Below are positions 1 through 64,000 of a DNA stretch of 64,000 nucleotides, piece by piece. Position 1 is the stretch's first letter. Every line of letters starts with the position of its first letter. The notes under the pieces were generated by a model. That model made no database searches, had not been told where the DNA came from, and saw only the letters and a list, made by a program, of their open reading frames with translations. Origin of the DNA: an uncultured Clostridia bacterium (GTDB lineage Bacteria > Bacillota > Clostridia > Christensenellales > Borkfalkiaceae). The stretch lies in contig CANRIK010000006.1 of NCBI GenBank assembly GCA_947630705.1, forward strand, positions 1 to 64,000, in the 5' to 3' direction. Made by a program: the position numbers and the translations under genes.

Positions 1-221
1 GGGCGCAGGCGGTGACCGAGAAAGGCGTTGTCCTTACGCCTTTTGAGAGAAGAGGCATTTCATAGCACAGCACAGTGCGCTGTTTTGCCGAGCGAGAAGA
101 GCCTGCGCATAAGCAAGGGCGCAGGCGGTGACCGAGACGGTTGCTGTCCTTACAACCGCCGAGATAGGAAGTTGCCCGATTTCAATCAAAAAGTCCGTTT
201 TTTACGGGCTGTTTATTTTTT
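1..221 (+). ncRNA. 3' part of a repeated structured RNA, family unknown
   Basis: A module starting GGGCGCAGGCGGTGACCGAGA occurs at 1-21 and again at 117-137. Each copy is followed by a hairpin with the same loop (TGTCCTTA) but a different, fully paired stem: AAGGCG/CGCCTT in copy 1 and CGGTTG/CAACCG in copy 2. A further perfect stem, GCCTGCGC/GCGCAGGC, joins the two copies, and the region ends in a T-rich terminator. Changed stems with a kept loop suggest selection on RNA structure. I do not recognise the family. The 5' end lies outside the window, so length and promoter are unknown. Overlapping ORFs (28-318, 128-565) have no family resemblance. Confidence 0.4.
192..221 (+). terminator. Intrinsic terminator of the left-edge RNA
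   Basis: AGTCCGT pairs with ACGGGCT (one G-U pair) around a T loop, followed by GTTTATTTTTT. It would end transcription of the repeated hairpin RNA. Confidence 0.5.
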
Positions 222-697
222 GTGCTTGGGACAGGTGTATTTTTGCGGATTTGACCCCAAGGCGAATCGATGCGACGCCGCGCGAGCCGAATGGCGATGC
301 TTTGCGCAAAATTTTTAATTTTCGCAAAAAGTACTTGGGGATAACCGTTTATCCATATTTAATTATTTGTATCTTTTATACGAACTTGCGCAAAACGAGG
401 TTAAAAAGCCATACATTATTCAACATGCTCCAAAAGCGCGAAATTCCGAACGATATTACCGGACGGAAATCCCAATCGAACGCTAAACTTATTGAAAAAT
501 ATACCCTAAAACGTTCATGTCAATCGAAAATTAATATTTTTAAAAAATATGCAAATAATTTTTAAATTTCACAGACCCGAAATGGGTCTTTTTTATTTTC
601 AAATCCGCGTTTTTCGCTGAAATTTTAAATATAATTCATTCAAATATCCTATATAAAAATTTTTTACATAAAATAATCTCTTTTTGCGTGAAATTAA
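222..697. other. AT-rich intergenic stretch without a supported gene
   Basis: About 475 bases, strongly AT-rich after position 310. The only long ORF (128-565) starts inside the structured RNA, lacks a ribosome binding site and has no recognisable domain. A short terminator hairpin lies at 573-600. I see nothing else that can be supported. Confidence 0.5.
573..600 (+). terminator. Small intrinsic terminator
   Basis: AGACCC / GGGTCT with a GAAAT loop, followed by TTTTTTATTTT. The transcript it ends is unclear; it could act as a back-up to the terminator at 192-221 or end an undetected small RNA. Confidence 0.55.
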
Positions 698-726
698 TTG
701 CATTTTGCATTTCAGTATTGTATAAT
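698..726 (+). promoter_or_regulatory. SigA-type promoter reading toward the giant lipoprotein
   Basis: TTGCAT, 17-bp spacer, TATAAT. With no terminator seen downstream, the transcript would begin near 733 and have a leader of about 590 nt before the ATG at 1325. The leader carries the inverted repeat at 830-902 and the duplicated repeat at 979-1274. Confidence 0.55.
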
Positions 727-829
727 AATTTATATTTTTATACATTCATTCGAAAAAATTCAATTCTGTATACTTTTATTCATTTATGCACTGAAATCCC
801 GACAGTTCCGAGAGGACATTGACGGGTTA

Positions 830-902
830 GCACGAAGAGCCGTATCGCCGATTAAAGCATATATGCCGAAAGGATGTAGGTTTTAATATCGGCTCCTCGT
901 GC
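830..902 (+). promoter_or_regulatory. Long inverted repeat in the leader of the giant lipoprotein gene
   Basis: GCACGA-A-GAGCCG (830-842) pairs with CGGCTC-C-TCGTGC (890-902), 12 pairs with one mismatch. An alternative inner pairing, GCCGAT with ATCGGC, is also possible. The loop holds a small GCATATATGC palindrome. It could be a structured leader element; it does not match any riboswitch class I know, and no terminator follows it directly. Confidence 0.35.
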
Positions 903-978
903 GAAATTGACAATCCGAAGTGCGGAATGAATATCCGAAGCGCAGAATCCCACGCGGAAATCGAAGTTCGACAACAAA

Positions 979-1274
979 AATCGCCTTGCAAAATCTCGCG
1001 GAAACCGCAAGTCAAGCGGAAACCGCAAGACACGCAAAAATCGCCAAGCGTGCCAGCAAGCGACAACGAAAATCGCCTCGCGTAACAGCAAGCGGAAGCG
1101 ACAACGAAATTTCGCCGCGTGAAATCACATGCGAATCGCCTTGCAAATCTCGCGGAAACCGCAAGTCAAGCGGAAACCGCAAGACACGCAAAAACCGCCA
1201 AGCGTGCCAGCAAGCGACAACGAAAATCGCCTCGCGTAACGGCAACAGCAAGTGAAAGCGACAACGAAATTTCG
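979..1274. repeat. Two direct copies of a ~135-140 bp non-coding repeat
   Basis: Copy A spans 979-1114 and copy B 1134-1274, nearly identical apart from a 1-base indel, a few substitutions and a small insertion near the end. Inside each copy the shorter motif AAGCGGAAACCGC is itself repeated. The copies are offset by 155 bp, not a multiple of three, so the same peptide is not encoded in both. This argues that the Arg/Lys/Ala-rich ORFs over it are chance. Confidence 0.75.
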
Positions 1275-1324
1275 AAATGCAGAATTGATTGTTCAAAGTG
1301 AATGAAACAAAAATGGAGGATCTT

Positions 1325-4300
1325 ATGGCTAAATCACTGAAAAGGATCTTGCTTACGCTCCTTATCCTCTGTGTATTTGTCTGCGGCGCAATGTTTGTGG
1401 CAGCTTGCGGCGGCGACGAAAACACCAACGATAACAGCAACAGCAATACCGATATCGACAATAACGATGACGATACCGGCGACGATTCCGATGATGACAC
1501 CCAAACCACAGTAACTTATTCGGTTACCGTAACAGCAGACACCACTGACGTAGTGCTTACGTCTTTAAAGGCGCAGTGGTATAAGGGAACGACCAAGGTA
1601 GGCGCCGCAGTGACGCTCTCCGCCGAAGGCAAAGCCTCGGTAACCCTCGATTCCGGCAGCTACACTGTCGAGCTCGAAGGCCTTGACTCCGCAAAATACA
1701 CCTATACCAAAGCCTCGGTAACCGCTTCAAATCCCTCGGCTTCCATAAGTATAACCACTAAACAGCAGAACATACTTGTCTCCGTATCCGTTCCGGCCGG
1801 CGTGACCTTGCCGTCCGATGTCGCGGTTCAGGCATACAGCGGCGAGGATGAGGTCGGCTCCCCCGTAACTTTGACGGGCACCACCGCCAGAGTCACTTTG
1901 CCTGCCGGCGGCACATATACGCTGACGCTTAAAAACCTTCCCGACTATCTCGAATGTCAGCCCGTTGCGGTGTCCGGCTCCGTAGTTACCATCTCCGTAA
2001 CTGCCAAAACCGTACAATATACCGTAAACGTCAATACGGGATCCGAATCGCTCTCCGGCCTTACCGTTACTTTCTATAAGGGAACCGAACCGGTAGAGGG
2101 AGCGACCGACGTCGCCGTAACAGAAGGAGTTGCAACGGCAACCCTTACTGCCGGGGATTATACATTTAAACTCAACGGCATTGATGCAACGCAGTATTTG
2201 GTAAGCGGAAATATGTCGGTATCGGCTACTGTACGTTCCGTAACCATAACGGTAACAAAAGTTGCACAGCAAGTAACAGTAAATACCTCTAACCTTCCCA
2301 CAAACGTTGTGGAGGCAGATATAGCTAACCTCAAACTCAAACTTGTGACTGTCAGCGGCAATACGACAATCGGCGAGCCCGTTTCCCTAGTGGATAACGT
2401 GGCACGTTTCGCGGCGCCTCTGGGAGATTACAGAGTTGAAGTCGTAAATCCCGACGGTGCAACGGTTAATTACGCTTGCGCAGGTGAAAACCTCTCCGCA
2501 ACGCAGAACAATGTAACCGTAACCCTCGGCGTTGCCGCTCCTGCCGGCACCACGACAGTTCAGGTTATAAACGGCGGCTATTATATCTATGCCGCACAGT
2601 CGAGCGTAAGATACGCCGCTCCCGCAGAATCGGGCAATCTCCGCTACATATTGGATATACAGTCCTTCGGCGAAGACGCGGTTAAAGCAAATCCCGCGGC
2701 GTCCTGTTCAACCGGAGCAATCTTTGTAAGCGACACTCAGGTTTCCGAGGTTCTCGCGGCTTCGGCAAGCGGCTACTTCGGTATAACGCGTGCGGATAGT
2801 AAGTGTAACTTCATAGTCAAGGTTACAACCGAAACGGCTCCCGAGAGCGGTACAAAGTTCAACCCCATCAATATATCGAGCGGTTCGATAGAGGGCGAGC
2901 ATGCCGCCGACGCCGGAAAGACGGAAGTTTATTTCCGCCTGCCCAGATTGACGGACGTTTCTACGAAGTATCATCTGATAGTTCCCGAATACGTAGAGTT
3001 CTATCGTCTCAATACCCCTTCGGATGCATTGACTTCGCCTCAAACCACACAATGGGATTACGAATTCCGTGCAAACGGCAATACGCCGGCAAACTGCCGC
3101 TATTACATATGCATTAAACTTGCCTCGGGAGCTCCCGGTGAAACCGAATTGAAGTTCACTTTCGAGAGGAATTACGACCCCGGCACGGCTCCTCAAAGGT
3201 CGGTAGAACTTCAATACAGAGTAGCGCAGTCTAACATTGCGACAACGAATGGCGAACATAAGGAATGGTATACATTCACCCCCGACGATACAAAGGATTA
3301 CAGAATTACCCTCACGGGACTTTCCGAATATAAGTCTCTTGTAGTATGTACCGGCTATGTATGGGGCGGACACGCCACCGGTATCGATGGTTGGGAAGAA
3401 GACTGGGAACCCACCGGTCCTGTGACTCACAATTCTTCCAACAATCTCAGCTTCAATCTTACGGGGTCGACGGAATATTATATCGCTTTAACGTTGACCG
3501 GCAATTACAGCTATTCCATAACCGTCAGCGAAGATGTTCCCAACCCGGGCGAAAAGGGCGCTCCTTACGATGTGACGAATACAGGCGCAGAGAAGAACGA
3601 CGTGGGCGACAAGCTGATAGCCGGCACGACCGTATACTTCAAGCATACGGTGACCGCCGAGTCTCTCAACTCGGAAGGAAAGGTCAAATTCCACTTCGAA
3701 ACTGTTCCCAGCAGTCATGTTATAAATTTCTATGACGACGCAGAATACAGCCATGAGTTGGGTCACCTTCGCGCCAACGATATTTCTTCTCAAAGAGATA
3801 TCGAATTCGAAAACCTTGACGTAGACTCCGTGATTTACTTCACCATATCCGGATATAATCAGGACGCGATATTCTATATCAATCCTCCCGAGAAAATGAA
3901 CGTTGTTGAAGTCGGGGAGGAGATAACCCTTACGGTTGCTCCCAATGACAACACATTCTCTGTGGAAGCTCCGGCAGGAACCTATGTACTTTCGTATACG
4001 GTACAGTTGTCTGGACCTCCTCTCCAAATTACATTCGGCACATTGCATGACCAGTATATTTATTCCTCCGGCAGCGGCTCGTTCGATGTGACCATCACCG
4101 AGAACGAAAGCCTGCATATTAGAAACAACGATATGTCTGCCATAGAGATTACAATAACTCTCGAAAAATCTGTGCCCAAGCTCAAAGCCGATGGTGTGTC
4201 TATACAGGTTGAAATGACCGGCACGCAATATAGTAACGCTTCCGTGGACATTATTCTCGATTCCTCGGTTGAGGCAGGCAACTATTCCCTTACTATATCG

Positions 4301-6169
4301 GCGAGCGCGGCTAACGGAGCTCCGTTTAGCATAACGCCCGAAAACGGTACGGCATTGACAAATCAATTTATTCAGACTTCCGAAACCGCATACGAGATAA
4401 CCATACCGTCCGGCGCTACGAAGATAACGATTGAGGCTACGCCGTTCCTTGTTTCAGGAACTTTGACGCTCACAGTTAAACTTGAAGCCGTTGTGGACGA
4501 TTCGGTTAAACTCACTGTAAACGAACCTCTCACGGTAACTTCGAAGCCTGTGGACTACAAGCATTCACTTGAAATTTTCCTCAATGACGTTCCGGCGGGA
4601 GATTACAGCTTCGTAATGAGTGAGTTCCAGCAGAATGATTTCAAGGGTATATTCTGGTACGTGCTTGTAAACGATACATATAACGTACTGTGCCTCGGAA
4701 ACAAGAATGATGGTATTCAGGGTCAAGATAAACCTGACACCTCTACGTCGTATGATGCCGCCAAACCTCCCGTAATCAATATACCGGAGGGATGCGAAAA
4801 AATTACTCTTACGACAATCGGCAGAAATAATCAAACTACTTTGAGCACTCAACATGAGGCGGATACTTCATACCTGACCAGAGAAGTAACCACAACCATA
4901 AAGCTCGTTCCCTATTACAATCTGACGATAGACGAGCCTCTTGCGGTAGAACTCGTGCCGGATTCCGACAGTCACGCCAATACCGTGCTTCACCTCAGAA
5001 ACGTTGACGCCGGCGACTATATGCTGGCTATGGACGTGGGCTCCAACTCGATGTACTTTATGGCTACATGGAATGTGCAGATAAAGGACGTAAGCGTGCC
5101 TCTTACCGATACTTTATGGGGCTATGAGGGACCGGTTAGAATAACCATTCCCGAAAGCTGCACCGAAATCACCATAACCGGCGGAAACTTCTCCGAAGCG
5201 TTTGAAGTTACCTTCACATTGACTTCCGCCGCCGGTGCGTTAAAGGGCGACATAATCGTTGACGAAGAGAAGTCCGTTGAATTAAAAACGGATAGCTGGG
5301 GAGTTTCCGACGAGATGACCGTCTACCTCGAAGAGGGTGTCACCTACGTTTTGAGTGTGACCGTTCCGGAAGGCAAGCAGGTCAACGTAAACGACATAAA
5401 TAGCAAGACAAATGCCTCGGGAGATCATCTTCTCGACGCCGGAACCTTGCAGACGGAATTCACCGTAAAAGAGACGGGTCTTGTCGAACTCAAAGTTGCA
5501 GACGCAAGCGCGGAAGGTGGTTTCAGCGTAACTCTGCTCATCACCGCAAAGGGAGATTTGACGGTCGGTCAGGAAAGCACGTTCTCCGTTCCGAGCGATC
5601 CCGACGCTTCGATACTCAAAACAGTTTGGCTCAATCCGGGTACATACGTCATTACGCTCGAATATGAAGACTTGGAAGGGAGCAACTTCATTGGTATAGC
5701 CGATGAAAACGAAATTTTGGGTGGTTTTGGCGGCATAATACTCGATTCTTATCAAGCAAAAACGGTAAGCGTGACCGTTGAAACCGCCGGATTGTATACC
5801 CTTCGGTTCTTTGACGGTAGTTATACGGGTAGTGTTGAGATAACCGTTACAATTTCGTTCCAAGGCATAACAGTCGGCGAAGACTTTACGGTTGAGATTC
5901 CTTCCGACAGCGAAAGTTCCTATTTGGTAAGGCACGAAGTTTACCTTAAAGCCGGCACATACACCATAACCATCTCCGGCGGCGATATCGGCACCATTCA
6001 GGTAAACGACCCCGACAATCATTTCAATCCGGAAAAATCTACGGTTATTGCCGCAGGCTCCACAACCGCAACGGTGACCGTAGAGGAGAGCTGTCTGGTA
6101 ACGCTTGTATTCTTGGATACGGGTGAAACGGGCGGTCAGAGCTTTACAGTCAGAATAGATAAAGCGTAA
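1325..6169 (+). CDS. Giant surface lipoprotein with beta-sandwich-like repeats
   Basis: Predicted 1614-aa exported lipoprotein of unknown function. The ATG at 1325 is chosen over the ORF start at 1289 because GGAGGA lies just upstream and a signal peptide follows at once: basic start, hydrophobic core, and FVAAC with Cys28 as lipidation site. An Asp/Asn/Ser-rich linker follows. Residues ~60-400 hold repeats of the YSVTV...TVEL..LD type resembling carboxypeptidase-regulatory or prealbumin-like folds. The last ~550 residues hold about five related ~110-aa repeats beginning L/ITV-x-E/Q and containing AGxYxxxxx. No catalytic domain was recognised. It sits alone between its own promoter and a terminator. 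A role in adhesion or glycan binding is a guess. Confidence 0.85.
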   Translation: MAKSLKRILLTLLILCVFVCGAMFVAACGGDENTNDNSNSNTDIDNNDDDTGDDSDDDTQTTVTYSVTVTADTTDVVLTSLKAQWYKGTTKVGAAVTLSAEGKASVTLDSGSYTVELEGLDSAKYTYTKASVTASNPSASISITTKQQNILVSVSVPAGVTLPSDVAVQAYSGEDEVGSPVTLTGTTARVTLPAGGTYTLTLKNLPDYLECQPVAVSGSVVTISVTAKTVQYTVNVNTGSESLSGLTVTFYKGTEPVEGATDVAVTEGVATATLTAGDYTFKLNGIDATQYLVSGNMSVSATVRSVTITVTKVAQQVTVNTSNLPTNVVEADIANLKLKLVTVSGNTTIGEPVSLVDNVARFAAPLGDYRVEVVNPDGATVNYACAGENLSATQNNVTVTLGVAAPAGTTTVQVINGGYYIYAAQSSVRYAAPAESGNLRYILDIQSFGEDAVKANPAASCSTGAIFVSDTQVSEVLAASASGYFGITRADSKCNFIVKVTTETAPESGTKFNPINISSGSIEGEHAADAGKTEVYFRLPRLTDVSTKYHLIVPEYVEFYRLNTPSDALTSPQTTQWDYEFRANGNTPANCRYYICIKLASGAPGETELKFTFERNYDPGTAPQRSVELQYRVAQSNIATTNGEHKEWYTFTPDDTKDYRITLTGLSEYKSLVVCTGYVWGGHATGIDGWEEDWEPTGPVTHNSSNNLSFNLTGSTEYYIALTLTGNYSYSITVSEDVPNPGEKGAPYDVTNTGAEKNDVGDKLIAGTTVYFKHTVTAESLNSEGKVKFHFETVPSSHVINFYDDAEYSHELGHLRANDISSQRDIEFENLDVDSVIYFTISGYNQDAIFYINPPEKMNVVEVGEEITLTVAPNDNTFSVEAPAGTYVLSYTVQLSGPPLQITFGTLHDQYIYSSGSGSFDVTITENESLHIRNNDMSAIEITITLEKSVPKLKADGVSIQVEMTGTQYSNASVDIILDSSVEAGNYSLTISASAANGAPFSITPENGTALTNQFIQTSETAYEITIPSGATKITIEATPFLVSGTLTLTVKLEAVVDDSVKLTVNEPLTVTSKPVDYKHSLEIFLNDVPAGDYSFVMSEFQQNDFKGIFWYVLVNDTYNVLCLGNKNDGIQGQDKPDTSTSYDAAKPPVINIPEGCEKITLTTIGRNNQTTLSTQHEADTSYLTREVTTTIKLVPYYNLTIDEPLAVELVPDSDSHANTVLHLRNVDAGDYMLAMDVGSNSMYFMATWNVQIKDVSVPLTDTLWGYEGPVRITIPESCTEITITGGNFSEAFEVTFTLTSAAGALKGDIIVDEEKSVELKTDSWGVSDEMTVYLEEGVTYVLSVTVPEGKQVNVNDINSKTNASGDHLLDAGTLQTEFTVKETGLVELKVADASAEGGFSVTLLITAKGDLTVGQESTFSVPSDPDASILKTVWLNPGTYVITLEYEDLEGSNFIGIADENEILGGFGGIILDSYQAKTVSVTVETAGLYTLRFFDGSYTGSVEITVTISFQGITVGEDFTVEIPSDSESSYLVRHEVYLKAGTYTITISGGDIGTIQVNDPDNHFNPEKSTVIAAGSTTATVTVEESCLVTLVFLDTGETGGQSFTVRIDKA

Positions 6170-6199
6170 GCGCTTTATTGCAATAATTCAACATAATTT

Positions 6200-6236
6200 G
6201 CGCTCCGCGCCGAACGGCTCGGAGCGCATTGTTTTT
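6200..6236 (+). terminator. Intrinsic terminator after the giant lipoprotein
   Basis: GCGCTCCG / CGGAGCGC stem followed by ATTGTTTTT. Confidence 0.8.
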
Positions 6237-6264
6237 GCGCTTTGCAAAAAATAACTCTTCGCTA

Positions 6265-6293
6265 TTGCAATTTGCATTAATTAATGATATAAT
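6265..6293 (+). promoter_or_regulatory. SigA-type promoter for the acetyltransferase group
   Basis: TTGCAA, 17-bp spacer, TATAAT, about 40 bp before the ATG at 6334. Confidence 0.7.
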
Positions 6294-6333
6294 ATTTAAA
6301 AATTTATATATTCTTTTAATAAGAAGGTCAATT

Positions 6334-6912
6334 ATGGATCTCAATGAAATCAATTTAAGCGAAACCAAAATAGAGACGGCTCGGCTCGTTCTGCGGCCGT
6401 TCGAAGAGTCGGATCTGGAAGATTTTCATGCCTATGCCTCCGTTGCCGGAGTCGGCGAAGCCGCCGGTTGGAAGCACCATGAGAGCATAGAGGAGACTGC
6501 CGAAGTTTTAAAGGGCATAATCGCCCGTCGCCGCACTCTCGCCATAACCGAAAAGGAGTCGGGCAAAGTTATAGGCTCCGTCGGCCTTGAAACCAGCCCC
6601 TCGATTTTCGCCGACAAGGATTTGGGCGAAAACATAAACGATTTGGGCTATGTAATATCACGCGATTATTGGGGCAAGGGCTATGCGGAAGAGGCGATAA
6701 AGGGCGCTTTGAGCCTGTGCTTTTACGTTCTGCACCTTCAAGCGGTCACATGCGGACATTTCTCCGCCAATCGCGCCGCTCGCACGATAGTCGAAAAGTG
6801 CGGCTTCAAGTTCGTCGCCGACGGCAAATACGCTTCGGCGGACGGAGTTGAGACTTCCGCGCGCTACTACGCCATAACTCACAAAGATTTCGGCGTTGAG
6901 TATTCCGACTGA
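6334..6912 (+). CDS. GNAT-family N-acetyltransferase (RimJ/RimL-like)
   Basis: 192-aa cytoplasmic enzyme expected to move an acetyl group from acetyl-CoA to an amine, possibly a protein N-terminus or small molecule. The start at 6334 has AGAAGG upstream; the longer ORF from 6229 would run across the promoter. The N-terminal ETARLVLRPFEESDLEDF is typical of the Acetyltransf_3 group, and the central LGYVISRDYWGKGYAEEAIK holds the acetyl-CoA pyrophosphate-binding loop (xxGxGxA). The length is normal for the family. The substrate cannot be read from the sequence. The gene lies 23 bp before the DUF308 gene and probably shares its transcript. Confidence 0.85.
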   Translation: MDLNEINLSETKIETARLVLRPFEESDLEDFHAYASVAGVGEAAGWKHHESIEETAEVLKGIIARRRTLAITEKESGKVIGSVGLETSPSIFADKDLGENINDLGYVISRDYWGKGYAEEAIKGALSLCFYVLHLQAVTCGHFSANRAARTIVEKCGFKFVADGKYASADGVETSARYYAITHKDFGVEYSD

Positions 6913-6935
6913 CCATTTTAAGGGGGAAACAAACG

Positions 6936-7694
6936 ATGGAAGACGACGAGGAATACTCCTACACGGGTTATGCGAAGCCGTCGGAAGAGAAGCTGGCGGA
7001 GTTTAAGGAGAGCGAAGAGGTATTCAGCTATTCCTCCTATTCCGAAGCGGGTGCGTTTGAGGGCGAAGAGGAGCATACCGATAGCTACGGCGACTATATC
7101 ATAGAGGAATTTTCCGCTCAAACCAACGTCTCGCGAATAACAAAATTTACGAGGCTTCCGACAAACTTTGTGATTTATGCGTTTTCGGCGATATATCTTA
7201 TCGTCGGAGTGCTGTGCATTTCAATAACCGATAAAATAACCGAGACTCTGCCCTATATAGTGGGCGGAATGATGATAGTTATAGGGTTTGTGCGGTTCAT
7301 AGTTGCGCTTCGCAACCATGAGTACCGTCATCTCAAAACCAATCGCACAGCCACTTCGCTAATAGTTCTCGCCCTCGGCGTAATGATAATAATTCAGCAT
7401 TTTCAGCCCGAAAACGATTCGGCGATAACCTTTATTTCCATTGTTTGGGGAATTTTGGGGTTGTTCGAGGGCGCGCACGCGTTCAATCACGCGTTCAAGC
7501 GCATAGCCAATTCGGAGCGTTGCGTCTACTACCTTATAAAGGGGCTTGTGGAGCTCGCCGTGGCGTTCATGTTGCTGTACGACCCGGGCAATCACGATAC
7601 TCACAGGTTCCACATTATAGTTTTCGGTTTGAATCTTATATTCGATTCGATAACCATGATACCGCAGGTAAAGGCAATTTTGGCAACGAAATAG
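6936..7694 (+). CDS. DUF308 / HdeD-like membrane protein
   Basis: 252-aa protein with an acidic, Tyr/Ser-rich N-terminal tail of ~65 residues, then about six hydrophobic segments (for example FVIYAFSAIYLIVGVLCI and TLPYIVGGMMIVIGFVRFIVAL). The paired short helices and the GxMMIxIGxxRF pattern resemble DUF308/HdeD proteins, some of which are linked to acid resistance in enterobacteria; that role should not be assumed here. AAGGGGG precedes the ATG. It lies between the acetyltransferase and a 68-aa gene in one probable operon. Confidence 0.75.
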   Translation: MEDDEEYSYTGYAKPSEEKLAEFKESEEVFSYSSYSEAGAFEGEEEHTDSYGDYIIEEFSAQTNVSRITKFTRLPTNFVIYAFSAIYLIVGVLCISITDKITETLPYIVGGMMIVIGFVRFIVALRNHEYRHLKTNRTATSLIVLALGVMIIIQHFQPENDSAITFISIVWGILGLFEGAHAFNHAFKRIANSERCVYYLIKGLVELAVAFMLLYDPGNHDTHRFHIIVFGLNLIFDSITMIPQVKAILATK

Positions 7695-7701
7695 GTTTGA
7701 C

Positions 7702-7908
7702 ATGAAGGCGACAAATTGGGATTTAATGAAACTTTCGCAGGCGTTCGAGGGGGAGTTCTGCGTCTCGGACTTTTCGCCCGAGGAGCTCGACGAGCTGTTG
7801 GGTCTGATAGAGGATACCGACACCCCCGAAGATATACGTAGAAAGTATTTCGAGTATTATGACGACGTAAAGGACAGGACCCTCGAAAAGCACAAGTGGA
7901 GCGATTGA
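7702..7908 (+). CDS. Small acidic protein, unknown
   Basis: 68-aa protein rich in Asp and Glu, probably helical, with no membrane segment or Cys motif. It starts 7 bp after the DUF308 gene and ends just before a strong terminator, so it is the last gene of that operon. No clear Shine-Dalgarno sequence is visible; translation may be coupled to the upstream stop. Not recognised. The position between a stop and a terminator makes it more likely real than chance. Confidence 0.6.
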   Translation: MKATNWDLMKLSQAFEGEFCVSDFSPEELDELLGLIEDTDTPEDIRRKYFEYYDDVKDRTLEKHKWSD

Positions 7909-7935
7909 AATTTAATAATTTCAAATTATAGATTT

Positions 7936-7968
7936 GCGGCGCGGACGTTTAGTCCGCGCCGCTATTTT
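7936..7968 (+). terminator. Intrinsic terminator
   Basis: Perfect 11-bp stem GCGGCGCGGAC / GTCCGCGCCGC with a 5-nt loop, then TATTTTC. Confidence 0.8.
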
Positions 7969-8082
7969 CGTGATTAAGCCTTTTTATCTCCCAAACATAT
8001 TCGATCTTCCTTGTTTTTAAGTCCGGAATATGTCTTAAATTCCAAATAAATCCGACAAGGCGGCATAAGACGCTCAAAATAC

Positions 8083-8111
8083 TTTACAATTTTTTTTAAA
8101 GAGTATATAAT
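8083..8111 (+). promoter_or_regulatory. Promoter of the ileS T-box leader
   Basis: TTTACA, 17-bp spacer, TATAAT; transcription would start near 8118. Confidence 0.7.
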
Positions 8112-8118
8112 CTATTTA

Positions 8119-8358
8119 CAAACTCAATCAAAGGCAATGATAAAGGACAACTACGCGCGGATTGCGGCTTTTCAGAGAGTCGGCGGTTGGTGTAAGCCGA
8201 TAAGGGCGCCTCGCGGATATCACCTTTTAGCTTGTCCCCCGAACGCTTGCGCCATTAAGGGGATACGGTTTCATATCCCGTTACAAGGTATGGCAAATGA
8301 CTGTTTGTTTTGGTGGTTGATACGTCCCTTCGTATTCCGAAACGCGGAGGGGCTTTTT
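8119..8358 (+). promoter_or_regulatory. T-box riboswitch, isoleucine specifier
   Basis: The leader shows Stem I elements (GAGAGT, GGCGGTTGGTGTAAGCC), a specifier ATC at 8219-8221 in GGATATCACC, the T-box core TGGTGGT near 8311-8317, and a terminator with 9-bp stem GTCCCTTCG / CGGAGGGGC and T5 at 8324-8358. The UGGU bulge would pair with an ACCA end, as in tRNA(Ile). Uncharged tRNA(Ile) would prevent termination and turn on ileS. The T-box core departs from the usual GGTGGTACCGCG after GGTGGT. The ORF track runs through this leader from 8137, but that extension is not coding. Confidence 0.88.
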
Positions 8359-8388
8359 ATTTTGTTTCAAAGCTCAAAGGAGATTTTT

Positions 8389-11300
8389 ATGTATAAAAAG
8401 GTAGACACGTCTTTGAATTTCGTCGAACGCGAAAAGGAGATAATCGAGTTCTGGAAGAAGAACGACGTTTTCGGCGAAAGCATAGTAAAGAACGAGGGCG
8501 GAGAGGAGTTCTCCTTTTACGACGGCCCTCCCACGGCCAACGGCAAGCCGCATATCGGCCATATTCTGACGCGGGTAATGAAGGATTTGATACCCAGATA
8601 CCGCACGATGAAGGGTTACCACGTTCTGCGCAAGGCCGGTTGGGATACCCACGGTCTGCCGGTGGAGCTCGAAGTGGAGAAGTCTTTGGGGCTCGACGGC
8701 AAGCCGCAGATAGAGTCTTACGGCATAGAGCCCTTTATAAAGAGCTGTAAACAGTCGGTGTGGAAGTACAAGGGCGCGTGGGAAGAGATGTCCTCTCGCG
8801 TGGGCTATTGGGCGGATATGGAAAATCCGTACGTCACATACGATGACAATTATATCGAATCGGAGTGGTGGGCGCTCAAAGAAATGCACAAGAAGGGGCT
8901 GCTCTACAAGGGTCACAAAATAGTGCCCTATTGCCCCCGTTGCGGCACCGCGCTCTCCTCGCACGAGGTGGCGCAGGGCTATAAGACGGTAAAGGAGAAT
9001 TCGGCGGTCGTAAAATTCCGCGTAAAGAACGCTCCCGACACCTATATTCTCGCGTGGACGACAACCCCGTGGACGCTCCCTTCCAACGTCGCGCTCTGCA
9101 TGAATCCCGACGAACCCTATGTGGAGATAGCCACGGACGCCGCGCATTACATTCTCGCCGAGGCGCTCGTCGGCAACTTCTTCACGGAGTACGAAGTGGT
9201 GGCAAAAAAGACGGGCAGGGAGTGGGAAGGCCTCGAATACGAACCTCTCTTTAACGAAACCACGACTGAAATCAAGCGTTTGAGCCCGTCAAACGCGCCC
9301 TACAAGGCTCATTATGTCGTCTGCGATTCCTATGTCACGATGGGCGACGGCACGGGCGTAGTGCACATTGCTCCGGCTTTCGGCGAGGACGACTACAAGG
9401 TCGGCAAACGCTACAATCTGCCGGTAGTTCAGCTTGTGAACGAGCGCGGCTGTTTTGACGAGCGCTTTGCCCGTCTCAACGGAGTGTTCGCCAAAAAAGC
9501 CGATAAGACCGTACTCGAAATACTCGAAAAGAGCGGACTTTTGTTCAGAGTTGTGCCCTTCGAGCACGATTATCCCCACTGCTGGCGGTGCGACACGCCG
9601 CTCTTGTACTATGCTAAATCGAGCTGGTTTATAGAGGTTACCAAAGTCAAAGACGAGATTATCGCCGCCAACCGCTCGGTGAATTGGATGCCCGAAAATA
9701 TCAAAGAGGGCAGAATGGGCAACTTCCTCGAAAATCTTATAGATTGGGGACTTTCGCGCGACAGGTATTGGGGCACGCCCCTTCCCGTCTGGATTTGCCC
9801 CGATTGCGGCGAAATCGAGGTAATGGGGTCCAAAAAAGAGCTCAAAGAGAAGTGTAACGTCGCAGGCGATATCGAACTTCACCGTCCCTATCTCGACAAC
9901 CTCACATGCAAGTGCCCCCGTTGCGGCGGCAAAATGAAGAGAACGCCCGAAGTTATCGACTGCTGGTTCGATTCGGGCTCCATGCCCTTTGCGCAGTACC
10001 ATTATCCCTTCGAAAACGAGGATTTATTCAAAGAGACTTTTCCGGCGGACTTCATTTCCGAAGCGGTGGACCAGACCCGCGGTTGGTTCTATACCCTCTT
10101 GGTTATAAACACGATATTGTTCGGTAAAGCTCCCTTTAAAAACTGCATAGTTTTGGGTCACGTGAACGATAAAAACGGCATAAAAATGTCCAAACACAAG
10201 GGCAACGTTGTGGACCCGTGGAGTGTCCTCGATAAGCAGGGCGCGGACGCGGTCAGGTGGTATTTCTACACGGCTTCCGCGCCGTGGCTGCCCTCTCGCT
10301 TCTATGAAGAGGCGGTTTCCGAAGCCCAACGCAAGTACATGGGCACTCTCTGGAACACCTACGCGTTTTTCTGTCTGTACGCCGAAATCGACGGCTACGA
10401 CCCCTCCGCATACAGCCTTGCCGACTGCAAACTTTCGCTGATGGACAGGTGGATACTCTCCAAACTCAACACCCTCATAAAGACGGTGGACAAGGGTCTT
10501 GCGGAGTATGACATAACCGACTCCGCGCGCGCCCTTCAAGACTTTGTGGACGTGCTTTCGAATTGGTACGTCCGCCGCGGCAGAGAACGCTATTGGGGCT
10601 CGGAAATGACTGCCGACAAGGCCGCGGCATACACGACGCTGTACACCGTTTTAACGACCCTCGCGAAGCTCACCGCGCCGTATACGCCCTTTGTAGCCGA
10701 GATGATGTATCTCAATCTCGTGCCTCAATTTTTCAAAACGGAGCCCATATCCGTGCACCTCTGCGACTTCCCCAAGGCGGACGAGAGCATGATAGACTCC
10801 TCTTTGGAGATGGGCATGGACGAAGTGCTCGATATAGTCATTCTCGGCAGAGCCGCCAGAAATTCGGGCAATCTCAAAAACCGCCAGCCCCTCTCGGAGA
10901 TGGTTGTAGTATCCGAAAGAAAGGTAGAGCTCTCCCCCGAGGAGATCGCCGTAGTGCTCGAAGAGCTGAACGTAAAGCAATTCAAGCTCGCCGACGACGC
11001 GGAAAAATATATAACCTATAAATTGAAGCCTCAACTCAAAACGCTCGGCCCCAAGTACGGCAAAAAGCTGGGCGCGATATCGGCGTTCCTCGCCTCGTGC
11101 AATGCGAAGGAAGTGGTGGAGGCCGTTCGCGGCGGAGGCTCTTATGAAATACCCTCCGAGGGCGTCGTGTTGAAGCAAGAGGACTTGCAGATATTCACGG
11201 AGAGCGCAAACGGCTATATAGCCGCGGAGGACAGGGGAATAACCGTAGCGTTAAATTCCGAACTCACCGAGGAGCTGATATCCGAGGGCATAGAGCGCGA

Positions 11301-11526
11301 ACTCGTATCTAAAATTCAGAATATGCGCAAGGAGGCAGGTTTCGAGGTCACCGACAGGATAAATGTCTATTACACGGCGGAGGGAAGGGTTCTTCAAGTG
11401 CTTAAAAAGGGCTCGTTTGCCGCAGATGTGCTTGCCGCTTCGGTGGCGGAGGGCTCCCACGCCGGCTTTACGAAAGAGCAGAACGTAAACGGCGAAAAGG
11501 TGACTTTGACGCTTGTTAAGGTATAA
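8389..11526 (+). CDS. ileS: Isoleucyl-tRNA synthetase
   Basis: 1045-aa class I enzyme that charges tRNA(Ile) with isoleucine and edits valine. The ATG at 8389 has AAAGGAG upstream and follows the T-box terminator. The HIGH motif is in PHIGH (residues ~54-58) and the KMSKS loop is KMSKH near residue 600. The connective-peptide editing domain includes AWTTTPWTLPSNVAL. Cys pairs in CPRCGTALSSHEVAQGY and CPDCG...CPRCG probably bind zinc. The length and the ALSSHEVAQGYK segment suggest the larger eukaryote-like (type 2) IleRS, which is often mupirocin-insensitive; that subtype call is inference. Confidence 0.97.
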   Translation: MYKKVDTSLNFVEREKEIIEFWKKNDVFGESIVKNEGGEEFSFYDGPPTANGKPHIGHILTRVMKDLIPRYRTMKGYHVLRKAGWDTHGLPVELEVEKSLGLDGKPQIESYGIEPFIKSCKQSVWKYKGAWEEMSSRVGYWADMENPYVTYDDNYIESEWWALKEMHKKGLLYKGHKIVPYCPRCGTALSSHEVAQGYKTVKENSAVVKFRVKNAPDTYILAWTTTPWTLPSNVALCMNPDEPYVEIATDAAHYILAEALVGNFFTEYEVVAKKTGREWEGLEYEPLFNETTTEIKRLSPSNAPYKAHYVVCDSYVTMGDGTGVVHIAPAFGEDDYKVGKRYNLPVVQLVNERGCFDERFARLNGVFAKKADKTVLEILEKSGLLFRVVPFEHDYPHCWRCDTPLLYYAKSSWFIEVTKVKDEIIAANRSVNWMPENIKEGRMGNFLENLIDWGLSRDRYWGTPLPVWICPDCGEIEVMGSKKELKEKCNVAGDIELHRPYLDNLTCKCPRCGGKMKRTPEVIDCWFDSGSMPFAQYHYPFENEDLFKETFPADFISEAVDQTRGWFYTLLVINTILFGKAPFKNCIVLGHVNDKNGIKMSKHKGNVVDPWSVLDKQGADAVRWYFYTASAPWLPSRFYEEAVSEAQRKYMGTLWNTYAFFCLYAEIDGYDPSAYSLADCKLSLMDRWILSKLNTLIKTVDKGLAEYDITDSARALQDFVDVLSNWYVRRGRERYWGSEMTADKAAAYTTLYTVLTTLAKLTAPYTPFVAEMMYLNLVPQFFKTEPISVHLCDFPKADESMIDSSLEMGMDEVLDIVILGRAARNSGNLKNRQPLSEMVVVSERKVELSPEEIAVVLEELNVKQFKLADDAEKYITYKLKPQLKTLGPKYGKKLGAISAFLASCNAKEVVEAVRGGGSYEIPSEGVVLKQEDLQIFTESANGYIAAEDRGITVALNSELTEELISEGIERELVSKIQNMRKEAGFEVTDRINVYYTAEGRVLQVLKKGSFAADVLAASVAEGSHAGFTKEQNVNGEKVTLTLVKV

Positions 11527-11571
11527 CTGCCGCGAAGCGAAATTCCCAAACTTAAAATATCCCGATAAAAC

Positions 11572-11604
11572 GAGCGGCGAGCCCTTCAAAATGGCTCGCC
11601 GCTC
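11572..11604. terminator. Terminator between convergent ileS and the LRR gene
   Basis: Perfect 12-bp stem GAGCGGCGAGCC / GGCTCGCCGCTC. T-rich sequence follows on the plus side (GTTTATTTTTT) and a shorter T-rich stretch on the minus side, so it may serve both genes. Confidence 0.75.
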
Positions 11605-11637
11605 TCTGTACGTTTATTTTTTATTAAACTTTCCTAT

Positions 11638-14241
11638 TCACGCCTCGCGTTTCCAATAATAAATTTTATAAGTCGATTTTAAATAAGTTGCGTTTTCAGT
11701 AGGAGTGTCTACCGTTATGCTTTGCGCATCAGACATATCACTGTTCATGGCAACTTTCCAGCCAACAGTATTCTCAAAAGTTACGCTTGTAAGGCTCGTG
11801 CAACCATTGAACGCATAACTACCGATAGAGGTAACGCTGTTGGGTATAGTTATGCTTACAAGGCTTGTGCAATAATTGAACGCACTATTTGCAATTCCCT
11901 TTGTGTCCGACCTTAAATTTACGGAAATTACATAATTACAATCTATAACCCATTTGTCAACATAATGTACGCCGTCTTGATTTTGTATCAATTTTGTGCA
12001 ACCATAGAACGCTTTCCCACCAATATAAGTCACACTGTCGGGTATGGTTATGCTTTCAAGGCTTGTACAGCCGTAGAACGCTTCCCCACCAATAGAAGTT
12101 ACGCTGTTGGGTATGGTTATATTTGTAAGGCTTGTGCAAACATAGAACGCACCCATACCAATAGAAGTCACACTGTCGGGTATGGTTATGCTTTCAAGGC
12201 TTGTACAGCCGTAGAACGCTTCCCAATCAATAGAAGTCACACTGTCGGGTATGGTTATGCTTTTAAGGCTTGTACAATTATAGAACGCCTTGTCGCCGAT
12301 AGTTTCAAGTTTGGAATTATTTCCGAAATTTACGCTTGCAAGGCCTTTACAACCATTGAACGCTTCCTTACCAATAGAAGTCACACTGTCGGGTATGGTT
12401 ATGCTTTTAAGGCTTGTACAATCATTGAACGCACCCTCGCCGATAGAAGTAACACTGTCTGGGATAGTAATTCTTTCAAGATCTGAGTAATTATCAAATG
12501 CTTTCTCACCTATTGCCTTTACTTCAATAGGAAGGTCAACATTTTTAAGACCTGATATACCACGATAATTTGAATACCAAACTCCGTTGGCATTTATTTC
12601 ACCTATTTTAACAAAATTAAATGTTGCCTTACAGGTATTATTAAATTTATCCTTCCAACTTATAGTGCTGCCTTCGATTTTTGAAGATTCGATTGTAAGA
12701 TAGGCTCTGCAAAATGTTTCGTTCGTATAATATGCACTGTAATAGAGTGAACCATCATAATTTATTGGCTTTTTTTCTTCTTGTCCACCGGTGAAGTCTG
12801 AATAATACATTACCTCGTCCAAAGACAGTTCAACTCTCTCAACCTCTTTTGCGGCCGTAGCGTTGTTATCGCTATCGCAACGGTCTTTTTCAAAATATAC
12901 GCTTGAAACTACATAATCGTTTTGTTCGTTTTTCTCGAATTCGACCTCTATATAATCGTATGTAACTGTATTTAGCTGTTCTTTGAGTTTTTCTTCTTCG
13001 TTGGCGAGCTGTAAAAGTCTGCTTTCATCGCCGTTTGCAAATGCATTTTCCTGCTCTGTGTTATTTTTTTCTATTTTATCGAGGATAGAGGAATATTCGC
13101 CGCTGTAATATTGCCACTTTGCGTCATCTTTCGAAGTTTCGTTCGGGTCGCCCAAAATTTCAGTAACCTGTTTCTGCGTATATCCGAGTTGTATATTTCC
13201 TACCACCCAAAGGCGAAACTTATTTGTAAAAATCGGGACGAGAACGCTTATCAGAATTATAGCAACCAACAAAATTGGCGTAACAGTCAAAATAACCGCT
13301 TTATGCATATCAAACCAGATTATTGCTTCGGGCGTGGACTTTTCTATTGCCTTGTCATAGTTGCGCTTTTCGTGTTTATAGACGATTACGGCTTTTATAT
13401 TTTTTCCATCGACGGGAGCGACAGGCTCGGAATGAGTGGCATAGAATTGCTCTTTACGCAATCTTTCGGATTCGAAATATTGCTCTTTTTTCCGTTCTTC
13501 CGCCTCTTTCAGTTCGGGGGATTGTTTTGCAAGCAAATATCTTGCTACAATCGAGCCTGCCGAAGCGGCGGCAAAAATAATCGAAAATACAATTAGAAGT
13601 ATGGGACACGCGCCCGAAGCCAGAATGCCCATGCCTTCGTCGGCGGAAGAGATTATACATATAATTGCAATTCCGATAATAAATATTAGTAGATAAAATA
13701 TATAGGAAATATATTCGAAGAGCGTAGGCAAATACATGCGGAATTTGCCTATTTTTATTTCCCTGTATTTCAAGTCGGACTTAAACTGAATTACCGCGCT
13801 GACGCATGCATAAACAACGCAGACTGACGCAAATATAATCAAAGCAAGCATAGAGCCTTCGATTTCGGGCACTTCGCTTAACAGTCCTGTGTACATTCCA
13901 TATACATTGCCCAGATTTTGGTTCGGGAGCCCCATACCCAGAATTATTTCGGCAACGGGAGCCGAGTAAAAGACAAATAGCAGTACGGAAAAGAGCGCAA
14001 ACGCAACAAACGGTACAAACTTTAAAATCGAGTATACTTTTTGCTTGACATTGATTTGTGAGTTATTGCTGTCTTTTTCCGGCTGTTCAAAAAAGGCATA
14101 GCCGCATTCGGTGCAAAACCGCGCCGAGCCGGAGTTTTTTGCTCCGCACTTCGGACATGTTCTTTCTTCTTCCCATTTTTCTCCGCAATTCGGGCAGAAC
14201 TTGCCGTCAAATTCCGTTCCGCACTTTGGACACTTGTTCAT
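11638..14241 (-). CDS. Zinc-ribbon, membrane-anchored BspA-like leucine-rich-repeat protein
   Basis: 867-aa protein; the ATG at 14241 has GGAGG 7 bp upstream, so the ORF start at 14304 is rejected. Two zinc ribbons come first (CPKCG...CPNCG, residues 4-19; CPKCG...CTECG, ~29-46), then four membrane segments (~68-270), a fifth near residue 330, a short region resembling the BamE/SmpA fold (QLGYTQKQVTEILGDPNE), and finally about ten BspA-type repeats of the ITIPDSVTSIGxxAFxxCTSL kind. The zinc ribbons face the cytoplasm; the repeats should be outside. No LPxTG or other wall anchor. Function unknown; LRR_5 proteins often bind proteins at the surface. Its mRNA leader is unusual. Confidence 0.85.
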   Translation of the reverse strand: MNKCPKCGTEFDGKFCPNCGEKWEEERTCPKCGAKNSGSARFCTECGYAFFEQPEKDSNNSQINVKQKVYSILKFVPFVAFALFSVLLFVFYSAPVAEIILGMGLPNQNLGNVYGMYTGLLSEVPEIEGSMLALIIFASVCVVYACVSAVIQFKSDLKYREIKIGKFRMYLPTLFEYISYIFYLLIFIIGIAIICIISSADEGMGILASGACPILLIVFSIIFAAASAGSIVARYLLAKQSPELKEAEERKKEQYFESERLRKEQFYATHSEPVAPVDGKNIKAVIVYKHEKRNYDKAIEKSTPEAIIWFDMHKAVILTVTPILLVAIILISVLVPIFTNKFRLWVVGNIQLGYTQKQVTEILGDPNETSKDDAKWQYYSGEYSSILDKIEKNNTEQENAFANGDESRLLQLANEEEKLKEQLNTVTYDYIEVEFEKNEQNDYVVSSVYFEKDRCDSDNNATAAKEVERVELSLDEVMYYSDFTGGQEEKKPINYDGSLYYSAYYTNETFCRAYLTIESSKIEGSTISWKDKFNNTCKATFNFVKIGEINANGVWYSNYRGISGLKNVDLPIEVKAIGEKAFDNYSDLERITIPDSVTSIGEGAFNDCTSLKSITIPDSVTSIGKEAFNGCKGLASVNFGNNSKLETIGDKAFYNCTSLKSITIPDSVTSIDWEAFYGCTSLESITIPDSVTSIGMGAFYVCTSLTNITIPNSVTSIGGEAFYGCTSLESITIPDSVTYIGGKAFYGCTKLIQNQDGVHYVDKWVIDCNYVISVNLRSDTKGIANSAFNYCTSLVSITIPNSVTSIGSYAFNGCTSLTSVTFENTVGWKVAMNSDMSDAQSITVDTPTENATYLKSTYKIYYWKREA
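11780..12490 (-). repeat. Tandem 69-bp coding repeats of the LRR domain
   Basis: The 23-residue unit is repeated with near-identical DNA in several copies, for example the recurring GTCACACTGTCGGGTATGG on the plus strand. Such identity suggests recent duplication or gene conversion and makes copy number likely to vary between strains and to be misassembled. Confidence 0.8.
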
Positions 14242-14273
14242 AAAAATTCCTCCGTAAGATCCTTTTGTGCGGT

Positions 14274-14463
14274 AAAAAAATAAGGTGTGCTCCCGAAAGA
14301 GCACACCGCACGGTATCTCTTACGGTCACCACACCAATTGCAACTTATAAGCACGTAAAAACGCTGTTAATAAAGTCACGCAGAGATACACACTGCCGTG
14401 TTCATCGTGACAATTATTAACATAATTAAAAAAGCTATACTCTGAAAAGAGCATAAAAATAGC
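14274..14463 (-). promoter_or_regulatory. Candidate attenuator/riboswitch leader of the LRR gene
   Basis: Reading on the minus strand, the transcript first meets a terminator-like hairpin (14434-14463, AUGCUC/GAGUAU core, then T6). Next is a domain closed by CACGG/CCGTG and GTATCTCT/AGAGATAC (14309-14320 with 14382-14400). Directly after comes a perfect 9-bp stem GGTGTGCTC/GAGCACACC (14284-14307) followed by TTATTTTTTT, about 30 nt before the Shine-Dalgarno. The sequence GGTGTGG upstream of the terminator could compete for its CACACC half, giving an antiterminator. No known riboswitch class was recognised. Confidence 0.55.
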
Positions 14464-14499
14464 GTGCCTTTTATTCAGTTGCAATTATGTGGTAACTAA

Positions 14500-14528
14500 A
14501 ATATAGCACTATAATATTAAAAAGTCAA
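14500..14528 (-). promoter_or_regulatory. SigA-type promoter of the LRR gene
   Basis: On the minus strand TTGACT, 17-bp spacer, TATATT. The start site near 14493 gives a leader of about 250 nt. Confidence 0.7.
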
Positions 14529-14609
14529 GGGATTTGATGGAAGCTCCGCCGCAGACGGAATAGAAAGGGAGCGTGCGCGGCGTTTGTCTATCATAACCTG
14601 ATTTTTTCG

Positions 14610-14629
14610 GTCATAGTTTAAACTATGAC
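14610..14629. promoter_or_regulatory. Perfect 20-bp palindrome over the feoA start codon
   Basis: GTCATAGTTTAAACTATGAC is its own reverse complement and includes the ATG of feoA. A metal-dependent repressor of the Fur or DtxR/MntR type is a natural candidate, but the sequence does not match a consensus I know. As RNA it could also hide the start codon in a hairpin. Confidence 0.55.
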
Positions 14630-14846
14630 TGTTTTTGATTTAAAGAAAGGGGACGCGGCGAGGATAACGTCGGTAAACGCCGTGGGGTCGGAGGGCGCCC
14701 GACTCGCCGCGCTGGGCTTGATAGAGGGAGCCGTCATTCGCGTTATAGCCTTTTCGCTCTTCAAGAGCGCGCAGTTGGTGGCTCTCGGCCCCGTGCGGCT
14801 CTCCATGCGCGCAACGCTTGCAAAGCGGATAGAGGTAAAATTATGA
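14625..14846 (+). CDS. feoA: Ferrous iron transport protein A
   Basis: 73-aa SH3-like cytoplasmic protein that works with FeoB in Fe2+ uptake. The start MTVFDLKKGDAARIT and the segment LAALGLIEGAVIRV match the family, and the size is normal. No Shine-Dalgarno sequence precedes the ATG, which lies inside a perfect palindrome. The gene overlaps feoB by the sequence ATGA, so the two should be translationally coupled. Confidence 0.9.
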   Translation: MTVFDLKKGDAARITSVNAVGSEGARLAALGLIEGAVIRVIAFSLFKSAQLVALGPVRLSMRATLAKRIEVKL

Positions 14847-16483
14847 AAGTAGTGCTTGCCGGAACTCCCAACGCCGGGAAAACCACCCTTTTCAACGCGC
14901 TCACTCACAGCAGTCTGCGGACAGGCAACTTTCACGGCGTAACCACTTCGCCGGCGAGCAAGACGGTGAAGGGAATAACTTATGTGGACGTGCCGGGCGC
15001 ATACAATTTCGCCCCTTATTCCATGGAAGAAAAGAGCGCCGTGGACGAAATCAAATCCGCCGACATAATAGTCAACGTCGTGGACAGCCTTACCCTTTCG
15101 GGGAGCGTGAATTTCACAAAAAATCTAATTCTTTTAAATAAGCGCACGGCGGTGTATCTCACAAAGACCTCTCAACTTAAAAAGCGGAAGGGCAGAGTGG
15201 ACATAGATAGACTTTCCGCCTATTTGGGCGCGCCCGTATACGACTGTTCCCCCAAAAGGCTTAAAAGAGCCATTTCGGAGGGGATAAATTTCAACGTCGC
15301 AAAGGACAGCTCCGTCTCTTTTTCGGATACATACGACGGCGGAAACTCCAACCCGACCAAAGCCGATAGGCTCTTTTGCAACAATCTCTTTTCAATATTG
15401 TTTTTTGTCCTTTCGATAACGGCAATGTTCTTTCTGGCATTTCATCCGTCCATGCCGGGCGCCGTGTTGAAAGATTTGACGGAGGAACTCATCTGCGAAA
15501 AGCTGTGTAACGCCGTCACTGCCGGCATGCGGCACGCGCCTACCATATGTTTTTTGAAGGAGGCTGTTTTCGGAGGCATAGGCGGAGTGCTTTCCTTTAT
15601 ACCGCAATTAACAATATTATATCTCGTATTGACTTTACTCGACGAGAGCGGAGTAATGTCGGCTCTCTCGTTCACCACCGACGGCTTGTTTGAAAAAGTG
15701 CGGCTCTCCGGCAGAGCGGCGTTTTCGCTCGTCTCCGGCTTCGGCTGTACCGCGGCGGCTATTCTCACCACTCGCGGCTATTCTTCGCCCGACGCGCAAA
15801 AGAGAACGGTGGCCGTACTGCCGTTTATACCTTGCGGCGCGAAGATGCCGGTGTTTCTGACCTTTCTTTCGCCGCTCTTCGAAAATCCTTTCCCCGTTAT
15901 TACCTGCTTCTATTTCGGCGGAATAGTAGTCGCTCTTGCGGCTTCGGCGATAATAAGGGGCGGAGGAGAGAGTCTGCTGTCGGAAGTCGCGCCGATTGGG
16001 ATTCCTTCGCTCAAAACGGTCGCAATTAAGTTGTATTTTTATCTGAAAGGGTTTATAATCAAAGTGACGGGCACGGTCGCGCTCTTTTGCGTGATTTCGT
16101 GGTTCCTTTCGCATTTTTCGTTCGGATTTCAATATTCTGCGCCCGAAGCCAGCATGCTTGCCTCGATTTCGAGGGCGATTTTGCCGCTGTTTGTCCCCAT
16201 GGGCGTGACCGATTGGAGAATAGCATACGCGGCAATCTGCGGTTTTATCGCCAAGGAGAACATAGCCGCAACCGTGGCATTGCTGTGTCCGACGGGCACG
16301 GGATTGACGCTGTCGGCAAGTTTGGGAGTCTGTACGTTCGTGCTCCTTTGTCCGGCGTGCGTGTCGGCGTTTTCGGCCTCCGTAAAGGAAGTGGGTATGA
16401 AATTCACCTTGAAATGCTTTGTATGCCAGCTTGCGCTCGCGTTTGCCGGCGGATATCTTGTAAATTTTATCTTTTTGCTATGA
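14843..16483 (+). CDS. feoB: Ferrous iron transporter B, compact form with altered G4 motif
   Basis: 546-aa membrane GTPase that imports Fe2+; many relatives have 600-770 residues. The G domain shows G1 (GTPNAGKTT, residues ~7-15), G3 (DVPGAYNF) and a switch region, but the G4 position usually reading NxxD is LTKTSQ, so normal guanine recognition seems lost. The Gate-like segments GFGCTAAAILTTR and LPFIPCGAKMPVF are recognisable, with the usual CNVPA changed to CTAAA. The late GFIAKENI motif is kept. About eight membrane helices follow residue 190. Overlaps feoA and the next gene by ATGA. Iron transport is likely; strict GTP dependence is less sure. Confidence 0.88.
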   Translation: MKVVLAGTPNAGKTTLFNALTHSSLRTGNFHGVTTSPASKTVKGITYVDVPGAYNFAPYSMEEKSAVDEIKSADIIVNVVDSLTLSGSVNFTKNLILLNKRTAVYLTKTSQLKKRKGRVDIDRLSAYLGAPVYDCSPKRLKRAISEGINFNVAKDSSVSFSDTYDGGNSNPTKADRLFCNNLFSILFFVLSITAMFFLAFHPSMPGAVLKDLTEELICEKLCNAVTAGMRHAPTICFLKEAVFGGIGGVLSFIPQLTILYLVLTLLDESGVMSALSFTTDGLFEKVRLSGRAAFSLVSGFGCTAAAILTTRGYSSPDAQKRTVAVLPFIPCGAKMPVFLTFLSPLFENPFPVITCFYFGGIVVALAASAIIRGGGESLLSEVAPIGIPSLKTVAIKLYFYLKGFIIKVTGTVALFCVISWFLSHFSFGFQYSAPEASMLASISRAILPLFVPMGVTDWRIAYAAICGFIAKENIAATVALLCPTGTGLTLSASLGVCTFVLLCPACVSAFSASVKEVGMKFTLKCFVCQLALAFAGGYLVNFIFLL

Positions 16484-17322
16484 AAAAATTCGTGTGCACA
16501 CAACCTTATACTCTTCGCGATTTTACCGACGCCGTATATCCGCAGGGCAGTTTCTGTCTTGCTTCGCTTCTGCGCGGAAAAGATATCAAAGTCAACGGCG
16601 TGCGCGTGAATAAAAACGTTGAATTGAAAGAGGGAGACGAGGTAGTGTATTACACCACTCCGGCGCAGGAGAGCGCGCGGACGCACGAAGTCGTCTACGT
16701 TGACGAAAACGTGCTCATAGCCGATAAATTTTCCGGAGTCTCCTCCGAGGGGCTGTGCTCCGAATTGAATATGTCGGGTAAGTTTTTTGCCGTTCACCGC
16801 CTCGACAGGAATACCGAAGGGCTCATAGTCTATGCCGTAAACGAGGAGGCCTCCGAGCGGCTGAAAGAGGCGTTTAAGGCACACGTGGTTCAAAAAACAT
16901 ATATAGCGGTATGCAAAAATGCCTTTAAGACAGATAAAAAAACGCTCACGGGATACATAAAAAAGGACGCTTCGGCGGCGAAAGTGAGAGTGTATGACTC
17001 TCCGTCGTCGGGACTTTTGAAAATCGTAACCGAATATGCCGTAAAAGAGGATTGGGGGGAGCTTGCCCTTGTCGATATAGTTCTGCATACGGGCAGGACG
17101 CACCAGATTCGCGCTCACATGGCACATATAGGCTGTCCCGTCCTCGGCGACAACAAGTACGGTGACGAGGCGTTGAACGGGAAGTACTCTCTTTCTCGGC
17201 AGTGTCTTGTCGCAAAGCGTTTGAAATTTCTTTCTCTCGACGGCGAGCTCAAATATCTCAACGGAAAGACGTTTGAAAGCCGCTTTTCTTTCAAGCGCGA
17301 AAATTTCGTTAAAAGCGATTAG
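16480..17322 (+). CDS. RluA-family pseudouridine synthase
   Basis: 280-aa enzyme expected to isomerise uridine to pseudouridine in rRNA or tRNA. The start at 16480 overlaps the feoB stop (ATGA); the track's longer ORF runs antiparallel logic through feoB and is rejected. An S4-like N-terminus (SLLRGKDIKVNGVRVNKNVELKEGDEVVYY) precedes the catalytic domain, whose motif HRLDRNTEGLIVYA carries the catalytic Asp. The LHTGRTHQIRAHMAHIGCPVLGDNKYG block is typical of RluA. The exact target (RluC/RluD-like) cannot be told. Its coupling to feoAB is probably only positional. Confidence 0.92.
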   Translation: MKKFVCTQPYTLRDFTDAVYPQGSFCLASLLRGKDIKVNGVRVNKNVELKEGDEVVYYTTPAQESARTHEVVYVDENVLIADKFSGVSSEGLCSELNMSGKFFAVHRLDRNTEGLIVYAVNEEASERLKEAFKAHVVQKTYIAVCKNAFKTDKKTLTGYIKKDASAAKVRVYDSPSSGLLKIVTEYAVKEDWGELALVDIVLHTGRTHQIRAHMAHIGCPVLGDNKYGDEALNGKYSLSRQCLVAKRLKFLSLDGELKYLNGKTFESRFSFKRENFVKSD

Positions 17323-17352
17323 AAAGCAGTAAAAGCTATTGAAATGCGATAC

Positions 17353-17396
17353 GGGGTTCGGTTTTTTGCAAAAAACCGAACCCCGAAGCAATATTT
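17353..17396 (+). terminator. Terminator of the feoAB operon
   Basis: A 32-nt perfect palindrome at 17353-17384 (arms GGGGTTCGGTTTTTTG / CAAAAAACCGAACCCC) followed by AATATTTTT. Confidence 0.75.
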
Positions 17397-17432
17397 TTAG
17401 CGTAAATAATGAGATAGTTATAAAATAAGATA

Positions 17433-17475
17433 ATTAAAAAAATAAAAGCCGTGGGCGGCGCGCCGCCCACGGCTT
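17433..17475 (-). terminator. Terminator of gltA
   Basis: A perfect palindrome with 15-nt arms AAGCCGTGGGCGGCG / CGCCGCCCACGGCTT, followed on the minus strand by TTATTTTTTTAATT. Confidence 0.85.
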
Positions 17476-17487
17476 CGGCGTATTTAA

Positions 17488-18861
17488 TTATCTCTTGTCT
17501 ATCGGAACGTAGTTTCTGCGCTCTATTACGCATTCGTAGGCCGGACGGATTATTTTTCCGCCGCAGGTCAGCTCTTCCATTCTGTGCGCGCACCAGCCGG
17601 CTATTCGCGCAATGGCAAACAGCGGTGTGTACAGCGCTTCGGGAAGGTTCAGCATGGAATAGACAAATCCCGAATAGAAGTCAACGTTGGGATTTACGGG
17701 TTTATCCAGCTTTTTCTGTTCGCATATAAGTTTCGAAGCTACTCCGGCAATCGTGTTGTAGAGTTCGAATTCCTCTTCGAGCCCCTTTTCTTCCGCAAGT
17801 TTTCCGGCATAAATTTTCAAAACTTCGGCGCGAGGATCGGATATCGTATATATCGCGTGCCCTATGCCATAGACAAGTCCGGATCTGTCGAAAGCCTTTT
17901 TATCGAGTATTTTTTTAACGTAGTCGGTTATGGAACTCTCGTTGTGAGTTTTGACGTTCTCCTTTATGTTTTTTATCATCTGCATGACTTTGATGTTTGC
18001 GCCGCCGTGTTTGGGACCTTTCAGCGAGCCCAGCGAAGCCGCCGTAGATGAGTAGGTGTCCGTGCCGGTTGATGTGGCGAGATGAGTGGTGAACGTGGAG
18101 GCGTTTCCGCCGCCGTGGTCGGCGTGAAGTATTAAACTTACGTCCAGAACTTTGGCTTCGAGGTCGGTGAACGCCGAATCTTTTCTCAAAATATGTAGAA
18201 TATTCTGCGCATGCGAGTAGTCCGGTCTCGGTTTATGTATGATCAGCGAGCCGTCGTTGGAATTGTAATAGCGATAGGCTCTGTAAGAATAGGCGGCTAT
18301 AAGCGGCAGTTCGGCAATCAGAGCAAGACTCTGCCTCAAAACGTTGGAAATTGCCACGTTATCGGGGTCGGGGTCGTAGCTGTACAGATTGAGCACGCAC
18401 CTCGCAAGCATGTTCATCATGTCTTTCGAGGGCGATTTCATGATTACGTCTCTGACGAAGTTTCTGGGCAGCACTCTGAATTCCGCCAGCATCTCCGAAA
18501 ACTCCGCAAGTTCGTCCTCCGTGGGCAACTGACCGAAGAGCAGAAGATAGACTGTCTCTTCGAAACCGAACCGCTTTTCCTCGATACAGCTTTTAACAAG
18601 GTCTTTGACATTGTAACCGCGGTAGCAGAGCACGCCCGGGATGGGGGTCCTCACCCCGTCTTTCGTCTCCCACGAGGTAACTTCCGAAATTTCGGTGAGT
18701 CCGCAGAGCACGCCCTTGCCGTTCTTGTCGCGCAGACCGCGTTTGACATCGTATTTTTCGTACATCGACGAATCGATATTGTTGTTTGTCGTCGAAAGTC
18801 TCGAAAGTTCCGAAATGCGGTGCGAATATTTTACAATGAGGTTGGCTTCGTTGAAATCCAA
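17488..18861 (-). CDS. gltA: Citrate synthase
   Basis: 457-aa enzyme condensing acetyl-CoA and oxaloacetate to citrate. Diagnostic blocks are LHADHGGGNASTFTTH, GPKHGGAN with a catalytic His, GIGHAIYTISDPRAEVL, and NVDFYSGFVY with the catalytic Asp. The start is TTG at 18861, 7 nt after AAAGGAG; no ATG in a suitable place competes. An N-terminal extension of about 50 residues precedes the core, as in some clostridial forms. It has its own promoter and terminator and no other TCA-cycle genes beside it, so it may serve glutamate synthesis; that is inference. Confidence 0.95.
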   Translation of the reverse strand: MDFNEANLIVKYSHRISELSRLSTTNNNIDSSMYEKYDVKRGLRDKNGKGVLCGLTEISEVTSWETKDGVRTPIPGVLCYRGYNVKDLVKSCIEEKRFGFEETVYLLLFGQLPTEDELAEFSEMLAEFRVLPRNFVRDVIMKSPSKDMMNMLARCVLNLYSYDPDPDNVAISNVLRQSLALIAELPLIAAYSYRAYRYYNSNDGSLIIHKPRPDYSHAQNILHILRKDSAFTDLEAKVLDVSLILHADHGGGNASTFTTHLATSTGTDTYSSTAASLGSLKGPKHGGANIKVMQMIKNIKENVKTHNESSITDYVKKILDKKAFDRSGLVYGIGHAIYTISDPRAEVLKIYAGKLAEEKGLEEEFELYNTIAGVASKLICEQKKLDKPVNPNVDFYSGFVYSMLNLPEALYTPLFAIARIAGWCAHRMEELTCGGKIIRPAYECVIERRNYVPIDKR

Positions 18862-18914
18862 GTCACTTCTCCTTTAAATTTTTATAATTATTTAAAAATG
18901 CAATATTTAGGTAT

Positions 18915-18943
18915 ATTTTATCATAATCGGGAGGTAATGTCAA
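18915..18943 (-). promoter_or_regulatory. Promoter of gltA
   Basis: On the minus strand TTGACA, 17-bp spacer, TAAAAT. Its -35 box lies 9 bp from that of the divergent promoter at 18953. Confidence 0.8.
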
Positions 18944-18952
18944 CTTTGACCG

Positions 18953-18981
18953 TTGACAATATAAAAAAAGAGCGTTAAAAT
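18953..18981 (+). promoter_or_regulatory. Promoter of the partner-switching operon
   Basis: TTGACA, 17-bp spacer, TAAAAT; it mirrors the gltA promoter, and the two -35 boxes form an inverted repeat TGTCAA-9-TTGACA. Confidence 0.75.
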
Positions 18982-19046
18982 TAAGTTGAAAGTTTTGCGT
19001 TTTTATACGGCATTTTAAGGTTATATAAAAGGTAAAGGAGTATTTT

Positions 19047-19355
19047 ATGCAACAGGTTAAACTTGTATCCGCCGAAAAAGAGCTCAAATTCTCCCTTTCG
19101 GGGGAAATAGACGCCGCCACGAGCGAAGATTTCTTCGCGCAGGTCTGCGCCGCTTACGGACACGACAAAAAAGACGTGCTCTTCGACTGTTCCGCGCTGA
19201 CTTTCATAGACAGCACGACTCTCGGAACTTTCGTAAAAATATTCAAAAAGCTCAAAGCCGACGGCTACGGTATGGCGCTCGAACATGTGCGTCCCAACGT
19301 TAAAAAGCTGTTCGATATCTGCGCCCTCAATACCCTTATGGAGATACGTCCATGA
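19047..19355 (+). CDS. STAS-domain anti-anti-sigma factor (RsbV/SpoIIAA-like)
   Basis: 102-aa cytoplasmic protein predicted to bind an anti-sigma factor and free the sigma factor when unphosphorylated. The STAS fold is seen in LKFSLSGEIDAATSEDFF and in DCSALTFIDSTTLGTFVKIFKKLKADG, where IDST holds the expected phosphorylation site (DSSGLG in RsbV/SpoIIAA). AAAGG precedes the ATG. It is the first gene of four that overlap by ATGA or TTGA, which fits a switch kept in fixed proportions. Confidence 0.88.
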   Translation: MQQVKLVSAEKELKFSLSGEIDAATSEDFFAQVCAAYGHDKKDVLFDCSALTFIDSTTLGTFVKIFKKLKADGYGMALEHVRPNVKKLFDICALNTLMEIRP

Positions 19356-19696
19356 AAGAATTGCAAGTCAGATTTCATCTTCTCGACAGCGCCTATATGA
19401 CGGCTCTGCGCCTCGTCGCCGGAGCCGTATGCTCCGCGCACGACGTGGACATAGACGCGGCAGAGGACTTTAAAGTGTGCGTTACGGAGAGCGTTATAAT
19501 TTTGAAAAACTGCGGTTTTGACGCCGTAAACGTCACTTTCGGCGGCGACGGCGTGTGCTGTACCGTAGAAGGCGAGGGCGGCAATCCGATTGCCGGCGAA
19601 AACGAGTTTTCGCTTGCGCTCATTTCCGCGCTTGTGGGCAGTTGCGATATTTCGAAGCGCGGAGAGATAATCGAGAGAGTTACATTGAAATTATGA
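19352..19696 (+). CDS. Degenerate HATPase-like (RsbW/SpoIIAB-like) protein
   Basis: 114-aa protein at the place where an anti-sigma kinase is usually coded. Its first half lines up with SpoIIAB: DFKVCVTESV matches the start of the N box. However, the Mg-binding Asn of the N box is replaced (ESVII instead of EAVTN), the G1 DxGxG is GEGGNP, and the glycine-rich lid is missing. It probably cannot bind ATP normally. It may be a binding-only anti-sigma factor or a regulator of the kinase coded two genes downstream. The family assignment is by alignment in my head plus context and is not certain. Confidence 0.6.
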   Translation: MKELQVRFHLLDSAYMTALRLVAGAVCSAHDVDIDAAEDFKVCVTESVIILKNCGFDAVNVTFGGDGVCCTVEGEGGNPIAGENEFSLALISALVGSCDISKRGEIIERVTLKL

Positions 19697-20424
19697 CGGA
19701 AGAAAAGGACATCGACGGACTGTTTGCGGAATATAAGCGTACGGGCGACGTCGCCCTTCGCAACAGGATAGTCGAGCATTATCTTTATATTGCCGAAATA
19801 CTTGCTAAAAAGTTTTCCGGCAGAGGAGTGGAGTACGACGACCTCTATCAGGTCGCCGTAGAGTCGCTCATCGCTGGGGTTGAGAAATTCGACCCCGATT
19901 TGGGCAACCGTTTTACCACCTACATAACTCCCACGATAACGGGCAATATAAAGAACTACTTCCGCGATTATTCCCGTTCCGTGCGCCTTCCGAGGCGGAT
20001 ATACACCGTAGCGGCAAAAGTCCGCGAGGCCACCGACAAATTTTTCCGCGAAAACGGCTCCAAACCTACCGTAAAACAGCTTTCGGAGCTCATCGGAGTG
20101 GACGAAGAACTCATAATAGAGGCGCTCGAATGTAGGGCTCCCGTCAGTCTCGATTTGAAGGTGAACGCTCCCGACGGCGGCGACGAAGCCCCTTTGTACG
20201 AGGTCATAAGCGACGGCGGCAACTCCTTTGAGAAATTCGAGGACTCCGAGGCTTTGCGCACGGAAATCAAAAAGCTCGACCCCACCGAGCAGAAAGTGGT
20301 GTCGTTGCGCTTTTTGCAGGGAAAATCGCAGTCCGAAGTCGGCAAAATTCTCGGCGTCAGCCAGATGTTCGTCTCGCGCGCGGAGAGAAAAATCGTAGAA
20401 AAGTTAAAGGAAGCGTTGCTTTGA
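19693..20424 (+). CDS. SigB/SigF-family RNA polymerase sigma factor
   Basis: 243-aa sigma-70 family group 3 factor. Region 2 is LRNRIVEHYLYIAEILAKKF...YDDLYQVAVESL...FDPDLGNRFTTYITPTITGNIKNYFRD, followed by SVRLPRRIY. The TPTI and VRLPRR forms look more like the SigB / actinobacterial SigF general-stress type than clostridial SigF. Region 3 follows, and region 4 is LDPTEQKVVSLRFLQGKSQSEVGKILGVSQMFVSRAERKI. The start ATG at 19693 overlaps the previous stop. A partner-switching control by the neighbours is inferred. Its target promoters are not known. Confidence 0.9.
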   Translation: MTEEKDIDGLFAEYKRTGDVALRNRIVEHYLYIAEILAKKFSGRGVEYDDLYQVAVESLIAGVEKFDPDLGNRFTTYITPTITGNIKNYFRDYSRSVRLPRRIYTVAAKVREATDKFFRENGSKPTVKQLSELIGVDEELIIEALECRAPVSLDLKVNAPDGGDEAPLYEVISDGGNSFEKFEDSEALRTEIKKLDPTEQKVVSLRFLQGKSQSEVGKILGVSQMFVSRAERKIVEKLKEALL

Positions 20425-20789
20425 TTACGTTTAAGGTGAACAACTTAAAAGCCATGAGCTCCCAGATAGCGCTCTTCGCCGATTTTTTAAAATCTTGCGA
20501 CATTTCTGACGAGGACGTGTTTTTGAGCCGTCTGGTCTCGTGCGAACTTATTTCAAACGTCATTCGCCACAGCGGAGAAGAGGCGCAGTTCGAGGGCGAG
20601 CTCATGCCGGATAAGATATCCATAACCGTCACGGCGCGGAGCCAGTCGTTTATAGAGCTCAATCCGTCCGCTCCCGACGTTCTCTCCGAAAGCGGCAGAG
20701 GTCTGTATATAATAAACGCCGTAAGCATGAACGGAATAGAGCGCGGCGACGGCGGAAAACTTACCGTCTGCATAAAGCGAACGCGCTGA
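20421..20789 (+). CDS. HATPase anti-sigma factor (RsbW-like serine kinase)
   Basis: 122-aa GHKL-fold protein. The N box SRLVSCELISNVIRHSG keeps the Glu and Asn needed for Mg-ATP, and SESGRGLYIINAVS is the G2 lid; the G1 motif is poorly kept (FIELNPSAP). It is the better candidate for the working anti-sigma kinase of this operon. The start is TTG at 20421, overlapping the sigma stop codon, with AAAGGAAG upstream; an ATG at 20454 would cut into the fold. Usual order in Bacillus is STAS-kinase-sigma; a kinase after the sigma gene is a difference. Confidence 0.75.
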   Translation: MITFKVNNLKAMSSQIALFADFLKSCDISDEDVFLSRLVSCELISNVIRHSGEEAQFEGELMPDKISITVTARSQSFIELNPSAPDVLSESGRGLYIINAVSMNGIERGDGGKLTVCIKRTR

Positions 20790-20896
20790 TAAACTTAACA
20801 CATATCCGCAAAACCGCATATATTTAAGCGTTTTCGTACAATATTTCGGGCAGTCGGATTGTTCCGAAATTTCCGTAAAACAATAAGTGAATAACC

Positions 20897-20934
20897 ATAA
20901 AAAAGAGCGCCGACTTCCGAAAGGAAGTCGGCGC
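20897..20934 (-). terminator. Terminator of the multi-pass membrane protein gene
   Basis: Perfect 12-bp stem GCGCCGACTTCC / GGAAGTCGGCGC with a GAAA loop; on the minus strand it is followed by TCTTTTTTATGG. Confidence 0.85.
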
Positions 20935-20958
20935 AAATCAATGTGTCGAAAATATTTA

Positions 20959-22398
20959 TCAGCCGTTGAGACTTGCTTCTTCGTAAAGTTTGCTCATAAG
21001 TCCGTCGGTGACGACGCTGCGCACGCGCGCGAGGTAAATGAATATAGAAGAGAAGAACTTGGAATTGTCTCCGCCCACAACATAGTCGGGAATGACAAGC
21101 AGACTTTCCGTGTTTTTTTCAAGGAACAGTCTTGCAAATTCCACCTTTTCCTCGTTGGTAAGTTTGCGGATAAAGCTGTCCGACGGGCCGTTGTAGATGG
21201 TGTTTACGTTGTAAACAACGTTTCTCGTCTCTATTACGGAATTGGGTGCGCTCTCCGCAACGGGAGTCTCCGCGACGGGAACGTAATCGGCGGAATTGCC
21301 GGACTCCGTCTCCGCGACGGGAACCTCTGCCGTCTCTTCCGAACTTTCGGGTCTGAACACCGCCAGTCTTATTATGGCGATTACCAACTGCGCAAGGGTC
21401 AAAGCAAACAGCAGATAGAAGTACAGTCCGTAGCTTCCGAGAGAGGTGAAAATGGATATTGCCAGCGCAATAAACGCCACAATCTGCACGGTATATCTGA
21501 TAAGATTGCATACGAGCATGAATTTTCTCGTCTTTTTGCCCAGCCCGAGCATGTCGAACAGGAGATTTATGCAGACGAGAATGACTGTGGTAAGAGCAAT
21601 AAAGTGCACGATGGATACGCCGATTTCGCCGGAGGCGAGAATTGCCGGATTGACTATGAGAACCATAATCAAATCACTGCCGTAAAATTCCTGTCCGCCG
21701 AAGGAATACAGCGCCGCCGCCGTTTCAAAGGGGCGCGGACCCTTCATTCCGTTGGCAATACCCTCTGCTACCGGCGCAAGCACGGGTATGCTGTTTGCGA
21801 GATTCACTATGCCGAACAGTACGGCTATGAGGGAGAGGAGAAAAGTTATCAGCTTTATCACTCCCGATTTTCCCAAATATATTATGCTCTGTATTACGAG
21901 CATAATCACCGTAACAGCGAAAGCCGCGATGACCGTCAGATTCCAGTATGCGCTGTTCGTGGCGAACATTACGGCAACGAGCGGAAGCAGTACGAAAAGG
22001 ACTATGGTCTCCGCAACCGCCGCTATTTTTCTTGCCGTAGCCTTGTGTTTTCTTGATACGAACATGGGTATCAGAAGCACAATCGCCGCAACGGTTACCA
22101 ATGCATACAGGAGAAGGAGAAGCGCGCCTATGTTGAAGAACGCGCCTCCGAGCGCAACGGGAAAGTCAAATGCCGGCGTGAGCGGAGAGCCGAAAGGCAA
22201 TCCGCCTTGCAATATTCCCAACGCTTCGAGCGCGCCGGTCAACTGCAATATGGGCATCTCGTTGAATTTCATGCCTTCCGTGAACGTCAGGGGAGTCACG
22301 GGAAGCGTCAGCCCGATTATAAGAAATACCGCCGCAATTATATATGTTACGATCGCGGGAGTTTTACTTACGAGCTTAATCGTTTTTGCCATAAGCAT
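20959..22398 (-). CDS. Multi-pass membrane protein with C-terminal cytosolic domain, unknown
   Basis: 479-aa protein with about nine or ten hydrophobic segments in residues 10-350 and a charged tail. The tail has a short Val-Pro-Ala-Glu-Thr repeat (VPVAET twice) and ends in a compact region around SDSFIRKLTNEEKVEFARLFLEK. I do not recognise the family. The ATG at 22398 has GGAGA upstream; an ATG two codons later is possible. It has its own promoter and terminator, and the neighbours give no hint of function. Confidence 0.7.
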   Translation of the reverse strand: MLMAKTIKLVSKTPAIVTYIIAAVFLIIGLTLPVTPLTFTEGMKFNEMPILQLTGALEALGILQGGLPFGSPLTPAFDFPVALGGAFFNIGALLLLLYALVTVAAIVLLIPMFVSRKHKATARKIAAVAETIVLFVLLPLVAVMFATNSAYWNLTVIAAFAVTVIMLVIQSIIYLGKSGVIKLITFLLSLIAVLFGIVNLANSIPVLAPVAEGIANGMKGPRPFETAAALYSFGGQEFYGSDLIMVLIVNPAILASGEIGVSIVHFIALTTVILVCINLLFDMLGLGKKTRKFMLVCNLIRYTVQIVAFIALAISIFTSLGSYGLYFYLLFALTLAQLVIAIIRLAVFRPESSEETAEVPVAETESGNSADYVPVAETPVAESAPNSVIETRNVVYNVNTIYNGPSDSFIRKLTNEEKVEFARLFLEKNTESLLVIPDYVVGGDNSKFFSSIFIYLARVRSVVTDGLMSKLYEEASLNG

Positions 22399-22452
22399 CT
22401 ATCTCCGAAAATTTTGAAAGTTATCAGTAATTCAAACTATGATGTGATATTA

Positions 22453-22481
22453 ATTTTAATACAACGCGCGGATATTGTCAA
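22453..22481 (-). promoter_or_regulatory. Promoter of the membrane protein gene
   Basis: On the minus strand TTGACA, 17-bp spacer, TAAAAT, about 55 bp before the start codon. Confidence 0.8.
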
Positions 22482-22523
22482 GAAATAATCCGCATTTTTT
22501 TGCGTTGATTAAAGGATATTATG

Positions 22524-22550
22524 GGGGCAATCGCAAAAATTGCCCCTTTT
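22524..22550 (+). terminator. Orphan intrinsic terminator
   Basis: GGGGCAAT / ATTGCCCC followed by TTTT. It lies between two divergent genes where no plus-strand transcript is expected. Confidence 0.55.
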
Positions 22551-22645
22551 AAGAGCAGTTTGCGCAAAATAAAATAAATTATTTCCGTAATGCGCGCACG
22601 CTACGTTTACATATTACGATTTCTTTTTTCTTTTTGACAAAGCTG

Positions 22646-22674
22646 TTGCAAAACGGTTTCATGTTTGATATAAT
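22646..22674 (+). promoter_or_regulatory. Promoter of the HTH gene
   Basis: TTGCAA, 17-bp spacer, TATAAT, 22 bp before the ATG at 22697. Confidence 0.75.
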
Positions 22675-22696
22675 TCTGTATGAGAGGAAAAACGAT

Positions 22697-23056
22697 ATGA
22701 ATTCCGAAAAAAACAATCCGACGTACGGCGTTTCCGACGATAAAGCGTCCATAAAATTGATAGGTTTCGACGAGGCGCTTTCCAACCTCACTAAATCGCA
22801 GCGCGAAAAACTGATTTCCGGTTACGACATAAAGAGTCTTGCAAAGGTTTTCGAGGACGGCGGACTTATGCAGACCATCAAAACTTTTTTCAAAAACGGT
22901 ATGAACGTTTCGCGTACGGCAAAAATATTATATATGCACAGAAACACGCTCATTTACAAACTGAACGCGATAAAGAAACTTACGGGGTTCGATCTGCGCG
23001 ATTTCGACATGGCCGTGACTTTCAGTATCTTGCATAATTTATATCTTATGAAATGA
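22697..23056 (+). CDS. PucR-type helix-turn-helix protein without sensor domain
   Basis: 119-aa probable DNA-binding regulator. The second half, LMQTIKTFFKNGMNVSRTAKILYMHRNTLIYKLNAIKKLTGFDLRDFDMAVTFSILHNL, is the C-terminal HTH of PucR/CdaR proteins. The usual N-terminal sensor part is absent; only ~55 residues precede the HTH. The ATG at 22697 has GAGAGGAAA upstream, and the longer ORF would start inside the promoter. It is 6 bp before the S41 protease gene, so it may control or share expression with it. It may need a partner to sense a signal. Confidence 0.8.
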   Translation: MNSEKNNPTYGVSDDKASIKLIGFDEALSNLTKSQREKLISGYDIKSLAKVFEDGGLMQTIKTFFKNGMNVSRTAKILYMHRNTLIYKLNAIKKLTGFDLRDFDMAVTFSILHNLYLMK

Positions 23057-23062
23057 GGTTCT

Positions 23063-24364
23063 ATGAGTAGAAAAAGTCGATACGTATTGAGATTTTTAAG
23101 TATATGTGCCGCGGCAGCGGTAATATTTTCGGCAGTTTTTATGTCCGCGTGCGCATTTTCGCGAGAGGATTGGGTCAGGGACATGATCGAGAAGTACTAT
23201 TACCGATTCGACGGCGACTATTCCTCCGTCAGCGGAATGGACGGATTGAGCGTTGACGAAATGATAGCCCGTCTCGACCGTTACAGTACCTTTTACACCG
23301 CAGAAAAATATAAGCAGGTGCTCTCGCAGAACGAGGGACATAAAACTGGCATTGGTCTGAACGTCGAGCAGGGCGAAAACTGCGTACTCGTTGATTCGGT
23401 GATCGGCGGTTCGCCGTCCGAAGCCGCCGGAATAAAGTCGGGCATGCGCATAGTTTCCGTCTCTTTCGACGGCATTGAAAGCCGGATGACCTCGAAGGAC
23501 GATTTTATGAACTTTGTCGCCTCCGTTCCCGTCGGAGAATCCACCGCCTTGACCTTTTCGGACGGTTTTACCGCGGAAGTATCAAAAATCGAGTATACGG
23601 CAAGCTACGTGCAAATGTACCTCGACGAATGTAACTACTCCTTCGTTTATGAAGGAGGAGAACGCGTTATCGTCAAAGGGGACGCCGGCATAGCCGGACT
23701 TCCGAAGAACGCGGCGTACGTGCATATTTCGCAATTTTACGGCAACGCGGCGGAGGAACTGCACGAGCTCGCCAAAATCTTCAACGACAGACGTTGCGAT
23801 TCGCTTATACTCGACTTGCGCGGCAACGGCGGCGGCTATGTAAACGTTTTGGCGGCGGTGGGGGGACTCTTCACTTCGGCGGTATACGGCGGCGACGCGG
23901 TGGCTATGCGAGCCAGATACAAAGATAACTCCGAAGATATAGTAAAATGCGTCCGTTACTCCTCCGACGTGTTCTCTTCCGACGTGAAAGTTTACGCCAT
24001 GGCGGACTCTGATACCGCAAGCGCTTCCGAGGCTCTGCTGGGTGTGCTCGTCAGTTATAATATTTTGGAATACAAAAATATATTCCTTACGGAGTACGCC
24101 GACGAGCCCGTCCGCACCTACGGCAAGGGCATAATGCAGACAATGTTGACCGACGCTTCGGGTGAAGCTCTGAAATTGACCGTCGCCGGAGTTTATTGGC
24201 AGAACGGCAAAACCGTTCACGACGTTGGACTGACTTTGGCCGACGGCTGTCGGGCCGCCCCCGCTTCGGACAGAGTAGTGAGCGTCGGCTATGACGACGA
24301 AATACTGCCCGTTATCGCCGCAATCGAAGAGGAGAACTCAAAAGCGGCGGAGCCGACCGAGTAA
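23063..24364 (+). CDS. S41-family (CtpA-like) processing protease, lipoprotein
   Basis: 433-aa exported serine protease. The signal peptide ends FMSAC with Cys30 as lipid site. A PDZ domain spans roughly residues 95-175 (GIGLNVEQGENCVLVDSVI). The peptidase core has LDLRGNGGGYV, the catalytic Ser in SDTASASEALLG, and the catalytic Lys in RTYGKGIMQ. Such proteases trim C-termini of envelope or signalling proteins, and some act in sporulation. It is likely anchored outside the membrane by its lipid and follows the HTH gene directly. The target is unknown. Confidence 0.92.
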   Translation: MSRKSRYVLRFLSICAAAAVIFSAVFMSACAFSREDWVRDMIEKYYYRFDGDYSSVSGMDGLSVDEMIARLDRYSTFYTAEKYKQVLSQNEGHKTGIGLNVEQGENCVLVDSVIGGSPSEAAGIKSGMRIVSVSFDGIESRMTSKDDFMNFVASVPVGESTALTFSDGFTAEVSKIEYTASYVQMYLDECNYSFVYEGGERVIVKGDAGIAGLPKNAAYVHISQFYGNAAEELHELAKIFNDRRCDSLILDLRGNGGGYVNVLAAVGGLFTSAVYGGDAVAMRARYKDNSEDIVKCVRYSSDVFSSDVKVYAMADSDTASASEALLGVLVSYNILEYKNIFLTEYADEPVRTYGKGIMQTMLTDASGEALKLTVAGVYWQNGKTVHDVGLTLADGCRAAPASDRVVSVGYDDEILPVIAAIEEENSKAAEPTE

Positions 24365-24619
24365 TAAGTCGTTGGCCGACCGCATAATAAGTCGTTAATT
24401 TACGTAAAAAGAGTTTGCATGCCGACGGGCACGCAGAGGCGCCGCGAGACCGCGCTTTACCGAGGAGCGAAGCGCGGCATATGTTTTTATGCGGTATATG
24501 CCTTTATGCGGCAGGCGTCTTTAAAAACTGCGGTAGACGCCTTTAAAAGCCGCCTTTAAAATAAAAAATCGTACCCCATATATAATCTGTGGGCGGCGCA
24601 CACTGCGCCGCCCACATTT
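24365..24619. other. Gene-free stretch with decayed repeats and hairpins
   Basis: ATAAGTCGTT occurs twice at 24366-24395. A stem CCGCGCTT / AAGCGCGG lies near 24450-24480. Then comes a degenerate tandem series of TTTAAAA-GCGG-GACGCC type units up to 24565, and a strong hairpin at 24589-24615. No ORF or tRNA was found. It separates convergent genes. Confidence 0.5.
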
Positions 24620-24620
24620 T
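24589..24620 (+). terminator. Terminator-like hairpin between convergent genes
   Basis: Perfect 11-bp stem GTGGGCGGCGC / GCGCCGCCCAC with an ACACT loop; only ATTTTC follows, so its strength as a terminator is uncertain. Confidence 0.5.
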
Positions 24621-24832
24621 CAGTCGGGCCGCCTCACGTTTTTTATGCGACGGGCGTTGAAAATAATGCACACGAGAAATCCTCCCTCCGAACGGGTGAG
24701 TTCGACGCCGCACTCGCCGTCCGTTTCGAAATATTCGTCCGCAACTCTTTTGAAATCCTTTAAAAACAGCTCTTTTTCGAGGTCGGTCATGTCCTCCCTG
24801 TCCAGCGACAGCATTCTTGTAACCGCGTTCAT
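24620..24832 (-). CDS. 70-aa partner of the MinD/CpaE-like ATPase, perhaps MinE-like
   Basis: The ATG at 24832 overlaps the ATPase stop (ATGA) and has GGGAGAG upstream; the longer ORF start at 24967 is rejected. The pattern LKDFKRVADEYFETDGECGVELTRSEGGFLVCIIFNARRI vaguely recalls the topological-specificity half of MinE (a helix followed by two strands). Length is close to MinE (80-90 aa), but the N-terminal membrane helix typical of MinE is not clear. MinE is suggested mainly by position after a MinD-like gene. Low certainty on function, higher on being a gene. Confidence 0.6.
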   Translation of the reverse strand: MNAVTRMLSLDREDMTDLEKELFLKDFKRVADEYFETDGECGVELTRSEGGFLVCIIFNARRIKNVRRPD

Positions 24833-25560
24833 ATTCTCTCCCTCATTTTTCTCTTTACAAATCCGTTTAAACCGGAATAACCTTTCAGAAAGTCGAAAAG
24901 TCCTCGGTTTAACCCTCTGACGGAATCGGCCGCCGTCTTGAAGGCGCTCACCGTCTGTTTGCGCCACCTGCCGATAGGGAGCGTCGGGTCCTCGGGTATG
25001 ACGGCAAGTAGTTTGAGGCGCAGAATTTCCGCGATTTTTTCGGGCGGCAGAACTTCCCCCGATATCACCTGTCCGCCGTTGAGCTTGTTGACTATAAGCG
25101 AAACGTCTTTAATTCCGCCGTCGAAGAGCGCGCTCTTGCTGCCGTCCGCGGATTTTATGGAGGGCAGGTAGGGCTCCGTGACTATTATAGCGCGGTCGCA
25201 TATCGACTTTGCGGCTCTGTCCAGAAGAACATAGTCAAACAGCCCTTCGACTTCGTTCACGGCTCTTTCGATAAGGCTCGTGTTTTTCAGACCCAGCGAG
25301 GGCATGATGTGCAGATTTGACGACTTGGGGTGCGCGCACGCCGTCTGTTTTGCCCTGCACGCCGCTCTTTCGTAGTCTGCGAGAGTATACACCTGCATAT
25401 TTCCCAAACCGGCGACGGTCATTGCGCCGGCGCCTATGTTGTCGCCGTCCACTATAAGAGTCTTTTCTCCGGCTTCCGAAAGCGCCAGCCCGAGCCCCAC
25501 GCATACGGTAGTCGCACCGGTGCCGCCCTTGAAGCCGCCGACGTATATTTTATCAGCCAT
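24829..25560 (-). CDS. MinD/ParA-superfamily ATPase lacking the P-loop lysine
   Basis: 243-aa protein. The deviant Walker A reads KGGTGATT (residues 11-18): the signature Lys11 is kept but the usual second Lys is Ala16. The same change is common in CpaE/TadZ proteins (GGVGATT/GGVGAST), which localise pili, and rare in MinD. VIVDGDN and YVLLDRA are the switch motifs. The C-terminus GFVKRKMRERI is basic and might form a short amphipathic membrane anchor, as in MinD. No minC is near. It could position division or a surface structure. The ATG at 25560 has AAAAGGTG upstream. Confidence 0.75.
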   Translation of the reverse strand: MADKIYVGGFKGGTGATTVCVGLGLALSEAGEKTLIVDGDNIGAGAMTVAGLGNMQVYTLADYERAACRAKQTACAHPKSSNLHIMPSLGLKNTSLIERAVNEVEGLFDYVLLDRAAKSICDRAIIVTEPYLPSIKSADGSKSALFDGGIKDVSLIVNKLNGGQVISGEVLPPEKIAEILRLKLLAVIPEDPTLPIGRWRKQTVSAFKTAADSVRGLNRGLFDFLKGYSGLNGFVKRKMRERI

Positions 25561-25629
25561 ATTACACCTTTTAGAAATACTAACACGAAAAGCCGCGCGA
25601 AAATGTGATTTTTTTGTTTAAAAATATAT

Positions 25630-25656
25630 ATATTGTGTAAAAAACCGGCATAAAAT
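25630..25656 (+). promoter_or_regulatory. SigE-like promoter of yqfC
   Basis: ATATT, 14-bp spacer, CATAAAAT resembles the mother-cell SigE consensus (-10 CATACAAT-like). The -10 box ends 6 nt before the ATG, so the mRNA may be leaderless. In B. subtilis yqfC and yqfD are SigE-controlled. Confidence 0.5.
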
Positions 25657-25662
25657 ACCCGT

Positions 25663-25908
25663 ATGAAGTTATTGGAACAGCTTCTCAAAGAGCTGGGCGC
25701 CGACCCGTCTTACGGCATAACGTTGGTGCCCCGTCAATGTTGCTATGTAAAGAACGTCAAGTCGGTTGACTATTTTTCTTCGGAAGAGGTCAGACTCTCC
25801 TGCGGCGGATTGCGTCTTACGGTGGAGGGCAAAAATATGCGAGTGGGTCAATATTTCGAGGGGGATCTCATGTTGAAGGGCGACGTTACGGGGGTCAGAA
25901 TTGAATAA
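25663..25908 (+). CDS. yqfC: Sporulation protein YqfC
   Basis: 81-aa member of the YqfC/YabP family, identified by the C-terminal half (SCGGLRLTVEGKNMRVGQYFEGDLMLKGDVTGVRIE) and by its place before yqfD. It has a role in sporulation in relatives, with no defined biochemical activity. No Shine-Dalgarno sequence precedes the ATG. The 3' end overlaps yqfD. Confidence 0.88.
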   Translation: MKLLEQLLKELGADPSYGITLVPRQCCYVKNVKSVDYFSSEEVRLSCGGLRLTVEGKNMRVGQYFEGDLMLKGDVTGVRIE

Positions 25909-26791
25909 TCTTGCCAAAATACGAGTGACGTCCACCGTGGAGAACGCCTTAAAAAAACTTCGCAAGGCGGAAATCTCCGTCTATGACTGCAAAAAACGCG
26001 GCGCGGACTTTATATTTTGCGTAAAAGACAAAGATATCAAAAAAGTTTTTGCAATTTTCGCAAAGCCGTGTTATAATATCGTCGTAGAGCGCGAAAGCCT
26101 TGCAAAAAGACTTCTTTCGGGCGCCGTTCTGCGAGTTGGGATACTCACGGGAGCCGTGGTTTTTGCGGCGGCGGCCTTTCTTTCGAATTTTTTCATTCTT
26201 AAAATAGAGGTCGAGGGCAGCGGAGCTTATCTTAAAAGCGCGGTATTGCAGATAATCGGCGAAGAGGGCGCCGGCGAGTGGAAACCTTTTTCTTCTCTCG
26301 ACGTGCCCGTCGCCTCGGGAAGAATACTTTCTTTGCCGGGAGTAACGTTCTGCAATATTTCAAAACGCGGCAGTGTGCTGTCTGTGGACGTCGAGGCCGA
26401 CGGGCACGCGAACTACAAGGTCAGCCGCGACAATCTCGTTTCCGACGTCTCCGGAAAAGTGGCGGGTCTTGCGGCGATATGCGGCACGGCGGCAGTTTCG
26501 ACGGGCGACGCGGTATCCGTCGGCGACGTTTTGATTTATGCCGGTACAATGGTCGGCGATAAATTCGAGAGCGGAATAGCGGTGGGTTACGCCGAGATAG
26601 AGTGTAAAAAAACGGCGGAGTACTCCGCTCCCGACGATTCCGAGGAAAGCATAAGGAGGGCCTATGCCTCTCTGCTTTTGGATAAAGACAGAGTAATTTC
26701 CCGAAGCCATTTTATCGAGCCGTCCGAAGACGGCGTGCTCATAATAATGGAAATAAACTATTTGCACAAGATAAGTATCAATCTTACATAG
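25901..26791 (+). CDS. yqfD: Sporulation protein YqfD
   Basis: 296-aa membrane protein. One strong hydrophobic segment at ~residues 73-96 (GAVLRVGILTGAVVFAAAAFLSNFF) separates a cytoplasmic N-terminal part from a larger outer part, which contains a POTRA-like stretch (FFILKIEVEGSGAYLKSAVLQII) and then a region with YVEADG-type strands typical of YqfD. The start is TTG at 25901, overlapping the yqfC stop, with GGGGG upstream. The pair yqfCD before phoH is conserved in spore-forming Bacillota. Confidence 0.88.
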   Translation: MNNLAKIRVTSTVENALKKLRKAEISVYDCKKRGADFIFCVKDKDIKKVFAIFAKPCYNIVVERESLAKRLLSGAVLRVGILTGAVVFAAAAFLSNFFILKIEVEGSGAYLKSAVLQIIGEEGAGEWKPFSSLDVPVASGRILSLPGVTFCNISKRGSVLSVDVEADGHANYKVSRDNLVSDVSGKVAGLAAICGTAAVSTGDAVSVGDVLIYAGTMVGDKFESGIAVGYAEIECKKTAEYSAPDDSEESIRRAYASLLLDKDRVISRSHFIEPSEDGVLIIMEINYLHKISINLT

Positions 26792-26793
26792 AA

Positions 26794-27795
26794 ATGAACG
26801 AAAGCATACGTAAAATTTCGGCGGGAAGCGCGGACAAACTCCAAAGAGTGCTCGGCACTTTCGACGAAAATCTCAATTTGATAATGAGCGAACTTGGCGT
26901 CAGCGTCAGAGTGGACGGAGTGAACGTCATAGTCAGCGGCGTGGAGGATAGGGTCGTTCAGGCGACTTCCGTCTTTGAAAACCTACTCATTCTCTGCGAA
27001 AACGGCGAAAGCGTGGATAAGGGGCGAGTTTCGTACTGCATAGAGCTTGCCAAAGAGGGCAAGGCCTCCGACATAACAAAGCTCTCCACGGGCGTAGTGG
27101 CTATAACTTCGCGCGGCAAGCCGATAAAGTGTAAGACGGTGGGGCAGAAGAGATATGCGGACGCCATAAAACAGCACTCCGTGGTATTCGGCATAGGTCC
27201 GGCCGGAACGGGCAAGACCTATCTTGCCGTCTGTCTCGCTGTTCAGACGATGAAGCAAAAGCAGGTAGACAAAATAATTCTGACCCGACCGGCAGTGGAG
27301 GCCGGCGAAAAGCTGGGATTTCTTCCGGGCGATCTGCAAACCAAAGTGGACCCCTATCTCCGCCCGTTGTACGACGCGTTGCAGGAGATGCTGGGGCTTG
27401 AAACTTATACAAAACTTATGGAGCGCGGCTCGATAGAGATTGCACCGCTCGCCTACATGCGCGGAAGAACGCTCTCCAACGCCTTTATTATTCTCGACGA
27501 AGCCCAGAACACCACGCGCGAGCAGATGAAAATGTTTTTAACGAGGCTCGGCGACGGCAGTAAAATGGTTATAACCGGCGACGTCACGCAGATAGATTTG
27601 CCGGACGGCAAGAAGAGCGGTCTGGAACACGCCGCTCATGTGCTGGACGGCGTGGAGGGCATTTCCGTAATACGTTTAAACGATAAGGACGTCGTTCGCA
27701 ACCCCTTGGTCATGAGAATTGTGAGGGCTTACGAGGCGGACGGCAAGAGGAGGGAAAAACTTGAAGAGCAAGCTGACAAAGAAAGAGATATTTAA
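26794..27795 (+). CDS. phoH: PhoH-family ATPase
   Basis: 333-aa cytoplasmic ATPase linked to RNA metabolism and often found with ybeY, as here. Walker A is GIGPAGTGKTYLAV and Walker B is IILDEAQNTTREQMKMF; the N-terminal part (residues ~30-75) looks like a KH-type RNA-binding fold. Size is normal. The 3' end overlaps pgpH by 35 bp, suggesting coupled translation. Confidence 0.95.
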   Translation: MNESIRKISAGSADKLQRVLGTFDENLNLIMSELGVSVRVDGVNVIVSGVEDRVVQATSVFENLLILCENGESVDKGRVSYCIELAKEGKASDITKLSTGVVAITSRGKPIKCKTVGQKRYADAIKQHSVVFGIGPAGTGKTYLAVCLAVQTMKQKQVDKIILTRPAVEAGEKLGFLPGDLQTKVDPYLRPLYDALQEMLGLETYTKLMERGSIEIAPLAYMRGRTLSNAFIILDEAQNTTREQMKMFLTRLGDGSKMVITGDVTQIDLPDGKKSGLEHAAHVLDGVEGISVIRLNDKDVVRNPLVMRIVRAYEADGKRREKLEEQADKERDI

Positions 27796-29218
27796 GAGCG
27801 TGTTGAGCTTTTTCTTCGGCATGGTCATATTCGGAGCGGTGCTGTTTGCGACCCTTACTTTCACCCAGAAAGGCAATATTTTCGCCTATATAGGTCAGAA
27901 CGTCAGCAATATAGTCACCGTGGCCGTAACAATAGCCGCCATGTCCGCGATAACTTTCACCTATTTCTGGTTCGAGAACAAGTCCGTCTTGTCAAAGTGT
28001 TCGCGCATATTCGAAATCTTCATTTTATTCAGTATTTCAGCGGTAATTTCCGCGGCGGTCGGCATATACGTTCATCCGGTCGCTCGCCCGGGAAGTTTCG
28101 TCGCAATGATGCTTATAATGCTTTTCAGACGTCGCGACGCAATATTTTTGAATACCATTTACGCGATAATGATGCTGGTAATCGACAGATACGCCAACAG
28201 CGCTCTTTTAGACATGGTATATGTCAGCTATGCCGGATTTTTATCGACGTTCTGTTCGGGCATAGTTGCGATTTTCCTCTTCAAAAACATTAAGACGAGA
28301 ATAGGCAGCGTTCTCGCGGCGTTCACCCTGCTTTTGCCGGTGCTCATAATAAATGCCGCGATACTTCTGCCGAATACGACAGAGCTCACTTATTTCTACA
28401 TTCTTACTGACTACCTTCTTTACAGCGTGCTCGATTGTCTCTTCTCCGTGCTTCTGTTCTTCCTGCTCCTTCCGATATTCGAAGTGATATTCAAGCACCT
28501 TACGCCCTTCCGTCTGCGCGAGCTCACCAGCGAAAACGCCAAAATCATAAAATTGCTCAAAACCAACGCGCTCGGCACGTACAATCACTCGGTGGTAGTG
28601 GCACAGCTTGCGGAGTCATGCGCCGCGGCGATAGGCGAGGACCCCGAGCTGGCGAGGGCGGCCGGATATTATCACGACGTCGGCAAGATCAAAAATCCCG
28701 AAATGTTCTCCGAAAATCAGGGCGATATCAACATACATCAACAGCTCACCCCCGAACTTTCGGTGGATATAATTCGTTCGCACACCCGCGACGGAGCAAA
28801 ACTTATCAAGAAGAACCATCTGCCCGATTTCCTCGCCGACGTTGCGGTAGAGCATCACGGCACTCTCCCCATAAAATATTTCTATGCGAAGGCCCTTAAA
28901 ATGAGCGACGGCGAACTCCGCATGGGCAGTTATTCCTATAACGGTCCCACGCCCACCACGAAGATAGCGGCGATAATAATGATAGCCGACGCTTCCGAGG
29001 CGGCCACGCGTTCGCTCTCCGACCGCTCTCCCGAGAACGTCGAGGCGCTCGTTAAGAGCCTGATAGAGGAGAGAATGAACCTCGACCAGTTTGCCGACTG
29101 CGACATAACCATGCGCGAACTCTCCATAATCGCCATGACCGTCGTGACGCAGCTCACGGGAGTATATCATTCGAGGGTTCAATATCCGAAGCTCACGGTA
29201 TCCAACAAAAAGAGATGA
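27761..29218 (+). CDS. pgpH: PgpH-type c-di-AMP phosphodiesterase, lacking the extracellular domain
   Basis: 485-aa 7TM-HD protein that should split c-di-AMP to pApA. Typical PgpH has ~700 residues with a large extracellular domain between the first two membrane helices; here only ~25 residues lie between them. The seven membrane segments occupy residues ~12-250. The HD domain keeps NHSVVVAQLAE, YYHDVGKIKNP and EHHGT. The start is TTG at 27761, with AGGAGG upstream, inside phoH. The loss of the sensor part implies different control of c-di-AMP turnover. Confidence 0.92.
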   Translation: MKSKLTKKEIFKSVLSFFFGMVIFGAVLFATLTFTQKGNIFAYIGQNVSNIVTVAVTIAAMSAITFTYFWFENKSVLSKCSRIFEIFILFSISAVISAAVGIYVHPVARPGSFVAMMLIMLFRRRDAIFLNTIYAIMMLVIDRYANSALLDMVYVSYAGFLSTFCSGIVAIFLFKNIKTRIGSVLAAFTLLLPVLIINAAILLPNTTELTYFYILTDYLLYSVLDCLFSVLLFFLLLPIFEVIFKHLTPFRLRELTSENAKIIKLLKTNALGTYNHSVVVAQLAESCAAAIGEDPELARAAGYYHDVGKIKNPEMFSENQGDINIHQQLTPELSVDIIRSHTRDGAKLIKKNHLPDFLADVAVEHHGTLPIKYFYAKALKMSDGELRMGSYSYNGPTPTTKIAAIIMIADASEAATRSLSDRSPENVEALVKSLIEERMNLDQFADCDITMRELSIIAMTVVTQLTGVYHSRVQYPKLTVSNKKR

Positions 29219-29242
29219 TTTTACGGCTCTGAACATCGCTTG

Positions 29243-29267
29243 AAGCCCAAGTATTTCGGGCTTTTGA
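29243..29267 (+). terminator. Weak terminator-like hairpin between pgpH and ybeY
   Basis: AAGCCC / GGGCTT with a 9-nt loop and TT only. It might reduce read-through into ybeY; weak. Confidence 0.3.
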
Positions 29268-29282
29268 AGCGCGAGGTGCAAA

Positions 29283-29750
29283 GTGTTGAAAATAGAATGT
29301 GAAGAACTTGATTTTGCCGCGCTTGCCGCGGCGTTCGACGGCGAATACAGCGCCGATTGCGACCTCTCCTGTGAGGTCGTAATTGTTGATGAAAATGAAA
29401 TCCGTCGGCTCAATTCGGAGATAAGAAAAATCGATAAAGTCACAGACGTGTTGAGTTTTCCGTCGCTCGAAGGTATTCGCGGAGTTCGTTTGGAGCATAA
29501 GGATTACCTCGACGAAATAGACGAAAACGGGGCTCTCTTTATAGGAAGTATAGCCGTTTGCGAAGCCCGTGCGAGAGAGCAGGCGAGCGAGTACGGACAT
29601 TCCTATGCGCGCGAGCTCAACTATCTCGTCACGCACGGCGTTTTCCACCTTTTGGGATACGACCATATGACGGACGAGGATAAGCGCGAAATGCGCCTTC
29701 GCGAAGAGCGCGTGCTCCAAAAGATAAATCTTTCGAGGGACGGACAATGA
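29283..29750 (+). CDS. ybeY: Endoribonuclease YbeY
   Basis: 155-aa zinc-dependent RNase acting in 16S rRNA maturation and ribosome quality control. The metal-binding motif HGVFHLLGYDH (H-x3-H-x5-H) is intact, preceded by the typical TDVLSFP. The start is taken as GTG at 29283, with GAGGTG upstream; TTG at the next codon is possible. Overlaps era by ATGA. Confidence 0.95.
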   Translation: MLKIECEELDFAALAAAFDGEYSADCDLSCEVVIVDENEIRRLNSEIRKIDKVTDVLSFPSLEGIRGVRLEHKDYLDEIDENGALFIGSIAVCEARAREQASEYGHSYARELNYLVTHGVFHLLGYDHMTDEDKREMRLREERVLQKINLSRDGQ

Positions 29751-30625
29751 GAAGCGGAATAATAGCCGTCATAGGCAGAGCCAACGCCGGGAAATCCACC
29801 CTCGTAAACGTGCTCGTGGGCGAAAAGGTGGCGATAGTTTCGCCAAAGCCCCAGACCACGCGCAACTCGATAATGGGCGTGCTAACAAAGCCCGATTATC
29901 AGCTCGTGTTCGTCGATACTCCGGGCATCTATAAAAGTTCGAACAAGCTCTCCGACATAATGATGAAGACGGCCGAGGACGCCGCAAAAGACGTCGATTT
30001 CATACTCTTCGTCCACGACGGACACGGCGGACTGTCCGACAGGGATATCTCCATAATGAAAAAATACGTCGGGGGCGGTATTCCCTCGGCGATAGCCTAT
30101 ACGAAAATAGACATAATGCCCAAGGACCGCATAGCTCCCGACATTCAAAAGCTCTGCGAAAACGGCGTTGACGTCGATGTCTTTCCCGTCTCCGCAAGGA
30201 AGGGCACAAACATGGCGAATCTCGAAAAATTTCTCGCACAAAGCATGCCGGAGGGCGATAAAATAATAGCCGACGACATTGTGTCCGACCGCAGCGAGAA
30301 GTTCATGATTGCCGAGATTATGCGCGAGAAGATACTTCTCAAATTCGACGACGAGGTGCCCCACGGCATAGCCGTGATAGTCAACAGATTCGAGCGCGGC
30401 GAAAACGGAGTGTACGATATAAATCTCGATATCGTATGCGACAAGCCCAACCATAAATCCATTCTCATAGGCAGGGGCGGAGCGGCAATAAAAGAGGTTT
30501 CTTCCTTTGCGCGAAAGAGCATGGAAAGTTTCCTCGGCGCAAAGGTCTTTCTCACCACCTACGTGCGCGTGGAGGAGGGTTGGAGAGACAAAATGGGTCT
30601 TATTAAAGACATGGTGATTTTGTAG
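29747..30625 (+). CDS. era: GTPase Era
   Basis: 292-aa ribosome-assembly GTPase that binds 16S rRNA through a C-terminal KH domain. G1 is GRANAGKST, G2 QTTRNSI, G3 DTPGI; G4 is TKID, where Asn is more usual (NKID). The KH loop reads GRGGAAIK. Length is normal. It lies after ybeY without the dgkA and cdd genes found between them in B. subtilis. Confidence 0.96.
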   Translation: MRSGIIAVIGRANAGKSTLVNVLVGEKVAIVSPKPQTTRNSIMGVLTKPDYQLVFVDTPGIYKSSNKLSDIMMKTAEDAAKDVDFILFVHDGHGGLSDRDISIMKKYVGGGIPSAIAYTKIDIMPKDRIAPDIQKLCENGVDVDVFPVSARKGTNMANLEKFLAQSMPEGDKIIADDIVSDRSEKFMIAEIMREKILLKFDDEVPHGIAVIVNRFERGENGVYDINLDIVCDKPNHKSILIGRGGAAIKEVSSFARKSMESFLGAKVFLTTYVRVEEGWRDKMGLIKDMVIL

Positions 30626-30763
30626 AGCGCCGCTTCGCCGAACATGGATTTTGTTTTTTCGTGACTGTCAGAGAGGCGCTTTTTGCATAACGGGGTTCGG
30701 AATCGAAGTCCTGTAAACATAAATCTTCGTTTTATACGCATACTTTTACAGAAGGGGGTGCGT

Positions 30764-30868
30764 ATGAAAAAGGACAGGGACGCGGCTGAACTCGCTTGGA
30801 AAATGTTCGAAAAGACGGGCAGTGTCAGCTACTATATGCTCTACAAAAAACTCAACGGCGAAAATTGA
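30764..30868 (+). CDS. yqzL: YqzL family small protein
   Basis: 34-aa protein, too short for a sure homology call, but AWKMFEKTGSVSYYMLYKKL has the WxxFxxTGxxxxYLLY pattern of YqzL, which lies between era and recO in B. subtilis just as here. GGGGGT precedes the ATG by a normal distance. Function unknown. The 140 bp before it contain a GAGCGCC / GGCGCTTTTT pairing with a very long loop that might act as a weak attenuator. Confidence 0.8.
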   Translation: MKKDRDAAELAWKMFEKTGSVSYYMLYKKLNGEN

Positions 30869-30894
30869 GTTTTTCGGCTGTATAAAGGTACTTA

Positions 30895-31644
30895 ATGGAA
30901 CAAAAGGTAAACGCCCTTATGCTTCGGGCGGCAGATTACAAAGAGAACGATAAAATTCTTACTCTCCTTACCGCCGAGCTCGGTAAAATCACCGTCGGCA
31001 TAAGGGGAGTTAAAAAGGCTGGGGCAAAGCTCAAATTTGCCGTACAGCCTTTTTGTTTTGCCGAATACATGCTCGTGAAGCGCGGCGATAAATACACGGT
31101 GACGGGCTGTTCCGAGACGGAGAGTTTCTACGATTTGCGCACAGATATAATGAAATTTTACGCGGCGAGCGCGGCGGCGGAGGCCGCTCTTGCGCTAACG
31201 TACGAGGGGGACGAGTGCCGAGAGATTTTCCGCGCTCTGATAGACGCCTACACCGAAATGTGCTCCGGTAACGAATGTTCGGCTCTCATTCGCTTCCTCG
31301 TCTGCGCCCTCGGCGGATCGGGATATGCCCTTTCGGCGGAGCACTGCCCGCGTTGCGGCAAAGATTTGCTCTTGTCCGATAGCCTCCGATTCGACATGCC
31401 CTCGGGCGCGTTTTCGTGCTCTTCGTGCGGCGACGGTTTGGGCGCGAGCCGCGTCACGTTGAACGTCATAAGGAGAGCGCAGGGCAAATCGTTCCGACCT
31501 GACCTTATAACCGCCGACGGCATGAAGCGGGCTCTTCGGCTGTTGCGCGAATATTTTTCATACAAGACCGACGGCAGGCTGAACGCTCTCGAAGAGTACA
31601 TACGCCTTTTTTCCGCCTCGACCGATGGGCAGACGGCTCAATAA
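30895..31644 (+). CDS. recO: DNA repair protein RecO
   Basis: 249-aa recombination mediator that loads RecA with RecR. An N-terminal OB fold (VNALMLRAADYKENDKILTLLTAELGKI) is followed by a helical domain with a zinc site CPRCG...CSSCG. Normal length. It is the last gene of the era group; AAAGG precedes the ATG. Confidence 0.95.
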   Translation: MEQKVNALMLRAADYKENDKILTLLTAELGKITVGIRGVKKAGAKLKFAVQPFCFAEYMLVKRGDKYTVTGCSETESFYDLRTDIMKFYAASAAAEAALALTYEGDECREIFRALIDAYTEMCSGNECSALIRFLVCALGGSGYALSAEHCPRCGKDLLLSDSLRFDMPSGAFSCSSCGDGLGASRVTLNVIRRAQGKSFRPDLITADGMKRALRLLREYFSYKTDGRLNALEEYIRLFSASTDGQTAQ

Positions 31645-31669
31645 TTTTTGCGTAAAGCGCTTTAAACGC

Positions 31670-31698
31670 TTGCCAATTTCCTACGTTTATATTACAAT
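31670..31698 (+). promoter_or_regulatory. Promoter of ppdK
   Basis: TTGCCA, 17-bp spacer, TACAAT, 43 bp before the ATG. Confidence 0.65.
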
Positions 31699-31741
31699 AA
31701 TATAGTTGATAAAAAAGTATTTTCTATGGAGGAATTTTTCA

Positions 31742-34387
31742 ATGGCAAAAAAGTATTGCTACCTTTTTACCGAAGGTAATGCAAACATGCGCGAGCTTTT
31801 GGGCGGCAAGGGCGCGAACCTCGCCGAGATGACCAATATCGGGCTTCCCGTACCGCAGGGCTTTACCATAAGCACCGAGGCTTGCACACAGTACTATGAG
31901 GACGGACGCAAAATCAACGAGGGTATTCAGAAAGAGATCCTCGAATATATCGATAAAATGGAAAAAATCACCGGCAAGAAGTTCGGCGACAAAGAGAATC
32001 CCCTTCTCGTGTCCGTACGTTCCGGCGCGCGCGCTTCCATGCCCGGCATGATGGATACGATTCTCAACCTCGGCTTGAACGAAGAGGTCGTTGAAGTCCT
32101 CGCCGCAAAATCCGGCAATCCCCGTTGGGCTTACGACTGCTATCGCAGATTCATTCAGATGTTCTCCGACGTCGTTATGGAAGTCGGCAAGAAATACTTC
32201 GAAAAACTCATAGACGAAATGAAGGCGAAGAAGGGCGTCACCCAAGACGTCGAGCTCGACGCGGACGACCTCAAAGCTCTTGCCAATCAGTTCAAGGCGG
32301 AATACAAAAAACAGCTCGGAACGGATTTCCCTTCCGATCCCAAGGTACAGCTCTTCGAGGCCATAAAAGCTGTGTTCCGTTCGTGGGACAACCCCAGAGC
32401 CAACGTTTACAGAATGGACCACGACATTCCTTACAGCTGGGGCACTGCCGTGAACGTTCAGATGATGGCGTTCGGCAACATGGGCGACAACTGCGGCACG
32501 GGCGTTGCGTTCACTCGTAATCCGGCGACGGGCGAAAAGGGACTCATGGGCGAATTTCTGACCAATGCGCAGGGCGAGGACGTTGTCGCCGGCGTAAGAA
32601 CTCCCATGCCCATAGAGCAGATGAAGAAGGTATTCCCCGACGTATACAACCAGTTTCAGGAAGTCTGCAAAATACTCGAAAATCATTACCGCGACATGCA
32701 GGATATGGAGTTCACCGTAGAGAACGAGAAACTTTACATGCTGCAAACGCGTAACGGCAAGCGCACCGCCGCCGCCGCAATAAAGATTGCCTGCGACCTC
32801 ATCGATGAAGGCATGATCACCGAAAAGGAAGCGCTCATGCAGATAGACGCCAAGTCTCTCGACATGTTGCTTCATCCCCAATTCGACCCCAAGGCCCTTA
32901 AAAACGCAGACAAAAACAACGTTGTCGGCAAGGGCATAGCCGCCTCTCCCGGCGCGGCCGCCGGAACCATAGTGTTCACTGCGGAGGACGCCGTAAAAGA
33001 GGGCAAGAAAGGCAAGAAAGTAGTTCTCGTACGCCTTGAAACCTCCCCCGAAGATATCGAGGGCATGAAGTACTCGCAGGGTATTCTCACCGTTCGCGGC
33101 GGTCAGACTTCGCACGCCGCCGTCGTAGCTCGCGGAATGGGCACCTGCTGCGTATCCGGTTGCGGCGACATTAAGATGGACGAAGAAAACAAGAAATTCA
33201 CCCTCGCCGGCAAGGTATTCAAAGAGGGAGACGGAATCTCACTCGACGGTTCCACCGGAAATATTTACGACTGCGTTATTCCCACCGTGCCGGCAGATCC
33301 CAACTCCGGCTATTTCGGCAGAATAATGTCGCTCGCCGACAAGTACAAGGCCCTTAAAGTAAGAACCAACGCCGATACTCCCACCGATGCAAGACAGGCA
33401 ATGGCGTTCGGCGCGCAGGGCATAGGCCTTTGCCGTACGGAACATATGTTCTTCGATCCGGCGAGAATAGGCGCATTCCGCGAAATGATTTGCGCGGATA
33501 CGGTAGAAGAGAGAGAAGCCGCTCTCGCGAAGATCGAGCCTATGCAGCAGGCCGACTTCGAAGGCCTCATGGAGGCTCTCGAAGGCCAGCCCGTCACTAT
33601 CCGTTTCCTCGATCCCCCTCTTCATGAGTTTGTTCCCACCGCAGAGGAGGACATAGAGGCTCTTGCAAAGGCGCAGAAGAAGAGCGTAGCTCAAATCAAG
33701 CAGATAATCTCCGACTTGCACGAATTCAACCCTATGATGGGTCACAGAGGCTGCCGTCTTACGGTAACATATCCCGAAATTGCCGTTATGCAGACGAACG
33801 CCGTCATAAAGGCCGCAATCAACGTGCAGAAGAAACATAAGAATTGGAAGGTCGTTCCCGAAATCATGATTCCTCTTACGGGCGAAGTCAAGGAAATGGC
33901 TTTCGTAAAGAAAATAGTCGTCAAGACCGCCGACGAAATAATAAAGGCGTCCGGAGTAGACCTTCACTACGAAGTCGGAACCATGATAGAAATTCCCCGT
34001 GCGGCGCTCACCGCCGACGAAATCGCCAAGGAAGCGGAGTTCTTCTGCTTCGGCACAAACGATCTGACCCAGATGACCTTCGGTTTCTCGCGTGACGACG
34101 CCGGCAAGTTCCTGCCCTCTTACTACGCCAACAAGATTTACGAGAGCGATCCCTTCGCGCGCCTCGACACGACGGGCGTAGGCAAGCTCATGGACATGGC
34201 TGTAACTCTCGGCAAGTCCGTAAGGCCGGAGCTCCACGTAGGTATCTGCGGCGAACACGGCGGCGATCCTTCGTCGATAGAGTTCTGCCACAACATAGGA
34301 TTGAATTACGTATCCTGCTCGCCCTATCGCGTGCCCATCGCGCGTCTTGCCGCGGCGCAGGCCAACATAAAGAATCCGAGAAAGTAA
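31742..34387 (+). CDS. ppdK: Pyruvate, phosphate dikinase
   Basis: 881-aa enzyme interconverting pyruvate, ATP and phosphate with PEP, AMP and pyrophosphate; important for PPi-based glycolysis or gluconeogenesis in anaerobes. The ATP-grasp domain starts GGKGANLAEM; the swivelling domain carries the phospho-His in GGQTSHAAVVARGMG (about residue 458); the PEP/pyruvate barrel ends with GICGEHGGDPSSIEFCH, holding a catalytic Cys. The ATG at 31742 has GGAGG upstream. The regulatory protein PDRP (yqfL) often found next to ppdK in Clostridia is not here. Confidence 0.97.
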   Translation: MAKKYCYLFTEGNANMRELLGGKGANLAEMTNIGLPVPQGFTISTEACTQYYEDGRKINEGIQKEILEYIDKMEKITGKKFGDKENPLLVSVRSGARASMPGMMDTILNLGLNEEVVEVLAAKSGNPRWAYDCYRRFIQMFSDVVMEVGKKYFEKLIDEMKAKKGVTQDVELDADDLKALANQFKAEYKKQLGTDFPSDPKVQLFEAIKAVFRSWDNPRANVYRMDHDIPYSWGTAVNVQMMAFGNMGDNCGTGVAFTRNPATGEKGLMGEFLTNAQGEDVVAGVRTPMPIEQMKKVFPDVYNQFQEVCKILENHYRDMQDMEFTVENEKLYMLQTRNGKRTAAAAIKIACDLIDEGMITEKEALMQIDAKSLDMLLHPQFDPKALKNADKNNVVGKGIAASPGAAAGTIVFTAEDAVKEGKKGKKVVLVRLETSPEDIEGMKYSQGILTVRGGQTSHAAVVARGMGTCCVSGCGDIKMDEENKKFTLAGKVFKEGDGISLDGSTGNIYDCVIPTVPADPNSGYFGRIMSLADKYKALKVRTNADTPTDARQAMAFGAQGIGLCRTEHMFFDPARIGAFREMICADTVEEREAALAKIEPMQQADFEGLMEALEGQPVTIRFLDPPLHEFVPTAEEDIEALAKAQKKSVAQIKQIISDLHEFNPMMGHRGCRLTVTYPEIAVMQTNAVIKAAINVQKKHKNWKVVPEIMIPLTGEVKEMAFVKKIVVKTADEIIKASGVDLHYEVGTMIEIPRAALTADEIAKEAEFFCFGTNDLTQMTFGFSRDDAGKFLPSYYANKIYESDPFARLDTTGVGKLMDMAVTLGKSVRPELHVGICGEHGGDPSSIEFCHNIGLNYVSCSPYRVPIARLAAAQANIKNPRK

Positions 34388-34401
34388 AAAGTACTATTTT
34401 T

Positions 34402-34440
34402 GCGGCGACGCGTGGAAAACGCGTCGCCGCCGATTTTTTT
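34402..34440 (+). terminator. Terminator of ppdK
   Basis: Perfect 12-bp stem GCGGCGACGCGT / ACGCGTCGCCGC, then TTTTTTT. Confidence 0.9.
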
Positions 34441-34554
34441 CAAAGAAAAAGCAGACGACATATAACTGCGCAAGTATGCAAGTCTGAAAAAAACGCGTTA
34501 AAATTTTTGCCGACGGGTTTTTGTCGCTCGCACCGCGCAATTATTCCAAAACGC

Positions 34555-34583
34555 TTGATTTCTGCGCCGATATATGCTAAATT
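34555..34583 (+). promoter_or_regulatory. Promoter of the chain-length-determinant-like gene
   Basis: TTGATT, 17-bp spacer, TAAATT. It leaves a leader of about 115 nt in which I see no clear regulatory fold. Confidence 0.55.
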
Positions 34584-34703
34584 AATTATGTATAGATTTG
34601 AATGCATGCTTTCAAACGCTTATTTTAATTTCGGCATTGCCGTATAGAGCAAGCCGCCGATGTATAAGATATATATTAACCGCAATTTTTACGGAGGAAA
34701 CAT

Positions 34704-35978
34704 ATGGAAGAAGAAAAGGAAGGAAAAACATTCGGTGATATCGTAAGAACGATATTCACGTTCAAATGGTTGGTGATAGGGCTTGCGCTCTTCATAACCG
34801 TAGCCGGAACGCTCGTAATTTATTTCGGGCTGAACAGCATGAACGCGTCTTACGTCCGCTCGTTTTCAGTGGTTATGCCGGGCAACGGCACAACTTATCC
34901 CGACAATACTCCTTTCAGCTACCGCAATATTCTGTCTCTTGAAAATATGGAGAGGGTCAAGAATGAAAACGAAGAACTCGAATATCTCGATCTGAACGAG
35001 CTTGTGGACGGCGCAATGTCGATAGAGCGCGAAGAAAACGAAAATGCCGGCGCAGAAAGAGACGATATTGTATATGTCGTGAAAGTAAAGACAACCTTTT
35101 TCCACAGCATTAAGGACGCACAGACGTTTATAGACGGTCTTTCGCAGATGCCGGTGAATTATGTGATGGAATTGGCCGCAAACAAAGACGTTTATCTCCG
35201 TAATTACGATAACGTAAAGCTGCTTGAAGATAAAGTCGATATACTTGTGAACCAGCATAAATATCTTATCGACGAAATAGCGAAAATCGACAGCACCTCC
35301 GGCAATTCTCCCAGCCGTACAAATCTCATTACGAAGCTCGACACTTTCGGCAAGGAGCTTACGGCTTTGCAGGAAAAGATGCGCAGAGAGCACTACGTTC
35401 TCGATAGCGACTACACGAAGAGCGTGTACGACAATATGATAACCAATCTGACCAACGAGAAGAAACAGCTCGAAGAGGCGCTTAAACTCGCCTACGGCAT
35501 GTTCGAGGACGCCGACAATCCCTCGGCAAATATCCAGCCCACCGAATCTATGGTACAGCTCTCCAAGGATATCGCCGAATTGAGCGCCGAAATCGAAGTC
35601 TATAACAGCTATTATTCGGATATCGGAAGCCGCGTGTCAATCATGAAGGAAGCCGATGAAAATTTCAAAGCGGATTTGAGCGAATTGCACGACAACCTCT
35701 CGGCGATAGTGGCGGAATGTCAGAAAACGATAGCCGACTACTATAATCTCACGACTTTTGTCAATTACACGGGTAAAATCGATTACGACGGCAGAATAAA
35801 TCTCTTGCTCTCCGTTCTGATAAGTTTGGTTATAGGTCTGGTAGTTGCCGCGATCGTGGGCTACATTGTCGGGGCTGTATCAAACGGCAAAAAGGCTGCG
35901 GCGCAGACCTCGGCGCCCGACGAAAGCTCTGCCGAAGAGCCCGTAAACGAGCATTTGGAAGAATCCGAAAACAAATAA
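34704..35978 (+). CDS. Wzz-like polysaccharide co-polymerase (chain-length determinant)
   Basis: 424-aa protein with two membrane segments, one near the start (WLVIGLALFITVAGTLVIYFG, ~25-45) and one near residue 375 (LLLSVLISLVIGLVVAAIVGYIVG), and between them a long, charged, coiled-coil-rich outer part. This plan is typical of Wzz/CpsC proteins that set the length of exported glycans. No glycan synthesis or tyrosine kinase genes lie next to it, so the substrate is unknown. The cytoplasmic tail is short and acidic and has no Walker motifs. GGAGG precedes the ATG. Could instead be a general coiled-coil membrane protein. Confidence 0.65.
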   Translation: MEEEKEGKTFGDIVRTIFTFKWLVIGLALFITVAGTLVIYFGLNSMNASYVRSFSVVMPGNGTTYPDNTPFSYRNILSLENMERVKNENEELEYLDLNELVDGAMSIEREENENAGAERDDIVYVVKVKTTFFHSIKDAQTFIDGLSQMPVNYVMELAANKDVYLRNYDNVKLLEDKVDILVNQHKYLIDEIAKIDSTSGNSPSRTNLITKLDTFGKELTALQEKMRREHYVLDSDYTKSVYDNMITNLTNEKKQLEEALKLAYGMFEDADNPSANIQPTESMVQLSKDIAELSAEIEVYNSYYSDIGSRVSIMKEADENFKADLSELHDNLSAIVAECQKTIADYYNLTTFVNYTGKIDYDGRINLLLSVLISLVIGLVVAAIVGYIVGAVSNGKKAAAQTSAPDESSAEEPVNEHLEESENK

Positions 35979-36005
35979 CGCTTCTTAAAACTTAAACTTT
36001 GCTCC

Positions 36006-36039
36006 GCCTCTCCGCAAAAGCGGAGGGGCATATTTATTT
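36006..36039 (+). terminator. Terminator after the Wzz-like gene
   Basis: GCCTCTCCGC / GCGGAGGGGC with an AAAA loop, then ATATTTATTT; it abuts the next promoter. Confidence 0.75.
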
Positions 36040-36067
36040 GACAACGGCTGTCCGATTATAATATAAT
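36038..36067 (+). promoter_or_regulatory. Promoter of the alr operon
   Basis: TTGACA, 18-bp spacer, TATAAT. Confidence 0.7.
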
Positions 36068-36128
36068 TGCAGTAATATACAAAAAGCGGCGGTAACTTTA
36101 AAGGGTTTTAACGGCATATATTTTAGGT

Positions 36129-37100
36129 ATGCAAAAAACTTTGGCCGTTGTAAATTTAAAAAAATTGAAGCAAAACGCGCTGTTCGTGCGGAAAATTTTA
36201 GGCGACAGAACATTCTATGCGGTGGTAAAGGCCAACGCATACGGACACGGCGGCGCACGGGTGGCTCTGGCCATAGAAAATATAGTCGACGGCTTCTGCG
36301 TCGCCATAACGGACGAGGGCGCGGCTCTGCGCATTTCGGGCATTACAAAGCCGATACTTGTCTTGACGCCTCCCCTCGGCGACGATGATATTGCGCGCGC
36401 GAAGTTCTATAACCTCACGGTGACGGTAAACTCCGTCGCCGCAGCAAAAGCGGCGCGCGGTCTCGACTTTCACATAAAGGTGAATACGGGCATGAACCGC
36501 CTCGGCTGTTCTCCCGACGAACTTTTATCCGTCCTCGGCGCGGCCGACCCCAACGGGATAAGAGGCGTATATTCACATCTGTATCTTCCGTCCGACCGCC
36601 GCGCGAGCGAGGAACAGCTCAAACTCTTCGAAGTTGCTCAAAAGGCTGTAAAAAGAGTCAATCCCGAGGCGACGGCGCATATAGCGGCGAGCGGAGGGAT
36701 ACTCTCGGGCGAAAAGTTTTTAAAAGACGGCGCCAGATGCGGAATACTTCTCTACGGCTACTCGCCCGAAGGCTTCTCTGCGCCTGTGGAGCCGATATTG
36801 ACGGTCTATGCCCGACGTACGCAGGTTACCGAATTCATAGGCGGCGGAGCCGGTTACGCTCTCGCCCCGAAAAAGTATGAAACTCTCTCCGCATATCGGT
36901 TGGGCTATGCCGACGGCTTTTTCCGTACGTGTCCGCTCGGTGTGGGCAATCTGTGCATGGATTCCTTTGTCCGCGAGGGCGGAGATGAGCTTGTCCGAGT
37001 GTTTTCCGACGCCGACGATTACGCTTTAAAGTGCAAAACGATAAGCTATGAAGCGCTCTGCTCGGTTACGCGGAGAGCCGAAATGGTCTACGAGGAGTGA
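36129..37100 (+). CDS. alr: Alanine racemase
   Basis: 323-aa PLP enzyme making D-alanine for peptidoglycan. PLP Lys34 is in VVKANAYGHG; the second-subunit Tyr is in GGAGYALAPKKYE; LCMDSF and RLGYADGF are family blocks. It is shorter than typical Alr (~370), mainly through compact loops and a short C-terminal barrel. First gene of an operon running to rsmD. The Shine-Dalgarno sequence is weak (TTAGG). Confidence 0.93.
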   Translation: MQKTLAVVNLKKLKQNALFVRKILGDRTFYAVVKANAYGHGGARVALAIENIVDGFCVAITDEGAALRISGITKPILVLTPPLGDDDIARAKFYNLTVTVNSVAAAKAARGLDFHIKVNTGMNRLGCSPDELLSVLGAADPNGIRGVYSHLYLPSDRRASEEQLKLFEVAQKAVKRVNPEATAHIAASGGILSGEKFLKDGARCGILLYGYSPEGFSAPVEPILTVYARRTQVTEFIGGGAGYALAPKKYETLSAYRLGYADGFFRTCPLGVGNLCMDSFVREGGDELVRVFSDADDYALKCKTISYEALCSVTRRAEMVYEE

Positions 37101-37102
37101 AA

Positions 37103-37651
37103 ATGAATTCTGCCGAAAAGGACGAACTGCGCTATAAACTCAAAGTCAAGCGCAGATATATGGGCGAAATAGTCCGCCTCGAAGCCGACAGGGCTATTTT
37201 GGAAGAGTTCATACAATCATTTTCGAATTACAAAAGTTTCTTTATATACAACGGTTTTTCCACCGAGGCACGCACGGATATGATAATTTCATATCTTTTG
37301 GAAAGCGGTAAAAGAGTATATCTTCCGCGCGTGGAGGGTAGGGAAATCGTTGCCGTTCCGTATTTTGGCGGAGAGTGCCCGCTCGGAGCATACGGCATAG
37401 CCGAACCCTGCGGAGAGCCCTTTTCGGGGGATATCGAAGTTACGGTAATTCCCCTGCTCGCCGTAAACGGACGCGGCTACCGCATAGGCTACGGCGGAGG
37501 GTTTTACGACAGATATTTAAAGGGTAAAAACACTCTCAAAGTCGGAATGGGGTACGGTTTTCAGATGGAAGAATTCAAAGAGGAGCCGTTTGACGTTCCT
37601 TTGGATAAATACCTTTGCGAAAGGGGGATATACGATTTTGTCGGAAAATAA
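37103..37651 (+). CDS. 5-formyltetrahydrofolate cyclo-ligase
   Basis: 182-aa enzyme converting 5-formyl-THF to 5,10-methenyl-THF with ATP. The signature GYRIGYGGGFYDRYL is clear and the length is normal. The ATG at 37103 has GAGGAG upstream; the track's GTG at 37097 would sit inside that site. It follows alr at once and overlaps the next gene by 14 bp. Confidence 0.93.
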   Translation: MNSAEKDELRYKLKVKRRYMGEIVRLEADRAILEEFIQSFSNYKSFFIYNGFSTEARTDMIISYLLESGKRVYLPRVEGREIVAVPYFGGECPLGAYGIAEPCGEPFSGDIEVTVIPLLAVNGRGYRIGYGGGFYDRYLKGKNTLKVGMGYGFQMEEFKEEPFDVPLDKYLCERGIYDFVGK

Positions 37652-38270
37652 AAGCGAAAAAGGTTTAAGATTCTGGTACGAGCTGCGCGACCTTCTGGCC
37701 GGAGCGGCATTTCCGTTCATGTTACAGCTTATCATAAACGCCACGTTTATAGGCTTGACTTCTTCCATAATACAGACCAACGATATTGCGCTCTCGATAG
37801 TAATGCTCTCGATAGGCGAGGTGTTGATGGGCGTGGCGTACTTCATATTCGGCAGGCAGAACGGAGCCACCTCGGTGAAAAAGATTCTCAATCACTCCAA
37901 GAAACTCGAAATAGGTTCGAAGGACAAGCAGGCGGAGTTCGGTACGGGCGAATACTCGGCTTACAAGGGCTTTCTAATTGCCCTGATAACCTGCGTGCCG
38001 TATATGATTTTCCAACTCGTACAGTGCTGTGCGCCCAACAGCTTCTGCGGCTTTTTGCTCCAATACGTATTCGGCTGGGCGGCAATTCCCTTCACGTTTG
38101 CCGAAAACGTCTCTCCTTGGCTCAACTTCTTGTTTGTGCTCTATCCCGTAGCCGTCCACGCCTTTGCATATATCTTTTTCGCGCATAAGGAGTGGGATAA
38201 ACTCCAACGCCTCGCGGCGACCGGCGACGCCGTGTCGGGAGACGGCAAGGGTAAAAATCCGGAAAAATGA
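37638..38270 (+). CDS. Five-helix membrane protein, unknown
   Basis: 210-aa protein if TTG at 37638 is the start (AAGGGGG upstream); the ORF from 37590 would overlap the previous gene by 60 bp. About five membrane segments, for example LLAGAAFPFMLQLIINATFIGL and WLNFLFVLYPVAVHAFAYIFF, with a charged central loop and a Lys/Gly-rich tail. Not recognised. It is tightly packed between the cyclo-ligase and rsmD (ATGA overlap). Confidence 0.65.
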   Translation: MSENKSEKGLRFWYELRDLLAGAAFPFMLQLIINATFIGLTSSIIQTNDIALSIVMLSIGEVLMGVAYFIFGRQNGATSVKKILNHSKKLEIGSKDKQAEFGTGEYSAYKGFLIALITCVPYMIFQLVQCCAPNSFCGFLLQYVFGWAAIPFTFAENVSPWLNFLFVLYPVAVHAFAYIFFAHKEWDKLQRLAATGDAVSGDGKGKNPEK

Positions 38271-38806
38271 GAATAATAGGAGGCAAATACCGCTCTTTAA
38301 CGCTTGCGGAATTTCGCGGCGACGATATCCGTCCCACCGCCGACAGAGTGAAGGAGAGTTTGTTCGATATCATTTTCCGCCTTGTGCCGTCGGCGCGCGT
38401 CCTCGATTTGTTCTGCGGAAGCGGCGGTCTGGGGCTCGAATGTATTTCGCGCGGCTCGCGGTTTGTGCATTTCAACGACGTCTCGCGCGACAGTTTGGAG
38501 GTTTTGAAAAAGAACCTCAAAAGATTGAAGGACGAGAGCGGTTACAAGGTTACCAATCTCGACTTCGCAGACTGCCTTCACGGACTTTCGGAGAACTTCG
38601 ACATAATCTTTCTCGACCCCCCGTACAGGCTGACGGCAGGCAACGAAGCTCTTGAAATTATCGCTTCGAAAAAACTGCTCGCGGCAGGCGGAGTCGCCGT
38701 TTTGGAGCGCGACGTTCCCTTTTCGGGAGAGATTTCGGGGCTTGAAATGTACGATGAACGCAAGTACGGCAAGACCTATCTCAACTTCTTTCGTCCCGTC
38801 GAGTAG
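38267..38806 (+). CDS. rsmD: 16S rRNA (guanine-966-N2)-methyltransferase RsmD
   Basis: 179-aa SAM-dependent methyltransferase. It starts MRIIGGKYRSLTL and shows VLDLFCGSGGLGLECISRG (SAM site) and the catalytic DPPY. Normal length. Followed by coaD after ~210 bp, as ylbH and coaD are neighbours in B. subtilis. Confidence 0.95.
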   Translation: MRIIGGKYRSLTLAEFRGDDIRPTADRVKESLFDIIFRLVPSARVLDLFCGSGGLGLECISRGSRFVHFNDVSRDSLEVLKKNLKRLKDESGYKVTNLDFADCLHGLSENFDIIFLDPPYRLTAGNEALEIIASKKLLAAGGVAVLERDVPFSGEISGLEMYDERKYGKTYLNFFRPVE

Positions 38807-38857
38807 GTTTGAAGCGGCCTTGAACGCATAGCCGGTCGGTTTTTGCAAGGGCATAAC

Positions 38858-38985
38858 GACCGACGGATATAAAATAAAGTTAACTTTCGACGGTTGCAAA
38901 AATAAAAGTATTGCGACCGACGGATACAAAAATAAATCGGCTACAAAAATAAACTGAAATAAAAACAAAAGGATATAAATATAAA
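38858..38985. repeat. Short degenerate direct repeats between rsmD and coaD
   Basis: GACCGACGGATATAAAATAAA (38858-38878) recurs as GACCGACGGATACAAAAATAAA (38915-38936), with further partial copies of TACAAAAATAAA up to ~38960. The purine-rich A-tract spacing may reflect slippage. No promoter or ORF is obvious here. Confidence 0.6.
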
Positions 38986-39015
38986 AACGGACAGCGGAAT
39001 AAAGCGGAATAATTT

Positions 39016-39504
39016 ATGAAAAAGTGCGTCTTTGCCGGCACATTCGACCCGCCTACGAACGGACACAGGCAGATCGTGGACAAGTGCCTTCAAATTTTCG
39101 ACGAAGTAGTCGTGGCAATAATGATAAACACCTCCAAGCGCCCCCTTCTCACGGAGGAGGAGAGGAAATATCTTCTCGAAAAACTCTATGAGAGCGAAAA
39201 GAGGGTGCGCGTGGAAATTTTCGAGGGCGCGGCGGTGGATATTCTCGAAAAGGAGAATACTCCGTTCTATGTGCGCGGAGTGAGAAATACCGTCGATTTC
39301 GAGTATGAGAACGCCGACTATTTCGCAAACAGGAAGCTGAAAAGCGATATAGTCACGATATATATTCCGGCGCAGCAGGAGAGCTTGCAGATAAGCTCCA
39401 CGCTCGTGAAAAATTCGGTAAAATTTCGCAAGGACTATGCGGAATATATGCCGGACGAGATACGCGCCGACTTTATGAAAATGCTGAAAGATAAAAAATT
39501 CTGA
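39016..39504 (+). CDS. coaD: Pantetheine-phosphate adenylyltransferase
   Basis: 162-aa enzyme of coenzyme A synthesis that adds AMP to 4'-phosphopantetheine. The nucleotidyl-transferase motif is FDPPTNGH (T/HxGH), followed by YVRGVRNTVDFEYE and the late SLQISSTLVKN. Normal length. The Shine-Dalgarno sequence is weak. Confidence 0.96.
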   Translation: MKKCVFAGTFDPPTNGHRQIVDKCLQIFDEVVVAIMINTSKRPLLTEEERKYLLEKLYESEKRVRVEIFEGAAVDILEKENTPFYVRGVRNTVDFEYENADYFANRKLKSDIVTIYIPAQQESLQISSTLVKNSVKFRKDYAEYMPDEIRADFMKMLKDKKF

Positions 39505-39543
39505 AATCGTTCCGAATTAAAAATAAACGTACGGAGAGCAAAA

Positions 39544-40566
39544 ATGTTCGAAAAACAGATAAGGATACCCGACCCCGAAGAAATTCTCGCGGCGGTGCCG
39601 ATGCCGGAAAATCTCAAAAAAATAAAGGCCGAGCGCGACAGACTCGTGTCCGACGTTATCACGGGCAAGAGCGATAAATTCGTCGTTATAGTCGGCCCGT
39701 GCTCCGCGCACGAGCAGGCGCCGGTTTTGGAGTATGTGGAGAGGTTGGGCAAACTCAACGAAAAGGTAAAGGAGAAACTTGTCCTCGTTCCCAGAATTTA
39801 TACCAACAAGCCTCGCACGAAGGGCGTGGGCTACAAGGGAATGTTCTCCCAGCCCGACCCCAATAAAAAAGAGGACATCTTAAAAGGCATATACGCCATA
39901 CGCGAATTGAACATAAAGGCCATAGAAGCCAGCGGACTTGCCGCCGCGGACGAAATGCTGTATCCGGCCAATATTCATTATGTAGAGGATCTGTTGAGCT
40001 ATATCGCCGTCGGCGCGCGTTCCAGCGAAAATCAGCTTCACCGCCTCGTGTCGAGCGGAATCGACGTCCCTGTCGGAGTCAAGAATCCCACCAGCGGCTC
40101 CATACTCGTGCTTCTCAACAGCATCTATGCCGCCCAGAGCGGTCAGGTGTTCAAACTTAACGGCTGGCAGGTAAAAACCAACGGCAATCCACTTGCTCAC
40201 GCAATTCTGCGCGGAGCTTCCGACGGCTACGGCAACGATATCCCCAATTTCCATTACGAAACGGTTATGACCGTCGCCGAGGGCTACGCGAAGTCCGGAC
40301 TTGCAAATCCGGCGATAATAATAGACGCAAACCACTCCAACAGCGGTAAAAAATTCAAACAGCAGATAAGAATATGCGAGGAGGTAATGCAGAACCGCCT
40401 CTATGATAAGGACTTCAAGAAGATAGTAAAGGGCTTTATGATAGAGAGCTTTCTCGAAGAGGGCAATCAGTCGGAGGACATAGTTTACGGCAAGTCCATA
40501 ACCGACCCCTGCCTCGGCTGGTGCGATACGGAGAGACTGCTCCTCGACATAGCGGAGAAGGTGTAA
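39544..40566 (+). CDS. DAHP synthase (class I, AroF/G/H type)
   Basis: 340-aa enzyme joining PEP and erythrose-4-phosphate at the start of aromatic amino acid synthesis. Blocks VGPCSAHE, PRIYTNKPRTKGVGYKG, GARSSENQLHR, GVKNPTSG and IIDANHSNSGKK identify the class I-alpha family; metal ligands Cys (GPCS), His and Asp are present. GGAG precedes the ATG. The gene ends one base before pheA, forming a small aromatic operon. Feedback specificity cannot be read. Confidence 0.95.
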   Translation: MFEKQIRIPDPEEILAAVPMPENLKKIKAERDRLVSDVITGKSDKFVVIVGPCSAHEQAPVLEYVERLGKLNEKVKEKLVLVPRIYTNKPRTKGVGYKGMFSQPDPNKKEDILKGIYAIRELNIKAIEASGLAAADEMLYPANIHYVEDLLSYIAVGARSSENQLHRLVSSGIDVPVGVKNPTSGSILVLLNSIYAAQSGQVFKLNGWQVKTNGNPLAHAILRGASDGYGNDIPNFHYETVMTVAEGYAKSGLANPAIIIDANHSNSGKKFKQQIRICEEVMQNRLYDKDFKKIVKGFMIESFLEEGNQSEDIVYGKSITDPCLGWCDTERLLLDIAEKV

Positions 40567-40567
40567 A

Positions 40568-41359
40568 ATGACGGTAGGCTATCTCGGTCCGGAGGGGAGC
40601 TATTCGCAGGTGGCGGCGCAGACTTTCGATAAAGACGCCGTCCTCAAAGACTATGCCACTTTTCCGGAGCTGTTTTCTGCCCTTTCGTCGGGCGAGTGCG
40701 ACTATATAGCCGTGCCGATAGAAAACAGTCTGAACGGCGGCGTTCTGCAAAATATCGATCTCTTGCAGTCGCATGAAAACGTCATAGCCGTAGAGGAGTG
40801 CGTGGTGAATATCGACCACAGGCTCGCCACGTTGAAGGGCGCAAAAAAGTCGCAGATCAAGAGAGTATACTCCCACCGTCAGGCGCTCGCCCAGTGCGGA
40901 GATTATCTCTCGCGCAACTTTCCGCACGCCGAACTGATTGCCACAACGTCAACGGCGGCAAGTTTGAAATTGATTAAGGATAAAACGGAGGCCGGAATAG
41001 TCGGCGCCCACGCCCGTTGCGAGGGCTTCGAGCTCTCGGAGGAAAATATCGCCGACGAAAAGACCAACCTCACCCATTTCCTGCTTGTAAAGAGGGGAGG
41101 GGTCGAAGATATCGCAAACTCGCGGAAGATATTCTTTTCGGCCACTTGCAACCATAAGCCGGGCGAACTTTTGGATATGCTCGCGCTCATACGCGAGTTG
41201 AATATGACAAAAATCGAATCCCGTCCCATCAAAAACCGACCGGGCGAATATCGGTTTTTTATAGAGATAGAAGCGGACATCTCCCGTGAAGATACGAGAA
41301 AAATTCTCGATAAAGTGGCAAAGACCGCCCGTTCCTTCAAATTGCTGGGCTGTTACTGA
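40568..41359 (+). CDS. pheA: Prephenate dehydratase
   Basis: 263-aa monofunctional enzyme turning prephenate into phenylpyruvate for phenylalanine. The catalytic region has LGPEGSYSQVAA, the segment YIAVPIENSLNGGV and TTSTAASLK...AGIVGAHARCEGF; a C-terminal ACT domain with KIESRPIKNRPGEYRFFIEI gives phenylalanine feedback. No chorismate mutase part is fused. Its stop codon touches the stop of the convergent ylbJ gene with no base between. Confidence 0.95.
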   Translation: MTVGYLGPEGSYSQVAAQTFDKDAVLKDYATFPELFSALSSGECDYIAVPIENSLNGGVLQNIDLLQSHENVIAVEECVVNIDHRLATLKGAKKSQIKRVYSHRQALAQCGDYLSRNFPHAELIATTSTAASLKLIKDKTEAGIVGAHARCEGFELSEENIADEKTNLTHFLLVKRGGVEDIANSRKIFFSATCNHKPGELLDMLALIRELNMTKIESRPIKNRPGEYRFFIEIEADISREDTRKILDKVAKTARSFKLLGCY

Positions 41360-42304
41360 TTAGGTAACAGCAAGCATAAACGCAAAACACATCGCCGCCT
41401 GCACAAATTTGCAGGCGATGAATTTAAGCGGCTTTACGCCCGTTTTCGTAAGATATCCGAGCTGTTGCATGAGTATTGATATACCGCCGAAAGAGATCAT
41501 AAAGCCGGCAAGCGCGCCCTTTAAAGGAGTGGAGCTCCGCGCCAGATAACTGCAACCGGTGGTAACTTCCGCCATTCCCAGACACACGGCGTGGGCGGCG
41601 GAATGATCTAAAAACAGCTTTAAAACCCATTCCAACGGCGCAAAAAGATTGAAGTCGTACATGAACTCCGCCACGACGTAAAAAAAGGCGATAAATCCTC
41701 CGGCCACCGCAACGGATATCACTGCGCCGTAAAAGCTGTCGTACAGCACGTTATTGTTTGATTTTATCGGTTTTGGAGGAATGGGGTTTGATTTTTTGCA
41801 AAATCTGCAATATATAAGACTGAAAATAATGACCGCCAGAGCGTGAGCGGCGAAAATCTCGAAGCCCAAAAGTTTATCCCCGAACATTTTGAAGCCCACG
41901 CTGCCTATAATAAACAGCGGACCGGACGTGGAGCACAGCGGAGCCAATTTGTCGCAGTCCTCTCTCGTCAGAGCTCCGCTTTCGTAAAATTCCGACAAAA
42001 TTCTGCTTCCGGCCGGATAGCCGGAGCAAATGGAGAGCAGAAAGCAGATTGCGGCGTTCTGCGGCATATTCAGAGCTCTTGCCGCCGGTCTCAACGGCAG
42101 CGACGCTCTGTCGGCGATTCCGGTCTTTATAAATATAAGCGATATAACCATAAACGGGAACAGTGAAGGCAGCACACACTCCGCCCACAATGCAAATCCC
42201 TCCGCACAGCTTGCTACGTATTTTTCGGGTCGTATAATGAATGCCGCTCCGAAAACAAGCAGGCAGAGGCACAGAATTGCATATTTGATACGCTTTATCG
42301 TCAT
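41360..42304 (-). CDS. ylbJ: YlbJ-like sporulation membrane protein
   Basis: 314-aa membrane protein with about eight hydrophobic segments and two nucleoside-recognition-like (GATE) halves; CSGYPAGSRILSEFYESG and LCSTSGPLFIIGSVG are typical of YlbJ. YlbJ-type proteins are needed for spore cortex formation in B. subtilis. The ATG at 42304 is chosen; the ORF start at 42400 lies inside the divergent gene. It sits between coaD and a YlbK-like gene as in B. subtilis, but is reversed and separated by aroF-pheA. Confidence 0.85.
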   Translation of the reverse strand: MTIKRIKYAILCLCLLVFGAAFIIRPEKYVASCAEGFALWAECVLPSLFPFMVISLIFIKTGIADRASLPLRPAARALNMPQNAAICFLLSICSGYPAGSRILSEFYESGALTREDCDKLAPLCSTSGPLFIIGSVGFKMFGDKLLGFEIFAAHALAVIIFSLIYCRFCKKSNPIPPKPIKSNNNVLYDSFYGAVISVAVAGGFIAFFYVVAEFMYDFNLFAPLEWVLKLFLDHSAAHAVCLGMAEVTTGCSYLARSSTPLKGALAGFMISFGGISILMQQLGYLTKTGVKPLKFIACKFVQAAMCFAFMLAVT

Positions 42305-42335
42305 ACTTCTTTTATATTTCGGAGGAGATATTATT

Positions 42336-43127
42336 ATGAGTAAAACTTTGGGACTTGCCCTTGGCAGCGGCGGCGTCCGCGGTATAGCCCACATAGGCAT
42401 ATTGGCCGCGCTTGAAGAGGCCGGAATAAAGCCCGACTACATCACCGGTTGCTCTATGGGCGCGGTGGTAGGAGCGTGCTATGCTTCCGGCATGTCCGCA
42501 AAAGAACTGCGCGAAATCGCGCTCAATCTCAAACCTCGCGACATAGTGGATTTCAGTCCGGCATTCTTGTCGCGTATGGCTCTTCTGCGCTCCCGTAAAG
42601 TGGAGGAACTGCTCTTGAAATATCTCGGTCACGTGCGCATAGAGGAAATGCAGATACCCTTCAAATGTATAGCCACCGATTTGCTTTCGGGCAAACTTCA
42701 CGTATTCGAAAGAGGCCGCGCCTCGCTCGCGGTGCAGGCTTCGAGCGCCGTGCCGGGAATTTTCCGACCCGTTGAATTCAGGCGCAAACTTCTTGTTGAC
42801 GGCGGCTGTCTCTGCCGCGTTCCCGTAAAATTGGTAAAGGATATGGGCGCGGACGTCGTTGTCGCCGTGGACGTGCTTACAAACGTCTCCGAGCCCATAG
42901 AGAAAGTAGGCAGTCTTTTGGGACTGATGCTTCGCGTTTTCGACCTCATGGATTCCCAGCAAACTCTCATGCGTTCGACTATCGAGGGCAAAGTCGCTGA
43001 CATAGTGTTGGAGCCCGACATAGTGGGTTTGAGCCCCTATTCGATCAAGGATTTCGATAAGACCTACAATATCGGCTACGAAACGGGCAAACAGTACGTC
43101 AAAAAAATTGAAAAACTATTAAAATAA
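42336..43127 (+). CDS. ylbK: Patatin-like phospholipase (YlbK/RssA type)
   Basis: 263-aa predicted lipid hydrolase. The oxyanion loop GSGGVRG, nucleophile motif GCSMG (GxSxG) and catalytic Asp in VDGG are all present. The ATG at 42336 has GGAGG upstream; the ORF from 42030 runs through the divergent ylbJ and is rejected. Only 31 bp separate it from the ylbJ start. No signal peptide, so probably cytoplasmic or membrane-edge. Substrate unknown. Confidence 0.9.
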   Translation: MSKTLGLALGSGGVRGIAHIGILAALEEAGIKPDYITGCSMGAVVGACYASGMSAKELREIALNLKPRDIVDFSPAFLSRMALLRSRKVEELLLKYLGHVRIEEMQIPFKCIATDLLSGKLHVFERGRASLAVQASSAVPGIFRPVEFRRKLLVDGGCLCRVPVKLVKDMGADVVVAVDVLTNVSEPIEKVGSLLGLMLRVFDLMDSQQTLMRSTIEGKVADIVLEPDIVGLSPYSIKDFDKTYNIGYETGKQYVKKIEKLLK

Positions 43128-43164
43128 ATTTTTATTCGAAGAAAAGAACGGTCAATGGGAAATT

Positions 43165-44478
43165 ATGGATTTGTTCGACCTTAACGGCAACGAGGAGCTG
43201 GCAAAGCCCCTTGCCGAGCGCATGCGCGCAAACAACTTAAACGACTTTATAGGTCAGAAACATATAGTCTCCGAGGGCAGTCTTTTGAGGCGAGCAATCT
43301 CTCTCGACAGATTGGGGAGCTGTATATTCTGGGGACCCCCGGGCTCGGGCAAAACCACTCTTGCCAATATAATAGCGCAGACTACCCACGGAGAATTTAT
43401 CAAGCTGAACGCTGTTCAGGCCGGAGTGGCCGACGTCAAAAAGGCGGTGGAGACCGCGCGCGACAGCCTCAAAATGTACGGCAAGCGTACATATCTTATG
43501 CTCGACGAGTGCCATCGTTTCAATAAAACGCAGTCCGACAGCTTACTGCCGGCGATAGAGCAGGGCACGATAATTTTCATAGGTTCCACGACCGAAAATC
43601 CCTACGCCTCGATGACTCCGGCAATCGTTTCCAGATGCCGCGTATTCGAATTCAAACCCCTCTCCGTCGAGGATATAGAGGGCGCACTCAATAAGGCGCT
43701 CAAAGACAAGCGCAGAGGTCTGGGGAATTATAATGCGGCCGTCGATAAAGAGGCGATAGACCATATAGCTCTTCTTGCCGGCGGAGATCTCCGTTCGGCT
43801 TACAATGCGCTCGAACTCGCCGTCCTGACCACTCCGCCCATGCCCGACGGCTCCGTACACGTAACCTTGTCGGACGCGGAACAGTCGATACAGCGCAAGG
43901 CTCTCTCATATAACGAAGACGCCTTTTACGACTATCTCTCCGCATTCTGCAAATCTCTTCGCGGCAGTGACGCGAACGCCGCTCTCTACTACGCCATGCG
44001 CCTGATAGAGGGAGGGTGCGATCCCATGGTCATAGCTCGCAGGCTGGTGATACATTCTTCCGAGGATGTCGGCATGGCCGATCCTAACGCGCTCGTCGTG
44101 GCGTCCTCCGCAATGTACGTACTCGAAAAGACAGGTTATCCCGAGGGCTTGATTCCCCTCTCGAACGCAATAATCTACGTCTGCGAAGCTCCCAAGAGCA
44201 ACACCGTCGTCCTCGCAAAAAACGCCGCCATGCACGACGCCGTGACCGTCCGAGACGACGAGGGAGTGCCCCCGTACCTTCGGGACAACACTTTCGGCGA
44301 CAAAGAGACAAAGGCGCAGAGCGCGAATTACAAATACCCTCACGACTATTCCGGCGGCTGGGTCGAGCAGCAGTATCTTCCCGACAAACTTAAAGACAGA
44401 ATTTATTACACTCCGTCAGATTACGGCTTCGAAAAGACTGTAAAGGAAATACGCAAAAACAAGGGCAAAAACAAGTAA
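43165..44478 (+). CDS. rarA: Replication-associated recombination protein RarA (MgsA)
   Basis: 437-aa AAA+ ATPase related to the clamp loader, acting at stalled forks. Starts with RMRANNLNDFIGQKHIV; Walker A WGPPGSGKTTLAN; Walker B LMLDECHRFNKTQSDSLL; sensor GSTTENPYASM; the C-terminal domain EDVGMADPNALVV is diagnostic. Normal length. Weak Shine-Dalgarno (GGGA). Confidence 0.95.
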   Translation: MDLFDLNGNEELAKPLAERMRANNLNDFIGQKHIVSEGSLLRRAISLDRLGSCIFWGPPGSGKTTLANIIAQTTHGEFIKLNAVQAGVADVKKAVETARDSLKMYGKRTYLMLDECHRFNKTQSDSLLPAIEQGTIIFIGSTTENPYASMTPAIVSRCRVFEFKPLSVEDIEGALNKALKDKRRGLGNYNAAVDKEAIDHIALLAGGDLRSAYNALELAVLTTPPMPDGSVHVTLSDAEQSIQRKALSYNEDAFYDYLSAFCKSLRGSDANAALYYAMRLIEGGCDPMVIARRLVIHSSEDVGMADPNALVVASSAMYVLEKTGYPEGLIPLSNAIIYVCEAPKSNTVVLAKNAAMHDAVTVRDDEGVPPYLRDNTFGDKETKAQSANYKYPHDYSGGWVEQQYLPDKLKDRIYYTPSDYGFEKTVKEIRKNKGKNK

Positions 44479-44504
44479 TAAACAAGTATTGAAATAATAG
44501 AAAA

Positions 44505-44542
44505 CAAAACTTCCGGCGGAAAAAATTCCGCCGGAAGTTTTG
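44505..44542. terminator. Terminator between rarA and xre
   Basis: Perfect 17-bp stem CAAAACTTCCGGCGGAA / TTCCGCCGGAAGTTTTG with an AAAA loop; T-runs within both arms allow use in both directions. Confidence 0.85.
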
Positions 44543-44608
44543 TTGCACAATGAAAAGCGAATACTTAAAATAGATATTCCCGAAAATTTTTGTAAATTCA
44601 GTGTCCCG

Positions 44609-44809
44609 TCAATCCTTAATTCCGAGCAGGTAATCGGCGGAAACGTCGAAAATCGCGCACAGCTTCTTGATGTTTTCAATATCCGGCTGCGTTCTTCCCT
44701 GCTCCCACGAAGCATAACAGTTGGCTGACACGTTCAAAGCCGTGTAGACGTCCTTTTGCACAAATCCGCATTCTTTGCGTATATCTTTTAATCTTTCATT
44801 GAATTTCAT
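44609..44809 (-). CDS. XRE-family repressor
   Basis: 66-aa single-domain HTH_3 protein: NERLKDIRKECGFVQKDVYTALNVSANCYASWEQGRTQPDIENIKKLCAIFDVSADYLLG is a complete Cro/C1-type domain. It is divergent from a lipoprotein gene, with two similar operator-like repeats between, so it probably represses that gene and itself. No Shine-Dalgarno; a TAAAAT box ends 6 nt before the ATG, so the mRNA might be leaderless. Confidence 0.9.
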   Translation of the reverse strand: MKFNERLKDIRKECGFVQKDVYTALNVSANCYASWEQGRTQPDIENIKKLCAIFDVSADYLLGIKD

Positions 44810-44829
44810 ATAAAAATTTTAAAACCTAA

Positions 44830-44872
44830 CTACCCAAAATTGGTTGACACTACCCAATTTGGGTAGTATTAT
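44830..44872. promoter_or_regulatory. Promoter with embedded operator for the lipoprotein gene
   Basis: TTGACA (44844-44849), 17-bp spacer, TATTAT (44867-44872). The spacer is exactly the inverted repeat CTACCCAA-T-TTGGGTAG. A second, imperfect copy (CTACCCAA at 44830 with TTGG) overlaps the region before -35 and the likely xre promoter. Binding of the XRE protein here would block RNA polymerase; that link is inferred. Confidence 0.8.
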
Positions 44873-44911
44873 TGTATGCAGAGTTTATTTATGCGACAAA
44901 GGAGGCAAAAA

Positions 44912-46300
44912 ATGAAGAAACTTATTGCGGCGGCAATGTCTTTGACGGTTGCGGCTCTCGGCGTATTTGCGTTCGGTTGCAAGGCGGAGGAGCACGAGCA
45001 CACGTTTGCGGCAAATTGGTCGTCGGACGCTAATTATCATTGGCACGCGTCCACCTGCGGACATCCGGAGACGGAGAAAAAGGAGAGCCACAGCATTGTA
45101 AACGGCAAATGTGAAATATGCGATTATACGCCCTCGCATCAGCATAGTTATATCAAGAGCGTGCACGAGGCCGACTGTACGCAAGAGGGTTACGAACTGT
45201 ACGAATGTGCATGCGGAGCAAGTTATCGCCAAAATCCGGTTCCGGCGCTCGGTCACGAACTGAATATGGTCAAAGTCGAGCCGACCTGCACGCAGGAGGG
45301 CAGCATAACTTACAGCTGTACTCATTGCGATTATACACGCAAAACAACTCTTTCTGCGGAGCATAAGTATAATTGGTATGAAGGTGAGGATTATTTCGAA
45401 TGTATTGAGTGTTTCCACCGTATTCCGGCGACGCAAGGGCTGCAATTCCGCGAAATATGGTCGAATCCTTTCGGGGGATTGTTCGGCGGAAATAAAGGAG
45501 ATTTTCTCGGTTACTCTCTGGACTCGGCGGCGGAGGCTTCGGGCGACGTAATCATTCCGGCTTATTTCGAGGATGAAGAGGTAACGGATATAAGTAACTA
45601 TGCCTTTCAGGATAACTTTGATATAACTTCTGTGCAAATACCCGAAACAATAAAGGAAATAGGCCTTATGGCGTTTGAAAATTGTTCGTTGGCCTCCGTA
45701 AATATTCCCACAGGCATGGAATATATCGGCTCCATGGCGTTCAGCGGTTGCACCAATCTGCAAACAGTCAAATTTTACGGAGATGTCGAGTGCATAGAAG
45801 CGTGGGCTTTCAGCGATACGGCGATAAGCGCGGACGAGAATTATTACGATAACGGTGCGTTTTATATAGACGGGCATCTGATAGACGCTTCCGGAGCGAA
45901 GGGCGATTTTACGGTAAAGGCCGATACGCTATCGATAGCCGCTCGCGCTTTCGAAGATTCTTCCGTAACCAAAGTAAATCTGCCGCGCGGTTTGAAATAT
46001 ATCACCGAGTATGCGTTTTTGGAGTGCGAAACGCTTGAAGAAATAAAAATTCCGGAAAAGATAACAACGATTACATATGAGTGTTTTAACGGTTGCACAG
46101 CGCTCAAAACCATATATATACCTCTTTCGGTAGAACTGATAGATAACGGCGCGCTCGGCCAATGCACGAGTCTCGAAACCATAAATTACGGCGGCTCGCC
46201 GGATGATTGGGCGGCAATAAATAAAGAAGCCGGCGACGGCGAAGTCTGGGAGGCTTGGGACGAGGGCTCGGGCGGATATACCGTAGTCTATGCAAAATGA
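44912..46300 (+). CDS. Lipoprotein with Cys/His-rich repeats and BspA-like LRRs
   Basis: 462-aa exported protein; start ATG 44912 with GGAGG upstream. The signal peptide ends FGC (Cys23), a slightly unusual lipobox. Residues ~27-160 hold three or four Cys/His-rich repeats of the HTFAANWSSDANYHWHASTCGH and GNCEICDY kinds, common in clostridial surface proteins. The C-terminal half has BspA-type leucine-rich repeats (VNIPTGMEYIGSMAFSGCTNLQTV). Likely a surface adhesin or sensor; no enzyme motif. Its promoter carries the XRE operator. It recalls the LRR protein at 11638, but lacks multiple membrane helices. Confidence 0.85.
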   Translation: MKKLIAAAMSLTVAALGVFAFGCKAEEHEHTFAANWSSDANYHWHASTCGHPETEKKESHSIVNGKCEICDYTPSHQHSYIKSVHEADCTQEGYELYECACGASYRQNPVPALGHELNMVKVEPTCTQEGSITYSCTHCDYTRKTTLSAEHKYNWYEGEDYFECIECFHRIPATQGLQFREIWSNPFGGLFGGNKGDFLGYSLDSAAEASGDVIIPAYFEDEEVTDISNYAFQDNFDITSVQIPETIKEIGLMAFENCSLASVNIPTGMEYIGSMAFSGCTNLQTVKFYGDVECIEAWAFSDTAISADENYYDNGAFYIDGHLIDASGAKGDFTVKADTLSIAARAFEDSSVTKVNLPRGLKYITEYAFLECETLEEIKIPEKITTITYECFNGCTALKTIYIPLSVELIDNGALGQCTSLETINYGGSPDDWAAINKEAGDGEVWEAWDEGSGGYTVVYAK

Positions 46301-46320
46301 AAAATTTCTGAAAAACGTTA

Positions 46321-46366
46321 AAATTCAAACTTCCGGCGGAAATTTCCGCGTGGAAGTTTGAATTTT
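46321..46366. terminator. Terminator after the LRR lipoprotein
   Basis: AAATTCAAACTTCC / GGAAGTTTGAATTT with an inner GCGGAAATTTCCGC stem, then TATAG; a long, near-perfect hairpin. Confidence 0.75.
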
Positions 46367-46448
46367 ATAGCGGTCGTCCGATATCATTGAAAAATCGGCG
46401 CGGCAAAATAATTTTACTCAAAAATGCGCATAAAACATGTAAAAATAA

Positions 46449-46477
46449 TTGACAATAATGCATAAATATAGTAATAT
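46449..46477 (+). promoter_or_regulatory. Promoter of the aspS-gatCAB T-box
   Basis: TTGACA, 17-bp spacer, TAATAT; start site near 46484. Confidence 0.75.
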
Positions 46478-46483
46478 AAACCC

Positions 46484-46772
46484 AATAAATGAATAAAAGC
46501 CGTGCAAAGATAGCACGCAAACAAAGGCTATGACGAAGAGAAGTACCGCGTAAGTTCGCTTACAGAGAGCGGCGCATGCTGGAAAAGCCGCAGAATGAAA
46601 ACGCGCGAATAACACTTCCGAGCCGCAACCCGAAAAGGTTAAAACCGCAGTAGGGCGCGCCGAAAAGTCCGCGTAAGGGACAGATAAAGTGATTGCTTTA
46701 TTTTCAGCAATAATTTAGGTGGCACCACGGAATGTTTCCGTCCTGAAAAATATTTTCGGGACGGTTTTTTTT
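46484..46772 (+). promoter_or_regulatory. T-box riboswitch, asparagine specifier
   Basis: Stem I parts (GAGAGC, GCTGGAAAAGCC), the T-box core TTAGGTGGCACCACGG (46715-46730) and a 12-bp terminator stem CCGTCCTGAAAA / TTTTCGGGACGG with T8 are clear. In the specifier loop (GCGCGAATAACACTTCC) the triplet AAC (46611-46613), followed by the usual purine, codes for Asn. GAA (Glu) lies just upstream at 46607. The UGGC bulge would pair with a G discriminator base, as in tRNA(Asn), tRNA(Asp) and tRNA(Glu). An Asn-sensing T-box makes sense before the genes that make Asn-tRNA. Confidence 0.92.
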
Positions 46773-46810
46773 GGGAAACACCGCAAATATCCTTAAAAGG
46801 AGCAGGCATT

Positions 46811-48538
46811 ATGTACAGAACAAAGACCGCAGATATGATAGGCGAGGAATGTGTCGGAGAAAGGGTGACCCTTGCCGGCTGGATAGAAAACATCCGCGAC
46901 CACGGCGGCGTATCCTTCATAGATTTGAGGGATTATTACGGCGTTGTGCAGGTGGTAATGCGCGATACGTCGCTCTTAAAGGGGCTCTCGCGCGAGGACT
47001 GCGTATCCGTTACGGGCGAAATAGAACACCGCGACGAGGACACCTACAATCCCAAAATTCCGGCCGGTACGGTGGAACTGAACTGCACGTCGGTCGAAGT
47101 GCTGGGCAAGGTAAAAGAGCCTCTGCCCTTTGAAATCATCACGTCGAAGGAGACCCGTGAGGACGTCCGCTTAAAATACCGTTTTCTCGATTTGAGAAAC
47201 CGCAAGGTGAAGGACGCCGTGATTTTCAGGGCGGAAGTCATTCGCTTTCTGCGCTCCGAAATGGAGAATATGGGCTTTCTCGAAGTGCAGACGCCCATAC
47301 TGTGCGCAAGCTCTCCCGAAGGCGCGCGCGATTATATAGTGCCCTCGCGCAGGTGGAAGGGTAAATTTTACGCTCTGCCGCAGGCGCCGCAACAGTATAA
47401 ACAGTTGCTCATGATTTCGGGTATAGATAAATACTTTCAGATAGCTCCGTGCTTCCGCGACGAGGACGCCAGAGCGGACCGTTCCCCGGGCGAGTTCTAT
47501 CAGCTCGATTTTGAAATGGCGTTTGCAACGCAGGAAGACGTGTTTGCCGTGGGCGAGAAGGTGCTCTATGACGTTTTCAAAAAATTCGCTCCCGAAAAAG
47601 AGGTGACGCCGCTGCCGTTCCCAGTTATTTCGTACGAGCGCGCCATGCTCGAATTCGGCACGGATAAACCCGACCTTCGCAATCCTCTGCGCATAATCGA
47701 CTTATCCGAATTTTTCTCTCGCTGTACGTTCAAACCGTTTATAGGCCGCACGGTGCGCGCTATCGTGATTCACGGCAAAATGAGCAAGGGCTTTCACGAA
47801 AAAATGCTCGACTTCGCGCAATCGATAGGAATGCCGGGGCTTGGATATCTCGAAGTTGGCGAGGACCTCTCATTCAAGGGTCCGATAGATAAATTCATTC
47901 CGGAAAACATGAAGGGAGAACTCATCTCTACTGCCGATCTTGCGGCGGATGACACCATATTTTTCATAGCCGACAGCGCGTCGAAGGCTCCCGTGCTCGC
48001 CGGAAAGATAAGAACGGAACTCGGCGAACGCTTAAATCTTATAGAGCAAAACGCTTTCCGCTTCGTATTCGTGAACGATTTCCCCATGTACGAAGAGGAT
48101 GAAAACGGCAAGCCGGCTTTCACGCACAATCCGTTTTCCATGCCGCAGGGCGGACTTGAAGCGCTCAACGGCAGGAACCCCTACGATATTCTTGCATATC
48201 AGTACGATATAGTCTGCAACGGCGTGGAGCTTTCGTCAGGCGCCGTCAGAAACCACGACCTCGACATAATGAAGAGAGCCTTCGAAATAGCCGGCTATGA
48301 CGAGGACGAACTGAAAGAAAAGTTCGGCGCTCTGTACACGGCGTTCAAATTCGGCGCGCCTCCCCATGCCGGAATGGCCCCGGGCATAGACAGACTGATA
48401 ATGCTCCTGCGCGGCGAGGAGAACATACGCGAGGTCATCGCCTTCCCCATGAGCGCCTCCGGACAGGACCTTATGTGCGGCGCCCCCTCCGAAGTTACGG
48501 AAAAACAGCTCCGCGAAGTGCACATAAAGGTGAGGTAA
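46811..48538 (+). CDS. aspS: Aspartyl-tRNA synthetase, probably non-discriminating
   Basis: 575-aa bacterial-type class II enzyme with N-terminal OB domain (residues 1-~105), catalytic core and GAD insertion. Motif 2 FRDEDARADRSPGEFYQLDFEM and motif 3 GAPPHAGMAPGIDRLIML are intact. The OB loop reads RDHGG; a His there (Leu in E. coli, RDLGS) is a mark of enzymes that also charge tRNA(Asn) with aspartate. That fits the gatCAB genes directly behind it. GGAG-type Shine-Dalgarno (AAAAGGAG) before the ATG. Confidence 0.96.
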   Translation: MYRTKTADMIGEECVGERVTLAGWIENIRDHGGVSFIDLRDYYGVVQVVMRDTSLLKGLSREDCVSVTGEIEHRDEDTYNPKIPAGTVELNCTSVEVLGKVKEPLPFEIITSKETREDVRLKYRFLDLRNRKVKDAVIFRAEVIRFLRSEMENMGFLEVQTPILCASSPEGARDYIVPSRRWKGKFYALPQAPQQYKQLLMISGIDKYFQIAPCFRDEDARADRSPGEFYQLDFEMAFATQEDVFAVGEKVLYDVFKKFAPEKEVTPLPFPVISYERAMLEFGTDKPDLRNPLRIIDLSEFFSRCTFKPFIGRTVRAIVIHGKMSKGFHEKMLDFAQSIGMPGLGYLEVGEDLSFKGPIDKFIPENMKGELISTADLAADDTIFFIADSASKAPVLAGKIRTELGERLNLIEQNAFRFVFVNDFPMYEEDENGKPAFTHNPFSMPQGGLEALNGRNPYDILAYQYDIVCNGVELSSGAVRNHDLDIMKRAFEIAGYDEDELKEKFGALYTAFKFGAPPHAGMAPGIDRLIMLLRGEENIREVIAFPMSASGQDLMCGAPSEVTEKQLREVHIKVR

Positions 48539-48541
48539 AAA

Positions 48542-48832
48542 GTGATAACGACAGAAGAAATAAAGGCTCTTGCACGCCTTGCAAAACTTCAATTCGACGA
48601 CGCGCGTTGCGAGGAGTTTTCAAAGGAGTTTGAGGAGATAGTGGCATTTGCCGGCGAGATAAATTCCTCCGTAGTGGGCGGAACGTCCGAGATAAGGGAG
48701 ATAGGCGGAAGGGAGATAGCCCTCTCCGATCTTCGCGCGGACGAGGTCGAGCCCAGCCTTTCGGCGGAAAAAATAACCTCCAACGTGGAGGCGGAAAACG
48801 GCTGTTTCACCGTGAGGAGAGTGGTAAAATGA
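48542..48832 (+). CDS. gatC: Asp/Glu-tRNA amidotransferase subunit C
   Basis: 96-aa small subunit that wraps GatA and GatB together. TTEEIKALARLAKLQFDDARCEEFSKEFEEIVAFAGEI is typical, as is the late EVEPSLSAEKI...ENGCFTVRRVVK. The start is GTG at 48542, with GAGG upstream; it overlaps gatA by ATGA. Confidence 0.93.
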   Translation: MITTEEIKALARLAKLQFDDARCEEFSKEFEEIVAFAGEINSSVVGGTSEIREIGGREIALSDLRADEVEPSLSAEKITSNVEAENGCFTVRRVVK

Positions 48833-50280
48833 AAGGACTTTTAACCCGACTTTCCGCCATGCTCCGCTCCGGCGAAACAAGCTCTTATGAACTTACGAAA
48901 AAGTATATTGCCGAAATCGAGAAGAGCAATCCTTCGCTCAACGCCTATGTTCATCTTACTTTCGAAAGAGCCTTGAAGGACGCGGAGACGGCAGATAAAA
49001 TGTTGAAGAACGGCGTTGGCGGCGCGCTTACGGGAATTCCGTACGCCCTCAAAGACAATATCTGTACCGACGGACTTTTGACGACGTGCTGTTCCCGTAT
49101 TTTGTGCGATTTCAAACCTTATTACAACGCCGCGGTTGTGGAAAAGCTCAACTCCGTCGGCGCAGTACTGCTCGGCAAGACCAATATGGACGAGTTCGCC
49201 ATGGGCTCCACGTCGGAGACTTCCTGTTACGGCGCGCCTTTAAATCCTCGAAACCTTTCGTATGTCACGGGCGGTTCCTCGGGCGGCTCCGCGGCGGCGG
49301 TCGCCGCAAATATTGCGCCGTACGCGCTCGGCTCCGATACGGGCGGCTCCATACGCCAGCCGGCGGCTTTTTGCGGAGTTGTCGGTTTCAAACCGACTTA
49401 CGGCGCGGTCTCCCGTTACGGATTGATAGCTTACGGCTCTTCGCTCGACCAGATAGGCCCTATAACGCATACGGTTTCGGACGCGGCGTTGGTTTACGAC
49501 GCCATTCGCGGCGCCGACGTAAGGGATATGACGTCGGCGGCGACCGACGCGGCTCCCACCGTTCTCGACCCCGAAGTAAAGGGAATTAAGATAGCTCTTG
49601 CCGACGAATTTTTCGAGGGGCTGGACGGCGAGATGAAAGCGCTTATCGAGGGCGTAGTGAAAAAATACGAGGCATACGGCGCCGAAGTCTCATCTGTGAG
49701 TATTCCGAGCTTGAAGACGGCCCTTCCCGTATATTATATAATAGCATGCGCGGAGGCGTCCTCCAACCTCGGCCGATACGACGGCATACGTTACGGATTC
49801 AGAGCGGCGGACTATTCCGACGTGGACGACATGGTAGTCAGAACGCGTACGCAGGGCTTCGGGAAGGAAGTGCAGAAACGCATAATGCTGGGCACATACG
49901 TGCTTTCGAGCGGATATTTCGACGCGTATTATAAAAAGGCATGCCTTCTCCGCGAAAAGCTCAAAGGGGAGATGGACAAGGTATTTGAAAAGTTCGACCT
50001 TCTGATTGCTCCCACCGCGCCCGTAACGGCGTTCAAACGCGGATATTCGGGCGGCAACGCCATAGAGACATATCATTCCGACGTCTGTACGGTTCCCGTA
50101 AACATAGCCGGATTGCCGGCAATTTCAATACCGTGCGGCAAGACAAAGACGGGGCTCCCCGTCGGCATGCAGATAATCGGCGACAGGTTTGCCGATTCCG
50201 CCGTGCTCTCCGCGGCATATTTCTGCGAGGCGGAGAGCGTCTGCGGCGAAGAAATTTACGAAGGGGACGTGAGATTATGA
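48829..50280 (+). CDS. gatA: Asp/Glu-tRNA amidotransferase subunit A
   Basis: 483-aa amidase that frees ammonia from glutamine (or asparagine). The Ser-cisSer-Lys triad is visible: Lys75 in ALKDNI, the GGSSGGS loop near residue 150, and nucleophile Ser174 in DTGGSIRQPA. Normal length. Overlaps both gatC and gatB by ATGA. Confidence 0.96.
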   Translation: MKGLLTRLSAMLRSGETSSYELTKKYIAEIEKSNPSLNAYVHLTFERALKDAETADKMLKNGVGGALTGIPYALKDNICTDGLLTTCCSRILCDFKPYYNAAVVEKLNSVGAVLLGKTNMDEFAMGSTSETSCYGAPLNPRNLSYVTGGSSGGSAAAVAANIAPYALGSDTGGSIRQPAAFCGVVGFKPTYGAVSRYGLIAYGSSLDQIGPITHTVSDAALVYDAIRGADVRDMTSAATDAAPTVLDPEVKGIKIALADEFFEGLDGEMKALIEGVVKKYEAYGAEVSSVSIPSLKTALPVYYIIACAEASSNLGRYDGIRYGFRAADYSDVDDMVVRTRTQGFGKEVQKRIMLGTYVLSSGYFDAYYKKACLLREKLKGEMDKVFEKFDLLIAPTAPVTAFKRGYSGGNAIETYHSDVCTVPVNIAGLPAISIPCGKTKTGLPVGMQIIGDRFADSAVLSAAYFCEAESVCGEEIYEGDVRL

Positions 50281-51689
50281 AATACGAGCTTGTATCCGGT
50301 TTCGAAACACATGTCGAGCTCGCCACCGCCACCAAAATTTTCTGCGGCTGCACGACGGCGTTCGGCGGCTCTCCGAATACCCATTGCTGTCCCGTCTGCA
50401 CGGGTCAGCCGGGCGCGCTTCCCGTTCTGAACAGAAGAGTGGTGGAGTTCGGTATCCGCGCCGGTCTCGCGCTCAACTGCAAAATCAATACGGTGACCCA
50501 TCTGGACAGAAAAAATTACTGCTACCCGGATTTGCCCAAGGCATATCAGATTTCGCAGTACGACAAGCCCCTCTGCGAGCACGGCTGGGTCGAGCTCGAA
50601 AGCGGCAAGAGGATAGGCATAACCAGAATCCATATCGAGGAGGACGCCGGCAAGCTCGTGCACGAGCGCGGAGTCACTTATATCGACTATAACCGCGGCG
50701 GCGTTCCCCTCATAGAGATAGTGTCCGAGCCCGACATATCCTCGCCCGAGGAGGCGCGTGAGTACGTTGAAAAACTGCAACTCATAATGCGCTATATAGG
50801 CGTGTCCGATTGCAAAATGCAGGAGGGCAGCATGCGCTGCGACGTCAATATTTCTCTCCGTGTTCATGGCTCCGACGAGCTCGGCACTCGCACGGAAATC
50901 AAGAACATGAACTCTTTGAGCTTTATTGAGAGGGCAATGGAGTATGAATATTCCCGTCAGGCTGAAATTCTGGACGCCGGAAAAAAGGTGGAGCAGTGCA
51001 CCATGCGGTTCGACGAGCACACCGGCGAGACCTATGTAATGCGCACAAAAGAGGACGCGCAGGATTACAGATATTTCCCCGAACCGGATATTCTTACGGT
51101 AGTCATTCCCGAAAGCAAAGTGAAAGCGATCTCGGATTCTCTGCCCGAACTTCCTCTCGCAAAACTGCGCAGATATATAACAGAACTCGGCGTAAACGAG
51201 CATAATGCCCGTCTAATGTACAGATACGCGAAAGTCTGCCGCTTTTTCGAAGAGGCGATAGCGGAGGGAGCCTCCGCAAAACATTGCTCTAACCTCATCA
51301 CGGGCGCGGTGTTTTCCGCACTCGCCACCGAAGAGGATAAGGAGCAATTCTCAGTTTCCCTTTCGAGCAAGGAGTTTGCAAAGCTCGTGCGGCTCATAGA
51401 CGACGGCAAAATAAACTTCACCCTCGCCCAGATGACCCTTTCGAGAATGCTCGCCGACGGCGGAAACGTGGACGACTATCTGACCGCCGCGGACCTTGCC
51501 GGCGTGGACGAGGGAGAGCTTGAACGACTCTGCGCCGAAGCCGTGGCAAATAATCCTCGTGCGGTTGCCGATTTCAAGGCAGGCAAAGAGAAGGCTATAT
51601 CCGCCCTCTACGGCTATATAAAGCGCGCCACGCAGGGCAAGGCAGACATAAAAAAGGCCGACGAGATAATCAAAAAATTGATAAACTGA
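50277..51689 (+). CDS. gatB: Asp/Glu-tRNA amidotransferase subunit B
   Basis: 470-aa subunit that binds the misacylated tRNA, activates its side chain and receives ammonia from GatA. Begins YELVSGFETHVELATATKIFCGC, then CPVCTGQPGALPVLN and DLPKAYQISQYD; a YqeY-like tail ends the protein. The ATG at 50277 overlaps the gatA stop; the ORF from 50133 is rejected. Last gene of the operon. Confidence 0.96.
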   Translation: MKYELVSGFETHVELATATKIFCGCTTAFGGSPNTHCCPVCTGQPGALPVLNRRVVEFGIRAGLALNCKINTVTHLDRKNYCYPDLPKAYQISQYDKPLCEHGWVELESGKRIGITRIHIEEDAGKLVHERGVTYIDYNRGGVPLIEIVSEPDISSPEEAREYVEKLQLIMRYIGVSDCKMQEGSMRCDVNISLRVHGSDELGTRTEIKNMNSLSFIERAMEYEYSRQAEILDAGKKVEQCTMRFDEHTGETYVMRTKEDAQDYRYFPEPDILTVVIPESKVKAISDSLPELPLAKLRRYITELGVNEHNARLMYRYAKVCRFFEEAIAEGASAKHCSNLITGAVFSALATEEDKEQFSVSLSSKEFAKLVRLIDDGKINFTLAQMTLSRMLADGGNVDDYLTAADLAGVDEGELERLCAEAVANNPRAVADFKAGKEKAISALYGYIKRATQGKADIKKADEIIKKLIN

Positions 51690-52058
51690 AAGTTTTGCCC
51701 GTAAAATTTCCGTAATTTTGACAAAATCGGTCGATTGAACAAGCCGTCGTTTCCGACTTATAAATTCATTCGGCGTCTGACATGTAAGTTATCGGTCGAT
51801 TGAACAATTTGTCATTTGAAGATATTTACGCATATTCCGAAACTTGATCGGCCGAAATTTCGGCCCGACGTCCGTGGGAATCAGTCCCACGGATTTTTTG
51901 TTGCCGTTCTATCGGACGAGAGCCGAGAATAAACTAATTTTGACAAGCCCAACGGCCGTAGCTTTCCGTTCGGCTTAATTAAATGACATAATGCAATAAT
52001 AATAGTGCAAAAAAGTCAGAATTTTTCGGCTTTTTACATGTATCATATAGGAGAAGCG
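51690..52058. other. Intergenic region with two 17-bp direct repeats and a terminator
   Basis: ATCGGTCGATTGAACAA is found at 51726-51742 and again, exactly, at 51791-51807. GGCCGAAATTTCGGCC is a palindrome near 51850, followed by the operon terminator at 51871-51899. I see no gene, and no convincing promoter for the following deacetylase. Confidence 0.6.
51871..51899 (+). terminator. Terminator of aspS-gatCAB
   Basis: TCCGTGGGA / TCCCACGGA with an ATCAG loop, then TTTTTT. Confidence 0.88.
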
Positions 52059-52823
52059 TTGATAAAAGTACTCAATCTGAAATCTGTTTTAACTTGCGTT
52101 TTTGCTCTCGCGCTCGTCGCGGTGCTCTGCATTTCCGTGCATTTCACGGGCGCATACGCCGTTTACTATAACCTCTCGCCTCGCCTCTTGCCCATTTACA
52201 GCGTGGAGAGGGAAGACAAGGTGATATCCGTCACATTCGACTGCGCTTGGGGCGTGGAGCATACGGACGCCATACTTTCCGCCCTCAAAACTTCCGACGT
52301 CCGCGCAACCTTTTTCATGGTCGAATTCTGGACGGAAAAATATCCCGAGTACGTTAAAAAAATAGACGAAAGCGGCTGTGAAATAGGCACTCATTCGGCG
52401 ACGCACAGTTACATGTCAAAGCTGAACGCCGAGGAAATACGCCTCGAACTTACCACCTCTTCGGAGGCAATAGAGGAGATAACCGGCAAAGAGGTGGAAC
52501 TGTTCCGCGCGCCCTTCGGCGACTATGACGACGAACTCATAAAGACTGCCGCCGAACTCGGCTATCATACCATTCAATGGGACGTGGACAGTCTCGATTG
52601 GAAGGATCTTTCCGCTTCCGATATCGCCATGCGAGTCATAAACAAAGTGCGAAGCGGATCGATAATACTTATGCACAACAACGGCCTGCACACGGCGGAA
52701 TCCCTTCCGATAATTTTGGAAACGCTCAAAAACAGAGGCTACACTTTTGTGCCAGTCGGCGAGCTGATATACAGAGAGAACTATTCCATGGACTCCGACG
52801 GCAGACAGCGTCCCTCAACCTGA
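52059..52823 (+). CDS. Polysaccharide deacetylase, PdaB-like
   Basis: 254-aa exported or membrane-anchored NodB-fold enzyme. TTG at 52059 follows AGGAG and gives an N-terminal membrane anchor (VLTCVFALALVAVLCISVHF). The first motif is TFDCAWG instead of TFDDGP, as in PdaB-type sporulation deacetylases (FDAAWG); the metal-binding HSATH (H-x3-H) and RAPFGDYD are present, with late IILMHN. It could remove acetyl groups from peptidoglycan, for example in spore cortex. ORF start at 52005 lacks a binding site. Confidence 0.88.
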   Translation: MIKVLNLKSVLTCVFALALVAVLCISVHFTGAYAVYYNLSPRLLPIYSVEREDKVISVTFDCAWGVEHTDAILSALKTSDVRATFFMVEFWTEKYPEYVKKIDESGCEIGTHSATHSYMSKLNAEEIRLELTTSSEAIEEITGKEVELFRAPFGDYDDELIKTAAELGYHTIQWDVDSLDWKDLSASDIAMRVINKVRSGSIILMHNNGLHTAESLPIILETLKNRGYTFVPVGELIYRENYSMDSDGRQRPST

Positions 52824-52929
52824 AAGAGCCGCGTTCAAAGCATCAGGGCCGCGGCATTGGGAGAGAAACAGTCCCGACAGAACGGGAGAGATAACAATTC
52901 CGACAGAAATACATTATATGGAGGCATAT

Positions 52930-53616
52930 ATGAATTACAATACAGAGAAGAACAACAAGGTGTATCTTTACGGGGAAATAGTCTCCGAGGCGAAGTTTTC
53001 CCACGAGGTGTACGGCGAGGGCTTTTACGAGTTTTACGTCAAGGTTATGAGGCTCTCCGGTCAGGCGGATATACTTCCCGTCACGGTATCGGAGCGGATA
53101 ATGACGCCGGAGATGTCAGTAGGCGGCACGATATGCGCGCTGGGACAGTTCAGAAGCTATAACAAGCTCGAAAACGGCAAGTCTCGGCTCATGCTCACGG
53201 TGTTCATACGCGAACTGCTCGAAACTCCCGCCGGAAAGAATCCGAATTCCATAGTTCTTTCGGGGTATATCTGCAAGCCGCCGGTGTATCGCACCACGCC
53301 GTTCAACAGGGAAATAGCAGACCTGCTTATCGCCGTCAACAGAAGCTATAACAAATCGGATTATATTCCGGCGATAGCGTGGGGCAGAAACGCGAGATTT
53401 GTAAGAAATCTCTCCGTCGGCGACAGGGTTGCGCTGTCCGGCAGAATACAGAGCCGGGAATATCAGAAAAAACAGCCCGACGAAAGTTTTGTGACGATGA
53501 CTGCATATGAGGTTTCCGTCTCCAAACTTGCGGCGTTCGACGACGATTCCGAGTTCGATATCGAAGAGGAATTCGACCTTTATTCGTCGCCGAGAGCCTA
53601 CGAAAATACCGATTGA
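52930..53616 (+). CDS. Single-stranded DNA-binding protein with two OB domains
   Basis: 228-aa protein. Two OB-fold halves can be seen: KVYLYGEIVSEAKFSHEVYGEGFYEFYVKVMRLSG (residues ~12-100) and IVLSGYICKPPVYRTTPFNREIADLLIAVNR...IPAIAWGRNARFVRNLSVGDRVALSGRIQSREY (~108-190). The second matches the SSB core. The C-terminus is acidic but lacks the usual DDDIPF tip. It differs from the normal single-OB SSB, so it may be a second, special-purpose SSB. GGAGG precedes the ATG at 52930. Confidence 0.8.
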   Translation: MNYNTEKNNKVYLYGEIVSEAKFSHEVYGEGFYEFYVKVMRLSGQADILPVTVSERIMTPEMSVGGTICALGQFRSYNKLENGKSRLMLTVFIRELLETPAGKNPNSIVLSGYICKPPVYRTTPFNREIADLLIAVNRSYNKSDYIPAIAWGRNARFVRNLSVGDRVALSGRIQSREYQKKQPDESFVTMTAYEVSVSKLAAFDDDSEFDIEEEFDLYSSPRAYENTD

Positions 53617-53656
53617 TCGACCGGGCCCGTCCGCCTTCGGAATGTAAATTTTAATT

Positions 53657-53678
53657 CCGTCCGTCGGACGGTTTTTTT
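53657..53678 (+). terminator. Terminator of the SSB gene
   Basis: CCGTCC / GGACGG around GTC, then TTTTTTT. Confidence 0.8.
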
Positions 53679-53680
53679 GT

Positions 53681-53709
53681 TTGACTATTTTTGTGCGTCG
53701 CACTATAAT
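53681..53709 (+). promoter_or_regulatory. Promoter of the MATE gene
   Basis: TTGACT, 17-bp spacer, TATAAT. The -10 box ends 8 nt before the ATG at 53718, so transcription should begin at or next to the start codon. Confidence 0.8.
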
Positions 53710-53717
53710 GTTTGAGT

Positions 53718-55100
53718 ATGCAAAAGACAAGCACTGTGGATTTGACAAACGGAGGGGTGTGGCGCACTCTTCTCAAATATACTTTGCCGCTCTTCGGCTG
53801 CGCGATGGTGCAACAGCTCTATTCGCTTGTGGACCTTCTTGTAGTCGGCAATTTCTCCTATGACGGCGCGCTCTCGGTGGACGCCATAGGCAATGCCACA
53901 AATGTAATCAATATTCTTCTCGCTTTTGCGATAGGCGCAAACGGCGGCTGTTCGGTCATAATAGCCAAACATTTCGGAGCAAAGAACAATTTAAAAGTGC
54001 GCGAGACGGCAAACACCGCCGTCATAGCCTTTTCCGTAATGTGCGCGGTGATAATGACGTTGGGGCTGGGGTTTGCTCCGCAATTACTTACGGCGTTGAG
54101 CGTTCACGGCAGTTATTTCGACATGTGCCTCGAATATCTGTACATATATACCGGTTCTCTGCCGTTCATATTTCTGTATAACGTTGGCTGCGGCGTATGC
54201 TCGGCTCTCGGCGACTCCGTAACGCCCTTCATATTCCTTGTTATTTCATCCGTTCTTAACGTCGTGCTCGATTTGATTTTTGTGTGCGCACTGCACCTCG
54301 ACGTGGCCGGCGCGGCGTGGGCGACCTTCATTTCGCAGGTGATTTCCGGCTTGCTTACGCTGATAGTGCTCGTAAGAAAGCTCAAAGCCATTCGCCCCGA
54401 TACGAAGCCGAAGAAGTTCGACGGAGTGATTTTGAGAGATCTTGTAGTCACTTCCGTGCCCATAATCTTACAGCAGTCCTTCGTTTCGGTGGGCAATTTC
54501 TTCGTTATGAAGAGAATAAACATGCTCGGCGAGGACGCAACGTGCGGCTTTACGACCGCATTCAAACTCGTAACGATGTCCAACAGCGGCGTTATAAACA
54601 TGACCAACGGTCTGGCAAACTTTGCCTCGCAGAACAAGGCGGCCGGCAAGTTCGAGCGCATACGTTTGGGCTATCTTGCCGTTCTTTGCATGACAATGGC
54701 GGTGACCGCCGTGTTTATGATCATGCTGATTGCCTTTCCGGAGCCGTTTACAAGGCTGTTCGTCCAGAGCGAAAAACTAACCGACGCGGCTTTGGAATAT
54801 TCCAAGCAGTTCCTCGTAATAGTATCGGCGTTTCTTCCCACGGTCTGCATAAAAATCGTCTCCGACGGAGCCGTCCGCGGCTGCGGCGGCAATGTAGGCT
54901 TTACAGTAAGCACGTTTACCGATCTTATACTGCGCGTTGCGCTCGTGTATCTTCTTACGGAGGTCGGCTGGGGCTTTTCGGGAGTCTGCTGGGCGTGGGC
55001 GATAGGTTGGTCCGTAAGCATGATGCTCGCGGTGGTTTTCTATGTCAGAATAAGGTGTCTGCGCGGCGTCAAAATATTTCCGCGCAAAAACTTGACTTGA
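53718..55100 (+). CDS. MATE-family efflux transporter
   Basis: 460-aa inner-membrane protein with 12 expected helices, exporting drugs or cations using a Na+ or H+ gradient. The N-terminal LLKYTLPLFGCAMVQQLYSLVDLLVVG and GANGGCSVIIAKHFGAKN are typical of the family, as are the ALGDSVTPF and AVRGCGGNVGF repeats of the two halves. ATG at 53718 is preferred to TTG at 53712; there is no Shine-Dalgarno, and the promoter sits right before it. Substrate unknown. Confidence 0.92.
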   Translation: MQKTSTVDLTNGGVWRTLLKYTLPLFGCAMVQQLYSLVDLLVVGNFSYDGALSVDAIGNATNVINILLAFAIGANGGCSVIIAKHFGAKNNLKVRETANTAVIAFSVMCAVIMTLGLGFAPQLLTALSVHGSYFDMCLEYLYIYTGSLPFIFLYNVGCGVCSALGDSVTPFIFLVISSVLNVVLDLIFVCALHLDVAGAAWATFISQVISGLLTLIVLVRKLKAIRPDTKPKKFDGVILRDLVVTSVPIILQQSFVSVGNFFVMKRINMLGEDATCGFTTAFKLVTMSNSGVINMTNGLANFASQNKAAGKFERIRLGYLAVLCMTMAVTAVFMIMLIAFPEPFTRLFVQSEKLTDAALEYSKQFLVIVSAFLPTVCIKIVSDGAVRGCGGNVGFTVSTFTDLILRVALVYLLTEVGWGFSGVCWAWAIGWSVSMMLAVVFYVRIRCLRGVKIFPRKNLT

Positions 55101-55121
55101 ACTTCCCGTATATGATAAAAT
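55092..55121 (+). promoter_or_regulatory. Likely promoter of leuA, inside the MATE 3' end
   Basis: TTGACT, 18-bp spacer, TAAAAT. The start near 55128 leaves a 180-nt leader. Confidence 0.55.
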
Positions 55122-55138
55122 ATATTAAAGGCGGCGGA

Positions 55139-55306
55139 ATGTCGCGGTTTTTTGGGCGCCTCGTTTATGAGGCGCCCGAATTTATAATCGTAAGGTCTGA
55201 AAAAATCTGTAAAAATTCAGCTGTAATTGATTTTATAATCGGAAGATTGACAGAACCCGTCGATTCGGCCGCACGCCTACCCCAATGTTCAGTTATAGGT
55301 ATAAAA
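55139..55306 (+). promoter_or_regulatory. leuA leader with a strong hairpin
   Basis: A perfect stem GGGCGCCTC / GAGGCGCCC lies at 55154-55177; few T follow, so it is a poor terminator for MATE. An open frame from ATG 55139 runs into leuA without a stop. TTTATAATCG-AAG is found twice (near 55180 and 55233). Possible translational or attenuation control; no known leader class was recognised. Confidence 0.4.
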
Positions 55307-56971
55307 ATGAACTATAAAAAGTATACAACTCAATATTTTATGCCCCCCGAACGCTGCATGGATTGGGCGAATAAGGATAAAATCGACCGCGCTCCCATTT
55401 GGTGCTCGGTGGATTTGAGAGACGGCAATCAGAGCCTCATCGAGCCAATGGACGAAAAGACGAAAATCGAATTTTTCAAATTGCTCGTCGAACTCGGTTT
55501 CAAAGAGATAGAAGTGGGCTTTCCGGCGGCGTCCGATACCGAATTTTCTTTTCTGCGCACTCTTATAGAGCAGAACCTCATTCCCGACGACGTTACCGTT
55601 CAGGTGCTTACGCAGGCGAGGGAGCACATAATAAAAAGGACTTTCGAGGCTCTTGAAGGCGCGAAAAACGTAATTGTGCACGTGTACAATTCGACATCTC
55701 TCGCTCAACGTCGGCAGGTATTCAAAAAGAGCGAGGAAGAAATAAAGAAGATAGCCACCGACGGCGCTCGTCTGCTTAAAGAACTCACCGAAAAGGCCGG
55801 GGCCGGCTACCGTTTCGAATATTCTCCCGAGTCGTTTACGGGCACGGAGCCGGAGTACGCGCTCGAAGTCGTAAACGCCGTGCTCGACATATGGCGGCCC
55901 ACGCCTCAAAGGAAGGCCGTGATAAACCTTCCGGCGACCGTAGAAAACGCCATACCGCACGTGTATGCGCAACAGGTGGAATACATAAACAAACACATAA
56001 ACTACCGCGATTCGGTGGTGCTCTCTCTGCATCCTCACAACGACCGCGGTTGCGGCGTGGCGGCGGCAGAGCTCGGGTTGCTTGCCGGAGCCGACAGGAT
56101 AGAGGGCACTCTCTTCGGCAACGGAGAGAGGACGGGCAACGTGGATATAATAACCCTCGCAATGAACATGTTCTCGCAGGGAGTGGACCCGAAGCTCAAT
56201 CTCGACAATATGCCCTTTGTCGCCGAGATGTACAAAAATTTCACGGGCATGCCCGTAAATCCCCGTCAGCCCTATGCCGGCGAGTTGGTGTTTGCGGCTT
56301 TCTCCGGTTCCCATCAGGACGCGATAGCAAAGGGAATGGAATTCCGCAAGACGGATAGCGCGCTCTGGACGGTGCCCTATCTGCCTATCGACCCGAAGGA
56401 CGTCGGCAGGGAGTACGATTCCGACGTTATACGCATAAATTCCCAGTCAGGAAAGGGCGGAGTGGGATACGTTATGAAGTCCGTATACGGTATAGATATG
56501 CCCGTCAAGATGAAAGAGGCCATGGGCTATGCCGCAAAAGCCGTCTCCGACAGAGAGCATAAGGAGCTCAAACCCGACGAACTGTACAAAATCTTCGATG
56601 ATAAATTCGTGCGCGCCCGCTCCGTTTTCGACGTAACAGAGTGCCATTTCAGACAGGTCAACGGAATAGAGGCCACCGTAACGGTGTTCGGCGGCGGTCG
56701 CGAGAGCGTTGTAAAGGCAAACGGCAACGGCAGGCTCGACGCCTTCTCCAACGCCGTTAAAAAATACATAGACGCCGAATACAAGCTGATAGGTTACGAA
56801 CAGCACGCTATGACCGATTCTTCGCGTTCGAAAGCTATTTCCTATATAGGGGTTGAGAACGGCGGAGGAGTGTATTGGGGAGCCGGCATAGACGACGATA
56901 TAATAAAGAGCAGCTATAAAGCGCTCGTCTCCGCTGTCAACAACATGCTTTCGGAAAAATCCGACAAATAA
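55307..56971 (+). CDS. leuA: 2-Isopropylmalate synthase (long LeuA2 type)
   Basis: 554-aa enzyme joining acetyl-CoA and 2-oxoisovalerate at the start of leucine synthesis. WCSVDLRDGNQSLIEPM, EVGFPAASDTEF, the HPHNDRGCGVAAAELG metal site and GERTGNVDI mark the family; the C-terminal ~130 residues form the regulatory LeuA dimer domain for leucine feedback. The start at 55307 is by homology; the Shine-Dalgarno is weak (TAGG). The track ORF from 54284 overlaps MATE and is rejected. No other leu or ilv genes are near. Confidence 0.94.
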   Translation: MNYKKYTTQYFMPPERCMDWANKDKIDRAPIWCSVDLRDGNQSLIEPMDEKTKIEFFKLLVELGFKEIEVGFPAASDTEFSFLRTLIEQNLIPDDVTVQVLTQAREHIIKRTFEALEGAKNVIVHVYNSTSLAQRRQVFKKSEEEIKKIATDGARLLKELTEKAGAGYRFEYSPESFTGTEPEYALEVVNAVLDIWRPTPQRKAVINLPATVENAIPHVYAQQVEYINKHINYRDSVVLSLHPHNDRGCGVAAAELGLLAGADRIEGTLFGNGERTGNVDIITLAMNMFSQGVDPKLNLDNMPFVAEMYKNFTGMPVNPRQPYAGELVFAAFSGSHQDAIAKGMEFRKTDSALWTVPYLPIDPKDVGREYDSDVIRINSQSGKGGVGYVMKSVYGIDMPVKMKEAMGYAAKAVSDREHKELKPDELYKIFDDKFVRARSVFDVTECHFRQVNGIEATVTVFGGGRESVVKANGNGRLDAFSNAVKKYIDAEYKLIGYEQHAMTDSSRSKAISYIGVENGGGVYWGAGIDDDIIKSSYKALVSAVNNMLSEKSDK

Positions 56972-57000
56972 ATTTCACATTCGCTGACGGAGCGGCGCGC

Positions 57001-57029
57001 TTGACTTGCGTTCCGCACAGTGATATAAT
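57001..57029 (+). promoter_or_regulatory. Promoter of lgt
   Basis: TTGACT, 17-bp spacer, TATAAT, 94 bp before the ATG. Confidence 0.8.
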
Positions 57030-57123
57030 TTGCCTTGTAATGTCAGGAACCGCTTATGTCGGCGCAGGAGTGCGTAAAGCGGTTTTCGGCAAAGCAAAAA
57101 TAAAAATTACGGGAGGAGTGATT

Positions 57124-58107
57124 ATGCATCCCGAAGCACTTATATATTTTACGTCGGACAGGAGCGCCGACGCGCCCGGTATCTATCCCTACGGCCTTTG
57201 CATGGCCGGCGGAATAGTGCTGTGTTTCGCTTTTTTGCTGTTCACCATGTGGAAAAAGAAATTCAACGAGGGCGCAATAGATAAAATTCTGATAATAGGC
57301 GTGTTCGGAACGGGCTTCGGCATATTCGCCGCACTGCTCTTTCAGTCCATGTACAATTACATCGCCGAACCGGAAAAAGGCTTCCGACTTGGCGGCATGA
57401 CCTTTATAGGCGGTCTTATAGGCGGCGTGGTAAGTTTTCTTGCCGTGTATTTTCTGTATATATACGTCATCGCTCCGCGCACAAAGATCAAATTCCTCAA
57501 AAACAATATGAACGCTACTCTGACCGACGCGCTTCCGTTCATACCCATAGGCATATGTATAGCTCACGCGTTCGGCAGACTCGGCTGTTTCTTCGCCGGC
57601 TGTTGCTACGGTCTGCCCAGCGATCAGTTCAATACTTGGGGACTTCCTTGCGCGAATGCATATCATAGTTACAGCTGGGTGGATACTGACGGAATAGCGC
57701 ACTCCGTATATGATTGGACGGGAATAAATGTAATTCCCACACAGCTCTACGAAATGTTCTTCCTCATTCTGCTCGCGGCGGTCATGGCTCTGCTGTATTT
57801 TAAATTCCGCTTGAATTACAATTTCTCCGTATACATGATTTCTTACGGAATATGGAGATTCCTCATAGAATTTATCCGCGGCGACGTGCGCGGCGAGTTT
57901 ATAGGCACCGCACTCTATCCCTCGCAGATTTGGTCGATAGTTATGGTGATTGCCGGAGTCGGATATATTTTCCTTCAAAAATATGTATTGGCAGACAAAA
58001 TGAAGCATCCCGAGCTTGCGGTTGCCGCGGCCTCCGAAGGTTCTTCGGCCGAAAATCAAGACAATGCGGCGGAGGATTCGTCGGAACCTCCCGTTGACTC
58101 CGAATGA
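57124..58107 (+). CDS. lgt: Prolipoprotein diacylglyceryl transferase
   Basis: 327-aa membrane enzyme that attaches diacylglycerol to the lipobox Cys of prelipoproteins, including those coded here. About seven membrane segments; HAFGRLGCFFAGCCYG holds the Lgt signature with the essential Arg, and GIWRFLIEFIRGD is the second block. A Ser/Glu-rich tail of ~35 residues is unusual. GGGAGGAG precedes the ATG at 57124. Confidence 0.93.
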   Translation: MHPEALIYFTSDRSADAPGIYPYGLCMAGGIVLCFAFLLFTMWKKKFNEGAIDKILIIGVFGTGFGIFAALLFQSMYNYIAEPEKGFRLGGMTFIGGLIGGVVSFLAVYFLYIYVIAPRTKIKFLKNNMNATLTDALPFIPIGICIAHAFGRLGCFFAGCCYGLPSDQFNTWGLPCANAYHSYSWVDTDGIAHSVYDWTGINVIPTQLYEMFFLILLAAVMALLYFKFRLNYNFSVYMISYGIWRFLIEFIRGDVRGEFIGTALYPSQIWSIVMVIAGVGYIFLQKYVLADKMKHPELAVAAASEGSSAENQDNAAEDSSEPPVDSE

Positions 58108-58152
58108 CCTATGGCTTCTGTTCCATGTCCGAATATAATAAACCGATATAAA

Positions 58153-58195
58153 TTTTGCGGCGGCGCGACCTTTCGCGCCGCCGCAAAAATTTATT
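58153..58195 (+). terminator. Terminator of lgt
   Basis: Perfect 15-bp stem TTTTGCGGCGGCGCG / CGCGCCGCCGCAAAA, then ATTTATTT. Confidence 0.85.
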
Positions 58196-58223
58196 TGACT
58201 AAACAGCCTCTTTAAATTATAAT
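58195..58223 (+). promoter_or_regulatory. Promoter of apbE
   Basis: TTGACT, 17-bp spacer, TATAAT. The -10 box ends 6 nt before the GTG start codon, so the mRNA should begin at the start codon. Confidence 0.8.
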
Positions 58224-58229
58224 ATCATT

Positions 58230-59426
58230 GTGAAAAAGTCGTTTGCACTCGTTACAGCTTTCATAATTTCATTGATTTCGGCGTTTGCGCTCCTCTCGGG
58301 CTGCGCCTTCGACGCGGAGTATGGATATAGGAGCAAAACATATTACGGGGTCATGAATTCATTGGCGGAGCTGACCGTTTACGATACGTTTACAGTAAAC
58401 GGCGTGGCCGACAACGAGAAAGCAGATAAATTCATCATGGTGGCCGACGAGACGGAAACTTTGCTCCGCGGTCTCGACAGCTCGCTCTCCACGGCCTATG
58501 AAAATTCCGATATCTCTCGCTTCAACGCGGCGGAGGGCGGAACGGAAGTGGAGATAGGGGAGGACGCCTACAACGTTCTTTCCGTTGCAATGGAGATATA
58601 CCGGCTCACCGACGGATATTACAATCCGGCGGTATATTACAGCGTCAGAGCCTACGGTTTCAACGGCGGAACGGAGCCCAAGGATTTTTCCGAACTCCCC
58701 TCCGATGACGTCTTGTCGGGCTATACGCAGCTCTCTTCGAAGTTTTCCGAACTCGTCCTTTCGAACAGGGACGGGAAGTACTATGCGTTGAAACCGGAGT
58801 CGGTGACAGTCGGCGGAGAGGTGTTGCCCATGCGGCTCGATTTGGGCGGAGTCGGCAAGGGTTACGCCGCGGACAAGGTGGAACAACTGCTTGAAGATAA
58901 CGGCTATAAATACTTCAAATTCAATTTTGCTTCGAGTTCCGTAAGTTTCGGCAGATTTCCGAGCGAAGAGGAGACTTTCAGACTCGGACTTTCCAACCCT
59001 CGGAAAGAGGAAGAGGGCGCGCCGATAACTTATATGAGCCTTGACGTTTGCGACGCTTCGGTGTCCTCGTCTGCGGACGACGTGAATTTCTACACGCTCA
59101 CGGACGCCAACGGCGAAGAACGGCGGTTTTGCCATATCTTCAACCCGTTCACGGGAAGGCCGATTGACAGCGGAATAATGTCGGCTACCGTAATAGGCGG
59201 AAAGGCCGCCGAAAACGACGCTCTCACAACGGCTATTATGGCGATGGGAGTGGATAAAGCAATAAGTTTTATAGACGAGAAATTGACCGAAGGCCCCTTC
59301 GAGAGACGCGTAGCGTTCTCCTTTGCCGACGATTCCGGCTATAAATTCTATACGAACATTCCCGAAGGCGAATACATTGCAGATTCCGAAAACTTCACCC
59401 CTATAAAAAACAGCGCACTCCGTTAA
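58230..59426 (+). CDS. apbE: FAD:protein FMN transferase (ApbE), lipoprotein
   Basis: 398-aa enzyme that moves FMN from FAD to Ser/Thr in [S/T]GA[S/T] motifs. The signal peptide ends LLSGC (Cys25). Core motifs: MRLDLGGVGKGYAADKV, the late HIFNPFTGRPID, and DALTTAIMAMG with a metal-binding Asp. The start is GTG at 58230 with no Shine-Dalgarno and a promoter right before it. Next to a NusG-II protein and convergent with the rnf operon, whose RnfG and RnfD are expected substrates. Confidence 0.95.
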   Translation: MKKSFALVTAFIISLISAFALLSGCAFDAEYGYRSKTYYGVMNSLAELTVYDTFTVNGVADNEKADKFIMVADETETLLRGLDSSLSTAYENSDISRFNAAEGGTEVEIGEDAYNVLSVAMEIYRLTDGYYNPAVYYSVRAYGFNGGTEPKDFSELPSDDVLSGYTQLSSKFSELVLSNRDGKYYALKPESVTVGGEVLPMRLDLGGVGKGYAADKVEQLLEDNGYKYFKFNFASSSVSFGRFPSEEETFRLGLSNPRKEEEGAPITYMSLDVCDASVSSSADDVNFYTLTDANGEERRFCHIFNPFTGRPIDSGIMSATVIGGKAAENDALTTAIMAMGVDKAISFIDEKLTEGPFERRVAFSFADDSGYKFYTNIPEGEYIADSENFTPIKNSALR

Positions 59427-59448
59427 AGGCTGTGCCCCGAAAAAAATT

Positions 59449-59907
59449 ATGTCTTTAAAAAAGGTTGAATCAGTTAAAAAGGACAGAGGTTTCAAACTTG
59501 CCGACCTCATAATATACGCGGTTATCGCTCTTGCCGTCTTGTCGCTGTTTTTGACCGTATTTCTCACCCGAAACGATTCGCCGCTCAAAGGCGTGCGAAT
59601 ATTCATAGAGGACAAGGAAGTGTTCGTCTGCGACTTCGAAAGTTCGGAATACTCCGTCTCCGACGAACGCGCGACGGTAGTCGAGGGTCAGACTCTCGAA
59701 GTAAAAATAACCGTAAACAGCGGTTACAATATAGTATCGATAGATATGTCGGCGCGCACCGCGAAGGTGACAGAGGCCGATTGCAGCGGCCGAGACTGCG
59801 TGCATACGCCCGAAATAAAGGATAGCGGCGGAATAATTTATTGCTCTCCGCACTCCGTCAGAGTGGAACCTTTCGGATACGAGCCGGACAACTCGGTCAT
59901 TGTTTGA
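59449..59907 (+). CDS. NusG domain II-containing membrane protein
   Basis: 152-aa protein with one N-terminal membrane segment (LIIYAVIALAVLSLFLTVFL) and an outer NusG_II domain, recognised by the ending DCSGRDCVHTPEIKDSGGIIYCSPHSVRVE. Such proteins often neighbour apbE and rnf genes. Its function is not settled; two close Cys could bind a metal or form a disulfide. It starts 22 bp after apbE. Confidence 0.85.
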   Translation: MSLKKVESVKKDRGFKLADLIIYAVIALAVLSLFLTVFLTRNDSPLKGVRIFIEDKEVFVCDFESSEYSVSDERATVVEGQTLEVKITVNSGYNIVSIDMSARTAKVTEADCSGRDCVHTPEIKDSGGIIYCSPHSVRVEPFGYEPDNSVIV

Positions 59908-59963
59908 TTGTGCCGAAAGGCAAAAGTATATGAATTCAAAACTCCGTTTAATCGGATAAATGA

Positions 59964-60106
59964 AAATACAATGATATGGCAGAAATGCATTGATATAGTA
60001 AAAATACAGTGATATAGAAAAAAATACAGCGATATAGAAAAAAAATACAGCGATATAGAAAAAATACAGTGATATAGAAAAAATACAGTGATATAAAAAA
60101 ATAAAA
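59964..60106. repeat. Seven tandem copies of a ~20-bp AT-rich repeat
   Basis: The unit AAATACAGTGATATAGAAAA is repeated seven times from 59964 to 60106, with the first two copies most worn. It lies between convergent transcripts and next to the rnf terminator. It looks like a slippage-prone minisatellite. Confidence 0.85.
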
Positions 60107-60137
60107 AGCGCGCTCCGCTTACCGCGGAGCGCGCTTT
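60093..60137 (-). terminator. Terminator of the rnf operon
   Basis: Perfect 14-bp stem AAAGCGCGCTCCGC / GCGGAGCGCGCTTT; on the minus strand it is followed by TTTTATTTTTTTATATC. It may also stop the NusG-II transcript. Confidence 0.85.
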
Positions 60138-60159
60138 ATGGTTTTAGCAATTTTTTCAG

Positions 60160-61023
60160 TTATTCGGCTTGCGCGGCGACTTCTTTGTCCTGTGCGGACG
60201 CAACGTCGCGCTTTATTATTATCTTTCTCGGACACTTTGCGACGCAGGTCAGACAGCCCGTGCACTTCGTATAGTCGATAACGGGCAAATTGTCGCGCAT
60301 CGTAATGGCGTTTTGAGGACAGTTCTTTGCGCATAAGCCGCAGGCGATACAGCCGACTTTGCACGCGCTTGTAACTTCTTTGCCTCTGCACTTCGAGGAG
60401 CAAGCCACGTATACGGGCGCCGAAGCCGGTATGCGCTCTATTATGTTTTTCGGACATGCGCTTATGCACGAGCCGCAGCTGATACATTTGTCGGGGTCTA
60501 CTTCGGAGAGCTTTCCGTTTATCTCCACGGCGTTTTCGGGGCAGACAGCCTTGCAGTCGCCGCAGCCGAGACACGCGTAAGAGCACATCTTGTTTCCGCC
60601 GAGAAGAGTGGCGCAGGAGGCGCAGGTGGGATTGCCCTTATATTCGAACTTTTCCGCGCAGTTCTCCTCGCCTCCGTGACATTTTACAACCGCGACAGTT
60701 CTCTCCTCGTCTTTGAGTTCTATGCCCAAGAGAGCGGCTATTTCCGCTTTCTTTTCGGGTGAAGTGACATGGCAGTCCGAAAGGTTGCCCTCGCCGGAGG
60801 CGAGTTTAGAGGCAAATCCCGAACAGCCCGAACAGCCGCAGCCGCCGCAGTTCGCTCCCGCGAGATTTTCCAGAATTTTGGTAACTTTTTCGTCAACGTC
60901 CACTTTAAAAACTTTGCTTACTATTATTATGAGCGCGCCTATAAGCAGGGCGGAGCCGGCGAAGATTCCGGCCACTATTCCGACTGTTACCCAAGTCTGA
61001 ACGCCAAATTCAAGTAAATTCAT
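60160..61023 (-). CDS. rnfB: Rnf complex subunit B
   Basis: 287-aa iron-sulfur subunit that takes electrons from reduced ferredoxin. After one membrane anchor (residues ~12-36) comes the ANCGGCGCSGC cluster site, then four 4Fe-4S ferredoxin-type motifs (CLGCGDCKAVCP, CISCGSCISACP, CIACGLCAKNCP, CTGCLTCVAKCP). Last gene of the operon, with an Ala/Glu-rich tail. Confidence 0.96.
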   Translation of the reverse strand: MNLLEFGVQTWVTVGIVAGIFAGSALLIGALIIIVSKVFKVDVDEKVTKILENLAGANCGGCGCSGCSGFASKLASGEGNLSDCHVTSPEKKAEIAALLGIELKDEERTVAVVKCHGGEENCAEKFEYKGNPTCASCATLLGGNKMCSYACLGCGDCKAVCPENAVEINGKLSEVDPDKCISCGSCISACPKNIIERIPASAPVYVACSSKCRGKEVTSACKVGCIACGLCAKNCPQNAITMRDNLPVIDYTKCTGCLTCVAKCPRKIIIKRDVASAQDKEVAAQAE

Positions 61024-61035
61024 ATTTCCGCCTCC

Positions 61036-61662
61036 TTATATTGTTATGTAAGTGAACACCATGAACGCCATGCATATGAAACTTGCCGTAATCATAGCCG
61101 TGGGGAATCCGGCAAGAGCTTTCGGCGTCTTATAGTAGTTCAGTCTTTCGCGCATACCGCTCATTATTATCATGACCAAAGTGAAGCCCAGACCGGCGAA
61201 CAGCGCGTACAGAACAGCCCAGCCGAGGTTCATCGTTGCTCCGTTCAAAAATTGCGACATGTCTCCGATAACCAGCTCCGTTACGCCGAGGACGGCGCAG
61301 TTGGTAGTGATGAGCGGCAGGTATATTCCCATCGTGTTGTAGAGGGAGGGCGAAATCTTCTGTATAATCTTTTCGAGCATCTGAACGAGGGAAGCTATTA
61401 TGAAGATAAAGAAGATTATTTCAAGGAATTGGAAGTTGTAAATCTCGTTTCCGTTCGCGTCGAACGCCACCATTATGTACTCGTACACGGGGTAGGTTAT
61501 GAGCACGGCGAGCGCCATTACGATTGTTACGGCTATTCCCATGCCGACAGCCGACTGCGTCTTTTTAGAGACTCCGAGGAAGGGACATATACCGTACGTT
61601 TTCACGGTGATGAAGTTGTTTGTGAGAACGGCGGCGAGAATAATAGAAATCACTGTACCCAT
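61036..61662 (-). CDS. rnfA: Rnf complex subunit A
   Basis: 208-aa integral membrane subunit with six helices that helps form the ion path and the membrane iron-sulfur site. LTNNFITVKTYGICPFLGVS holds the Cys, and LITTNCAVLGV is the second half-motif. Its start overlaps the rnfE stop by one base. Confidence 0.96.
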   Translation of the reverse strand: MGTVISIILAAVLTNNFITVKTYGICPFLGVSKKTQSAVGMGIAVTIVMALAVLITYPVYEYIMVAFDANGNEIYNFQFLEIIFFIFIIASLVQMLEKIIQKISPSLYNTMGIYLPLITTNCAVLGVTELVIGDMSQFLNGATMNLGWAVLYALFAGLGFTLVMIIMSGMRERLNYYKTPKALAGFPTAMITASFICMAFMVFTYITI

Positions 61663-62312
61663 TATGCGGCCTCCTTGTCGAGAAGATTTTCGCGCGCAAG
61701 TTTGTTTACTTTCACGCGCTTATTCTGTTCGAACAGATTGATAATGTAAACAAAGAGCGCAATGCTCAAACCGTAGATTATGAAGGAGCCGGCTGGCGTT
61801 GCGAATATGCCTATCGAGAAGTTCATAATGTGCAGACCGAATATCGAACCGCTTCCGAGGAATTCGCACACGATACCCATTACGGTGAGCGCGCAGGTAA
61901 ATCCGAGGCCGTTGGCAATGCCGTCTACCGCGGATTCGAGCACGGTGTGTTTGTTTGCAAACGCTTCGGCTCTGCCGAGGATAATGCAGTTTACGACTAT
62001 CAGAGCGAGGAATCCGCCGAGACTGTCATAGAGGTCGGGCACGAATTTTTCCAGAAGCATTCTCGCAAAGGTAACGAGGGTGGCGATTACCACGATATAG
62101 CAGGGTATGCGCACTTCGTTGGGTATGACTTTTTTGAGCGCCGAAATAATCATGTTCGAGAGAGTCAGTATCAGTACGACGGTAAGTCCCATGCCGGCCG
62201 CGCTCGAAGCCGAGGATATAAGTCCCAGAGTGGGGCAGGTGCCCAGAACGAGCATCAGCGTGGGGTTCTGAAAAATCAGACCGTCCAAAGTTATTCTTTT
62301 ATACTTATTCAT
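61662..62312 (-). CDS. rnfE: Rnf complex subunit E
   Basis: 216-aa integral membrane subunit, an inverted-topology homologue of RnfA. It starts KYKRITLDGLIFQNPTLMLVLGTCPTLGLISS with the Cys motif; LALIVVNCIILGRAEAFA is the second half. Overlaps rnfG by 4 bp. Confidence 0.96.
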   Translation of the reverse strand: MNKYKRITLDGLIFQNPTLMLVLGTCPTLGLISSASSAAGMGLTVVLILTLSNMIISALKKVIPNEVRIPCYIVVIATLVTFARMLLEKFVPDLYDSLGGFLALIVVNCIILGRAEAFANKHTVLESAVDGIANGLGFTCALTVMGIVCEFLGSGSIFGLHIMNFSIGIFATPAGSFIIYGLSIALFVYIINLFEQNKRVKVNKLARENLLDKEAA

Positions 62313-62908
62313 TGTCCGTTACCTCCCGTAAGTTTAGCAACGAATTCCATGGCTCCGTTTACGCAGTTGGATATGGCGCGCATGGAATATGAGGCGCCGG
62401 TTGCGATATAGTCGGAGCCGGGCTGTTTGGAACCGTGCGTATAGCCGCCCATAACTTCGGAACCGTATTCGGCTTTTTCTGCCAAACTGTTCAAAGCGTC
62501 CTGCGATACCTTGCCTATGTAAGATTCGCCAGGCGCATTGTCTACGGCCACTTTCATTATGCCTTCAATGCTGTTACCGTCCATTTCAACGGCAACCCAA
62601 CATTCCACGTTTCCGCCGAAGCCCTCTTTGCCCGAGAGCTTTACAAGATAATTTCCGTCGTCTATGACTTTGTAGGCTTCGAGCACGCTCGAATATTCGA
62701 ACTCCGTCTGTTTTCCGTCGAGGACGACGGCCTCCGTTGTCACGGATTTGCCGTATATCTTGTTTATGGCTCTTTCAAATCTCTCCTCGTCGCTCACCTC
62801 CAAAAATCCGTACATGACGGTGAGGAATACGCCGCATATCAGGAGTATAGCGAGGAGGGTAACAATGCACTTGAACGCAGTGCTCTTGAAGAACTGTTTT
62901 ACAGTCAT
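62309..62908 (-). CDS. rnfG: Rnf complex subunit G (covalent FMN)
   Basis: 199-aa subunit with one membrane helix and an outer FMN-binding domain. The flavinylation motif is seen as DYIATGASYS, giving a Ser acceptor in TGAS where SGAT is most common. It should be modified by ApbE coded nearby. It touches rnfD with no gap. Confidence 0.93.
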   Translation of the reverse strand: MTVKQFFKSTAFKCIVTLLAILLICGVFLTVMYGFLEVSDEERFERAINKIYGKSVTTEAVVLDGKQTEFEYSSVLEAYKVIDDGNYLVKLSGKEGFGGNVECWVAVEMDGNSIEGIMKVAVDNAPGESYIGKVSQDALNSLAEKAEYGSEVMGGYTHGSKQPGSDYIATGASYSMRAISNCVNGAMEFVAKLTGGNGQ

Positions 62909-63952
62909 TTATTTGCCCTCCTTCTGTTTCTTTTCTTTCACATATCCGAAAGGTTTTCTTATGCAGTACTTGTCGATGAGGGGAACCAGAATGTTCATTA
63001 TGAGGATTATGAAGGATACGACCTCGATTTTAGTGAAGTATCTCATTACGGCAAGCAACAGCGCGCCGCCTATGTAGTAGACGAGCTGTCCGTAAATTCC
63101 CTTCGGCGAGGTCACGTAATCCGTAAACATGAACACGGCCGCAAACATTGCTCCGCCCGAAAGAATATGGGGGAGGAACAGCGATATATCGAAGCGATAG
63201 CTTTCGAAATAGAATCCCGAAAGGAGCACCGCCGTGAAGCCGAATACTGCCAAAAACAACAGCGGCTGCCACCATTTGATTACCTTTCTTGCGCAGAGGT
63301 AGATATAACCCAACAGAATGGCAAGCTTGCACGTTTCGCCGATGCTTCCGTTCACGCCCGTGCCGAGGAACAGGTCGAGGGAACTCAAAGCCGAGGCGTG
63401 AGTGTTCTGCAACAGGTAGTCGGCGAGGTTTGTCGCACCGGTCAGTGTTTCGCCTTCGAGTATGGGCCCGAAGTTTGCGGCGACATATGTAGTCAGCGAA
63501 AAACTGATAAACATGAACACTCTCGCGGCAGACGCCGGATTCACAAGGTTCTTGCCTGTGCCGCCGAAGAACATTTTGACAATGGCTATGGCGAAAATGC
63601 TGCCTATCAGCACCTCGTACCACTTGACTGTAACGGGCAGAATGAGCGCGAGTATCAATCCGGTGACTACCGAGGTCAAATCGAACTGTTTCCACCAATT
63701 TATACAGGTCAGTTTGGCGTTTTTGCACTTTTTGGCAAAGCCGCCCTTTGCTATGAAGTAATATACGAACTCCGTCGCCACGCACCCGAGTACGGATACG
63801 AGCTCGATGACGAACGCCATATATCCGAAGAATACTATTCCGGCAATAGCCGCCGGCGCGAGAGCGATACATACGTCGCCCATTATTCCGCGCGTCGTTC
63901 TCTTCGATTTCACGTGGGGAGGAGTGGAGATTACAACTGTATTGTCAATCAT
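62909..63952 (-). CDS. rnfD: Rnf complex subunit D (covalent FMN)
   Basis: 347-aa membrane subunit with ~9-10 helices, believed to form part of the ion channel. TLTGATNLADYLL is the FMN-Thr site. NPASAARVFMFISF and SGGAMFAAVFMFTDYVTSP are family blocks. GGGAGG precedes the ATG, which overlaps the rnfC stop. Confidence 0.95.
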   Translation of the reverse strand: MIDNTVVISTPPHVKSKRTTRGIMGDVCIALAPAAIAGIVFFGYMAFVIELVSVLGCVATEFVYYFIAKGGFAKKCKNAKLTCINWWKQFDLTSVVTGLILALILPVTVKWYEVLIGSIFAIAIVKMFFGGTGKNLVNPASAARVFMFISFSLTTYVAANFGPILEGETLTGATNLADYLLQNTHASALSSLDLFLGTGVNGSIGETCKLAILLGYIYLCARKVIKWWQPLLFLAVFGFTAVLLSGFYFESYRFDISLFLPHILSGGAMFAAVFMFTDYVTSPKGIYGQLVYYIGGALLLAVMRYFTKIEVVSFIILIMNILVPLIDKYCIRKPFGYVKEKKQKEGK

Positions 63953-64000
63953 TTTTTCTGTCCTCCCATCATAATTTTTCTCATTTCGGCTTTTGTCTTT
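63949..64000 (-). CDS. rnfC: Rnf complex subunit C, 3' end only
   Basis: Only the last 16 codons (KTKAEMRKIMMGGQKK and stop) are in the window. Identity rests on position: rnfC comes before rnfD in the usual rnfCDGEAB order, and the stop overlaps the rnfD start (ATGA). Confidence 0.75.
   Translation of the reverse strand, partial: KTKAEMRKIMMGGQKK

Follow-up and report, generated by a model that had tools for sequence, protein, structure and literature searches.

We found that the leader of a surface-protein gene in the window, the whole 64,000-nt stretch of DNA analyzed here, belongs to a large RNA family that has no Rfam entry and occurs in about a quarter of the sampled Clostridia genomes. 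The family seems to act at the very start of the message, choosing between termination and continued transcription. Its window copy is likely a cis-acting transcription attenuator with riboswitch architecture, in which strand exchange between a pseudoknot and an antiterminator would control the surface-protein gene. Judged from sequence, the family is probably a new class of riboswitch-like attenuators that keep their genes off when a signal is bound, an RNA switch tied to surface proteins that probably serve uncultured gut Clostridia in contacts with their host and neighbors.

The initial annotation had proposed a possibly new riboswitch or attenuator that matched no known one, to be checked by an Rfam search and by covariance analysis across homologous leaders, with conservation beyond the window's genome set beforehand as a test. 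That proposal holds: relatives were found in the genus, the order, and the class, the Rfam search returned no matching family at the leader, and covariance supports the closing helix P1, the pseudoknot, the terminator, and the antiterminator, among them structures that exclude each other.

Promoter and P1-closed domain

The strong promoter noted initially was borne out as a sigma-70-type element on the minus strand (Table 1). In all 91 family members tested, the -10 box ends 0-8 nt upstream of P1, exactly 6 nt upstream in 81 of them, and a -35 box is also present in 86, compared with 18 of 451 control positions that have both boxes. This placement of the -10 box just before P1 therefore makes the start of P1 very probably the transcription start, predicted at 14493 in the window copy. 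The genus members read have a common layout, running from the promoter through ACCACATT, a variable helix arm, AATA, a variable domain, and GGCATTGTGTATCTCT to the complementary arm, GGTGTGGTAACCGTAAGAGATACC, the terminator, a ribosome site, and the ATG. On the plus strand (window 14625-16483), genes for FeoA-like (73 aa) and FeoB-like (546 aa) proteins run divergently and start about 100-130 bp from the leader promoter.

The whole leader has a fold z of -7.4 against shuffled sequences. A 92-nt segment had been taken as the folding unit, but on its own it reaches a z of only -1.25 against shuffles, and the true domain spans about 165 nt and is closed by P1. In the genus, 9 of 16 P1 pairs carry compensatory changes (alignment A1, 30 members), far above shuffled and slid controls; across the order, all seven pairs of the P1 core do so and are 99.5% paired (A3, 32 sequences, with slid controls compared); and in the class, 8 of 11 pairs do so. 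The class-type alignment (A5) has compensatory change in 21 of its 35 pairs. In a MAFFT alignment that is too poor for reliable P2 counts, the P2 helix is 39-57% paired. The GGCA(U) loop is kept in genus and order, and two unpaired motifs, AATA after P1 and the GG[CU]A loop, are conserved in the family.

Two terminators in series had also been described. The strong one just before the gene stands, but the upstream one is a weak optional hairpin that the terminator scan did not report and that compact members such as G000:C18 lack, which leaves one terminator, not two. The optional insert of long-type members (TATTTTTATGCC..TTTT), to which this hairpin belongs, looks like the 5' half of the core hairpin in class-type members (GTATTTTTATGCCTTTGG), so that a second domain may survive as a remnant in long-type leaders.

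Table 1. Elements of the window copy and its controlled gene, in order of transcription
Feature	Position	Strand	Remark
Promoter: -35 TTGACT, 17-nt spacer, -10 TATATT, extended TG (TGn)	14528-14500	-	sigma-70-type
Leader before zinc-ribbon gene	14493-14267	-	one family copy
Helix P1, 5' strand (ACCACA-TA-ATTGCAACT)	14477-14493	-	compensatory changes
Optional inserted hairpin	14434-14463	-	weak, -7.8 kcal/mol; long-type members only
Inner stem (TTAATAA/TTATTAA) around GGCA loop motif and pseudoknot 5' strand	14367-14420	-	sequence and fold
Pseudoknot 5' strand GTATCTCT	14389-14382	-	compensatory changes in relatives
Helix P1, 3' strand (AGTTGCAAT-TGG-TGTGGT)	14328-14345	-	compensatory changes
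Switch strand CCGTAAGAGATAC, just 3' of P1	14313-14325	-	covariation
Switch strand, 5' part CCGTAAGAG	14325-14317	-	pairs with terminator (antiterminator)
Switch strand, 3' part AGAGATAC	14320-14313	-	pairs with domain (pseudoknot)
Intrinsic terminator hairpin	14307-14284	-	terminator scan; -16.8 kcal/mol
Antiterminator 3' strand CTCTTTCGG, inside terminator hairpin	14301-14293	-	
U-tract of terminator (T-rich)	14274-14283	-	
CCGCAC	14267-14272	-	can pair with GTGCGG (14311-14306) around terminator after read-through
Controlled gene: 867-aa zinc-ribbon, transmembrane, BspA-type leucine-rich-repeat protein	11638-14241	-	starts at 14241

Pseudoknot, terminator, and antiterminator

Two regions are complementary to the switch segment CCGTAAGAGATAC: one lies in the enclosed domain, the other comprises the 5' arm of the terminator together with its loop. 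The terminator 5' arm is in effect a copy of the domain strand GTATCTCT. Pseudoknot and antiterminator are mutually exclusive because both uses of the switch strand overlap at AGAG. In the proposed mechanism, the RNA would start at 14493 and fold into the P1-closed domain, which would present a hairpin with a GGCA-type loop and the GTATCTCT strand. In one state, the 3' half of the switch segment, extended in relatives, would form the pseudoknot with the domain, leaving the terminator free, so that the message would end before the gene. In the other state, the switch segment would form an antiterminator, up to 13 bp long, with the terminator 5' arm and loop, which would allow transcription of the surface-protein gene. 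We infer that this switching takes place in cells and that a non-protein signal (a small molecule or second messenger) stabilizes the pseudoknot, making the element an OFF switch.

The two domain helices named initially fared differently: GTATCTCT/AGAGATAC is real, conserved, and covarying in relatives, whereas CACGG/CCGTG is not the conserved pairing. The pseudoknot GTATCTCT/AGAGATAC is almost invariant among the 30 genus members, where 98.8% of its cells pair; its support there therefore comes from relatives. Across the order (A3), four of its eight pairs show compensatory change, judged against slid controls. Class-type members have a longer pseudoknot, e.g., AAAAATGCAT/ATGCGTTTTT, and its extension scores 16.1 versus 12.95 (sd 0.49). 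The class-type members also combine a UUUUU arm, an AAAAA loop, and a downstream UUUUU (e.g., L134, L145, and L252), and we would guess that a U-A-U triple helix could stabilize the pseudoknot there.

Compensatory pairs in the terminator number 6 of 9 in the genus (A1) and 8 of 10 across the order (A3), above controls. On A3, the antiterminator has 13 pairs that are 90% paired, 7 of them with compensatory change, and in an alignment-free comparison of 90 members it scores 20.1 with its own partner versus 13.6 with swapped partners (sd 0.34). It reaches up to 13 consecutive pairs in relatives, e.g., CAATCGGAGATAC/GTGTTTCCGGTTG in L090, and follows changes in the terminator loop, as in CCTTTAAGAG/CTTTTAAGGG (G006:C19) and CAAATTTGG/CCAAATTTG (L114). 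In the class-type alignment, its columns are just 66% paired, which we put down to misalignment of the loop. A further helix, GTGCGG/CCGCAC, is 78-83% paired with compensatory change in four of six pairs; it is limited to the window's genus and some relatives and absent in the class type.

That structures at the terminator exclude each other had been anticipated correctly, and these structures covary, but the competing strand is CCGTAAGAGATAC, just 3' of P1, and not the GGTGTGG copy named at the time. The GGTGTGG/CACACC pairing can form in 30 of 30 members, yet it shows one compensatory change and is weakly supported, with a small alignment-free excess (13.3 versus 12.5 for swapped partners, sd 0.16).

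The antiterminator of the window copy, at about -12.7 kcal/mol, is less stable than its terminator (Table 1), and read-through would therefore need co-transcriptional kinetics. In many members, both states are comparably stable, as would suit a self-acting attenuator with no dedicated ligand, one driven by temperature, by Mg2+ or other ions, or by the speed of transcription. We regard such an attenuator as improbable, since the conservation of the unpaired AATA and GG[CU]A motifs exceeds what a thermometer or kinetic attenuator needs.

Distribution and copies

Copies per genome reach at least seven or at least nine, and the window's genome carries at least seven (covariance model). Further genus members were first found by blastn, and the covariance model places the family in 47 of 93 genomes of the genus, with about half lacking detectable copies. 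A narrow model found it in 27 of 297 genomes of the order. In the class, it occurs in 79 of 391 genomes (R2) and in 78 of 291 genomes representing 49 of 180 genera (R3), with at least about 150 matches among those listed in the class sample alone and a best match of 147.8 bits (E 1.7e-27); E-values come from shortened calibrations, and the counts take related sequences as separate. Outside the class, none of about 300-400 sampled genomes had a match, and the phylum samples gave the window's own genome only. Of the 69 loci found with a DNA pattern, nearly all belong to assemblies of uncultured Clostridia, among them Candidatus Coproplasma and Candidatus Gallimonas, and none lies in a viral contig; two, in records that bear the names of other phyla, may have matched by chance.

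Some copies stand in tandem (G622:C42:14970-15147 and 15183-15366; G394:C5:89988-90163 and 90197-90379). In L269 (G642:C11), the terminator of the first leader is directly followed by another promoter-like sequence with its own leader start (TTTGCGACATAG). Identical copies of leader and gene lie near two contig ends (G000:C2:3680-3846 and G000:C7:60851-61017), from either a recent long duplication or an assembly repeat.

Within the window's genome, the 3' part of the leader recurs at 95-100% identity before other genes, and such near-identical 3' parts of copies within the genus could also reflect recent duplication. Several of them in one genome, together with P1 as a long terminal inverted repeat, are what a short mobile, MITE-like repeat carrying promoter and terminator would show. 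This origin is very unlikely: P1 varies by compensatory change, unlike a fixed repeat end, the element sits at a fixed distance from the promoter, and the queries used matched nothing in collections of viral, plasmid, and phage sequences.

A match on G043:C3 was rejected as chance. Matches on G020:C26 and G010:C205 were left out, the feature common with the family being the terminator-like end only. These two loci, L068 (G020:C26:6182-6215) and L069 (G010:C205:9553-9572), have a long closing helix (TGACAGCTCAAC/GTTGAGCTGTCA and CTATCCAAAAC/GTTTTGGATAG, respectively), a promoter just upstream, a terminator of the family's kind, and short helical-looking proteins downstream, and are possibly a different leader type.

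Controlled genes, known switches, and candidate signals

In the protein encoded downstream of the window leader, Pfam identifies zinc ribbons (PF13248, PF13240, and PF12773), and the leucine-rich repeats were read from the translation. By a simple regular-expression test, 37 of 82 genes downstream of family members have lipoprotein signals versus 5 of 72 background genes, and other N-terminal hydrophobic segments occur in 21 of 82 versus 18 of 72. Pfam domains in 77 downstream genes include BspA-type LRR_5 in 16, DUF6273 in 7, and zinc ribbons in 4, with single SLH, MBG, Big_2, and GDSL lipase domains. In the class genome G608, the leader-bearing genes read encode mostly BspA-type repeat or other secreted proteins. 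The regulon thus consists mostly of lipoproteins, BspA leucine-rich-repeat proteins, and other surface proteins, with no common metabolic theme.

No Rfam 15 model matched above its gathering threshold at the window leader or at 40 homologous loci, a permissive search of the window and the homologous loci gave chance matches alone, and no description of the family was found in the literature searched, the partial coverage of which does not prove absence. As is characteristic of riboswitches, the family has a conserved structured leader in several lineages, a covarying domain, and, on sequence evidence, an expression platform exclusive with that domain, in which antiterminator and pseudoknot use one strand. 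Transcription-terminating riboswitches as a kind include, e.g., SAM-I, fluoride, guanidine-IV, and ZTP. The family resembles them in its leader position, its conserved folded domain with a pseudoknot, the strand common to the domain and the terminator/antiterminator, and its several copies per genome, some in tandem. Unlike Rfam riboswitches, it matches no model and its P1 begins at the transcription start, and unlike known riboswitches, it serves surface lipoproteins and repeat proteins rather than the enzymes or transporters of one pathway.

Many copies with no metabolic theme in common, and long conserved helices such as a protein might grip, would equally suit an attenuator whose domain is held, and whose terminator is controlled, by an RNA-binding regulator in place of a small molecule. 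We consider this rather unlikely, given that the tight loop and pseudoknot motifs and the tandem copies are typical of, though not exclusive to, ligand-binding riboswitches, and that no regulator gene is regularly linked to the leaders among the genes read. An orphan switch that is present in many copies and governs genes of no single theme is often a sign of a signaling molecule. Tentatively, the family may be a new riboswitch class, present in many copies per genome, that senses an unrecognized signaling molecule and so selects the surface lipoproteins and BspA-type adhesin-like proteins that the cell displays, by way of a long pseudoknot/antiterminator strand exchange. The half of the genus without detectable copies offers a natural contrast for finding that molecule.

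The c-di-GMP-I and -II riboswitches (RF01051 and RF01786) control surface and adhesion genes in Clostridia, and surface-gene control is common to them and the family; neither model matched at the leader or the homologous loci. As the family signal, c-di-GMP is unlikely, because the presence of the RNA does not go along with that of GGDEF proteins: GGDEF hits are missing from several nearly complete genomes that carry many copies, such as G104 (98% complete, at least seven copies) and G010 (93%, at least nine). The window's own genome has two, and the absence elsewhere counts against c-di-GMP for the family, not for each single genome.

T-box leaders (RF00230) likewise choose between terminator and antiterminator in Clostridial leaders. 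This layout, and an ATG in the long insert, could fit leader-peptide or tRNA-sensing (T-box-like) attenuation, which is extremely unlikely here: the reading frame of the insert is broken in relatives such as G034:C1 and G014:C25, compact members lack the insert, and RF00230 has no match at the leader, downstream of which there is no aminoacylation or amino-acid gene. The sole match of that model in the window is an unrelated T-box leader on the plus strand (46521-46748, 111 bits).
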